Origin: Marinilabiliales bacterium
GTDB taxonomy: Bacteria > Bacteroidota > Bacteroidia > Bacteroidales > F082
Direction of reading: 5' to 3'
NCBI GenBank assembly: GCA_002869315.1
Contig: PKTD01000241.1
Span: 1 to 42,522, forward strand
DNA: 42,522 bases
Within the stretch, counting starts at the first letter, position 1, and each line of letters starts with the position of its first letter. The position numbers and the translations under genes are program-made. Of the stretch, positions 1-42,522 are shown in pieces. The notes under the pieces are model-generated. The model ran no database searches. It was given only the letters and a program-made list of their open reading frames with translations, and had not been told where the DNA came from.

Positions 1-21
1 ACCGTCACCCCATTCGTCACC

Positions 22-62
22 TAAAAAAACAGAACCCTTGCAAATATATTATCTACAAGGGT
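22..62 (-). terminator. Rho-independent terminator after tRNA-Leu
   Basis: An 8-bp stem (aacccttg at 33-40 with caagggtt at 55-62) is followed, reading the minus strand, by a T-rich tract (the A run at 23-29 of the plus strand). It lies about 17 bases past the 3' end of tRNA-Leu and would end the tRNA transcript. Confidence 0.75.
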
Positions 63-78
63 TTCTGATCACGCTAAG

Positions 79-163
79 TACTCGAGGCGGGACTTGAACC
101 CGCACGACCGCAATGGTCATTGGATTTTAAGTCCAACGTGTCTACCAATTCCACCACTCGAGC
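79..163 (-). tRNA. tRNA-Leu (anticodon TAA)
   Basis: Reading the minus strand, a 7-bp acceptor stem (GCTCGAG with CTCGAGT, one G-U pair) encloses a D arm with TGGTAGAC, an anticodon arm with loop CTTAAAA (anticodon TAA), a long class II variable arm and a T arm with GTTCAAGTC. The length of 85 nt and the long variable arm fit tRNA-Leu. The discriminator base is A, and the 3' CCA is not encoded and must be added after transcription. Confidence 0.95.
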
Positions 164-175
164 AGAATATTTTCA

Positions 176-213
176 AGAAAAAAACCCGATCCCCAAATTC
201 CGGATATCGGGTC
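176..213 (-). terminator. Terminator between the two tRNA genes
   Basis: The arms acccgat (184-190) and atcgggt (206-212) pair, and on the minus strand the hairpin is followed by a run of seven Ts. It sits 6 nt past tRNA-Gly and 13 nt before tRNA-Leu, so it could end the tRNA-Gly transcript and attenuate tRNA-Leu. Alternatively it could act as a processing hairpin in a joint transcript. Confidence 0.65.
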
Positions 214-217
214 TTGT

Positions 218-291
<74 letters not shown>

Positions 292-329
292 ATCAAAAAT
301 TTCGACTATTAGCCTCATTTTTGGAGGTG

Positions 330-362
330 CAAATGTAAAACTTTTTTCAATAAACAAACAAA
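330..362 (-). promoter_or_regulatory. Bacteroidota-type promoter of the tRNA unit
   Basis: On the minus strand TACATTTG (337-330) matches the TAnnTTTG -7 element. TTTG candidates for the -33 element lie 17 bp (355-358) and 21 bp (359-362) upstream. It is placed between the mutS stop codon and tRNA-Gly, about 38 bp from the mature tRNA end. Confidence 0.6.
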
Positions 363-384
363 AAAATTGATTTTTTTTTGCTTT

Positions 385-3000
385 TTACCCACCTAGTAGT
401 TTTTTTATCTCATTTAACTTCATAAGAGCCTCCACAGGAGTTAGTGTATCAATATTGGTGCTTAATATATCATCCTTAATCTGATGTAATAAAGGATCAT
501 CCAATTGTATAAAACTCAACTGGAAATCATCTGCCTTTGGCAAACTCTTTACTTTTTGATTCAACTCATGATTATTTCTGCTTTTTTCCAAAACAGCCAG
601 CATTTCTTTTGCCTTAGCCAAAACGCTTCTCGGCATACCGGCCATTTCAGCAACGTGAATCCCGAAACTATGCTCACTGCCTCCGCTTTTCAGTTTTCTG
701 AGAAAGATAATTTTGTTGCCTATCTCTTTTATGGCGATGTGATAATTTTTTATCCTTTCCATAGTCGAAGCCATGGAATTTAACTCATGATAATGCGTTG
801 CAAAAAGAACTTTTGGACGGAAAGCACCATGATTATGCAAAAATTCTGTAATCGACCATGCTATGGAGATTCCGTCATAAGTACTTGTTCCTCTTCCTAT
901 TTCATCTAAAAGTATCAGGCTTCTGTTGGAAATATTATTTAGAATACTGGCTGTTTCATTCATCTCCACCATAAAAGTTGATTCGCCGGAAGAAATATTG
1001 TCGGAAGCACCAACACGTGTAAAAATTTTGTCAACTAATCCGATTTCAGCCTTTCTGGCTGGAACAAAACAACCAATCTGTGCCATCAAAACTATTAAAG
1101 CCGTTTGCCGCAACAATGCTGATTTACCCGACATATTTGGCCCTGTAAGTATTATTATCTGCTGACTTTCATTATCCAGGAAAATATTGTTGGCAACGAA
1201 AGATTCACCAACTTTCATATTTTGCTCGATTACGGCATGGCGGCCTGATTCAATATTTATTGAGTAGCCTTCATTAAGTTCTGGTTTATTATATTTATTT
1301 TCCTTGCTGACAACTGCAAAAGATAATAAACAATCGAGTGCTGCTACTACGGAAGCATCAATTTGTATTTGCTTAACAAATTCAGATGCAAAAATTACTA
1401 TCTCATCAAATAGTTTTTGTTCCAATACCTGAATTTTCTCTTCAGCACCTAGAATTTTCTGCTCATATTCTTTTAATTCTTCGGTAATATATCTTTCCGA
1501 TCCTGTGAGAGTTTGCTTTCGATGCCACTCAACCGGAACTTTATCTTTATGTACATTGGTAACCTCCAGATAATATCCAAAAACATTATTATAACCTATT
1601 TTAAGAGATGGTATTCCAGTGTTTGCAGATTCTCTTTCCTGAATTTTCTTAAGGAAGTCTTTACCTGAAAAGGCAATATTCCTGAGTTCGTCTAGTTCGG
1701 CGGAAACTCCTTCAGAAATTACTTTTCCTTTGCCAATTGACATAGGTGGCTCTTCTTCAAGTGAAGTTTTTAATTTCTGGATAAGGCTTTCGCATTGATT
1801 CAACTGGTCGCCCATTTTTATAAGTTGGTCGAAATTGCTTGCCGAAATACTTGATTTTATTTCCTCAACAGCCTTAAGTGATCTTAATAACTGAGCTAGT
1901 TCCCTTGGATTTATCCTTGCCGTTGCAACCTTTGAAATTAGCCGTTCAAGATCACCAATTTTTTTAATGTGGGTTAAAACCTGATTTTTAAGTTTTTCAT
2001 TTTTCGTAAAAAACTCAACAACATCAAGTCTCGATTCTATTTTGGTTTTGTCCTTTAATGGCATGCTTATCCATCTGCGCAGCATGCGCGCTCCCATAGG
2101 GGATTCTGTTTTGTCTATGACATCAATTAAGGACATGCCATCAGGATTTAAACTGAACAGAAGTTCCAGATTCCTCATAGTAAACCTGTCGAGCCAGACA
2201 TAGTTGCCTTCGTCAAGCCGACTGATACCATTAATATGGTCTAACTTATCATGATGTGTTTCAAAAAGATAATGCAGAACTGCTCCTGCAGCAATAATTC
2301 CCAAAGGCATATTTTCAATTCCAAAACCTTTCAAAGATGTGGTATTGAAATGCTTTATCAACAGTTCATCTGCAAACTCATTGGCAAATACCCAGTCGTC
2401 GAAAACAGAAATGTAAAAACTATCTCCAAACCGCTCAATGAATTTATTTCTCTTTTGTCTCTGAACAACAACCTCAGAGGGCTGCAATCCTTGTATAAGT
2501 TTGTCGATATACTCATTATTACCTTCTGCAATAAAAAATTCTCCCGTTGATATATCTAAAAATGCTATACCATTATTTCCGGTTTCCTGATGTATGGCTG
2601 CCAGAAAATTATTTTTCTTTTGCTCGAGTACATTGTCATTAAGGGAAACTCCCGGCGTAACCAGTTCTGTAACACCTCTTTTTACAATTTTTTTTGCCAG
2701 TTTGGGATCTTCCAATTGGTCACAAATTGCTACTCTATAGCCTGCTCTTACAAGTTTCGGCAGATATGAGTCCAGTGAATGGTGAGGAAATCCAGCAAGC
2801 TCAACATAAGCAGCAGCGCCATTTCTTCTTTTTGTTAAAACAATACCCAGGGCTTTGGAAGTATTTATAGCATCTTCTCCAAAAGTTTCATAGAAATCAC
2901 CTACCCTAAACAGCAATAACGCATCTGGATATTTAGCCTTGATGTTATTATACTGCTTCATCAAAGGCGTTTCGGCATATTTTTTCTCAGATTTCGACAT
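385..3000 (-). CDS. mutS: DNA mismatch repair protein MutS
   Basis: MutS binds base mismatches and small loops as a dimer and, through ATP-driven clamp formation, recruits MutL. The 871-residue length is typical. Near the N terminus a PLMKQY segment precedes the mismatch-recognition motif DFYETF, whose F and E contact the mispair. Connector, lever and clamp domains follow. The ATPase domain has Walker A GPNMSGKS at 620-627, the GESTFMVEM segment, Walker B LILLDEIGRGTS and the conserved ATHYHEL histidine. A longer reading starts at ATG 3042, but family alignments begin just before PLMKQY, so I chose the ATG at 3000. The gene runs divergently from the TrmH-family gene, and the tRNA unit follows on the same strand. 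Nothing appears damaged. Confidence 0.97.
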   Translation of the reverse strand: MSKSEKKYAETPLMKQYNNIKAKYPDALLLFRVGDFYETFGEDAINTSKALGIVLTKRRNGAAAYVELAGFPHHSLDSYLPKLVRAGYRVAICDQLEDPKLAKKIVKRGVTELVTPGVSLNDNVLEQKKNNFLAAIHQETGNNGIAFLDISTGEFFIAEGNNEYIDKLIQGLQPSEVVVQRQKRNKFIERFGDSFYISVFDDWVFANEFADELLIKHFNTTSLKGFGIENMPLGIIAAGAVLHYLFETHHDKLDHINGISRLDEGNYVWLDRFTMRNLELLFSLNPDGMSLIDVIDKTESPMGARMLRRWISMPLKDKTKIESRLDVVEFFTKNEKLKNQVLTHIKKIGDLERLISKVATARINPRELAQLLRSLKAVEEIKSSISASNFDQLIKMGDQLNQCESLIQKLKTSLEEEPPMSIGKGKVISEGVSAELDELRNIAFSGKDFLKKIQERESANTGIPSLKIGYNNVFGYYLEVTNVHKDKVPVEWHRKQTLTGSERYITEELKEYEQKILGAEEKIQVLEQKLFDEIVIFASEFVKQIQIDASVVAALDCLLSFAVVSKENKYNKPELNEGYSINIESGRHAVIEQNMKVGESFVANNIFLDNESQQIIILTGPNMSGKSALLRQTALIVLMAQIGCFVPARKAEIGLVDKIFTRVGASDNISSGESTFMVEMNETASILNNISNRSLILLDEIGRGTSTYDGISIAWSITEFLHNHGAFRPKVLFATHYHELNSMASTMERIKNYHIAIKEIGNKIIFLRKLKSGGSEHSFGIHVAEMAGMPRSVLAKAKEMLAVLEKSRNNHELNQKVKSLPKADDFQLSFIQLDDPLLHQIKDDILSTNIDTLTPVEALMKLNEIKKLLGG

Positions 3001-3046
3001 AAGAGAACACAAAAATATAAAATGACTAATGTTATTCCACATTTTT

Positions 3047-3054
3047 TAATTTTG
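3047..3054 (+). promoter_or_regulatory. Predicted -7 box of the trmH-family gene
   Basis: TAATTTTG followed by C matches TAnnTTTG and ends 22 bp before the ATG at 3077. I see no clear TTTG at the expected -33 distance, so the call rests on the -7 box and its position. Confidence 0.4.
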
Positions 3055-3076
3055 CTTTTCAACAAATTGCTGATTA

Positions 3077-3625
3077 ATGAGAAAACTTAAGTTAGATGAG
3101 TTAAACCGGATAAGTGTTAAGGATTTTAAAGAGGCTGAGAAATTGCCTCTGGTAGTGGTACTTGATAATATCAGAAGTTTAAATAATATAGGTTCGATTT
3201 TCAGAACTGCAGATGGTTTTAGAGTTGAAAAAATTCACCTTTGCGGCATAACAGCATGTCCTCCACACAGGGATATTCAGAAAACGGCCCTCGGAGCTAC
3301 CGATTCAGTGGAATGGAAATATTTTGATAGCACACTGGATTCCATCCATGAATTAAAAAAAGAGGGCTATATAATACTATGTTTGGAACAGGTAGAAAAC
3401 AGCACTTATTTACACGATTTTCAACCCCAAAAAAACTCCAAATATGCCCTTGTTTTGGGCAATGAGGTCAAGGGTGTTGATGACCTAATTATTGAAAAAT
3501 CGGATTTTTATATTGAGATTTTGCAGATCGGCACCAAACATTCATTTAATGTGACCATAAGTGCAGGAATTGCAATTTACGACATAGCCCTGAAACTCAA
3601 ATATTTAGATTTAACGAAACTTTAA
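3077..3625 (+). CDS. TrmH/SpoU-family RNA 2'-O-methyltransferase
   Basis: This predicted SAM-dependent methylase would act on the 2'-OH of a tRNA or rRNA ribose using the knotted SPOUT fold. At 182 residues it is a bare catalytic domain without the N-terminal substrate-binding domain of RlmB-type enzymes. Motif 1 is visible as N31-I-R33 with N37 and G39 and the following FRTAD (R43 the likely catalytic arginine). Motif 2 is LGNEVKG at 127-133, and motif 3 lies at 147-165. Motif 3 departs from the usual IPQ-G-KHSLNVSVAAG pattern: it reads ILQIGTKHSFNVT, losing the usual proline. The family is clear but the target nucleotide cannot be read from sequence. The gene is monocistronic and divergent from mutS. 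Confidence 0.9.
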   Translation: MRKLKLDELNRISVKDFKEAEKLPLVVVLDNIRSLNNIGSIFRTADGFRVEKIHLCGITACPPHRDIQKTALGATDSVEWKYFDSTLDSIHELKKEGYIILCLEQVENSTYLHDFQPQKNSKYALVLGNEVKGVDDLIIEKSDFYIEILQIGTKHSFNVTISAGIAIYDIALKLKYLDLTKL

Positions 3626-3656
3626 CTTTATTCTCACGTAAAAAAGAATTAAAAAT

Positions 3657-3687
3657 ATTGTTTTAGAATTATTTTGTAGTAATTTTG
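3657..3687 (+). promoter_or_regulatory. Bacteroidota-type promoter of the OmpA/TPR gene
   Basis: ATTG (3657-3660) and TAATTTTG (3680-3687) are separated by 19 bp, matching the TTTG/TAnnTTTG arrangement of the Bacteroidota primary sigma factor. The predicted 5' leader to the ATG at 3768 is about 75 nt and AT-rich. Confidence 0.65.
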
Positions 3688-3767
3688 CATTTACCAAAAC
3701 CACGTTATTTCAAATTTTTAATATATTTGTAAATAATAATTTTATTTTGATAATAATTTATAAAATC

Positions 3768-6248
3768 ATGAAAAGAGTTTATTCTATTTTAACAAGCGTA
3801 TTTTTTCTAAGCATGATGATCCTACCGATGTCTTTTTACGGACAGGAGGAAGGAACAGATGATACTAAGAAAGAAGTGAAGAGTGCAAGTTTTAGTCCCT
3901 ACATTTTTGTGCAAGGGCAGTTTGGAACCAGTTGGTTTTATGGTGACTTAGCCAGATACCAATTTGCACCTGATTTGGAAAACACACAAGTGAGTGGTGG
4001 TTTTGGTGGAGGTTACCAATTCCTACCATGGTTAAATGCTCAAATGAATCTATTGAGAGGCTTTAATAGTGCTCACAGAAAAGTTATAACACCTAAAAAT
4101 GCCATAGGTACGGGAGCAGGTACATCTCAGGATATGAAGATGGATATGGATTACTGGAGTGGCGATATCATGTTGGGTATCAATGTTTCAAATCTATTGG
4201 CAGGTTATAAAGATCGATTAGTTACATTCGGTCTTCATGGTGGTGTTGGTCAAACACAGTTTAATTCCAGAACTTATGATGGAATTACAGGTGCGCGACT
4301 TGCAGGTAGAGGAAAATATGCTCCAGCAGGATCTACAGCTGAAGGTAAAGGGTTAGCTAAGCGTAAGGTTGCATTAACTGTGCCTGTAGGTGCTGATTTA
4401 AACTTTGCTGTTTCAGAAAAGTTTGATGTATTTGGTAAATATACTTATACCTGTATGGCAACTGATTGGGCAGACAATGTAATTCATGGTGAAATGGCTG
4501 TGAAAAATGACGCTTATTCTCAGTTAAGTTTAGGTTTGAGATATAAGTTTATCAGCAAGAGCCCAGCAAAGATGGCAAATAACTTCGATAAAGTTGAGTT
4601 AATGGCTGTTCCTAATCCACTTGAAGAAAGAGGAGATTCAGTAGCAGTTACTATTAAAGGTACTTTCCCTCCAAAATATTTCATTGAGAATGGTGTAATG
4701 TGTTTTACTCCTGTATTGAAATATGAAGGCGGTGAAACTGCTTTCGAACCTATGAAGTTTAAAGGTGAAGATGTAGAAGGTGACGGAACATTAATTTCAT
4801 ATAAGAATGGTGGTTCTTTCGTTTATACAGGAAAGATTCCTTATAAAGAAGGCATGGAAGTTTCAGAACTTTATGTAGCCCCTGTTATATATAATAACAA
4901 TGGAACGGAATATACTGATTGTGATGAAGCATTAGCAAACGCTCCTAAAGCAGTTCAAGCTGAGCCTAGAAAACTTGCTGATGGTGTTATTCACCTTTCA
5001 AAATTTGTTCGTCATAATGAGTCAGAAATTGTTGCACCTCATGGATATGAGTTAGAAACAGTTATTACTCAAACAGCTGATATTTATTTCCAGGTTAACC
5101 TTGCATATCTTAACAAGCGTTTACCTCTGAATAAAGATGAAGCAAATAAAGAAAAACTTGCTAATTCAACTATGGACATAGAAAATGGATGGGCAGTTAA
5201 AAATATTACTATCAACGGTTGGGCATCTCCTGAAGGAGAAGAGACTTTCAACGAAGGCCTTTCAATGAAGCGTGCTCAAACTGCTGAGAAGTTTATGAAG
5301 AAGAAAATTGGAGAAGATGCCGAGAATATGACATTTGTACTCAATGGTAATGGTCCTGATTGGAATGGATTCATGACTGCCGTTGAAGGTTCACAGATTG
5401 CTGATAAGAATGCAATCATCAATGTTGTTAACTCTGCAGATGCCAGCAAAAAAGAAGAAGAAATTCGCAATATGATTCTTATTTATCCTGAATTAGAGCG
5501 TGATATTCTTCCTCCATTACGTCGTGCTGAAATAAATGTAAATACATATGAGCCTAAGAAGCCAGCTGCTCAGATTGCTGAATTTGCTACTTCTGATCCT
5601 GCTCAGCTTTCAGTAAACGAAATATTATATGCTGCAACATTAACTGATGATCTTAATACTAAGAAACAAGTTTATGCTAATGCAATGAACCAATATCCAA
5701 AATGCTGGAGAGCAGTTAATAATGCTGCCGCCATCGAATTGGAAATGGGTAATGTAGATGCTGCAAAAGAATTATTGGCAAAAGCACTGGAGATGAATGA
5801 AAATTCTTCAGAGGTGTATAACAATATGGGAATTGTTGCTCTGCATGAAGGAGACTTCAATGCAGCAGAAGAGGCATTTACTAAAGCTCAGGATTTAGGT
5901 GCTGACGTAACTTATAATATGGGTGTTACCAAACTTTATCAAGGCGATTATGCCAAAGCAGAAGGTTTACTAGCAAATGCTGGTTGTGATTTCAACCGCG
6001 GTTTAGCTCAGTTATTAAATAGTAACTATAGCGGAGCACAAAAGACTTTCTCTTGTGTTGAACCTCAGGATGCAGAAACTATCTACATTCAGGCAGTTGC
6101 GGCTTCAATGAATAATGATAAAGAATCTACACTTAAGTATTTAGGAGAAGCTATTAAAGCAGATGCTAAGTATAAGAAATGTGCAACTAATGATATGGTA
6201 TTCTTAAAGTATCGCGATGATGCAAGTTTCCAGGCTTTAATAAAGTAA
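3768..6248 (+). CDS. Outer-membrane OmpA-like protein with C-terminal TPR repeats
   Basis: An 826-residue envelope protein. Residues 1-25 form a signal peptide ending near SFYG-QEEG. A region to about residue 265, rich in alternating aromatic and small residues, looks like an outer-membrane beta-barrel (FVQGQFGTSWFYGDLARYQF near its start, LGLRYKF near its end). A beta-rich middle section follows. An OmpA-like stretch around NGWASPEGEETFNEGLSMKRA resembles the peptidoglycan-associated domain, in which the SxEG motif and a following helix are typical. The last ~190 residues are TPR-like helical repeats (NNAAAIELEMGNVDAAKELLAKAL and similar). The first reading-frame start at 3747 is a TTG; the ATG at 3768 begins a proper signal peptide and is preferred. 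A structural role linking outer membrane, peptidoglycan and partner proteins is inference. Confidence 0.8.
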   Translation: MKRVYSILTSVFFLSMMILPMSFYGQEEGTDDTKKEVKSASFSPYIFVQGQFGTSWFYGDLARYQFAPDLENTQVSGGFGGGYQFLPWLNAQMNLLRGFNSAHRKVITPKNAIGTGAGTSQDMKMDMDYWSGDIMLGINVSNLLAGYKDRLVTFGLHGGVGQTQFNSRTYDGITGARLAGRGKYAPAGSTAEGKGLAKRKVALTVPVGADLNFAVSEKFDVFGKYTYTCMATDWADNVIHGEMAVKNDAYSQLSLGLRYKFISKSPAKMANNFDKVELMAVPNPLEERGDSVAVTIKGTFPPKYFIENGVMCFTPVLKYEGGETAFEPMKFKGEDVEGDGTLISYKNGGSFVYTGKIPYKEGMEVSELYVAPVIYNNNGTEYTDCDEALANAPKAVQAEPRKLADGVIHLSKFVRHNESEIVAPHGYELETVITQTADIYFQVNLAYLNKRLPLNKDEANKEKLANSTMDIENGWAVKNITINGWASPEGEETFNEGLSMKRAQTAEKFMKKKIGEDAENMTFVLNGNGPDWNGFMTAVEGSQIADKNAIINVVNSADASKKEEEIRNMILIYPELERDILPPLRRAEINVNTYEPKKPAAQIAEFATSDPAQLSVNEILYAATLTDDLNTKKQVYANAMNQYPKCWRAVNNAAAIELEMGNVDAAKELLAKALEMNENSSEVYNNMGIVALHEGDFNAAEEAFTKAQDLGADVTYNMGVTKLYQGDYAKAEGLLANAGCDFNRGLAQLLNSNYSGAQKTFSCVEPQDAETIYIQAVAASMNNDKESTLKYLGEAIKADAKYKKCATNDMVFLKYRDDASFQALIK

Positions 6249-6270
6249 AATAGAATAAATTATTATAAAG

Positions 6271-6310
6271 AAAAACCCGGCTTCTTTTTGAAGTCGGGTT
6301 TTTTATTTTT
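6271..6310. terminator. Bidirectional terminator between convergent genes
   Basis: The inverted repeat aacccggcttc (6274-6284) with gaagtcgggtt (6290-6300) has a short loop and is flanked by A and T runs on both sides. It can therefore serve both the OmpA/TPR gene and the minus-strand kinase gene. Confidence 0.85.
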
Positions 6311-6357
6311 TGTGAATTAATTATACTAGAGCATTGAAATACCCAGAATTGTAAAAA

Positions 6358-6990
6358 TTAAAATGTGATTCTGTGAACGCCCTTAGTATAATCTTTATTT
6401 AAGGTATCAATAATTGTTTGATAGTCATCCATATTATGAACAAAATCCAGATTATTGGTGTCCAGTATTAGTATCCTCATATCTCTTTGTTGATTCATAA
6501 AATCGAAATAACCACTCTGTATCCTGTCGAGATAGTCATTTCCAATTTCCTGCTCATAGGGCCTTCCACGTTCTTTAATATTCTGTTGTAGTCGGGGAGT
6601 ATCAACATATAAGAATACAAATAAATCAGGTTTAGGTAATTGAGTATGGATAATTTGAAAGAATCTGTTATATAATTTTAATTCATCTGCCGCAAGTGTT
6701 TTGCCGGCAAAAATTAATGACTTTATGATATAATAATCTGAGATGGTAAAGGTTTTAAACAAATCTCTATCACCTAATTGATCTTTGAGTTGTTGAAATC
6801 TGGATGCTAAAAATGACATTTCCAATGGAAAAGCATATTTGTCAGGTTCCTTATAAAATTTAGGTAAAAAAGCATTGTCCTCAAACTGTTCGAGTATGAG
6901 TTTAGCATTAAAATCTTTAGCTATCATTTTCGACAGGCTTGTTTTGCCGGCACCTATATTTCCCTCTATGGCTATAAAATTATAGTTCAT
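6358..6990 (-). CDS. Deoxynucleoside kinase (dAdo/dGuo kinase family)
   Basis: This predicted cytosolic kinase salvages deoxynucleosides by phosphorylating the 5'-OH with ATP or another NTP. The 210-residue protein opens with the P-loop G10-NIGAG-K16-T17 and continues with the substrate-pocket segment EQFEDNAFLPKFY. It then has a DYYIIKSLIFA segment at the place of the family's DRS motif and an arginine-rich lid ERGRPYEQE. The gene starts 3 bp after the folK stop codon, so the two are almost certainly co-transcribed. folK upstream and this kinase together form a small nucleotide/folate unit, an arrangement I believe recurs in Bacteroidota. Base preference (dA, dG or dC) cannot be assigned from the sequence. 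Confidence 0.9.
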   Translation of the reverse strand: MNYNFIAIEGNIGAGKTSLSKMIAKDFNAKLILEQFEDNAFLPKFYKEPDKYAFPLEMSFLASRFQQLKDQLGDRDLFKTFTISDYYIIKSLIFAGKTLAADELKLYNRFFQIIHTQLPKPDLFVFLYVDTPRLQQNIKERGRPYEQEIGNDYLDRIQSGYFDFMNQQRDMRILILDTNNLDFVHNMDDYQTIIDTLNKDYTKGVHRITF

Positions 6991-6993
6991 TAT

Positions 6994-7488
6994 TTATATG
7001 CTATTCACTTTTGATTCATCACTGCATTCATCCAGTAACTTAAGGTTAGTTTTATTAAATATTGGATGAACATAATAAGGAGCAATCTCACATAAAGGTT
7101 CCAAAACAAATTTTCTGAATTGTAAACGCGGATGCGGAATAATTAAGTCCTTTTCGTTTATTATATCATTATTGAAGTAGATAATATCAGCATCCAGTGT
7201 TCTGGATGAATATCCTTGTGATTTATTTCGCTTCCTTCCCAACTCCATTTCTATCTCCAGTAAACTATTCAATAATTCATTGGCTGAATAATTTGTTTCT
7301 ACCTTTAAAAGGATATTCAGAAAGTTGTTTTCCGATTCAAATCCCCAGGCTTCAGTTTCATATATTGCCGATTTATTTGAAATATATCCTGACTTTAAAT
7401 TAATTTTCTCCTCTGCTTCTTGTAAAAAAGACTTGCGTGGTTCAATATTTCCACCTAATAAAACAAAAGCGGTATTTTTATAAGACAT
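6994..7488 (-). CDS. folK: 2-amino-4-hydroxy-6-hydroxymethyldihydropteridine pyrophosphokinase
   Basis: FolK transfers pyrophosphate from ATP to 6-hydroxymethyl-7,8-dihydropterin, the step before dihydropteroate synthase in folate synthesis. The 164-residue length is normal. The family signature SSRTLDADIIYFND-like segment (two metal-binding Asp residues) is followed by IPHPRLQFRKFVLEPL, both diagnostic. The N-terminal loop reads LLGGNIEPRKSFL, where GGNIGDR is more common; this is a mild divergence. It is the first gene of a two-gene unit with the deoxynucleoside kinase (3-bp gap). Confidence 0.94.
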   Translation of the reverse strand: MSYKNTAFVLLGGNIEPRKSFLQEAEEKINLKSGYISNKSAIYETEAWGFESENNFLNILLKVETNYSANELLNSLLEIEMELGRKRNKSQGYSSRTLDADIIYFNNDIINEKDLIIPHPRLQFRKFVLEPLCEIAPYYVHPIFNKTNLKLLDECSDESKVNSI

Positions 7489-7507
7489 CAGAAAAAATTA
7501 ACTATGA

Positions 7508-7515
7508 CAAAATTA
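7508..7515 (-). promoter_or_regulatory. Predicted -7 box of folK
   Basis: The minus strand reads TAATTTTG, an exact TAnnTTTG match ending 19 bp before the folK ATG at 7488. The leader would be only about a dozen nucleotides. Confidence 0.5.
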
Positions 7516-7566
7516 AAAATTAGCCTAGTATAATTTTAAAAGATGATAATTATTTATTAAGAAAAT

Positions 7567-8319
7567 TTATTTGGCAGAATTGTAATTATAGTTTTCAATT
7601 CTATTTAGGATATTAGTTATTTTATTACCATAGTTCTTGTCGCTTGCCCATTTTCCAGTGAGATCGTCAACATGTTTTGCACTTCCTCTTTTTACAAATT
7701 TAAAACGACTATCAATAATTTTATTTTTCGGGGCTTTAGTAGTTGCATAAGCCTTAAGGTGTTGAATATGAGCACGTATTCCTTTTCTTTCATCTTCGAA
7801 GGAGAGGCCTTTCACTCCATTTCCTGTAACTCCTAATCCGCAAAAATTATTCTGATGCGGCTGAACGTCTCCACCAAAATTCAGAAAGCCTGTTTCCAAA
7901 CACATCTGGCTAAATGCCACATCATGATTAATACCTTCAATTTTTGATTCTTCATAATAAATTCGTGCTATCTCCTTCGATTTAATAAGGCTTATTTGAG
8001 GATTATTATTATGAAGGTAATAAGCCATTACATCAATGCTAAATCTGCCATCTTGAGCAATTTTTACTGAACTTTTTGTCTTTATAACCTTAGGAATATT
8101 TGTTTCCTTTTTGATATACCTGAGATCGAATGGCTTTAACCCAAATAAATTTGCGGAGTACGATTCCATTAAAAGAGAAGATGTATTAGTAAATTCAACT
8201 TCCGGAATAGTACTTACTGAAAAGGTATAAGAGCCTGAACTCATCAAAAGCATAATAAATGCAAGTAAAATCCCTCTATTAATTCTTGCTTTTGATATAA
8301 TATAGTTTACCTTTTTCAT
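7567..8319 (-). CDS. Exported glucosaminidase-domain protein (peptidoglycan hydrolase)
   Basis: A 250-residue protein with an N-terminal hydrophobic signal or anchor (about residues 16-34) and a C-terminal mannosyl-glycoprotein endo-beta-N-acetylglucosaminidase-type domain (PF01832, FlgJ/LytG fold) from about residue 105. The predicted catalytic glutamate is E142 in QMCLETGFLNFGG. The later NNFCGLGVTG, GIRAHIQHLKAY and GKWASDKNYGNKI segments are characteristic of the fold. It should cleave glycan strands of peptidoglycan in the periplasm, for wall growth or turnover. It stands alone, 78 bp before folK on the same strand, with no terminator seen between them, so read-through is possible. Confidence 0.88.
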   Translation of the reverse strand: MKKVNYIISKARINRGILLAFIMLLMSSGSYTFSVSTIPEVEFTNTSSLLMESYSANLFGLKPFDLRYIKKETNIPKVIKTKSSVKIAQDGRFSIDVMAYYLHNNNPQISLIKSKEIARIYYEESKIEGINHDVAFSQMCLETGFLNFGGDVQPHQNNFCGLGVTGNGVKGLSFEDERKGIRAHIQHLKAYATTKAPKNKIIDSRFKFVKRGSAKHVDDLTGKWASDKNYGNKITNILNRIENYNYNSAK

Positions 8320-8522
8320 GTAAATTTATCTTCAATAAAAGTCATAATTGTTTAGGGAACTTTTGCAAATAGCCCACTTGAATTATCCACAATTTTATGT
8401 TAATATTGTATTTGGTTTATTGGAAAGGCTAAACAGGCAATTCACCGATTAAATTCTACCGTTTACCGAATGATAATATACCAAATTAATTAATTAGCGT
8501 TATTTCGCAAAAAAATAATCTC

Positions 8523-10298
8523 ATGAAACAGTTTTTTAAATTTATGTTCGCCTCTTTTACAGGCACATTATTAACAATTTTAGTAATATTTCTGATTTTT
8601 GCAGGCTTGATATCAAGTATTGTTGCTATGTCAGAAAATGAAAAAGTAACAGTTCAGCCTAATTCAGTTTTACAACTTAACTGGACTACTCCTATCGTTG
8701 ACAGGGCAAGTGATAATCCATTTGATGGATTCGATTTTGCGACTATGGAGTCGAAAAAACCTGCAGGTCTTAACGAAATCCTTAAAACCATTGAAAAGGC
8801 TAAAAATGATAGTAATATTGATGGTATATTTATCGATATGGAATCAATACCGGCTGGTATTGCTACGGTTGAAGAAATCCGTGATAAACTAATTGAATTT
8901 AAAGCGGAAGGTAAATTTATCTTAGCCTATGGCAACTCATATAGCCAAAGCGGATATTATTTTGCAAGTGTTGCAGATGAAATTTATCTTAACCCTAAGG
9001 GAATGGTCTTATTCAAAGGGCTAAATGCAGAATTAATGTTTTTCAAGAATATGCTTGAGAAACTGGATATTGAGATGCAGGTTCTAAGAGGTCCGGATAA
9101 TAAATATAAAAGTGCTGTAGAACCACTTATTAAGGATAAAATGAGTGAGTCAAACCGAGAGCAATACTCTACCCTATTGAATTCTATTTGGGGAAAAATA
9201 TTAATAGAACTTAATGAAAGCAGAGGTTTGAGTATTGAAGACTTAAACTCTATAGCTGATAATCTTGAAGTTACAAACGCTGAAAAAGCAATGGAACTTA
9301 ACTTTGTGGATGGTATAGTTTATAGAGATGAAATTGAAAATAAACTAAAAGAACTTACTGGTAAAAGTGAGGATGAAAAATTAGCATGGATTACTTATTC
9401 TAAATATACTAAAGCCTCCGTAGGTAAAACAAATATTTCTAGAGACAGAGTTGCTGTGATTTATGCAAGCGGTGATATAAAACAGGGATCCAGTGCGCAA
9501 AACTCAATGGGTTCCAAAACAATTGCCAAAGCAATAAAAAAGGCCCGTACCAATGATAATGTAAAAGCAATTGTAATGCGCGTAAACTCTCCTGTTGGAG
9601 ATGCTTTGGCATCAGATGTTATTCGTCGTGAAGTTGCTTTGGCAAAAGAAGCAAAACCATTTATTGTATCTATGGGAGATCTTGCTGCCTCAGGCGGATA
9701 TTGGATTTCAACAAGTGCCGATTATATATTTGCACAGCCCACAACAATAACCGGATCAATAGGAGTATTTGGTGTAATTCCTAATTTCCAGGGTTTGATG
9801 ACAAATAAACTTGGAATTACTTTTGATCAGGTATCCACAAATGAAAATTCAAATTACATAAGCGTTACATCTCAAATGAGTGATTTCCAAAAAGAGAAGT
9901 TAAATGCACAGATAATCGATATTTATGACGACTTTATTGATCTTGTGTCAACTACAAGGGGATTGAAACCTGAGTATGTTGATAGTATTGCAAAAGGGAG
10001 AGTTTGGTCAGGTACTGATGCTTTAAGTATAGGACTTATTGATGAAATTGGAGGACTTGAAGATGCCATAGCATATGCTGCTGAAAAGGCTGACTTAGGG
10101 AGTGATTTCAGATTAAAGGATTATCCTGAAAGGGGAGATGTATTCAAAGAGTTGGTAAGCCAAATTACAGGCGAAGCTAAGGCTAATATTGTAGCTGATG
10201 AACTTGGTGACTATAAAATATACTATGATCAAATTAATACTCTAAAAAATATGAAGGGTGTACAGGCACGACTACCATATTTTTATTCAATTAATTAG
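8523..10298 (+). CDS. sppA: Signal peptide peptidase SppA, 67-kDa type
   Basis: SppA is a membrane-bound Ser/Lys protease that degrades cleaved signal peptides. The 591-residue length matches the duplicated (67K) form: an N-terminal transmembrane helix (about residues 12-36) and two ClpP-like halves. The general-base lysine is K196 in KYKSAVEPLI and the nucleophile is S390 in MGDLAASGGYW; GSIGVFG follows as expected. One oddity: the conserved SPGG motif at 356-359 reads SPVG (V358, codon GTT). That motif is thought to help form the oxyanion hole, and a single G-to-T change from GGT would explain it. The enzyme may therefore be impaired, or the base may be a sequencing error. Confidence 0.94.
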   Translation: MKQFFKFMFASFTGTLLTILVIFLIFAGLISSIVAMSENEKVTVQPNSVLQLNWTTPIVDRASDNPFDGFDFATMESKKPAGLNEILKTIEKAKNDSNIDGIFIDMESIPAGIATVEEIRDKLIEFKAEGKFILAYGNSYSQSGYYFASVADEIYLNPKGMVLFKGLNAELMFFKNMLEKLDIEMQVLRGPDNKYKSAVEPLIKDKMSESNREQYSTLLNSIWGKILIELNESRGLSIEDLNSIADNLEVTNAEKAMELNFVDGIVYRDEIENKLKELTGKSEDEKLAWITYSKYTKASVGKTNISRDRVAVIYASGDIKQGSSAQNSMGSKTIAKAIKKARTNDNVKAIVMRVNSPVGDALASDVIRREVALAKEAKPFIVSMGDLAASGGYWISTSADYIFAQPTTITGSIGVFGVIPNFQGLMTNKLGITFDQVSTNENSNYISVTSQMSDFQKEKLNAQIIDIYDDFIDLVSTTRGLKPEYVDSIAKGRVWSGTDALSIGLIDEIGGLEDAIAYAAEKADLGSDFRLKDYPERGDVFKELVSQITGEAKANIVADELGDYKIYYDQINTLKNMKGVQARLPYFYSIN

Positions 10299-10315
10299 AT
10301 TTATGAATCATTAAT

Positions 10316-10352
10316 AAAAAGGCGAGTTTTCAAGGAAAATTCGCCTTTTTTA
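10316..10352. terminator. Bidirectional terminator between sppA and the BFD gene
   Basis: The arms aaaaaggcgaattttc-like (10316-10330) and gaaaattcgccttttt (10335-10350) form a long A/T-flanked hairpin between convergent genes, giving a T run in both directions. Confidence 0.85.
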
Positions 10353-10358
10353 TTTTGT

Positions 10359-10556
10359 TTAACTTCTGTCTTTTATAATTTGTTCAATGTCTTCATGACA
10401 AGTTTCACAAATAAGACCTGCTTCAATATCACTACCTATTAATTCAATTGTGTTATTTCCATTGCTTATAGATTCAAGTATATTGCCTCTTGTGATTGCC
10501 ATGCAACTACAAACTATTTCGTTATGATCATTTAATGATAATGTAAATCCGTTCAT
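10359..10556 (-). CDS. BFD-like [2Fe-2S]-binding protein
   Basis: A 65-residue protein matching the bacterioferritin-associated ferredoxin/NirB-type [2Fe-2S] domain. Four cysteines in the family spacing (C16-x-C18 and C50-x2-C53) would bind the cluster, with helical segments ITRGNILESI and EDIEQIIK around them. Such domains pass electrons to bacterioferritin to release iron or serve as accessory modules of oxidoreductases. The nearest upstream gene on the same strand is a ferredoxin-NADP reductase, a plausible electron donor, although a terminator-like hairpin lies between them. The functional link to that enzyme is inference. Confidence 0.82.
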   Translation of the reverse strand: MNGFTLSLNDHNEIVCSCMAITRGNILESISNGNNTIELIGSDIEAGLICETCHEDIEQIIKDRS

Positions 10557-10589
10557 TATTTAGAATAGTTATAAATTAGTAAAAATTGT

Positions 10590-10617
10590 AAAAAATAAGC
10601 GGTCGCAACCGACCGCT
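10590..10617 (-). terminator. Terminator after the ferredoxin-NADP reductase
   Basis: A 7-bp GC-rich stem (agcggtc 10598-10604 with gaccgct 10611-10617) lies just past the reductase stop codon and is followed on the minus strand by ATTTTTT. The BFD gene starts about 35 bp further on, so any co-transcription would be by read-through. Confidence 0.75.
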
Positions 10618-10624
10618 CTAATTG

Positions 10625-11434
10625 TTAAAACTCTTCAGCGTGTATTTGTCCTGGTTCTTTTCTTTTATGTTCTTTAAACCCATGTTTTGAAAGTGCTTCC
10701 TTCATCCCTTCCACCATTCTGGGATTTCCACAAAGGAAGAAATCAGTATTATCCGGAGTAGTTTCAACACCCCATTTTTCTTTAGCGATACCGCCATCCC
10801 ATATTTCCTGTATAAAACGTGTATCACCATACCATCCTGTTGGTTCTTTATCAGGGTCAGTAATTGTTGGATAATAAGTGAAATTAGGGAACATACTGGC
10901 AAGAAGTTTTAATTCTGAAGAATATCCAAGATCCCATGAGTTTGCCGCCCCATGAATTACCATTATTCTTCCTTTTCTTTTTAAAGCGTTTGATCGCAAC
11001 ATACTCATATAAGGAGCAACACCAGTTCCGGTGGCTATTAAAACAACATTCCTTTCCTCATCAACCTGATCGAGTGTGAACATTCCAACTGCTTTTTTGC
11101 CCATAAACACTTTATCGCCAATATCTAAATTGAATAGACGAGGAGTTAGTTGACCTGAATGAACAAGAGTTATATAAAACTCTACTGAATCTTCAGTAGA
11201 AGATGAGGCAATTGAATAAGCTCTCTTTATTAACTTATCAGGTTTTGGAGCATAAGGTTCATTTGAAGCCTCATCACATCTCTTTGCATCCGGTGGCAGA
11301 CCAAGGGCTACAAATTGACCAGGTTCAAATGGTGGAAACTCCCACCCCTCAGGGCTTACCTTAATAATTCTCATTATTGGAGAAACCCTTACATTTTGTA
11401 TTATCCTACAATTTAATTCCTTTTCCAATTCCAT
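10625..11434 (-). CDS. fpr: Ferredoxin--NADP(+) reductase
   Basis: An FAD enzyme moving electrons between NADPH and ferredoxin or flavodoxin. With the chosen start it is 269 residues, the size of subclass I bacterial FPRs. The FAD-binding signature RAYSIAS is at 71-77, the NADP-binding GTGVAPYMSMLRS follows, and LCGNPRMVEGM with the terminal KKEPGQIH-type ending KRKEPGQIHAEEF is typical of this class. A frame extension to 11464 would need a TTG start and overlaps the predicted promoter; the ATG at 11434 gives a leader of about 20 nt. An insertion around residues 50-65 (DAKRCDEASNEPYAPKPDK) is longer than in E. coli FPR. Together with nifJ in this window it fits ferredoxin-based metabolism. 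Confidence 0.9.
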   Translation of the reverse strand: MELEKELNCRIIQNVRVSPIMRIIKVSPEGWEFPPFEPGQFVALGLPPDAKRCDEASNEPYAPKPDKLIKRAYSIASSSTEDSVEFYITLVHSGQLTPRLFNLDIGDKVFMGKKAVGMFTLDQVDEERNVVLIATGTGVAPYMSMLRSNALKRKGRIMVIHGAANSWDLGYSSELKLLASMFPNFTYYPTITDPDKEPTGWYGDTRFIQEIWDGGIAKEKWGVETTPDNTDFFLCGNPRMVEGMKEALSKHGFKEHKRKEPGQIHAEEF

Positions 11435-11461
11435 TAATCTATGGTTTAAAAAAACAGACTG

Positions 11462-11469
11462 CAAAATTA
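11462..11469 (-). promoter_or_regulatory. Predicted -7 box of the ferredoxin-NADP reductase
   Basis: The minus strand reads TAATTTTG followed by C, ending 27 bp before the ATG at 11434. It argues against the upstream TTG start at 11464, which would fall inside the box. Confidence 0.5.
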
Positions 11470-11598
11470 AAAATATTAGTGTATTTTCGAGACATAATTA
11501 TATATTTTTGGTATAATTAAACTATTAGTTTTCTACATTTTCTAAACTATCTCCTTTATTGAATAAAACTTAGATATTATTAATTGATAATTAGCATT

Positions 11599-12960
11599 AT
11601 GCAAAGAAAAAGTAATTACACTTCAGCATTTATTAGTTTAACGGTATTGTTTTTCATGTGGGGGTTTATGACCGTTTTAAACGATATCTTAATTCCTTAT
11701 TTAAAAGGCGTATTTGAGTTAAACTATTTCAAGGCAATGTTAGTACAGTTTGCTTTCTTCCTTGCATATTTCATTGGATCATTGGTGTATTTTATTTTTT
11801 CTGTAACTAAAGGAGATCCCATTAATAAAATAGGATATAAAAATGGTATTATTGCAGGTTTGATAGTCTCTGCATTGGGTGCATTATTGTTCTATCCCGC
11901 AGCACAATTCCACATGTATGGCTTCTTCTTATCTGCATTATTTGTTTTAGGATTAGGTTTTACATTGTTGCAAATATCTGCGAACCCTTATGTTGCTATA
12001 CTGGGACCAGAGGAATCAGCCTCTTCACGACTTAATCTGGCGCAGGGATTTAACTCTCTGGGAACAACTATAGGCCCAATTATAGGTGGATTCCTGATAT
12101 TTACTTTTTTCAAAAATTCTGAAGGCTCCGATGCTGTTAAAATTCCATATTTAGTTTTTGCCCTGATATTTGTTCTAATAGCTGTTTTTATTAGCAAAAC
12201 TAAATTACCTGTTTTTACAAATGCAGAAGACCAGGTTAAAGGCTTTGGAGCATTTAAATATCCTCAATTGGTTTTTGGAATGTTCGCCATATTTATGTAT
12301 GTTGGTGGTGAAGTTAGTATCGGTAGTATGATAATCAACTTTTTGAATTTGCCTGAAATGGGTGGAATGAATGAAAATGCTGCAAGTACCTATGTTGCCT
12401 TTTATTGGGGCGGACAAATGATTGGAAGGTTTTTAGGAGCCATCTCACTTAGTGAAATTACCAATAAAATAAAGAAGTATCTTTTGATGCTTATTATACC
12501 TGTGTTTTCTTTTGTAATTGTTGGATTTGTTACAGACTTCTCAACAGCATCAATTTTTGGCATATTGCTTATATTGAATTATTTAGCCTTTGTATTTGCA
12601 GGAAAAAAAGCAAATCGCAACCTATATGTCTTCGCTGGAATTAATATAATTTTACTAATTGTTGTATTAAACACAACCGGCCAATTGTCGATGTGGAGTT
12701 TAGTTGGAATAGGGCTATTTAATTCTATTATGTGGTCAAATATATTTACATTGGCAATTTCAGGTTTAGGAAAATATACTAGTCAGGGATCTTCATTGCT
12801 GGTAATGATGATATTAGGAGGGGCGATTCTACCAGTAATTTCAGGATTGGTAGCTGATTCATATGGAATACAAATGGCGTTTATCGTCCCCATTTTTAGT
12901 TATATTTATCTGATGTTTTATGGTTTGGCTGGCTACAAACAAAGTAAGATTGAATTATGA
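11599..12960 (+). CDS. MFS sugar transporter, FucP/NagP-like
   Basis: A 453-residue inner-membrane permease with about 12 hydrophobic segments. FFMWGFMTVLNDILIPYLK near the N terminus and the ISANPYVAILGPEESASSRLNLAQGFNSLGTTIGP segment (positions about 125-165) are hallmarks of the L-fucose/glucose-galactose/N-acetylglucosamine permease family, which uses proton or sodium symport. The frame opens at a TTG (11584), but the ATG at 11599 fits the family N terminus. It overlaps the glycosylasparaginase gene by 4 bp (ATGA), so the two are translationally coupled. That partner releases N-acetylglucosamine-type sugar from asparagine, making GlcNAc or a related amino sugar the best guess for substrate; fucose remains possible. 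Confidence 0.88.
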   Translation: MQRKSNYTSAFISLTVLFFMWGFMTVLNDILIPYLKGVFELNYFKAMLVQFAFFLAYFIGSLVYFIFSVTKGDPINKIGYKNGIIAGLIVSALGALLFYPAAQFHMYGFFLSALFVLGLGFTLLQISANPYVAILGPEESASSRLNLAQGFNSLGTTIGPIIGGFLIFTFFKNSEGSDAVKIPYLVFALIFVLIAVFISKTKLPVFTNAEDQVKGFGAFKYPQLVFGMFAIFMYVGGEVSIGSMIINFLNLPEMGGMNENAASTYVAFYWGGQMIGRFLGAISLSEITNKIKKYLLMLIIPVFSFVIVGFVTDFSTASIFGILLILNYLAFVFAGKKANRNLYVFAGINIILLIVVLNTTGQLSMWSLVGIGLFNSIMWSNIFTLAISGLGKYTSQGSSLLVMMILGGAILPVISGLVADSYGIQMAFIVPIFSYIYLMFYGLAGYKQSKIEL

Positions 12961-13970
12961 TAAACCGACGTAAATTTTTAGAAAGTGCTGCTGCATTAGG
13001 ACTGATAGGTGCTTTACCTTCTAAAGTTTTAAAAGCAGGAAATAAAATAACCAACCGAGGTATCAAATATAAATTGCCAATTGTAATATCTACATGGTCC
13101 CACGGTTTAGAAGCAAATGCTGAGTCTGTTAGAGTTCTTAATGAAGGAGGAGGTATTGTTGATGCAGTTGAAAAAGGTGTAATGATACCCGAATCTGATC
13201 CCAATAATCATAGTGTAGGATTAGGAGGCTTTCCTGATATTACAGGCAAGGTTACCCTGGATGCAAGTATTATGGGTCCTGATGGAAATGCTGGTGGTGT
13301 TTGTTTTCTTGAAAATATAGTACATCCTATTTCTGTTGCAAGAAAGGTAATGGATGAAACTCCTCATGTTCTACTCTCTGGAAGTGGAGCATTGAAATTT
13401 GCTCTTGATAATGGTTTTGAGGAGGAAAATTTATTGACCGAAAAAGCCTTACAGGGATGGAAAAAAATGTTGGAAAGAGAGAATAGAACTCCTGAAATTA
13501 ATTGGGAAGAAAAACATAATGAACTGCATGACACCATAGGTTTATTGGCCATAAATGAAGAAAGTGATATTGCCGGCGCTTGCACTACCAGCGGATTAGC
13601 AGCAAAAATGAGGGGTAGAGTAGGGGATTCTCCCATAATTGGAGCAGGACTATATGTTGATAATGAAATTGGAGCAGCAACAGCCACCGGGATGGGTGAG
13701 TTGGTGCTTAAGACCCTGGGATCTTTTCTGGTAGTTGAATTAATGAGAAATGGAGCAAGCCCTCAACAGGCATGTGAGCAGGCGGTAAAGAGAATTGTAG
13801 ATAAAGTTGCAGACCACAAAAAATATCAAATTGGTTTACTCGCCTTATCAAAAAAAGGAGAAATAGGTGCTTATAGTATTCAGCCTGGATTTAATTATGC
13901 ATTATATGCAGAGGGCAAGAACCAACTTCTAAACGCTGGATCTTTTTATAAAACAACTACCAATAAATAA
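12957..13970 (+). CDS. N4-(beta-N-acetylglucosaminyl)-L-asparaginase (glycosylasparaginase)
   Basis: An N-terminal-nucleophile hydrolase that cleaves the GlcNAc-Asn bond left after glycopeptide breakdown. The 337-residue precursor starts with a twin-arginine-like leader (NRRKFL then a hydrophobic stretch to about residue 26), predicting Tat or Sec export. STWSHGLEAN, the DASIMGPDG segment and PISVARKVMDETPHVLL are typical of the family. The autocleavage site is HD-T193, with T193 the nucleophile of the beta subunit, followed by the GACTTSGLAAKMRGRVGDSPIIGAG-type region (about 208-232) that binds substrate. It is coupled to the upstream sugar transporter by a 4-bp overlap. An isoaspartyl peptidase/asparaginase role is less likely given the motif set and the neighbouring glycosidases. 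Confidence 0.9.
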   Translation: MINRRKFLESAAALGLIGALPSKVLKAGNKITNRGIKYKLPIVISTWSHGLEANAESVRVLNEGGGIVDAVEKGVMIPESDPNNHSVGLGGFPDITGKVTLDASIMGPDGNAGGVCFLENIVHPISVARKVMDETPHVLLSGSGALKFALDNGFEEENLLTEKALQGWKKMLERENRTPEINWEEKHNELHDTIGLLAINEESDIAGACTTSGLAAKMRGRVGDSPIIGAGLYVDNEIGAATATGMGELVLKTLGSFLVVELMRNGASPQQACEQAVKRIVDKVADHKKYQIGLLALSKKGEIGAYSIQPGFNYALYAEGKNQLLNAGSFYKTTTNK

Positions 13971-13975
13971 TAAAT

Positions 13976-14857
13976 TTAGGCTTTGCTTATCGATTCCTCG
14001 ATATTTTTTGGTGCAATATTCAATATCTTAAGTATTTTATCATCTCTGCATATAAATTCTATGCTAACACTTTCAATCAGAGCTCTTGCCAATCGATAGG
14101 AAGTTGAAGTGGCCAAAAACAACCAAAATGCTGATAGAAATGGTGTTTTAACGGGAATATTTACCACAGGTCTTTTGAGGTTTTTACACTTTGCATATAT
14201 AAGTAGTAAATCTCTATATGTAACAATTTCCTGGGCTCCTATATCAAAATCTTTATTATATAATTCGTCGTTTTTTATACTCTTAACCAAAATATTTATT
14301 GTATCATCTAGACCAATTGGCTGACATTTAGTGGAAAGATAAGAGGGTGCAAAAATTATGGGGAGTTTCTCCACAAGATTTTTAATGATTTCGAAAGAAG
14401 CACTACCTTTTCCTATAACAATACCTGCTCTTAAAGCAGTAAAATAATAACTGCCTTTAATTAACTCTTCTTCAACCTTTTTACGTGAGTTCATATGCTT
14501 GGAAAGTGATTTCGCATTTAAAATGCTTCCTAAATAAATCACCTGGCTAATGTTTGTCTCACTTAAATATTCTCTGAAATTAATAGCACATCTTATTTCG
14601 TTATTTTCAAAATTGGAATTTCCTGACATGGAATGAATTAGGTAATATGCTATTTCAATATCTTTTGGTAATTTATTAAGGCTGTCTTTATCCAAAAAAT
14701 CTACCTCGTAAATGGTAATATTTGCGAACTCATGAATATTTAATTTTAACTTTGATTTGTTTCTTACACAGCAAATAACTTCATGACCTGCTTTTAATAA
14801 TTCAGGAAGTAAATTCCTTCCAATATATCCATTTGCTCCGCTTAATAAAATTTTCAT
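13976..14857 (-). CDS. YbjT-like NAD(P)-binding SDR protein
   Basis: A 293-residue atypical short-chain dehydrogenase. The N-terminal dinucleotide-binding motif is G7-A-N-G10-Y-I-G13. AYYLIHSMSG, YLGSILNAKSLSKHMNSR and LRAGIVIGKGSASFEII are characteristic of the YbjT/NmrA-like subgroup, as is a hydrophobic C-terminal segment around SAFWLFLATSTSYRLARALI. These proteins bind NAD(P) but often lack the classical Tyr-Lys catalytic pair, and their substrates are mostly unknown. It lies between the glycan genes but on the opposite strand (5 bp from the asparaginase stop), so I do not assign it a role in glycan use. Confidence 0.85.
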   Translation of the reverse strand: MKILLSGANGYIGRNLLPELLKAGHEVICCVRNKSKLKLNIHEFANITIYEVDFLDKDSLNKLPKDIEIAYYLIHSMSGNSNFENNEIRCAINFREYLSETNISQVIYLGSILNAKSLSKHMNSRKKVEEELIKGSYYFTALRAGIVIGKGSASFEIIKNLVEKLPIIFAPSYLSTKCQPIGLDDTINILVKSIKNDELYNKDFDIGAQEIVTYRDLLLIYAKCKNLKRPVVNIPVKTPFLSAFWLFLATSTSYRLARALIESVSIEFICRDDKILKILNIAPKNIEESISKA

Positions 14858-14940
14858 TTTTATATGTTTAGGGAATCAAAATTCCTTAAGAACTTAAAAC
14901 AATAATACCAATACTATAAAGATAATGCATTTAAATTATT

Positions 14941-14948
14941 TACATTTG
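14941..14948 (+). promoter_or_regulatory. Predicted -7 box of the GH20-GH92 operon
   Basis: TACATTTG followed by C matches TAnnTTTG. Transcription would begin near 14955, leaving only about 9 nt before the ATG at 14964 but about 27 nt before the ATG at 14982, which supports the later start. No convincing -33 box is visible. Confidence 0.45.
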
Positions 14949-14981
14949 CTATGACTAATAATTATGAATACTTTTTTATTT

Positions 14982-16610
14982 ATGAGAAAATTTACATTAG
15001 GGCTTGTTTTATTAACTCTTTTCTTATTTTCCTGTCAGTCAGGTAGTAAGCCAGAGGTTAATATAATTCCTCAACCACAGGAAATTGAAATTGGTAATGG
15101 CAGTCTTGCTCTTAGTGGCAGTTTAACCATAAATTATAGAGATGACCAGTCTATTAAAGAAATCGCCGATTATTTTACAAATTTGGCTAAGGAACAGTTT
15201 GATCTGAACTTTGTTAAATCTGATGATGATTTTACGGCAAATACTTTAAATATTTTTTACCTGGGCGACAAATCCATGTATGGTGAGGAAGGCTATAATA
15301 TGATAATTAATGATAAAGGAATTAAAGTTTTTGCAGCTACCGATAAGGGTTTATTTTATGGTTTACAATCGCTTTATCAACTTATGTTAACCCATAAATC
15401 AGAAAACGGAATAATTGTTCTGACTGAACTTGAAATAAAAGATGATGCCATGTTTAAATACAGGGGAATGCATCTGGATGTGGGGCGTCATATGTTTCCA
15501 GTAGAATTTATTAAGAAGTATATCGACTTATTGGCGCTTTACAAATTCAATAATTTCCATTGGCACTTAACTGAAGATCAGGGATGGAGAATCGAAATAA
15601 AAAAGTATCCGAAACTTACAGAAATAGGTGCTTTTCGTAAGGAAACCCTTGTGGGTCATGGTGGTAAAACGCCATATGAATATGATGGAAAACCATATGG
15701 TGGATATTATACTCAGGATGAGATAAGGGAAGTTGTTAAATATGCTGCCGAGAGAAAGATAAATGTAATTCCGGAAATAGAAATGCCCGGTCATTCTTTA
15801 GCAGCTCTTGCTTCATATCCTGAACTAGCATGTAAGCCAGATAATTTTGAAGTAGCAAAACGATGGGGCGTTTTTAAAGATATTTATTGTACGAAGGAAG
15901 AAAATTTCAAATTTTTAGAGGATGTGTTAACTGAAGTAATGGACTTATTTCCTTCAAAATATATACATATTGGTGGTGATGAAGCCCCGAAAGACAGATG
16001 GAAAGAATGTGATGTTTGCCAGGCTAACATTTTAAGGGAAGGCCTAAAAGATGAACATGAATTACAAAGTTACTTTATACAAAGGATAGAGAGGTTTTTA
16101 AATGATAATGGTCGCCAGATAATCGGATGGGATGAAATACTTGAAGGAGGTATTGCTCCCAATGCAACAATTATGTCATGGCGTGGTACCGATGGAGGAA
16201 TAGCCGCAGCAAAACAAAGTCATTTTGCTATAATGACTCCTGGATCTCATTGCTATTTTGATCATTATCAGGCCGATCCTGAAAATGAACCTCTGGCAAT
16301 TGGAGGCTATACTACACTTGAAAAAGTATACTCATACAATCCAATACCTGATACACTTAGCCGAAAAGAATCCAGATATATTTTAGGAACACAGGCAAAT
16401 GTGTGGACAGAATATATGGAAACTTCTAAGCATGTTGAATATATGGTGCTTCCTCGTATGGCAGCACTTTCAGAAGTGTGCTGGACTTATCCGATTAACA
16501 AAAACTGGGACTCTTTCAAAAGCAGAATCACTGAACATTTCAATATCTATCAAACACTGGATTATAACTATTGTGATCACCCTTTCGAAATAGAAACAGA
16601 AGAAAAATAA
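14982..16610 (+). CDS. Beta-N-acetylhexosaminidase, GH20 lipoprotein
   Basis: Removes terminal beta-linked GlcNAc or GalNAc by substrate-assisted catalysis. The 542-residue protein has a lipoprotein signal (MRKFTLGLVLLTLFLFSC, lipid attachment at C18), a GH20b N-terminal domain to about residue 150, and the GH20 barrel from about YRGMHLDVGRH. The catalytic pair is D333-E334 in HIGGDEAPK; HWHLTEDQGWRI and GWDEILEGG are other barrel signatures. Unlike many Bacteroidota GH20 enzymes it stops soon after the barrel, with no C-terminal FN3-like or F5/8 module. An in-frame ATG six codons upstream (14964) is possible. It is the first gene of a two-gene operon with GH92 (12-bp gap). Confidence 0.93.
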   Translation: MRKFTLGLVLLTLFLFSCQSGSKPEVNIIPQPQEIEIGNGSLALSGSLTINYRDDQSIKEIADYFTNLAKEQFDLNFVKSDDDFTANTLNIFYLGDKSMYGEEGYNMIINDKGIKVFAATDKGLFYGLQSLYQLMLTHKSENGIIVLTELEIKDDAMFKYRGMHLDVGRHMFPVEFIKKYIDLLALYKFNNFHWHLTEDQGWRIEIKKYPKLTEIGAFRKETLVGHGGKTPYEYDGKPYGGYYTQDEIREVVKYAAERKINVIPEIEMPGHSLAALASYPELACKPDNFEVAKRWGVFKDIYCTKEENFKFLEDVLTEVMDLFPSKYIHIGGDEAPKDRWKECDVCQANILREGLKDEHELQSYFIQRIERFLNDNGRQIIGWDEILEGGIAPNATIMSWRGTDGGIAAAKQSHFAIMTPGSHCYFDHYQADPENEPLAIGGYTTLEKVYSYNPIPDTLSRKESRYILGTQANVWTEYMETSKHVEYMVLPRMAALSEVCWTYPINKNWDSFKSRITEHFNIYQTLDYNYCDHPFEIETEEK

Positions 16611-16622
16611 AATAATCACAAT

Positions 16623-19586
16623 ATGAAAAATATTAAAATTGCCATTTCCCTTATTATATTTTCGGGAATGGTTTTGTTACTAAATTCATGTAGCAATAAG
16701 AAACCAGATACCCCATTTTATAATGTAAATACATTTATACGAACAGGAGGACATGGACATACCTATCCAGGAGCTACCATGCCTTTCGGGTTTGTTCAGT
16801 TGAGCCCCGATACCCGAAAAGATAGTTGGGATGGTTGTTCAGGATACCATTATTCTGATAGTATAGTTTATGGCTTTAGTCATACCCATCTTAGTGGAAC
16901 AGGAGTTGGTGATTATGGTGATGTGAGAATTTTTCCTTCCGTTGGGGAAGTTAAGACTAATGTTGTTTATGGAGATAATTATCAGGAGGGCTATGGTTCA
17001 AAGTTTATTCATGAAATGGAAGTTGCTGAACCAGGATATTATGCTACTTACCTTATCGACTCAGATATTTATGCTTCGTTCACAGTAGGTACCCATAGTG
17101 GTTTTCATAAATATATGTTCCCAAAATCAAATGAGTCGCACATTCTTCTCGATCTGATAGAAAGTGTTACCAGTGAGAGAATAAACGGAGCCAAAATCGA
17201 AATCATCAATGATAGTACAATTGCTGGTTTTCGTAATACTAGTGGTTGGGCAAATAATCAGCATCTTTTCTTTTATGCTAAATTTTCAAAAGCATTTACC
17301 TCCTGGGGAATAGAGAATAATGGAATAAGGGAAGACAATAAAAAACATGCTGAAGGTGATAGCTTAAAAGCCTGGTTTAATTTCAAAACGTCTGCAAAAG
17401 AAATTGTATACCTTAAAGTTGGTATATCAGCAGTTGACATTGAAGGGGCTAGAAATAATCTTGAAAATGAGATTCCCGACTGGGATTTTAAAAATAACAG
17501 AAAAATGGCAAAAGAAGCCTGGGAAAATCAGTTGGATAAGATAGAAGTATTTGGCAATAGAGATGATAAAGAAATATTCTATTCGGCTTTATATCACTCA
17601 TTTGTAGCTCCTAATTTAAGTTCTGATGTGGATGGAAGATATCGCGCACACAACAATAAAATTTATGAAAATTCGGATATGAAAATGCATACAGTATTTT
17701 CATTATGGGATACATTTCGAGCCTTACATCCTTTATTTACAATAGTTCAGCAGGATAAAACCAATGATTTAATAAATTCTATGTTGGAAATGTATTCGCA
17801 TGATGGTTTACTACCGGTTTGGGAACTTGCAGCCTGCGAAACCAATTGTATGATTGGATATAATGCTGTTCCGGTAATTGCAGATGCCTATGTAAAAGGA
17901 ATTAGAGGATACGACCCTCAAATTGCTCTGGAGGCAATGGTAGCTTCTGCGAATTCAGGAAAATTCGGATTGGAGTATTATTATGATAAAGGATATATAC
18001 CTGCAAATAAGGAAGGTGAATCTGTTTCTAAAACATTGGAATATGCCTATGATGATTGGTGTATAGCAGAGATGGCAAAACTTGTGGGAAATGAAGAAAT
18101 TTATAATGAGTTTATAGAAAGAGCACAATACTATAAAAATATTTATGACAGGAGTACCGGCTTTTTCAGAGGTAAAAGTAATGGACGTTTTGTTCATCCT
18201 TTCGATCCGACAGAGGTAAATTTTATGCTAACTGAAGCCAATACATGGCAGTATAACTTTTTTGTACCCCAGGATATAAATACACATATTGATTTATTGG
18301 GTGGAGATATAAACTATGAAGCAAAACTGGATAGTTTGTTCACCACAAAACAATCTCTTAGCGGAAGACATCAATCAGATATTACCGGTTTGATTGGTCA
18401 GTATGCTCATGGAAATGAACCAAGTCATCATATGGCATATTTGTATAATTATGTTGGCAAACCCTGGAAGACACAGAAAATTGTTCGCCAGATAATGTCG
18501 GAACTTTATTCAAATAAACCCGATGGATTAGCAGGTAATGAAGATTGTGGTCAAATGTCGGCCTGGTATGTTTTAAGTTCCATGGGTTTTTATCCTGTAA
18601 GCCCAGGAACCGACAAGTATGCCTTAGGATCCCCGGTTTTTGATAGTATTAAAATTAATCTGGAGAATGGAAATGTTTTCAAAATTATTGTAGAGAATAA
18701 CTCTGAAGAAAATATTTATATTCAGTCAGTTACTTATAATAAGGAATTGTATTTCAGGTCATTTATTACTGATAAAATGTTAGTGGATGGTGGCACATTA
18801 AAGATGATTATGGGACCTGACCCAAATATGGAATGGGGATTGCTTCCTGAAAACAGACCTTATCAAAAAATTGTAGATAATTTGATTATACCTATCCCTT
18901 CATTTTCATATTACGCAAAAACTTTTGAGAATGATATTGATGTTGAAGTATTGAAATTTAATACTGAAGATATTATTTATGTAAAACAAAACTCATCTGC
19001 TTACAAGCAATATAATGAAAAATTTACTATTGATAAAACAACCGAATTTATTGCCTATGCTGAAAATGCAGGAAGAAATAGTTTTAAAGAGCAATCCAAA
19101 CTAATTAAAATTCCTGCCGGACGAAAGATTACTTTGAATACCAATTATAGTTCACAATATTCCGCAGGTGGAAATATTGCATTAATAAATATGTTGCGAG
19201 GTGGTCAGGATTTCAAAACCGGTGACTGGCAGGGATATCATGCTGTTGATGTAAATGCTGTGGTTGATATTGGAGTTAAAACAAAAGTTAAAGAAATAGG
19301 AATGGGCTTTCTGCAGGATATAAATTCCTGGATATTTATGCCAGAATATGTTATTATTGAGGTGTCTGCTGATGGTAAGAACTTTGATAAAATAGGAAAG
19401 ATTGAGAATACTGTTGATGTCAGAAAAAGTGGTGGTATAGTCAAAGATTTTAGTATAAAACTAAAAAAACCACAAAGAATAAAATATATAAGGGTATTTG
19501 CAAAGAACCTTGAGAAATGCCCTGAGTGGCATAAAGGAGCTGGCGGAGAGACATGGCTTTTTACAGATGAAATATGGTTTAAATAA
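16623..19586 (+). CDS. GH92 alpha-mannosidase lipoprotein with C-terminal discoidin-like domain
   Basis: GH92 enzymes are calcium-dependent inverting exo-alpha-mannosidases, often acting on alpha-1,2 links of high-mannose N-glycans. The 987-residue protein has a lipoprotein signal (lipid attachment at C23 in LLLNSC), then the GH92 core to about residue 745. The core shows HGHTYPGATMPFG, SGYHYSDSIVYGFSHTHLSG, SLWDTFRALHPL, GNEPSHHMAYLYNY and NEDCGQMSAWYVLSSMGFYPV. Two extra modules follow: an FN3-like/chitobiase-C-type segment (about 755-838) and an F5/8-type-C-like domain (about 843-987, from GGNIALINMLRGG to the end), probably carbohydrate-binding. That tail is more often seen on hexosaminidases. 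It is co-transcribed with GH20 and would act at the cell surface or in the periplasm. Confidence 0.92.
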   Translation: MKNIKIAISLIIFSGMVLLLNSCSNKKPDTPFYNVNTFIRTGGHGHTYPGATMPFGFVQLSPDTRKDSWDGCSGYHYSDSIVYGFSHTHLSGTGVGDYGDVRIFPSVGEVKTNVVYGDNYQEGYGSKFIHEMEVAEPGYYATYLIDSDIYASFTVGTHSGFHKYMFPKSNESHILLDLIESVTSERINGAKIEIINDSTIAGFRNTSGWANNQHLFFYAKFSKAFTSWGIENNGIREDNKKHAEGDSLKAWFNFKTSAKEIVYLKVGISAVDIEGARNNLENEIPDWDFKNNRKMAKEAWENQLDKIEVFGNRDDKEIFYSALYHSFVAPNLSSDVDGRYRAHNNKIYENSDMKMHTVFSLWDTFRALHPLFTIVQQDKTNDLINSMLEMYSHDGLLPVWELAACETNCMIGYNAVPVIADAYVKGIRGYDPQIALEAMVASANSGKFGLEYYYDKGYIPANKEGESVSKTLEYAYDDWCIAEMAKLVGNEEIYNEFIERAQYYKNIYDRSTGFFRGKSNGRFVHPFDPTEVNFMLTEANTWQYNFFVPQDINTHIDLLGGDINYEAKLDSLFTTKQSLSGRHQSDITGLIGQYAHGNEPSHHMAYLYNYVGKPWKTQKIVRQIMSELYSNKPDGLAGNEDCGQMSAWYVLSSMGFYPVSPGTDKYALGSPVFDSIKINLENGNVFKIIVENNSEENIYIQSVTYNKELYFRSFITDKMLVDGGTLKMIMGPDPNMEWGLLPENRPYQKIVDNLIIPIPSFSYYAKTFENDIDVEVLKFNTEDIIYVKQNSSAYKQYNEKFTIDKTTEFIAYAENAGRNSFKEQSKLIKIPAGRKITLNTNYSSQYSAGGNIALINMLRGGQDFKTGDWQGYHAVDVNAVVDIGVKTKVKEIGMGFLQDINSWIFMPEYVIIEVSADGKNFDKIGKIENTVDVRKSGGIVKDFSIKLKKPQRIKYIRVFAKNLEKCPEWHKGAGGETWLFTDEIWFK

Positions 19587-19617
19587 AAAAAGGCTCTCTA
19601 TTTTGAGAGCCTTTTAT
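19587..19617. terminator. Bidirectional terminator after the GH20-GH92 operon
   Basis: The stem aaggctctc (19590-19598) with gagagcctt (19605-19613) is flanked by A and T runs. It separates the GH92 stop from the minus-strand Crp/Fnr stop and can serve both. Confidence 0.88.
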
Positions 19618-20316
19618 TTATCCTTTAGTTGCAATTTGTTCCAATTTCTCAGCATCCAGAATTTTTAGATCTCCATTTTCAAATTCCAAAAGTTTTTCTT
19701 CTTCAAACGATTTCAATAATTTTTTTGCTGAATCCCGGCTTATACCTGTTAACTCAGCAATGTCATTAATGCTGAGTTTTAAACGAGGGCCACTTTCGCA
19801 ATAAATTTCCTTACTTATTAAACTTATTGTTTCTGCCAGTTTGCCCGTATTTTGTTTAGTAGCCATACTGTGCAGTTTGTTTACTATTTCTAATAAAAAT
19901 GAATTTAAATTTTTGAAATATTCAAAGGAAAATTTGGCATTATTCTGAAGAATTTCTTTTATTACTTCTTCTTCTATAAAGCAAATCTGGCAGTTACCCA
20001 TTGCTTTTAAAGAAAAATGATATTTATTATCGGTAAAAATTCCCGGTGATATATAAAATTCACAAGGGCGTATGATCTTTACCGTAAGGTCTTTATGCTT
20101 GCTGTCTTCTAAATATAGTTTTGCAAAACCCGATTTTAGATATACTATATGACTACTTACAGTACCGGTTTTTTGAATTAGTTCTCCATCAAAAAAATGA
20201 ACAGTATTTTTACCCGAACTGAACAAAGATTTCTGAGCATCACTCAAATACTTTATCAGAAAGGATGAATTATTGCAATTTTGGCAATCAAGAAAGTTTT
20301 TATTCTTTAAGTCCAC
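19618..20316 (-). CDS. Crp/Fnr-family transcriptional regulator with N-terminal CxxC
   Basis: A 232-residue regulator: a cupin-like sensor domain (about 30-150) with KTGTVSSHIVYLKSGFAKLYLED, a long dimer helix, and a winged HTH near the C terminus (INDIAELTGISRDSAKKLLKSF). The N terminus carries C11-x2-C14, and the sensor domain has C109-x2-C112 plus C85. FNR binds an oxygen-labile [4Fe-4S] cluster through an N-terminal cysteine group and one central cysteine, so cluster or redox sensing is possible but unproven, because the third N-terminal cysteine of FNR is missing. The start codon is GTG (20316); no usable ATG exists nearby. It is clearly related to the regulator at 37658-38311. Targets are unknown; it lies divergent from the BNR/T9SS gene. 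Confidence 0.87.
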   Translation of the reverse strand: MDLKNKNFLDCQNCNNSSFLIKYLSDAQKSLFSSGKNTVHFFDGELIQKTGTVSSHIVYLKSGFAKLYLEDSKHKDLTVKIIRPCEFYISPGIFTDNKYHFSLKAMGNCQICFIEEEVIKEILQNNAKFSFEYFKNLNSFLLEIVNKLHSMATKQNTGKLAETISLISKEIYCESGPRLKLSINDIAELTGISRDSAKKLLKSFEEEKLLEFENGDLKILDAEKLEQIATKG

Positions 20317-20327
20317 GTTTTTTTCTA

Positions 20328-20335
20328 CAAATATA
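20328..20335 (-). promoter_or_regulatory. Predicted -7 box of the Crp/Fnr gene
   Basis: The minus strand reads TATATTTG (TAnnTTTG), ending 11 bp before the GTG start, which predicts a very short leader. The region is AT-rich, so chance is not excluded. Confidence 0.38.
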
Positions 20336-20410
20336 TATTAAAATTAATATTACATAAATTAGATTGTTTATGACATTTATAATAATTTTACCTACATAAA
20401 ATTATAGGAA

Positions 20411-22948
20411 ATGAAAAAAATCTTCTTAATATTATTCCCATTAATTGCCTTTTTATTTCTATCTGTTTTCTATTATGAATCAAATGATGCTGAAGTTGAA
20501 CAGTTTAAAGAGTATCCTAACAATTGGTTTCAGGCTCAGAGGGCTTATCCATTTAAAAGCATTAATCATAAACAATATTTAAAAGCTATTGATCAAGCAA
20601 AATTGATGTTATCGGAAAAATCGGGAAATAATGCCAGTTGGGAATTTGCCGGACCAGAAAATTTAGAAGGCAGAATAACTGATATTGAATTACTTCCGGG
20701 AAATTCGCAAACCATTTTTATAGCTTCGGCTGCTGGAGGTATTTTTAAAACAACAAATTCTGGCATCACCTGGATTCCGGTTTTTGATTCTGAATCTAGT
20801 CTGTCAATAGGTGATATTGCAATTTCACAGTCGAATCCTGAAGTTATTTATGTTGGAACTGGCGAGGCAAATGCAGGTGGTGGATCTTTAGCATACGACG
20901 GAACAGGAATATTTAAGTCGATTGACGGAGGAACTAACTGGATTTCTATAGGGCTTGAAAATAGCGGCTCCATTGGCAGAATGCAGGTGCACCCTGATAA
21001 CCCTGAAGTATTATATGTGGCTGCTATGGGCAGACTTTTCTCAGATGGAAGTCAGGGAGGAATCTACAAAACCACAGATGGTGGAATGAGTTGGGAACAA
21101 AAACTTTTTATAAGTGATTCCACAGGAGCTATTGATGTGGTAATTAATCCTGATAATCCTGAAGTTGTCTACGCAGCCATGTGGGAGAGAGTGAGGCGCC
21201 CGGGTAGAAGAAGTTATGGTGGCCCTACTTCAGGAATTTATAAATCTGTTGATGGAGGGGAAAACTGGACAGAACTTACAAATGGTTTACCATTATTGTC
21301 CTCAGAAAAGGGAAGAATAGGTATAGATATTTCTGAATCTAATACCGATGTTTTATATGCAGTTTATGCTGATAGCATTGGCTATTTTCAGGGAATGTAT
21401 AAAACCTTAAATGCCGGTGATTCATGGCTAAATATTAGTAATGGTATAGATAGCGATGCCTATGCTTCCTATGGTTGGTGGTTTGGTAGAGTTGAAGTTG
21501 ATCCTACGGATCATAACACTGCTTATTTGATTGGTTTTTATCCATATAAAACATCAAATGGAGGTAGTAGTTGGAATAATATTGCTACATGGATAGTTCA
21601 TGTTGATCAGCATGCAGTGGCTATCGATCCCATGGCTAACAATAAAGTATTTCTTGGAAATGATGGTGGCTTTTATACATCTCAAAATGGAGGACTTTCC
21701 TGGCAATGGAATGAGAAATTGCCCATAACTCAATTTTATACTTGTGAAGTAGATGAGCAGTTTCCCGAACGAATTTATGGCGGTACACAGGACAATGGAA
21801 CAAACCGAACTATGACCGGAGATTTTGATGACTGGGAGTCCATTTACGGTGGAGATGGATTCAGAGTTTTAGTTGACCCCATCGATAATAATTATGTTTA
21901 TGCTGAATATCAATATGGGGGATTGGGCAGGTCCACCAATGGAGGGAATAGTTTTAGCGGAGCTACAAATGGCATAAGTGGTTATAATAGGTTTAACTGG
22001 AATAGCCCTTTGGCATTTGATCCACAAAATCCTGCAACACTCTATTTTGGAAGTCAGAAATTGTATAAATCAGTCAATCATGCCCAATCATGGACAGCCA
22101 TTAGTGGTGATCTTACAGAAGGATTGGGCGATGGTAATATCGCTTTCAACACCTTAACTACTGTATCTGTTTCTCCATTCAATTCTGATCTTATTTATAC
22201 AGGTAGTGATGACGGTTCAGTTTATTTTACACCAGATGGTGGCGATTCCTGGACGAAGATTTCAGATGATCTTCCTGACAGATGGATAACTTCTGTGGCT
22301 ACCGATCCATATTTAATTAATAAGGTTTATGTAACACTAAGTGGATATAGATGGGATGAATATCAACCTCATGTTTTGATGTCAGATGATTATGGATATT
22401 CATGGATAGACATTTCATCAAATCTTCCTGAGGCACCTGTAAACGAAATAATTATTGATCCTGAAAAAGAAGGATTTTTATATGTTGCAACAGATCTGGG
22501 TGTATTTTATTCAGAGAATAATGGTGACTCATGGATGCCTGCCGGGGATGGTATGCCATTAATAGTAGTCACTGATTTAAGATTACATAATCCCAGCAGG
22601 ACTCTAATTGCAGCAACTTTCGGACGTGGTATGTACAAAATGGATTTATCAATATTAACAAGTTTGGGAAATAAAAATACATTAAATGATGACCAGATAA
22701 ACTGCTATCCCAATCCGTTTTCTACATTAATTAATATTGAATTGAAAGATGAGTTTGCCAACAAATCCAGAGTGGAAATAATTAATTCTAAAGGGCAAAT
22801 GGTGAAAACAATTAATTCAACTAAGAATAATAAACTGCTTTGGGATGGAACAAATGAAAATGGTGAAATTCAGGAAGCGGGGATTTATTTTATACGAATT
22901 ACTAGTAATAATAAAACTATTATTCGTAAAATAATTAAGTCCAAATAG
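20411..22948 (+). CDS. BNR/sortilin-like beta-propeller protein, T9SS cargo
   Basis: An 845-residue secreted protein. It has an N-terminal hydrophobic signal (residues 1-20). A long repeat region (about 75-750) is made of BNR/Vps10-type blades with recurring GIFKTTNSGITW, GIYKSVDGGENWTEL and VYFTPDGGDSWTKI motifs (aspartate-box-like). The C-terminal type IX secretion sorting domain runs from C765-YPNPF to the end, with EIINSKGQMV, GIYFIRI and a basic last stretch. Cargo of this type crosses the outer membrane by T9SS and is anchored or released after removal of the tail. Annotations often call these glycosyl hydrolases, but I see no catalytic signature; adhesion or ligand binding is as likely. 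No T9SS machinery genes lie in the window. Confidence 0.88.
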   Translation: MKKIFLILFPLIAFLFLSVFYYESNDAEVEQFKEYPNNWFQAQRAYPFKSINHKQYLKAIDQAKLMLSEKSGNNASWEFAGPENLEGRITDIELLPGNSQTIFIASAAGGIFKTTNSGITWIPVFDSESSLSIGDIAISQSNPEVIYVGTGEANAGGGSLAYDGTGIFKSIDGGTNWISIGLENSGSIGRMQVHPDNPEVLYVAAMGRLFSDGSQGGIYKTTDGGMSWEQKLFISDSTGAIDVVINPDNPEVVYAAMWERVRRPGRRSYGGPTSGIYKSVDGGENWTELTNGLPLLSSEKGRIGIDISESNTDVLYAVYADSIGYFQGMYKTLNAGDSWLNISNGIDSDAYASYGWWFGRVEVDPTDHNTAYLIGFYPYKTSNGGSSWNNIATWIVHVDQHAVAIDPMANNKVFLGNDGGFYTSQNGGLSWQWNEKLPITQFYTCEVDEQFPERIYGGTQDNGTNRTMTGDFDDWESIYGGDGFRVLVDPIDNNYVYAEYQYGGLGRSTNGGNSFSGATNGISGYNRFNWNSPLAFDPQNPATLYFGSQKLYKSVNHAQSWTAISGDLTEGLGDGNIAFNTLTTVSVSPFNSDLIYTGSDDGSVYFTPDGGDSWTKISDDLPDRWITSVATDPYLINKVYVTLSGYRWDEYQPHVLMSDDYGYSWIDISSNLPEAPVNEIIIDPEKEGFLYVATDLGVFYSENNGDSWMPAGDGMPLIVVTDLRLHNPSRTLIAATFGRGMYKMDLSILTSLGNKNTLNDDQINCYPNPFSTLINIELKDEFANKSRVEIINSKGQMVKTINSTKNNKLLWDGTNENGEIQEAGIYFIRITSNNKTIIRKIIKSK

Positions 22949-22951
22949 ATA

Positions 22952-23641
22952 CTATAGTTTTTCTATTACGTCCATGATTTTGAAAATCAAGTCTTTGTTT
23001 TTTTCAAAATGTGATTTATCGGCAATAATTGACTCTTCTGACTGAACAAAATCTCCTTCACTAATATCTGAACGGCAATTTTCAAACATTAAATCTATGT
23101 TTTCAGGTTTTATTTCCAAATGAAATTGAAGAGCAAATACCCTGTTTTTGAATGAAAATGCCTGATTAGCTGTAGCATCAGATGTGAATAATTTATCACA
23201 TCCCCTGGGCACATCATAGGTGTCGCCATGCCAGTGAAAAGCAGTGAATTTATCAGGTAATACATCGAATAGCGGACTGTCAGTTGATTGGTTTTTACTA
23301 ACATCAAACCAGCCAATTTCCTTTTCAGTGTTTTTATAAACTTTCTCGCCCATAGCATCGGCAATAAGTTGAGAACCCAAACATATACCAAGTACTTTTT
23401 TTCTTTTGTCAATCATATCTGATATATAGTCTTTTTCCTCCCTTAACCAAGAGTATTTGTCTTCATCATTTATACTCATTGGCCCGCCCATAATTATTAA
23501 TAAGTCAATATTAGTTGGAAAGGGAATAGTAAATGCCATGTCGAAATTAGTATAAGTTAATGTATGACCTTTTGATATTGCCCAATCAGCAATAAATCCG
23601 GGAGTTTCAAAGTAGGCATGTTGTAGTATATGTATTTTCAT
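22952..23641 (-). CDS. Class I glutamine amidotransferase-like protein
   Basis: A 229-residue stand-alone GATase domain. The nucleophile is C87 in GICLGSQL, with H174 and E176 in LQFHLEIKPE completing the triad; IIMGGPMSI and the FHWHGDTY segment are typical of the GMP-synthase-like/YfeJ-type group. Such proteins hydrolyse glutamine or gamma-glutamyl compounds. Without a fused synthetase the true substrate is uncertain. It is convergent with the BNR gene (3-bp gap) and divergent from rlmN. Confidence 0.88.
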   Translation of the reverse strand: MKIHILQHAYFETPGFIADWAISKGHTLTYTNFDMAFTIPFPTNIDLLIIMGGPMSINDEDKYSWLREEKDYISDMIDKRKKVLGICLGSQLIADAMGEKVYKNTEKEIGWFDVSKNQSTDSPLFDVLPDKFTAFHWHGDTYDVPRGCDKLFTSDATANQAFSFKNRVFALQFHLEIKPENIDLMFENCRSDISEGDFVQSEESIIADKSHFEKNKDLIFKIMDVIEKL

Positions 23642-23718
23642 TTTTTTGTATTTATTCTTTAATTTGAAACTTTAAGTGATGAATTCAAAAATTAAAATTA
23701 TTTCTACAAAATTAGATA

Positions 23719-23726
23719 TAACTTTG
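23719..23726 (+). promoter_or_regulatory. Predicted -7 box of the rlmN-threonine aldolase unit
   Basis: TAACTTTG followed by CA matches TAnnTTTG. It ends 4 bp before the rlmN ATG at 23731, so the mRNA would be leaderless or nearly so. The intact promoter suggests the locus is still transcribed despite the nonsense codon. Confidence 0.45.
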
Positions 23727-23730
23727 CATC

Positions 23731-24762
23731 ATGAAGAAAAAATTATTCGGATTAACTAAATCACAACTGCAAGAAATTGTAAAAGGCCTTGGTTTACCAT
23801 CTTTTACGGTTAGTCAGATTACAAATTGGCTTTACAAGAATCATATTACCAGCATCGACGAAATGACAAATTTGTCGAAGAAGGCAAGGTAATTATTAAA
23901 TAAAGATTATATCGTAGGTCTTGAAGAACCAACTAAAGTAAGTACATCCGTTGATGGAACGAAAAAGTACCTCTTCAAGATAGAGGATGGTAGGTTTATT
24001 GAGGCCGCTTATATTCCTGAAGAAAACCGCAAAACTTTATGTGTTTCTTCACAGGTTGGCTGTAAGATGGGCTGTAAGTTTTGTGCCACAGGTAAGCAGG
24101 GATTTCAGGCTCATTTAACCACCAATCAAATTGTTAATCAGTTGAGAAGCATAGCTGAATTTGAAAGTGTTAGCAATATTGTTTTTATGGGAATGGGGGA
24201 GCCATTGGATAATCTCGATAATGTTATGAATACATTAGAAATCCTTACTTCAGAATGGGGATATGAGTGGAGTCCTAAAAGAGTTAATGTTTCTACAATA
24301 GGTGTTATTCCATCAATGAAACATTTTCTGGAGCATTCCAATTGTCATCTGGCCTTAAGTCTGCATAACCCTTTTGATGATGAAAGGTCTGCTATTATGC
24401 CGGTAAATAATAAATATCATATACAGGAAATCATTGACGAAATACGTAAACACGATTTCGGAAGGCAGAGGCGAGTTTCTTTTGAGTATATTGTTTTCCA
24501 TGGGATGAATGATACTCCGAGGCATGTTAAGGAACTGGCGCGTTTGCTAAACGGAATGCGTTGCAGGATAAATTTAATACGCTGGCATAATATACCAGGA
24601 GCTGATTTTGTGGGGACCAATGAAAAGCGTCTTATAGAATTTCAGAATGAGTTAAAGGCAAAAGGCATAGTAACTACCATTAGGGCCTCACGAGGGCAGG
24701 ATATTGATGCTGCATGCGGACTACTTTCAACCAAAGAATTATTGAAGAATAAAAAGAATTAA
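23731..24762 (+). pseudogene. rlmN: rlmN, 23S rRNA/tRNA adenine-C2 methyltransferase, interrupted by in-frame TAA
   Basis: RlmN is a radical-SAM enzyme that methylates C2 of A2503 in 23S rRNA and A37 of some tRNAs. The frame encodes 343 codons, a normal length, but codon 54 is TAA (23890-23892), in LSKKAR-stop-LLNKDY where relatives usually have glutamate or a similar residue; one G-to-T change from GAA would produce it. Everything else looks functional: the cluster motif C111-x3-C115-x2-C118, GMGEPLDN, and the C-terminal catalytic cysteine in DIDAACGLL. An ATG at 24067 opens a shorter frame, but it lies inside the CxxxCxxC motif and removes C111, so it cannot restart a working enzyme. The cause is either a recent mutation or a base error. 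The threonine aldolase gene follows 11 bp later. Confidence 0.88.
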
Positions 24763-24773
24763 TATTTAATAAA

Positions 24774-25829
24774 ATGGGATCAGTAAAATCATTTGCAAGC
24801 GATAATTGGTCGGGGGTTAGCCCCGAAGTTATGCAGGCTTTACAAAAAGCCAATGCGGGTCATAATCAGGCTTATGGAGAGCTTGAAGATCCTTTTATGA
24901 TAGCAGCGGAAAAGAAATTTAAAGAACATTTCGGCCCTCATATAGCATTATTTTTTGTTTATAATGGCACGGCTGCAAATGTACTTGGGGTATCTCATTT
25001 AATGAATTCATACCATGCTATTGTTGCAGCGCATACAGCACATTTAAATGAAGATGAATGTGCTGCGCCAGAGAAGTTTATAGGTACCAAAGTACTGGAA
25101 ATTGATACTGCTAATGGTAAAATTACACCAGATCAGGTGGAACCATTTCTCATGAGTATAGGCTTTCAACACCATCCTCAACCAAGGGTAATTTCAATTT
25201 CTCAGGTAACTGAGATGGGAACTGTTTATACTCCTGATGAAATAAAAACTCTTGCTGATTACGCCCATAGTAAGAATATGTTTTTACATCTCGATGGGGC
25301 CCGAATTGCTAATGCTGCTGTATCACTGGAAGTGGATTTCAAAACTATGATTACAGATACAGGTGTTGATGTGATTTCTTTTGGAGGTACAAAAAACGGA
25401 TTGATGTTTGGCGAAGCAGTGGTTTTCCTGAATAAAGATCTGGCAATAGATTTTGAATATCGCAGAAAGCAAGGCATGCAATTGCATTCCAAAATGAGGT
25501 TTATTGCTTCTCAGTTTGAAACTTACCTTACTAATGATTTGTGGAAGAATAATGCTACCCACTCAAATAATATGGCTAAGTTGCTGGAATCAGAAATAAA
25601 AACTATTTCAAAACTGGAACTTTCTCAGGAGGTTAAAGCAAATGGCGTTTTTGTTTATATGCCCAAAGAAATTATTGAAAAAGTACAGGAAAAATATTTT
25701 TTCCATATCTGGAATGAAAGCCCTAAAGGAAAAGACAATTATAAGGAAGTACGTTTAATGTGTTCCTGGGATACAAGTGTCGAGGATATAAATGGATTTA
25801 TAGATGCAGTAAAAATTGCAATTACTTAA
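24774..25829 (+). CDS. Threonine aldolase family PLP enzyme
   Basis: A 351-residue fold-type I PLP enzyme, probably splitting threonine or allo-threonine to glycine and acetaldehyde. FASDNWSGVSPEVM at the start, the GTAANV substrate loop, HLDGARIANAAV (D174 contacts the PLP ring nitrogen) and FGGTKNGLM with Schiff-base lysine K207 are family markers. It belongs to the ltaE-like low-specificity group; stereopreference cannot be read. It starts 11 bp after rlmN, so it is probably in the same transcript, and the upstream nonsense codon could reduce its expression by polarity. Its last 8 bp overlap the end of mutS2 on the other strand. Confidence 0.88.
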   Translation: MGSVKSFASDNWSGVSPEVMQALQKANAGHNQAYGELEDPFMIAAEKKFKEHFGPHIALFFVYNGTAANVLGVSHLMNSYHAIVAAHTAHLNEDECAAPEKFIGTKVLEIDTANGKITPDQVEPFLMSIGFQHHPQPRVISISQVTEMGTVYTPDEIKTLADYAHSKNMFLHLDGARIANAAVSLEVDFKTMITDTGVDVISFGGTKNGLMFGEAVVFLNKDLAIDFEYRRKQGMQLHSKMRFIASQFETYLTNDLWKNNATHSNNMAKLLESEIKTISKLELSQEVKANGVFVYMPKEIIEKVQEKYFFHIWNESPKGKDNYKEVRLMCSWDTSVEDINGFIDAVKIAIT

Positions 25830-28275
25830 AAATTATTTTGGTTATTCCGGCTCCACCCATATCAAGTGAAGCATCCCCAAAATACTGAATTTCATCAACC
25901 GACTGTAAATACTCTCTGATAATAGGACGTAGAATACCGTTTCCTTTGCCGTGTAAAACACTCACTTCCTTTATGCTTAATATCATGGCATCGTCAATAT
26001 AGCGCTGTAAATCGGCAAGGGCCTCATCAACTCTTTTACCTCTAACATCAAGCGAAAGTTTGAAATTGGCTGCCTTTTTGTTAATGTCGCTTACTATTCC
26101 CGAATAAGAACTCCTATGTTGTTTTGTTTTTGGTTTTGGGCTTTGAGTTCTTTCAAGTTTTGAGTAACGTGTTTTCAGGATTACTTCATTAACATTTAAA
26201 GTAACATCATCTCCGGAAATTGAAGTTAATACACCAGAAATATCAGTATTTTTAACTTTTACAAAATCCCCTATATTAGGCTTTCCACTAAGATCTTCTT
26301 TTTTTTCTACGGGCTTTTGAACATCTAATTTCTTTTCCTTTTTTAAAGATTTTTTCTTTTCGCGAAGTTTTGGTTGAGGTTCTTTTTCCTCCTGCGCGAT
26401 TTTGGATTTGTAATCTTCAAGTTCTTCCCTGATATCCTTAGTTTTGCTTTTTTCTGCCTGGGCTTCTTTTATTTCCCTGATGGTTTTTTCAACAGCCTTA
26501 TTGGAGTTTTCAATTATTCTTTGTGCTTCTTCTTTGGCCTCCTTTATAATTTGTTTTTTAGATTTTTCCAGATTTTCAAGTAGTTCGGTGTATTTTTCTA
26601 CTGTTTTGGAAAGTTCATCGTCAGCAGATTCAACTTTTTGCTTCTGCCTCTGAAGCATAATTTTGTCAGTTTCCAATTGCTGTAATTGCTGATCAAATCT
26701 GATATGCTTGCCACCGCTTTTCTTTTTTGCCCTGTTTAGTACATAGTTAGGAAAACCTATTTTTTTTGCAATCTCAAAGGCAAATGAACTACCTGGTTTT
26801 CCTATTTGAAGTTTAAATAGAGGCTGCATCTCTTTTGAATCGAATAGCATGGCACCATTAAGAAGTCCCTCCTGTTTGTCAGCGGCCAGTTTTAAATTGG
26901 AATAGTGAGTTGTTATAAGTCCATAGGCACCTTTCTTGTTCAACTGCTCCAAGGTTGCCTCTGCTATTGATCCTCCCAGTTGAGGTTCCGTTCCTGTTCC
27001 AAACTCATCTATCATAAACAGAGTTTCTGAGTTTGCATTTTTCAGGAAATGCTTCATGTTCAGCAAATGCGAACTATAAGTACTCAGATCATTTTCCAGA
27101 GATTGTTCATCACCAATATCTATAAACAAATTTTTAAAAACCCTCATTTCACTATTTGGTGATACGGGAACAGGCAGTCCGCATTGAAACATATATTGCA
27201 AAAGCCCTGTAGTTTTTAAACAAACCGACTTACCTCCCGCATTGGGTCCGCTTATCAAAAGTATTCTTCTATTTGCATCTAAATTTATATCGAGAGGAAC
27301 TATTTCCTTATCAGCTTTTTTTAAAGTAAGCCATAGTAAAGGGTGTTTAGCATCTTTAATGTCGAAACTTTCATCTACCGAAAAAGTAGGGATAGTTGCG
27401 CTTATATATCTGGAAAACAAGGCTTTGGCACGAATAAAATCGATAATGCCAAGAAAGTGGTAGGAAGAAATCAGTTCACTAATATATGGCCTTAGGTCAT
27501 CAGTAAATTCCAGAAGTATTTTAATAATCTCCCTTCTTTCTTCATTTTCCAGTTCTCTTATTTGGTTGCTGAGTTCAAATGATCCTGCGGGTTCCACAAA
27601 AACTGTTTGTCCACTGGCCGATTCATCATGAATAAATCCGCCAATGGCCCTTTTGTCGGAGGCTCTCATGGGAATGACGGTACGACCATTACGTATTGTC
27701 ATATCCGTATTCTCCGGAACCCAGCCTGATTTTTTTGCCTTTTCGAAAGCCTTTTTAGTTTCTTTCAGTACCAGCCTGCTTTTGGCATTTATTTTATTCC
27801 TTATTTCTCGTAAATTCGGAGATGCATTGTCTCTGATTTCACCTTTATCATCGATAATATTTTCGCTTACTTTCAATAAGTTTTCCGGAATATAAACTCT
27901 TTCACAAAGTTTCTTTAATTCAGGATATTCTTCTTCTTCAGTATTTTTGAAATACTTAATTATATCTCGTATTACAATTAATGACGACTTTAGGTCGAAT
28001 AATTTTTCCTGTTCTATATAAGTTCCCTGTGTTTTGAGTCTGACCAACTCCTGCCTTAAGTCGAAATAATTATTTGAAGGAAATGATTCGCCAAAAGAAA
28101 GGATATGCATAAACTCCTCTGTTTGTATCAATAGGGTTTTTATGATATCCTCCTTTGAGGAAAACCTGATTTTATCCACAAACAGTTTACCCATAGGGCT
28201 AATGCAGTTATCTGCAATATGCTCACGGATAGTATCGAAGCCAAGTTTATGCTCAAAATTTTTAGGATAAATCAT
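25822..28275 (-). CDS. mutS2: MutS2 family protein with C-terminal Smr domain
   Basis: An 817-residue MutS paralogue without the mismatch-recognition domain. MutS2 is linked to suppression of recombination and, in Bacillus, to splitting stalled or collided ribosomes. The core/clamp region (about 1-330) precedes an ATPase domain with Walker A GPNAGGKS at 343-350, LSTYSSHLLNM, and Walker B LFMIDEFGTGTEP. A long charged coiled coil and Lys/Glu-rich linker (about 510-680) follows, then a KOW-like beta segment, and the Smr nuclease domain at 741-817 with LDVRGKR and HGKGNG (775-780). The start fits relatives (MIYPKNFEHKLGF). The predicted -7 box lies immediately upstream, implying a leaderless mRNA. 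Confidence 0.95.
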   Translation of the reverse strand: MIYPKNFEHKLGFDTIREHIADNCISPMGKLFVDKIRFSSKEDIIKTLLIQTEEFMHILSFGESFPSNNYFDLRQELVRLKTQGTYIEQEKLFDLKSSLIVIRDIIKYFKNTEEEEYPELKKLCERVYIPENLLKVSENIIDDKGEIRDNASPNLREIRNKINAKSRLVLKETKKAFEKAKKSGWVPENTDMTIRNGRTVIPMRASDKRAIGGFIHDESASGQTVFVEPAGSFELSNQIRELENEERREIIKILLEFTDDLRPYISELISSYHFLGIIDFIRAKALFSRYISATIPTFSVDESFDIKDAKHPLLWLTLKKADKEIVPLDINLDANRRILLISGPNAGGKSVCLKTTGLLQYMFQCGLPVPVSPNSEMRVFKNLFIDIGDEQSLENDLSTYSSHLLNMKHFLKNANSETLFMIDEFGTGTEPQLGGSIAEATLEQLNKKGAYGLITTHYSNLKLAADKQEGLLNGAMLFDSKEMQPLFKLQIGKPGSSFAFEIAKKIGFPNYVLNRAKKKSGGKHIRFDQQLQQLETDKIMLQRQKQKVESADDELSKTVEKYTELLENLEKSKKQIIKEAKEEAQRIIENSNKAVEKTIREIKEAQAEKSKTKDIREELEDYKSKIAQEEKEPQPKLREKKKSLKKEKKLDVQKPVEKKEDLSGKPNIGDFVKVKNTDISGVLTSISGDDVTLNVNEVILKTRYSKLERTQSPKPKTKQHRSSYSGIVSDINKKAANFKLSLDVRGKRVDEALADLQRYIDDAMILSIKEVSVLHGKGNGILRPIIREYLQSVDEIQYFGDASLDMGGAGITKIIFK

Positions 28276-28279
28276 GGCG

Positions 28280-28287
28280 CAAATTTA
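28280..28287 (-). promoter_or_regulatory. Predicted -7 box of mutS2
   Basis: The minus strand reads TAAATTTG followed by C, ending 4 bp before the mutS2 ATG (28275). If the box is used, transcription begins at or next to the start codon. Confidence 0.45.
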
Positions 28288-28444
28288 GGGAAATTAATGC
28301 TTAATCTGTATTTATGTATTATGAGTTTGACTGCCGGCTTGACTGCCGTAAAAATTAGTTTAAAGGCAGTAATGAAATGTAGGCACGGTTATGGAGTTAT
28401 TGGTGTGATGGAGTAATGGAAAGTGAATAATTAAAAATTAAGAT

Positions 28445-28557
28445 AGGAGATTTCTCCTCATGTCATTCATTTCATTACAGAAAATCGTCCAAATGACATC
28501 AACACGCTGTTAATCTGTCATTTCGATCGAGGAGGAACGACGAGGGAGAAATCTCCT
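28445..28557. repeat. MITE-like palindromic repeat element, 113 bp
   Basis: Perfect 13-bp terminal inverted repeats (aggagatttctcc at 28445-28457; ggagaaatctcct at 28545-28557) enclose an inner 8-bp inverted repeat (aaatgaca 28491-28498; tgtcattt 28516-28523) around a 17-nt loop. The sequence TGTCATTTCGATCGAGGAGGAACGA-like and GGAGAAATCTCCT resembles the 'gtcatttcga...gagaaatct' repeat that I recall being scattered between genes in many Bacteroidota. There is no coding content; mobilisation in trans by a transposase is inference. Confidence 0.65.
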
Positions 28558-28660
28558 AAAGTGAATAGATAATGGGTAATTGACAATTGATAGTGAATTG
28601 TTCATGCTAACCTAAGTTAGGAATTGTGATAATCGCAAACTTAATAACTCCAGGAAATTC

Positions 28661-30931
28661 CTATTTCTTCTTTTCCTTTTTCTTAAACAGATTTCTGAAA
28701 AACTTCTTTATACCTTTTTCTTCTTTCTTTTCAGCCTGTGGCTTTTCATTTTTTCTGATTGTACTATCAGCACTCATTTCTGAAGTTTCATTAAAAAGCC
28801 TTTTCATAGCACCTAAAAAGCCTTTTTCTCTAAACGGCTCACATTCTGTCTTTGTGGTGATTTCCTCACTTAAACTGAAACTACTTAGGTATTTATTTTT
28901 TAGTTTGTTTTGTTTTTCGATTTTATATATAATTTCTCCTGAAATTGGTAATGCTAGGGCAGAGCCGCTTCCCAGCCCGCTGCTAAAATGAAGTTTTGGT
29001 GAACTGGCACCTACCCATGTTCCTATTACAATATCTGGTGTGTAGGATAAAAACCAGGCATCACTGTAGTTTTGTGCTGTTCCGGTTTTACCTGCTAAAT
29101 CGGCTTTTATACCGTAAGTGTTTCTTATGCGGGTTCCAGTACCCTGATTAATAGCCAGAGTAAGCATATTTGTTATCTGTTCACAAACTTCCGATGAGAT
29201 GACCTTTTCCTTTTGTACATCTTCATTTAAGTAAATGATATTGTCATCTGAATCGGTTATTTTTTCTATCATTACCAAATCATCGGGCAAATATCCTCCA
29301 TTGGCAAAAGCACTATATGCTTTTACTACATCATAAAGTGAGGCATCGATTGTTCCTAGTGCCATTGCTGGAGTTTCCTCAAAAGGAGCATCTAAACCCA
29401 CTCTTCTGCATAAATCGGCCACATTTTTATGTCCGGTGTTAAAATACAAATCAACTGTTGGAAGGTTCATGGAGTGGGAGAGGGCATACCACATTGCTAC
29501 CTTTATATTTTCGTCACTGCTATGGTCATAATTTTCGGGCTTCCATTCCTCATATCCTTCATAATTCTTTTGATAATTGTCGAGATAGTCGCATGGTGAG
29601 TTCCCATTTTCCATAGCCGCAGCATATATAAATGGCTTAACGGTAGAGGCCATTTGACGTTTTGACAGAACTAAATCGTAGGGGAGGAAGCGGAAGTTAT
29701 TTCCTCCTCTCCATACCAATACTGCAGCATTATTTGGATTTACAGCAAGAACTGATGCATTTAGCATTTTATAATAATGCCAAATACTGTCTACCTTGCT
29801 TATTTCGAGAGTTTTCATTCCCTCATTTGTAAATACTTCGCGCCTCGCTACTTCTTGCCATTTATCATTATCGATAAGTTCTTTATGTTCTTTTTTTAAC
29901 CACTTTTTTTTGAAATTCCTGTATTTAAGTTGTTTATCAAGTAAAGCCTGCATCTTCTTTATTTGCCTGTCGGCAGAAGCATTGGTGATTTTCTGAAGTT
30001 CAATGTCCATAGTAGTATATATACTTAATCCATCTTTATTTATGTCGTATGAAGCCCCTCTTGTTTTGTTTATTTTGTCAATAATATCCGTAGCTCTTTT
30101 TTTTACCTGATATACAAAATATGCTGTTTGAGAATCGAGTTTATAGTTAGTGTATTTTAATTCGATCTTTGTTTTTTTAAGGCTGTCAGATTCATTTTCA
30201 GATAAATATTTTTGCTGATGCATTAACTCCAAAACCTGATTTCTTCTTTTGAGAGCATGGTCCGGATTAGTTCTGGGATTATAATATGAATTGGCTTTAA
30301 GCATTCCTACAAGAGTAGCCGACTCCTGTATATTAAGATTTTTGGCATTTTTATCAAAATATCTCTTAGCCGCGGCTTCAACACCATAAACTTCTTCCCC
30401 AAAGGGAACGGAGTTAAAATAAAGTAACAGTATTTCCTCTTTGGAAAACACATTTTCCATTCTGCTTGCAATTATGGCTTCTTTTAATTTACTCACAGGC
30501 ATTGAAAGTATGCTGTGATAATTTCTGCCATAGAGGTTTTTCACCAATTGCTGGGTAATTGTACTTCCGCCACCTGAACTTCTGTCGCCAAGTAAGATTG
30601 TCTTGAAAAACACTCTTAAATAACTTCTGCTATCTATTCCTTTATGCTCGAAAAACCTTTTATCCTCTGTAGCCACCAAGGCGTTTACCATATGTTGAGG
30701 TAATTCTTCCCAATTAATGTTGGTACGATTTTCAGCAAAATATTTACCTATAAGGCTACCATCTGAGGATAAAACCAGTGATGCCTCTTCATTTGATATT
30801 TTCTCCAGTTCCGACTTATCTGGCAAAGGCCCGAATACACCAATAAATACAGAGCCAAAGAACAGGGCAATTAGTAAAACAACAATGATTAAAATTGTAA
30901 GTGTTATTTTAAAGATACGTTTAATTTGCAT
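28661..30931 (-). CDS. mrcA: Penicillin-binding protein 1A, bifunctional transglycosylase/transpeptidase
   Basis: Class A PBP that polymerises lipid II and cross-links peptidoglycan. The 756-residue protein has an N-terminal transmembrane anchor (about residues 7-33), the GT51 domain with catalytic E89 in ATEDKRFFEHKGID and the GGGSTITQQLVKNLYGR motif, and a transpeptidase domain. In the latter, the STVK motif has nucleophile S429, the SxN motif is S487-M-N489, and the KTG motif starts at K615 (KTGTAQNYSDAW). The C terminus is Lys/Glu-rich and probably disordered. The frame extends to a TTG at 30937, but the ATG at 30931 is preferred. It is monocistronic between the repeat region and nifJ. 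Confidence 0.95.
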   Translation of the reverse strand: MQIKRIFKITLTILIIVVLLIALFFGSVFIGVFGPLPDKSELEKISNEEASLVLSSDGSLIGKYFAENRTNINWEELPQHMVNALVATEDKRFFEHKGIDSRSYLRVFFKTILLGDRSSGGGSTITQQLVKNLYGRNYHSILSMPVSKLKEAIIASRMENVFSKEEILLLYFNSVPFGEEVYGVEAAAKRYFDKNAKNLNIQESATLVGMLKANSYYNPRTNPDHALKRRNQVLELMHQQKYLSENESDSLKKTKIELKYTNYKLDSQTAYFVYQVKKRATDIIDKINKTRGASYDINKDGLSIYTTMDIELQKITNASADRQIKKMQALLDKQLKYRNFKKKWLKKEHKELIDNDKWQEVARREVFTNEGMKTLEISKVDSIWHYYKMLNASVLAVNPNNAAVLVWRGGNNFRFLPYDLVLSKRQMASTVKPFIYAAAMENGNSPCDYLDNYQKNYEGYEEWKPENYDHSSDENIKVAMWYALSHSMNLPTVDLYFNTGHKNVADLCRRVGLDAPFEETPAMALGTIDASLYDVVKAYSAFANGGYLPDDLVMIEKITDSDDNIIYLNEDVQKEKVISSEVCEQITNMLTLAINQGTGTRIRNTYGIKADLAGKTGTAQNYSDAWFLSYTPDIVIGTWVGASSPKLHFSSGLGSGSALALPISGEIIYKIEKQNKLKNKYLSSFSLSEEITTKTECEPFREKGFLGAMKRLFNETSEMSADSTIRKNEKPQAEKKEEKGIKKFFRNLFKKKEKKK

Positions 30932-31021
30932 TTTCAATAAATATCCAGAATTAGGAACGATTAACTATAAATTTTCGTATTTAAAAATACTTAATTACTC
31001 TTAAACAGTTTACTAAGATAG

Positions 31022-31056
31022 AAAAAGCCACCTGATCACTGACCAGATGGCTTTTA
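31022..31056. terminator. Terminator after nifJ, possibly bidirectional
   Basis: The arms aaaagccacctgatc (31023-31037) and gaccagatggctttt (31041-31055) form a long stem with one mismatch. The minus-strand reading ends in TTTTT, 20-50 bp past the nifJ stop codon. Confidence 0.85.
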
Positions 31057-31074
31057 ATTTTTGTCAGAACAATT

Positions 31075-34000
31075 CTAATGTTCTGTATAATCCATTTCTG
31101 CAAGACGCTTATAATAATTATAACGCCACTGAGCATTTTTCAATGCCATCTTTTGCAGTTCTCTTGCTCTTTCAGGGAATGATTTCTTAAGAGTTAAGAA
31201 ACGCACCTCCATATCGAGGAAGTTTTGGAATTTACTCCAGTCAGGCTCTTTTGAATCCAGTTGGAAAGGATTCTTTCCTTCTAGTTCCAATTGAGGGTTA
31301 TAACGGTACATCGACCAGTATCCTGATTGAACAGCATATTTCTCCTCTGCTTGTGATTCTTTCATAGTATTTTTCAAACCATGAGCGATACAAGGTGAGT
31401 AAGCAATAATTAATGAAGGTCCGGGGAAGGCTTCTGCTTCTTTCAGTGCTTTGAAATACTGCGCCATATTACCTCCCATTGCTACCTGAGCAACATATAC
31501 ATAACCATAAGTCATTGCAATGGCTCCAAGGTCTTTTTTGCGAACTTCCTTACCTGATGTTGCAAACTTAGCAACTGAAGAAGTTTGACTCGCTTTTGAT
31601 GATTGTCCACCAGTGTTTGAATAAACCTCAGTATCCATTACCAGAATGTTAACATCTTCACCAGAAGCAATAACGTGGTCGAGGCCACCGAAACCGATGT
31701 CGTATGCCCAACCGTCACCACCGAATATCCAAACCGATTTTTTAACAAAATACTGCTCTAATCCCAGAAGTTCTTTTGAAAGATCATCAGTTTTACCCTT
31801 AAGTACGGCACTTAACTTTTTCGATGCTTCGATTGATGCTTCGCCGTCTTCTTTAGTGTCTATCCATTCCTGGAATGCTGACTTAGTTTCAGCATCAATT
31901 CCGTTGGAAAGAGCGTTTGTCATTAAGCGTTCAATTCTGTCGCGCATTTGACGAACACCTGTTGACATACCTAAACCATATTCTGCATTATCTTCAAATA
32001 ATGAGTTAGCCCAGGCTGGTCCTTTACCTTCTTCATTTGTAGTATAAGGAGTTGAAGGAGCACTACCGCCATAAATTGAAGAACAACCTGTGGCATTGGC
32101 AATCATCATTCTTTCTCCATATAATGTTGTGGCTGCCTGAATGTATGGTGTTTCACCACAACCGGCACAAGCACCTGAAAACTCAAACAAACTAGGAGCA
32201 AACTGAGCATCCTTAAAGGATCCGAATTTATTAACAACATCTTTCTTAAAGGAAATATTATTAACCATATGATCCCAGTTTTCAGCTTCTTTCATCTGAC
32301 TGTCAAGTGGTTTCATGATAAGTGATTTTTCCTTAGAAGGACAAACAACGGCACAACTACCACAGCCTGTACAGTCTAAAGCACTAACCTGAATACGATA
32401 TTTATATCCTTTTTGTTTTCCTTTGGCATCAATAAGTTTAATGTCGGCAGGTAAAACTTTCTCTTCATTTTCGTCAACCAGGAATGGTCTGATAACAGCG
32501 TGAGGACATACGTAAGCACATTGGTTACACTGTATACAATTGTCGGGTTGCCATTCTGGAACATCAACTGCAATACCTCTTTTCTCAAATGCTGCAGTAC
32601 CAGGAGGGAATGAGCCATCTTCTCTTCCAAGGAATGCGCTTACAGGTAAATCATCACCTTTAAGTGCTTCAATAGGACGAACTACATCTTTGATGAATGC
32701 AGGTAGATTAGAATTATCTACTTGTTTTATTTCACCATCCAGTTTAGACCATTCTGCCGGAACTTCAATTTGTTTAACATTACCACCTTTATCTACAGCA
32801 GCGAAGTTCATATTAACGATTTCTTCTCCTTTATTACCATAAGTCTTCTTGATAAAAAGCTTCATTTGCTCTTCAGCATCTTCATAAGGAATAACCTCAG
32901 CAACTTTAAAGAAAGCGGCCTGCATAATTGTATTGGTTCTATTTCCAAGTCCGATTTCTACAGCCTCTTTGGTTGCATTTATGGTATAGAATTTAATATC
33001 ATTATCTGCCATAAACTTCTTCATGTGGTCAGGTAAACGACGTTTTGTTTCTTCCTCATCCCAAATACTGTTTAAGAGGAATGTGCCACCTTTTTTCATG
33101 CCTTTAAGCATATCATATTTAGTAAGATATGCAGGAACGTGACAAGCCACAAAATCGGGTGTTCCAACAAGATAAGTAGAGCGAATAGGACTGTCACCGA
33201 AACGAAGGTGAGACACAGTTATACCTCCTGATTTCTTGGAGTCGTATGCAAAATAAGCCTGTGCATATTTATCAGTTGATTCACCAATTATTTTAATGGA
33301 GTTTTTGTTTGCTCCTACAGTACCATCAGCACCTAAGCCATAGAATTTTGCTTCGAAAGTACCTTTATCAGAAATACTAACTTCTGGTAATAAAGGTAGC
33401 GATTTGAAAGTAACATCATCAACTATACCAACAGTAAATCTGTTTTTCGGCTCACTTAATTTCAGGTTTTCGTAAACAGAAATAATATGGGCAGGAGTAG
33501 TATCTTTTGAGCTTAATCCATAGCGTCCACCAACTATTAATGGCTTATTTTCTTTATCATAGAAAATATCTTTTACATCCAGATATAGAGGTTCTCCATT
33601 TGCTCCCGGCTCTTTAGTGCGATCTAAAACAGCAATTCTCTTAACTGTTTTTGGCATCACTTTCAAGAAATATTTTTCTGAAAATGTACGATAGAGATGC
33701 ACTGATACCAATCCAACTTTTTCGCCATTATTATTAAGATAGTCAACAGTTTCGCGGATTGTTTCAGTAACTGAGCCCATTGCAATAATAATATTTTCAG
33801 CATCATCAGCACCATAATAAGTAAATGGGTGATATTCGCGGCCTGTTAACTTTTTAATTTCCTGCATATATTCTTCAACCAAATCAGGAATAGGATCATA
33901 AAAACGGTTGGAAGCTTCGCGAGCCTGGAAATATATGTCAGGATTCTGAGCAGTACCTCTTGTTACAGGGTGCTCAGGATTTAGAGCGTTGTCGCGGAAT

Positions 34001-34611
34001 TTCTGAACATCTTCCCAAGGGAATAAATGCTCCAGATCCTGATGCTCGAAATATTCTACTTTTTGTATCTCGTGTGATGTCCGGAAACCATCAAACATAT
34101 GTAGGAAAGGAATTCTGGAACGAAGGCTCACTAAGTGTGAAATAGGAGCGATATCCATAATTTCCTGAACACTGCCTGTAGCTAAAATTGCAAATCCTGT
34201 ATGACGAGTACTCATAACGTCGCTGTGGTCTCCAAAAATTGAAAGTGCCTGAGCGGCTAAACTACGTGCACTTACGTGGAAAACTGCAGGTAGAAGTTCA
34301 CCTGAAATTTTATACATATTTGGTATCATCAACAGCAATCCTTGTGATGCTGTAAATGTAGTTGTAAGAGCACCTGACTGCAGTGAGCCGTGAACAGCAC
34401 CTGCTGCACCACCTTCAGATTGCATTTCCACAACTTTTACTTGTTCCCCAAAAATATTTTTTCTTCCGAATGATGACCATTCGTCAACATATTCGGCCAT
34501 GGTAGATGATGGAGTAATAGGATAAATAGCTGCTACTTCACTAAACATATAAGCTACATGAGCTGCTGCATAGTTTCCATCACATGTTATAAACTTTTTA
34601 TTATTGCTCAT
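31075..34611 (-). CDS. nifJ: Pyruvate:ferredoxin (flavodoxin) oxidoreductase
   Basis: Oxidatively decarboxylates pyruvate to acetyl-CoA and reduces ferredoxin, a central enzyme of anaerobic carbon metabolism. At 1178 residues it is the single-chain form with all domains. The N-terminal alpha region starts at FITCDGNYAAAHVAYMFSE with AAIYPITPSSTMAEY. The gamma region follows, then a two-cluster ferredoxin domain (CIQCNQCAYVCP near 690 and CTGCGSCAVVCP near 743). Next comes the TPP domain with a further cluster cysteine set (GACAGCGETPY, ATGCSSIYGGSAP) and the GGDGWAYDIG and DTEVYSNTGGQ segments. The frame opens at TTG 34617; ATG 34611 is the better start. It is divergent from the dihydroorotate-dehydrogenase-like gene. 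The enzyme is oxygen-sensitive in most organisms, pointing to an anaerobic or facultative host. Confidence 0.97.
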   Translation of the reverse strand: MSNNKKFITCDGNYAAAHVAYMFSEVAAIYPITPSSTMAEYVDEWSSFGRKNIFGEQVKVVEMQSEGGAAGAVHGSLQSGALTTTFTASQGLLLMIPNMYKISGELLPAVFHVSARSLAAQALSIFGDHSDVMSTRHTGFAILATGSVQEIMDIAPISHLVSLRSRIPFLHMFDGFRTSHEIQKVEYFEHQDLEHLFPWEDVQKFRDNALNPEHPVTRGTAQNPDIYFQAREASNRFYDPIPDLVEEYMQEIKKLTGREYHPFTYYGADDAENIIIAMGSVTETIRETVDYLNNNGEKVGLVSVHLYRTFSEKYFLKVMPKTVKRIAVLDRTKEPGANGEPLYLDVKDIFYDKENKPLIVGGRYGLSSKDTTPAHIISVYENLKLSEPKNRFTVGIVDDVTFKSLPLLPEVSISDKGTFEAKFYGLGADGTVGANKNSIKIIGESTDKYAQAYFAYDSKKSGGITVSHLRFGDSPIRSTYLVGTPDFVACHVPAYLTKYDMLKGMKKGGTFLLNSIWDEEETKRRLPDHMKKFMADNDIKFYTINATKEAVEIGLGNRTNTIMQAAFFKVAEVIPYEDAEEQMKLFIKKTYGNKGEEIVNMNFAAVDKGGNVKQIEVPAEWSKLDGEIKQVDNSNLPAFIKDVVRPIEALKGDDLPVSAFLGREDGSFPPGTAAFEKRGIAVDVPEWQPDNCIQCNQCAYVCPHAVIRPFLVDENEEKVLPADIKLIDAKGKQKGYKYRIQVSALDCTGCGSCAVVCPSKEKSLIMKPLDSQMKEAENWDHMVNNISFKKDVVNKFGSFKDAQFAPSLFEFSGACAGCGETPYIQAATTLYGERMMIANATGCSSIYGGSAPSTPYTTNEEGKGPAWANSLFEDNAEYGLGMSTGVRQMRDRIERLMTNALSNGIDAETKSAFQEWIDTKEDGEASIEASKKLSAVLKGKTDDLSKELLGLEQYFVKKSVWIFGGDGWAYDIGFGGLDHVIASGEDVNILVMDTEVYSNTGGQSSKASQTSSVAKFATSGKEVRKKDLGAIAMTYGYVYVAQVAMGGNMAQYFKALKEAEAFPGPSLIIAYSPCIAHGLKNTMKESQAEEKYAVQSGYWSMYRYNPQLELEGKNPFQLDSKEPDWSKFQNFLDMEVRFLTLKKSFPERARELQKMALKNAQWRYNYYKRLAEMDYTEH

Positions 34612-34666
34612 AATCAAGTTATTTTGATTGATTAGTACTGTTTACCTAAGTTAAAATTAGGTCGTG

Positions 34667-34674
34667 CAAAAGTA
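34667..34674 (-). promoter_or_regulatory. Predicted -7 box of nifJ
   Basis: The minus strand reads TACTTTTG followed by CA, an exact TAnnTTTG match 55 bp upstream of the ATG at 34611. I did not find a TTTG at the ideal -33 distance. Confidence 0.45.
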
Positions 34675-34815
34675 CCCATTTTGGGTCAAAAACTTATGGC
34701 CTAATTGTTAAATATATAGCAGAATCATTAATTTAAAATGATTATAAATTCGGATTAGTTTCGAATTATGGGTTTTTATAGTAATTTTACAGCAAAATTA
34801 ATAAACATATATATC

Positions 34816-35829
34816 ATGGATCTAAAGACAAAATATCTGGGATTAGAACTTAAAAACCCTATTATAATAGGAGCCAGCAATTTAGTTGCTGATATCGAAA
34901 TGTTGAAGAAGTTAGAAGCAGCAGGAGCGTCTGCTATCGTTTATAAATCTCTTTTTGAGGAACAAATTCAGTTGGAAAACCTTGAAATGCATGAATTACA
35001 AAATGAGTATGAAGAGCGTTATGGAGAAAGCACTTCTATGTTCCAAAGCGATCTATATGAGGCTAGTCCGAATGAGTTTCTTATGAACTTCAAAGAAGCA
35101 AAAGCAGCCCTGAATATTCCATTAATTGCAAGTTTAAATGCTGTTAACGACGATACCTGGTATGAATGGGCAAAGAAACTTGAAGAAGCTGGGGCAGATG
35201 CTCTGGAATTGAATTTTTACAATAACCCCAGAGAATTTGAAATGGAAGGTAGATCCATTATTCAGGAGGAGTTAGATGTAATAGAAGGTGTTAAAAAAGC
35301 AGTAAGTATACCTGTTAGTGTAAAACTTAGTCCTTTTTATACTAATCCACTTTATGTTATTAATGAAATGGATAAAAGGGGAACTGATGGATTTGTTTTA
35401 TTTAATAAGCTTTTCCAGCCTGATATTAATATTGAAACTGAAGAAATGACTTTCCCTTATAATTTATCAACTGAGCATGATAGCAGGTTACCACTGAGGT
35501 ATGCAGGATTACTATATGATAATATAAAAGGAGATATTTGTGCAAACAGAGGAGTTTTTACCGGAGGTGATGTAGTTAAGATGATTTTGGCAGGAGCAGA
35601 TGTTGTAGAAGTTGTAAGTACTGTTTATAAGCATGGTCCTCAGCAAATAACCAAAATGCTTGAAGATATGGAAATATGGATGGCAAACCGCGAATATTCC
35701 AGTTTAGAAGAGTTCAGAGGAAATATGTCGAAGAAGAATATTAAAGATCCATTTGCTTACCGCAGAGCACAATATGTAGATATTTTAATGAAATCAGGAG
35801 AGATATTTAAAAAATATCCAATGAAATAA
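34816..35829 (+). CDS. Dihydroorotate dehydrogenase-like flavoprotein
   Basis: A 337-residue FMN-binding TIM-barrel protein of the PyrD/PreA superfamily. LGLELKNPIIIGASNL is the N-terminal FMN-binding strand-loop; SVKLSPFYTNP contains the barrel lysine, and NRGVFTGGDVVKMILAGADVVEVVSTVY matches the phosphate-binding strands 7-8. It differs from true PyrD by an insertion with EYEERYGESTSMFQSD and lacks the usual NCPN-type orotate loop, so a role in pyrimidine synthesis is doubtful. The longer frame from 34768 is rejected because the ATG at 34816 precedes the conserved strand. Placement divergent to nifJ hints at redox metabolism with ferredoxin, but that is inference. Confidence 0.82.
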   Translation: MDLKTKYLGLELKNPIIIGASNLVADIEMLKKLEAAGASAIVYKSLFEEQIQLENLEMHELQNEYEERYGESTSMFQSDLYEASPNEFLMNFKEAKAALNIPLIASLNAVNDDTWYEWAKKLEEAGADALELNFYNNPREFEMEGRSIIQEELDVIEGVKKAVSIPVSVKLSPFYTNPLYVINEMDKRGTDGFVLFNKLFQPDINIETEEMTFPYNLSTEHDSRLPLRYAGLLYDNIKGDICANRGVFTGGDVVKMILAGADVVEVVSTVYKHGPQQITKMLEDMEIWMANREYSSLEEFRGNMSKKNIKDPFAYRRAQYVDILMKSGEIFKKYPMK

Positions 35830-35850
35830 TACTTTATAAAAGTTTAATTG

Positions 35851-35884
35851 AGCCGCCTTGCTGATGAGTAAGGCGGTTTTTTTA
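35851..35884 (+). terminator. Terminator after the dihydroorotate dehydrogenase-like gene
   Basis: The stem gccgcctt (35852-35859) with aaggcgg (35870-35876) is followed by a run of seven Ts, 22 bp after the stop codon. Confidence 0.9.
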
Positions 35885-36085
35885 TGCAGCCTTTTATTAT
35901 GAATGATTATAACTGCAAAATCAGTACATATTTGGCAACTCAAATATTAATAAATGTTTTGTGATTATGAAGTATAATATTTGTTTTATTGGGTTAATTT
36001 GAAGGTAGAAAAGTTTAAGATAAATAACGCATTTATATTATATGTAATAATGTTGTAAAGTTCATTGTCTTCTATATATAGAAAT

Positions 36086-36122
36086 AAAAAACCTGCAAAG
36101 AATAAATCCTCTACAGGTTTTT
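36086..36122. terminator. Orphan terminator-like hairpin
   Basis: The arms aaaacctg (36088-36095) and caggtttt (36114-36121) have A and T runs on the two sides. It is not adjacent to any gene; it may back up the cytochrome terminator on the minus strand or end an unannotated plus-strand RNA. Confidence 0.6.
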
Positions 36123-36188
36123 ATTGGTATTAATAAACTTAATATTATTTTTTACAATCTACGATTGTCGATAATAATTCTAATCCAA

Positions 36189-36236
36189 TAAAAAAATCGG
36201 GCAAATCATATATGCAGATATACCCGATTTTTTTTA
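36189..36236. terminator. Terminator after the multiheme cytochrome
   Basis: The arms aaaaaatcggg (36191-36201) and cccgatttttttt (36223-36234) bracket a 20-nt AT-rich loop. On the minus strand the hairpin starts about 18 bp past the cytochrome stop and is followed by Ts; it can also work on the plus strand. Confidence 0.8.
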
Positions 36237-36252
36237 TATCATAATATGCTTA

Positions 36253-37380
36253 TTATAAACCTAATGCTGTTTCAGCCTGAGTTAATAATTGTTTAGCATA
36301 TCCGAAGTTATGTAAACCATGACTCTTGTCTTCCCATAAACACATAAAGTTCCAGAAAGCATTCCACTCGTCTCTTGGAAGAGAAGCATACATTGGGTGT
36401 ACACCATCGTCGGCAACGTGAATTGCACCTATTCCTTCTAAAGCAACTTCAACAGCATGCATTCTGTCAGCTATGGCTGCCATCTCTGCTTCAATATCTA
36501 GAGCATCTCCGTGACATTCATTACACATAGCAATATTTGGTGAAAATGTGTGGCCTGAACCTTCTTCTTTTGATAAGTGACAGCCAGCACAATCTGTGTG
36601 ATGATCTCTGTCAAATGGAGCACCAGCAACAGTTCCAATATCAGCCGCAAAAATATTTGCCTGAGGACCGTGGTGTGGTCCAGCATGAGTACTACTAGTA
36701 TAAACATGGGTTGTAGGTACATCGAAAGTAACAAATAAAGTATCACCTACTAATTCCATAGTTCCGTTAGGTCCTATAGCACCATGTGCCTGATATACAG
36801 CAATATCTTCACCTGTGAATTTTCTGCTATATGTAGCGTCTTCAGTTTTGTTGTCGTAGCCAGTTGAAGCTCTTCTTGCCTGGTGACATGTAGCACAGGT
36901 ATTACCCATACCATGCTCATAAGTAGCACCTTCAATAGCAATAGATACAACCGGACTAGCAACGCTACGCATTGGAGCGCTTATACCATCTTCTAAACTA
37001 CTGTGGTCTGCATGACAAGTTTGACAAGTTACTGGAGTAGAAACTGCGGCACCAATTTCTTCACCTGATCTTGCGAACTCAATAAAACCGTCACTTGAGT
37101 GACAACGTCCACAAGAACCGCTTGTTCCACGAGCCCAAGATGAACCCGTTACGTGTTTTGTTTGATCAAAAGCAGCGTGAATATCACCCATATTAGCGGC
37201 GGTGTGACATACTAAACAAGATACGTTTCCGTCAACGCCGTCTTTTCCGTCTGATCCGTTTGTTCCATCTGCACCATCTTTACCAGCAGGGCCTGCAGGT
37301 CCCTCTTTAGTACATGATGCCATCATTCCTATAACAAATATTATTGATATAAGGAAATAACTAAAATAATTTCTTTTCAT
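36253..37380 (-). CDS. Hexaheme c-type cytochrome lipoprotein with collagen-like segment
   Basis: A 375-residue envelope protein. The signal peptide ends in a lipobox (MMASC, lipid on C23). Residues 27-53 form nine collagen-like G-x-y triplets (GPA, GPA, GKD, GAD and so on). The rest carries six CxxCH heme sites, at C55, C90, C119, C162, C264 and C286, and many extra histidines (THAGPHHGP, DRDHHTDC) that could be distal ligands. It resembles multiheme cytochromes that move electrons across or outside the envelope. The collagen-like stalk after the lipid anchor may hold the heme domain away from the membrane. No other cytochrome, porin or maturation gene is adjacent. A Crp/Fnr regulator is divergent across a 277-bp intergenic region, suggesting redox-responsive expression. 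Its redox partner and substrate are unknown. Confidence 0.88.
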   Translation of the reverse strand: MKRNYFSYFLISIIFVIGMMASCTKEGPAGPAGKDGADGTNGSDGKDGVDGNVSCLVCHTAANMGDIHAAFDQTKHVTGSSWARGTSGSCGRCHSSDGFIEFARSGEEIGAAVSTPVTCQTCHADHSSLEDGISAPMRSVASPVVSIAIEGATYEHGMGNTCATCHQARRASTGYDNKTEDATYSRKFTGEDIAVYQAHGAIGPNGTMELVGDTLFVTFDVPTTHVYTSSTHAGPHHGPQANIFAADIGTVAGAPFDRDHHTDCAGCHLSKEEGSGHTFSPNIAMCNECHGDALDIEAEMAAIADRMHAVEVALEGIGAIHVADDGVHPMYASLPRDEWNAFWNFMCLWEDKSHGLHNFGYAKQLLTQAETALGL

Positions 37381-37436
37381 GATTAATAATTGTTTAATTA
37401 AACTTAAATGTTAAAAATTACAAATTTTATTACGTT

Positions 37437-37469
37437 CAAAAATAACAATTAGTCATGTAGCTTTACAAA
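37437..37469 (-). promoter_or_regulatory. Bacteroidota-type promoter of the cytochrome gene
   Basis: On the minus strand TTTG (37469-37466) and TATTTTTG (37444-37437) are spaced by 21 bp, fitting the TTTG/TAnnTTTG pattern. The predicted leader is about 50 nt. Confidence 0.6.
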
Positions 37470-37520
37470 AAACACAACTGATATAATTGCTGTTCGAAAT
37501 TTAACTAAGATGAAATATTA

Positions 37521-37534
37521 TTGATATATCTCAA
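37521..37534. promoter_or_regulatory. FNR-like operator in the cytochrome-Crp/Fnr intergenic region
   Basis: TTGATATATCTCAA matches the FNR consensus TTGAT-N4-ATCAA at 9 of 10 defined positions. Its centre lies roughly 60 bp upstream of the predicted start of the plus-strand Crp/Fnr transcript, close to the -61.5 spacing of class I CRP/FNR activation, and about 100 bp upstream of the predicted cytochrome transcript. The regulator gene next door keeps the recognition-helix Glu and Arg (KESSIRLI) that contact such half sites in CRP/FNR. Confidence 0.5.
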
Positions 37535-37566
37535 TATTTTTTAATATAAATTATTGTATTGAGATA
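37527..37566. repeat. Inverted repeat around the Crp/Fnr promoter
   Basis: TATCTCAATA (37527-37536) and its perfect complement TATTGAGATA (37557-37566) are separated by 20 bp; a third partial copy, TATTGAGA, is at 37583-37590, next to the -7 box. The repeat overlaps the FNR-like box. It could be a second operator, or two half-sites about 30 bp apart centre to centre. Confidence 0.5.
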
Positions 37567-37582
37567 ATATTTGCTATGTTTG
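37553..37582 (+). promoter_or_regulatory. Bacteroidota-type promoter of the Crp/Fnr gene
   Basis: ATTG (37553-37556) and TATGTTTG (37575-37582) are separated by 18 bp. The predicted leader is about 70 nt. The right arm of the inverted repeat lies between the two boxes, so a bound protein would block polymerase (autorepression is possible). Confidence 0.55.
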
Positions 37583-37657
37583 TATTGAGAAATATGTGAA
37601 AAAAATTTAGTAATTATTCTTAAACATTAATAATTAAATATTTACATAAAGCAGTAT

Positions 37658-38311
37658 ATGTTTACAAACGTTTTAAGATATCTTGAACCAGAGCAATTAA
37701 AAAAAATTGAGGAGATAAAATTTCCTGTAAACTTTGCGAAAGGGGAAACAATTTTTAAGCAAGGAGCGCCGCTAACTCATATTATTGTTATTAATAAAGG
37801 ACTCTTAAAAGTATATCTTGAAGATAGGGAACAGCATAGTATTATTTTGCGATTAATAAAAAGTGGAGAGATTGTTGGAGGTCCAGGATTTCATACCGAT
37901 TACCGTCATCATTTCTCTTTAACAGCGCTGGAAGAAACAGAAGCATTTTTCATAGATGTGATGCAATTTGAAAATTGTTTATTGCAAAATTCCACCTTTG
38001 CAATTAAGTTCATTGCCTATTTAAATAAAGGACATATAGGGCTTTATAATAAATTGAGGGTGTTCGAACATAAGCACATGAATGGAAGGATGGCTTCTAC
38101 TCTATTATATTTGTCGGAACAGATTTATGAAGCTGAGGAATTTGAAACTGAACTTTCACGTCAGGATATAGCCGACATGTCAGCAATGACAAAAGAGAGT
38201 TCTATTAGGCTCATTAAAAACTTTAAAGATTCAGGTATTATAGAATGCAATAATAACCATTTTAAATTGTTGGATAAAGAGCACCTTATAAATATAATGG
38301 AAAATGGATAA
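37658..38311 (+). CDS. Crp/Fnr-family transcriptional regulator
   Basis: A 217-residue regulator with a cyclic-nucleotide-binding-like sensor domain (about 15-120: FAKGETIFKQGAPLTHIIVINKG, then KVYLED) and a C-terminal winged HTH (about 165-190: LSRQDIADMSAMTKESSIRLIKNF). It lacks the RxS cAMP-binding signature of E. coli CRP and has no N-terminal cysteine group, so its effector is unknown. Strong similarity in order and wording to the regulator at 19618-20316 (KVYLED/KLYLED, the HHFSL/YHFSL patch, the HTH) marks them as paralogues. It is divergent from the hexaheme cytochrome and probably controls it and/or itself through the intergenic sites. Its stop codon abuts that of the next, convergent gene. 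Confidence 0.9.
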   Translation: MFTNVLRYLEPEQLKKIEEIKFPVNFAKGETIFKQGAPLTHIIVINKGLLKVYLEDREQHSIILRLIKSGEIVGGPGFHTDYRHHFSLTALEETEAFFIDVMQFENCLLQNSTFAIKFIAYLNKGHIGLYNKLRVFEHKHMNGRMASTLLYLSEQIYEAEEFETELSRQDIADMSAMTKESSIRLIKNFKDSGIIECNNNHFKLLDKEHLINIMENG

Positions 38312-39001
38312 TTAAAATACTTTTAAAATTAATCCAACACCTATATTTGTAAATAAAATATTCCGAATTCTGTACACATGTCCTGAATATTCATAAAATC
38401 CAAACTTCAATTTTGAATAAGTTAAATCGAAATTCAAATCCATAGCTACGTAATTGTTAAATGCGTAAATCAGGTTTGCACCTCCTTTAAAGGCCAGTCC
38501 ATAAGCCTTCGATGAGGTAATAGTAAAATACGAGGGGCCATATAAATAATACTCAGGGAAAAATAATTGATAAGGTGTTTTTCCATACATCACACCTATT
38601 AGTATTTTTGGATTAACACTGAGTTTCTCATTAATTTTTATTCTGTAATTAGTTCCTAATAAAGTTGTGCTCAATGAATAAGCCTCTGATCTTATGTATA
38701 AGTCTAAAAGAAGATTATCCTCATTTACCATGGCAGTGCCCAATTCACTTGTATTTACCGGGTGGAATGTTTGATTAAAGTCGAGAACTAAACCAATTTT
38801 TTGGTTAATATGCCATGTTAATTCACTACCAAAGGAAACTCCATGTAGTGTAAAACAACTTTTATCTATATCATTTCCTGCATATTCACCCCAAGGTGAG
38901 GAGAGGTTCGAACGAATGGAGATGCTTAAATTCTCACTTTGAGCACTAATGCTAAAATTTATTAATACCAATAAGAAAATTATTATTGTCTTTTTAATCA
39001 T
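38312..39001 (-). CDS. Predicted outer-membrane beta-barrel protein, function unknown
   Basis: A 229-residue protein with a signal peptide (residues 1-20, ending FSISA-QS) followed by alternating hydrophobic/polar strands rich in Tyr and Phe, such as LSISIRSNLSSPWGEY, IGLVLDFNQTFHP, YSLSTTLLGTNYRIKI and FTNIGVGLILKVF. The last strand ends in a hydrophobic residue, as in many outer-membrane proteins. The size suits an 8-10-strand barrel. I recognise no specific family beyond this general porin-like type. It is convergent with the Crp/Fnr gene, with no intergenic space. Confidence 0.72.
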   Translation of the reverse strand: MIKKTIIIFLLVLINFSISAQSENLSISIRSNLSSPWGEYAGNDIDKSCFTLHGVSFGSELTWHINQKIGLVLDFNQTFHPVNTSELGTAMVNEDNLLLDLYIRSEAYSLSTTLLGTNYRIKINEKLSVNPKILIGVMYGKTPYQLFFPEYYLYGPSYFTITSSKAYGLAFKGGANLIYAFNNYVAMDLNFDLTYSKLKFGFYEYSGHVYRIRNILFTNIGVGLILKVF

Positions 39002-39020
39002 GAATCTTTGTTTTGATATG

Positions 39021-39028
39021 CAAATCTA
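39021..39028 (-). promoter_or_regulatory. Predicted -7 box of the beta-barrel gene
   Basis: The minus strand reads TAGATTTG followed by CA, an exact TAnnTTTG match ending 19 bp before the ATG at 39001. Confidence 0.48.
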
Positions 39029-39200
39029 ATGGATTTAGTTTTGTAATAATGGATCTAAAAATATAATTTGAATAAATTATTAAATTACTAATATTTGAAA
39101 AAATACTACAAATAATAAATGGCTTTAAGCAGATAAAATTGAATGGCACATTTTGTTTATTAAAAGTGTATTTTTACTTTATAAATCAAAAATCAAAAAG

Positions 39201-39677
39201 ATGAAGATAAAAAAATTATTGTTTTTAGTAGTCATTTCAGTGGGGATTATGACATTAATGAGTACAACTTGCGATAAGGTGGAGGACCCGGCAGGTTGTT
39301 CAGGAGTTGCTTCTGCAACTGCTACAGGTGAAATTTCTCAATCGTTTTGCTTCGATGAGGTTACATCATTTACTTACGATCCTGAAAACCGTTTATCATT
39401 TTGGGCAAAAGAAACATCAACCGATTATGGGTTTGATTTTAGTATTTATGCTCAGAACGATCAAAGTATAACTCCTGGAACATATCAGTGTGGACCCGAC
39501 AACCCTGGCTTTGTTGAGTTAATAACTGCTCAGGATGGGGATTTTTACAAGTCACAATCCGGTACAATTACTATAAGCAGTGCCAACCAAACCAGTATGA
39601 GTGGTAGTTTTAATGTAGTATGTGAAGGTTATTATAATAAGAAAACAATTAATTTCTCAGGAACATTCTCGAACTAA
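39201..39677 (+). CDS. Small lipoprotein of unknown function
   Basis: A 158-residue protein. The frame opens at 39153, but the ATG at 39201 begins a clean lipoprotein signal (MKIKKLLFLVVISVGIM, then LMSTTC) with lipid attachment at the cysteine. The mature part is beta-rich with four cysteines, ending in a GTITISSANQTSMSGSFNVVC...INFSGTFSN pattern found in various Bacteroidota lipoproteins with a beta-sandwich or lipocalin-like fold. I do not recognise the family. It is monocistronic and ends at a strong terminator. Confidence 0.72.
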   Translation: MKIKKLLFLVVISVGIMTLMSTTCDKVEDPAGCSGVASATATGEISQSFCFDEVTSFTYDPENRLSFWAKETSTDYGFDFSIYAQNDQSITPGTYQCGPDNPGFVELITAQDGDFYKSQSGTITISSANQTSMSGSFNVVCEGYYNKKTINFSGTFSN

Positions 39678-39696
39678 TAGATAATTAAGGTTTTGG

Positions 39697-39731
39697 GGCC
39701 CGTTGTGTTTTGTGCACAACGGGTTTTTTGT
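39697..39731 (+). terminator. Terminator after the small lipoprotein gene
   Basis: The stem cccgttgtg (39701-39709) with cacaacggg (39715-39723) is followed by TTTTTTG, just before the convergent end of the molybdenum-cofactor operon. Confidence 0.88.
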
Positions 39732-39732
39732 T

Positions 39733-40668
39733 TTAATGTAAATCCAGTTGATGTATCATATAAAGCGAGTGCTCAACAGTTTTTAGTATTTCATCCATAT
39801 ATTCGTTAACCGCTTTTGTACTTCCGGGCAGACAATATATTTGTGTTTGCCCAATTAAACCTGCAATAGACCTGCTTATGAGAGCGGCTGGTTTATTTGC
39901 ACCGTATTTCATCCTTATCAAATCCATAATACCGGGAATTTCTTTATGAAGCATAGGCTCAATAATATCGGGAGTTATATCTTTAGGCCCAATACCTGTT
40001 CCTCCGGTTGTGAAAATAAAGTCAAAGTTCGAGTCCACTGCATCATTAACTGCTTTTTTCAATTGTTCTGCATCATCGGGAATTAGAGTGTAGTCAGTTT
40101 CAGAAAGTCGGTTGTTTTCAATCCAGAAATCATTTATTCTTTTCTCAATTATTTTTCCACTTTTATCTTTATAGAAACCATTGAAGGCTCTGTCGCTAAG
40201 TGTAATAACTTTAGTTTTGATGATTCTTGGTTTATATGTAAATTCATCCCCGTCTTTTACAATCCCTTGCTTTAAAACCCTTGCGAAAATTCCTTCTTTG
40301 GGCATAACACAATTTCCTATTTCCTGAAATATCTGACAGTTAGTCCCATGACATTTCTTCCCTATTTGAGTTACTTCCAACTCAACACTATCATTATAAA
40401 ATTTATCCAGTGGTTTCGACTTATGCAATAACATGCCTTCGGTTGAAATGTTTTCTGCAAACTCTCCAAACTCAATATTACGATTAGCCTCTTTTGCGAA
40501 TTTATCAATGCTTTCAGCAGCCAGTAAACTTAGCATACGGTTCCATGGCCCTGAATGGGCATCACCTTCAACACCTGTAGATGTGAGATTTATGCTTTTC
40601 ACAGGCTTTTTTATGGTGCCTTTTTTTTCTGATATATTTACTGATATGACTTTAATTTTTGTTTCCAT
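39733..40668 (-). CDS. MOSC-MogA/MoaB fusion protein, molybdenum cofactor synthesis
   Basis: A 311-residue two-domain protein. Residues 1 to about 147 are a MOSC domain (GVEGDAHSGPWNRMLSLLA, then KKCHGTNC with candidate sulfur-carrying cysteines and IFARVLKQGIVKDGD), a type linked to sulfuration of molybdenum enzymes. Residues about 150-311 are a MogA/MoaB-type domain (ITLSDRAFNGFYKDKSG, FIFTTGGTGIGPKDITPD, IYCLPGSTKAV) that adenylylates molybdopterin before metal insertion by MoeA. The start codon overlaps the moaC stop by one base (TAATG), so translation is coupled. It is the last gene of the operon moeA-moaA-moaC-this gene. Confidence 0.92.
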   Translation of the reverse strand: METKIKVISVNISEKKGTIKKPVKSINLTSTGVEGDAHSGPWNRMLSLLAAESIDKFAKEANRNIEFGEFAENISTEGMLLHKSKPLDKFYNDSVELEVTQIGKKCHGTNCQIFQEIGNCVMPKEGIFARVLKQGIVKDGDEFTYKPRIIKTKVITLSDRAFNGFYKDKSGKIIEKRINDFWIENNRLSETDYTLIPDDAEQLKKAVNDAVDSNFDFIFTTGGTGIGPKDITPDIIEPMLHKEIPGIMDLIRMKYGANKPAALISRSIAGLIGQTQIYCLPGSTKAVNEYMDEILKTVEHSLYMIHQLDLH

Positions 40669-41123
40669 TATGCTAAGTCTGTTTTAGTTTTTTCTAATAA
40701 TTTGATTTCGCTCATAATCATAGTTTTGTCGACAGCTTTACACATATCATATACAGTAAGTAAAGCAATAGAAACTGCAGTTAAGGCTTCCATTTCAACC
40801 CCGGTTTTACCCTGGCATCTTACAAGCGAGCTTATAACTACGCCTTTATCAGTAATCTTTGTATCAACCTTCACTTTGTTGAGCATAAGAGTGTGACAAA
40901 GAGGTATTAAGGCCGGGCATTGTTTTGCTGCCTGTATTCCTGCGATTTCTGCCACAGTTAATACATCACCTTTTTTTATTTTATTTTCCCGGATTAATTT
41001 TATGGTAGTTTCCGATAATTTGATAAATCCTTCAGCAGTTGCCTGCCTGATTTGGTCAGGTTTGTTACCCACATCTACCATTTCGGCTTTGCCTTGTTCA
41101 TTAATATGACTTAACTTTTCCAT
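40668..41123 (-). CDS. moaC: Cyclic pyranopterin monophosphate synthase MoaC
   Basis: MoaC converts the MoaA product (3',8-cyclo-7,8-dihydro-GTP) into cyclic pyranopterin monophosphate. The 151-residue length is normal. MVDVGNKP, IAGIQAAK, the IPLCHTLML histidine segment, GKTGVEMEALTAVSIALLTVYDMCKAVDK (with the catalytic Asp/Lys pair) and MSEIKLLEKTKTD cover the whole family pattern. It shares one base with moaA upstream and one with the MOSC-MogA gene downstream. Confidence 0.96.
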   Translation of the reverse strand: MEKLSHINEQGKAEMVDVGNKPDQIRQATAEGFIKLSETTIKLIRENKIKKGDVLTVAEIAGIQAAKQCPALIPLCHTLMLNKVKVDTKITDKGVVISSLVRCQGKTGVEMEALTAVSIALLTVYDMCKAVDKTMIMSEIKLLEKTKTDLA

Positions 41124-41923
41124 TATCCTACTATATTATAAAACTGATTTACTTTGTTTTTTTTTCCACTTAGCGGCTTAGCCCCAACAGCCTTTAGAAT
41201 TGCATTACGCGCACCATATTCTCTTACATTAAAACCATCTTCACTAAATAAACATGGTTTGATATCACCATTGGCGGTTAATCGAATACGATTACAAATT
41301 TTACAAATGCCTCCTTCTCCTCCTTCTACGGGATAAAAACTACCATCTTCAAGCGACATTTGTCTTATAAACCTCAGTTTGTAATTATTTTCATTGCAAA
41401 AATCAATTAACTCCTGTCTTTCATTTCTATCACCAGATGGATTGATAACACAATTAATTTTTATGGGATCAAGGCCTGCATTGCGCGCCGCCTCCAGTCC
41501 TTTGAAAACTTTTTTAATATTCCCGCCTCTGCTTAAATATTTATAGTTTTTAGCATCTAGTGTATCAAGACTTACATTTACTCTGTTCAATCCGGCTTCA
41601 GCAAGTGGAAAAGCATATTTTTCCAATAATTGCCCATTGGTAGTCATCCCCAGGTCTTTAACACCGGGAATACTGGCTATCATCTTTACCAGGTCAACTA
41701 TTCCTTTTCTTACCAGAGGTTCTCCGCCCGTGAGGCGAATTTTATCAACTCCTAAAGAAACGGCTTCTTCCGCAACCTCAATAATTTCTTCGAAGCTTAA
41801 TATATGGCTATGATCTATCCACTCAATACCCTCTGCAGGCATACAGTAACGACATCTCAAATTACATCTGTCTGTAACTGAAATTCTTAAATAGTTAATA
41901 TTTCTGTTATATGAATCTAACAT
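41123..41923 (-). CDS. moaA: GTP 3',8-cyclase MoaA (short form, altered C-terminal tail)
   Basis: Radical-SAM enzyme for the first step of molybdopterin synthesis. The N-terminal cluster motif is C20-x3-C24-x2-C27 (TDRCNLRCRYCMPAEG); LTGGEPLVRKG and NVSLDTLD follow. The second cluster, which holds GTP, uses C207, C210 and C224 (GICKICNRIRLTANGDIKPCLF). At 266 residues it is about 60 shorter than E. coli MoaA; the segment between the barrel and the second cluster is compact, a form I believe occurs in other Bacteroidota. The C-terminal tail reads FYNIVG rather than ending in GG: V265 is encoded by GTA, one G-to-T change from GGA. The double glycine reaches into the active site in studied MoaA proteins, so activity may be affected. 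It overlaps moeA by 17 bp. Confidence 0.93.
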   Translation of the reverse strand: MLDSYNRNINYLRISVTDRCNLRCRYCMPAEGIEWIDHSHILSFEEIIEVAEEAVSLGVDKIRLTGGEPLVRKGIVDLVKMIASIPGVKDLGMTTNGQLLEKYAFPLAEAGLNRVNVSLDTLDAKNYKYLSRGGNIKKVFKGLEAARNAGLDPIKINCVINPSGDRNERQELIDFCNENNYKLRFIRQMSLEDGSFYPVEGGEGGICKICNRIRLTANGDIKPCLFSEDGFNVREYGARNAILKAVGAKPLSGKKNKVNQFYNIVG

Positions 41924-42522
41924 CTGCTAATTCTCCTTTTTTTAAGATGTTTTTTCCTATGGGGAAACTGGCTATGGCATCTGCAGCCTCATAAGCATTT
42001 AAATGTGCCGAACCATGATATTCCACTGCTTCTAATTCTGTTGCACTATTTATTATTACCGGGAAGAACAAGTTCCTTTCAGACCTCTTTCTGGAAAGAT
42101 CATTCGACATGGGCAACTTTAAGATTATCTCTTTTTGCTTATTACCACTAAGTAAATTTATTAATGGTTTAAGCAAGATTTGAAATTGTACAAATGACGA
42201 AACCGGATTTCCGGATAAGCCAAATAGAAACTTTTCTCCAACAGTAGCGAACAAACATGGTTTTCCGGGTTGAATTGCAAGTTTTGTAAACTGGATTTTT
42301 GCTTTAAGATTTTCGAAAACTTTTTGGCTGAAGTCAAGATCCCCAAAGGATGCTCCGCCTGTTAAAACCACTATATCCGATTTTAAGAGAGCCTCCTTTA
42401 CTGACTGCAGTATCTTTGCTTCATCGTCTTCAACCTGAGTCATATAACTAACTTCAGCACCGCATTCATAAGCCAGACTTTGTATTTGAGAGGAGTTGCT
42501 ATTTCTTATTTGAGGAGGAACA
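41907..42522 (-). CDS. moeA: Molybdopterin molybdenumtransferase MoeA, N-terminus outside window
   Basis: MoeA inserts molybdate into adenylylated molybdopterin. Only the C-terminal ~204 residues are present; the frame is open to the window edge (IRNSN near the cut, from the conserved GQIRNSN motif). The MogA-like domain III shows VVLTGGASFGDLDFSQ, AIQPGKPCLFA and FGLSGNPVSSFVQFQI, followed by domain IV ending in GELADVRFI. An internal ATG at 42441-42443 opens a 178-codon frame, but it is not the real start because homology continues upstream. It is the first visible gene of the cofactor operon. Confidence 0.93.
   Translation of the reverse strand, partial: VPPQIRNSNSSQIQSLAYECGAEVSYMTQVEDDEAKILQSVKEALLKSDIVVLTGGASFGDLDFSQKVFENLKAKIQFTKLAIQPGKPCLFATVGEKFLFGLSGNPVSSFVQFQILLKPLINLLSGNKQKEIILKLPMSNDLSRKRSERNLFFPVIINSATELEAVEYHGSAHLNAYEAADAIASFPIGKNILKKGELADVRFI

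Follow-up and report, generated by a model that had tools for sequence, protein, structure and literature searches.

The window, i.e., the whole 42,522-nucleotide stretch of Marinilabiliales DNA analyzed here, encodes a hexaheme lipoprotein (HEX) which represents a real, conserved and widespread protein family, apparently not described previously. HEX is a lipid-anchored multiheme cytochrome that, by tests of heme count, CxxCK, PF22113 and MtrB, lies outside the Mtr and NrfA families, and it probably helps Bacteroidota and their relatives to transfer electrons to the outer envelope or across it. The computational evidence comprises protein architecture, conservation of a collagen-like spacer, operon content and co-occurrence, an FNR-box, and fold kinship; the comparisons are based on draft genomes, best-match sampling and structure models without heme. 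A literature search, with subscription journals mostly outside its scope, returned no mention of DUF5777, the outer-membrane partner discussed below, and no collagen-like region combined with a multiheme cytochrome.

A preliminary description of this DNA had recognized a lipobox, nine G-x-y triplets and six CxxCH motifs in one 375-residue protein, with a Crp/Fnr regulator as the divergent neighbor. All of these elements are present, on the minus strand, and Pfam agrees on the regulator (Table 1). The plus-strand translation of 36253-37380 contains 23 stops, and the HEX frame is thus that of the minus strand. The acylated cysteine is aligned in 21/21 close homologues. Because a terminator-like repeat directly follows the stop codon and a second terminator-like stem is found at 36122-36087, HEX appears to be monocistronic at this locus. 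The 229-aa secreted protein encoded nearby, probably an outer-membrane protein, is kept beside the orphan HEX in nine genomes.

The FNR-box-like palindrome lies between HEX and the divergent Crp/Fnr gene. Matches to TTGATNNNNATCAA with at most one mismatch occur within 300 nt upstream of HEX at 29 of 44 loci, in most cases at a distance of about 115-180 nt from the start, compared with a mean of 2.1 and a maximum of 9 in shuffles. This putative box fits control of HEX by an FNR-like regulator.

Table 1. Coordinates of HEX, its parts and the adjacent features in the window
Feature	Position	Strand	Basis
Hexaheme lipoprotein gene (HEX), 375 aa	36253..37380	-	ORF read; 100% own-genome match, single copy
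Signal peptide and lipobox GMMASC; acylated Cys is residue 23 (codon 37312-37314)	37312..37380	-	Sequence
Nine G-x-y triplets, residues 26-52 (collagen-like spacer)	37225..37305	-	
Hexaheme domain, residues 53-295	36496..37224	-	
C-terminal three-helix region (296-316, 336-351, 359-373), conserved H357-N358 as in OcwA/NrfA	36262..36495	-	
FNR-box-like palindrome TTGAGATATATCAA, 154 nt before HEX start codon	37521..37534	-	Motif search
Divergent Crp/Fnr-family regulator	37658..38311	+	Pfam
A-tract/T-tract inverted repeat AAAAAATCGGG...CCCGATTTTTT, terminator-like, directly past HEX stop	36191..36233	.	Sequence
229-aa secreted protein (family C6), beside orphan HEX in the window's clade	38312..39001	-	Pfam: no family

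The first line of evidence for the significance of this architecture is the conservation of the spacer. In HEX, nine uninterrupted G-x-y triplets (GPAGPAGKDGADGTNGSDGKDGVDGNV) separate the lipobox from heme 1, a run that did not arise when residues 24-54 were shuffled 20,000 times. The survey was queried with the heme domain alone, which avoids bias from the spacer itself; 490 relatives were confirmed in a scan in which each bacterial or archaeal species was represented by a single genome. The 80 best of them, a set biased toward close kin, were retained, and a phylum sample added further relatives. In 92 of 98 stand-alone homologues from several phyla, a cysteine is separated from heme 1 by at least four G-x-y triplets, with a median of eight. 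Four of the six exceptions (three Phycisphaerae and one Anaerolineales) have an ordinary signal peptide without lipobox and no spacer; one has three triplets, and one only the lipobox. All 30 homologues read at full length (30/30) possess a lipobox and a G-x-y run, with five or more CxxCH at equivalent positions, the sixth heme motif being CX4CH in three of them (L019, L025 and L026). Spacer-less members are scattered in the heme-domain tree, where well-supported branches force at least four changes; therefore, the spacer has been lost or gained several times. Its length ranges from 4 to 15 triplets, with 6-8 in many homologues, and the X and Y residues vary by group (GAD, GTD and GVD are common in Bacteroidota, GPA in Chloroflexota), while the register is constant. 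Taken together, these comparisons mark the spacer as being under selection within a lipid-anchored protein. The conserved combination of lipid anchor, collagen-like spacer and hexaheme domain proposed earlier is thus upheld by the same 92 homologues, and the absence of the stretch from orthologues, which would have spoken against it, is not what is seen.

Two other readings of the spacer deserve attention. Its variable length and X/Y residues might be taken to indicate a random low-complexity linker without function, an explanation which we rejected as highly improbable, given that the run is kept across several phyla in homologues retrieved by the heme domain, and that Pfam collagen signals in the window's family of genomes come almost entirely from HEX, the sole collagen-like match in its own draft genome. 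It is unlikely, in our opinion, that the run forms a true collagen triple helix, which would make HEX a trimeric stalked cytochrome in either of the cellular locations considered below. The spacer of the window has just nine triplets with two prolines among the eighteen X/Y positions, is disordered in the monomer model (pLDDT below 50 at residues 23-53), and scores 18.9 bits against Pfam Collagen PF01391, below the curated cut-off of 27.2; moreover, many homologues have only 6-8 triplets, and short, proline-poor G-x-y stretches are not expected to trimerize unaided. The points in favor of a triple helix are the strict register, which persists despite varying X and Y, and the GPA/GPP-rich spacers of the Chloroflexota homologues.

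The second line of evidence comes from the heme domain. The CxxCH motifs of HEX lie at residues 55, 90, 119, 162, 264 and 286, and Pfam places cytochrome c3/c7 above threshold. Six histidines outside these motifs, H76, H126, H236, one of H260/H261, H277 and, in the C-terminal region, H357, are conserved in 21/21 close homologues and in almost all of 117 broad homologues. The family-wide conservation of H236 and of one of H260/H261 agrees with the earlier suggestion that the His-rich stretch between hemes 4 and 5 may be a source of ligands. One extra histidine per heme suggests six bis-His hemes, with the His-heme pairing presumed, and since all six would be so ligated, electron transfer is favored over catalysis. 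HEX contains no CxxCK, and no open heme site is apparent, the extra histidines being equal in number to the hemes. The preliminary description had offered the alternatives of an electron carrier or a terminal reductase; the extra histidines and the nearest fold, described next, favor the carrier, whereas a catalytic reductase has become less likely.

The AlphaFold (AF2) model of HEX, which does not include heme, is a confident domain (mean pLDDT 83.5, pTM 0.81) with a β-sheet at residues 182-228 and three C-terminal helices within 296-373. HEX alone had no phmmer match in the PDB; only the family profile gave matches, the best being OcwA (E 5.5e-12), followed by NrfA, covered over residues 106-330, and MtrC, with HAO matched weakly. 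Foldseek ranks OcwA first, at a modest TM of 0.30-0.39, followed by the undecaheme S-layer cytochrome of Carboxydothermus. The profile match and the C-terminal three-helix bundle connect HEX with the NrfA/OcwA superfamily, the heme core being absent from the model. OcwA belongs to the NrfA superfamily and is described as a terminal reductase at the cell surface; it has two high-spin hemes, a bundle of three helices at the C-terminus and an additional β-sheet domain, and it reduces nitrite slowly (PMC6703420). HEX looks like a shorter relative of OcwA without an obvious open heme. The heme domain of HEX also occurs, without a collagen-like spacer, at the C-terminus of Bacteroidota proteins of 600-980 aa with mostly nine CxxCH (L208-L221 of the phylum sample).

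The third line of evidence is the genomic context. The preliminary description found no adjacent partner genes other than the Crp/Fnr regulator, which is true locally; in relatives, though, HEX is usually the first gene of a conserved cluster, and the remainder of this cluster is found on another contig of the window's own genome. The typical order is HEX, a monoheme lipoprotein and a DUF5777 β-barrel, then often a small cytochrome c and multihemes; Pfam identifies among the further genes a NapC/NirT-type hexaheme, a heptaheme, cytochrome b561 and a 19-heme protein fused to b561. Among the independent loci of the best 80 of 490 relatives, HEX is accompanied by both the monoheme lipoprotein and DUF5777 in 42/80, and by a heptaheme in 31, b561 in 29, a NapC-type protein in 20 and Crp/Fnr in 43. 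Flavobacteria retain HEX, the monoheme lipoprotein and DUF5777, with FeS/NrfD genes instead of the others; therefore, the outer module is constant and the quinol-side module is exchanged. In the window's genome, contig C17 carries, in order, the monoheme lipoprotein, DUF5777, NapC-type, six-heme, b561 and b561-19-heme genes, where the contig end cuts the cluster. HEX has left the operon in the clade of the window, and a stand-alone gene without partners is ruled out by C17 together with the clusters of relatives.

Co-occurrence agrees with this linkage. A HEX homologue is present in 43 of 100 related genomes, and an operon-type DUF5777 in 41/43 genomes with HEX versus 7/57 without it (Fisher 2.7e-18, a p value inflated by phylogeny); counted by genus, co-occurrence is 21/0/3/32 (p 1.5e-12, likewise inflated by phylogeny). 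In G001 and G010, which belong to clades where HEX and DUF5777 are unlinked, both genes are missing, and this co-absence at unlinked loci is telling. A second DUF5777 copy in the window's genome, on contig C178, was rejected as the operon type; it is a paralogue paired with a C3-like partner of its own.

Several other cytochrome loci were encountered. The C178 locus (L099, 6942-8191) is a second monoheme-lipoprotein/DUF5777 pair with no other cytochromes, so the pair can stand alone. The b561 fusion of the HEX-linked operon is exemplified by L047 (12366-15167), a 933-aa protein with 19 CxxCH hemes and a cytochrome b561 membrane domain, with equivalents in L100, L101, L103, L104 and L106. Also in the window's genome, L108 (contig C205, minus strand) encodes a 28-heme cytochrome (726 aa, 3651-5831) beside a 20-heme one (539 aa, 5813-7432), adjoining an FeS/pyridine-nucleotide oxidoreductase and a 544-aa protein that matches no Pfam family, possibly a second electron-export module. 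L107 (contig C73, 6075-8771, minus strand) encodes an 898-aa protein in which a cytochrome b N-terminal domain is joined to 11 c-hemes.

It may well be, at what we judge to be about an even chance, that HEX is an outer-membrane lipoprotein carrier, the last of a chain encoded by a dispersed operon, and that electrons are delivered most likely to external acceptors at the cell surface. The direction of electron flow, bis-His ligation, surface display and the acceptor are what we infer from the data above. Quinol oxidation and periplasmic wiring would be performed in the window's genome by the NapC/NirT-like protein, b561 with a multiheme, and the b561-19-heme fusion; at the outer membrane, electrons would then reach the monoheme lipoprotein and DUF5777, and finally HEX, which would hand them on at the cell surface, for instance to shuttles or to Fe(III)/Mn(IV) oxides. 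The six bis-His c-hemes of HEX would be held about 30 residues from the lipid anchor by the hydrophilic spacer, which, if extended, could place up to roughly 9 nm between anchor and hemes.

The crossing of the outer membrane is the weak step of this surface-carrier model. The DUF5777 model is a 12-strand barrel (mean pLDDT 83.5) resembling small porins, whereas MtrB, known to sheathe a cytochrome, has 26 strands; as predicted, the barrel is too narrow for an Mtr-type sheath. No MtrB/PioB (PF11854) scored above cut-off in 16 genomes, and an Mtr-type porin-cytochrome conduit is ruled out, the barrel of the operon being DUF5777. It is also possible, if somewhat doubtful, that HEX, though anchored in the outer membrane, is turned toward the periplasm, its spacer allowing the hemes to extend across the peptidoglycan to cytochromes of the inner membrane, and feeds periplasmic reductases or DUF5777, which would be an ordinary small-molecule pore. 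The small barrel suits this placement, as do the spacer-bearing homologues of Chloroflexota, which often have no classical outer membrane. The published Bacteroidota surface-lipoprotein (LES) signal is C-X-K-(D/E)2-X after the acylated cysteine (PMC5080379), of which the C-T-K-E-G of HEX matches the lysine and one acidic residue only; this half match counts against surface display and for the periplasm. Nevertheless, the folds nearest to HEX are those of surface cytochromes, OcwA and the Carboxydothermus S-layer protein, and the constant partnership with a barrel and a second lipoprotein is more in keeping with a step at the outer membrane than with a hub in the periplasm. The modest OcwA scores, together with the periplasmic enzymes of the NrfA superfamily, weigh against the surface carrier, and the pairing with NrfD/FeS in Flavobacteria means that the acceptor may differ there. 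A catalytic role for HEX in reducing some soluble nitrogen or sulfur compound, akin to NrfA, MccA or HAO, is quite unlikely: the NrfA and HAO profile matches, the three-helix region and the slow nitrite reduction by OcwA would be in line with it, but CxxCK is absent, and with as many extra conserved histidines as hemes no open site is obvious.

Among the Bacteroidota, which abound in anoxic sediments, are isolates that reduce Fe(III)/Mn(IV) by genes that are unknown (PMC5760507). A conserved, FNR-box-associated operon, with a conserved barrel and a lipid-anchored cytochrome that carries the conserved collagen-like spacer, is a concrete candidate, and it is present in cultured type strains of Draconibacterium, Marinifilum, Labilibaculum, Sunxiuqinia and Maribellus. 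Labilibaculum filiforme 59.16B, which carries HEX (L160), reduces Fe(III) oxides, and its describers could not identify the genes (PMC5760507); perhaps the HEX chain serves metal reduction, the Labilibaculum link being a correlation in one strain. More tentatively, HEX, the monoheme lipoprotein and DUF5777 might constitute a new type of conduit unrelated to MtrCAB, with a small 12-strand barrel and a stalked surface cytochrome, which would explain metal reduction across Bacteroidota and neighboring phyla.

Among known systems, OcwA, the nonaheme outer cell wall cytochrome of Thermincola potens (PDB 6i5b), is the best profile and fold match, sharing with HEX the β-sheet, the C-terminal three-helix region and the HN motif, and being a multiheme protein at the cell surface. 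It differs in having nine hemes, two of them high-spin, compared with six and an apparently full His set in HEX, and it comes from a Gram-positive organism and lacks the HEX-type lipid anchor and collagen-like spacer. The superfamily of the pentaheme nitrite reductase NrfA, which includes MccA and HAO, matches over the C-terminal hemes and helices; however, HEX is a lipoprotein with six CxxCH hemes and no CxxCK catalytic heme, and an NrfA-type enzyme was ruled out on the heme motifs. The decaheme surface lipoproteins MtrC, OmcA and MtrF, which act with MtrAB, resemble HEX as lipid-anchored multihemes encoded with a β-barrel and periplasmic cytochromes. HEX has six hemes rather than ten and matches the MtrC domain weakly (PF22113, 25 bits, below the Pfam cut-off of 30), its operon has no MtrB homologue and a barrel of about 12 strands rather than 26, and MtrC is not known to have a collagen-like spacer. 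Bacterial collagen-like surface proteins of the Scl1/Scl2 type (PF01391) likewise place G-x-y repeats between anchor and functional domain, but the repeat of HEX is far shorter, at nine triplets, and below the Pfam threshold, its lipid anchor is N-terminal, and its cargo is a cytochrome.
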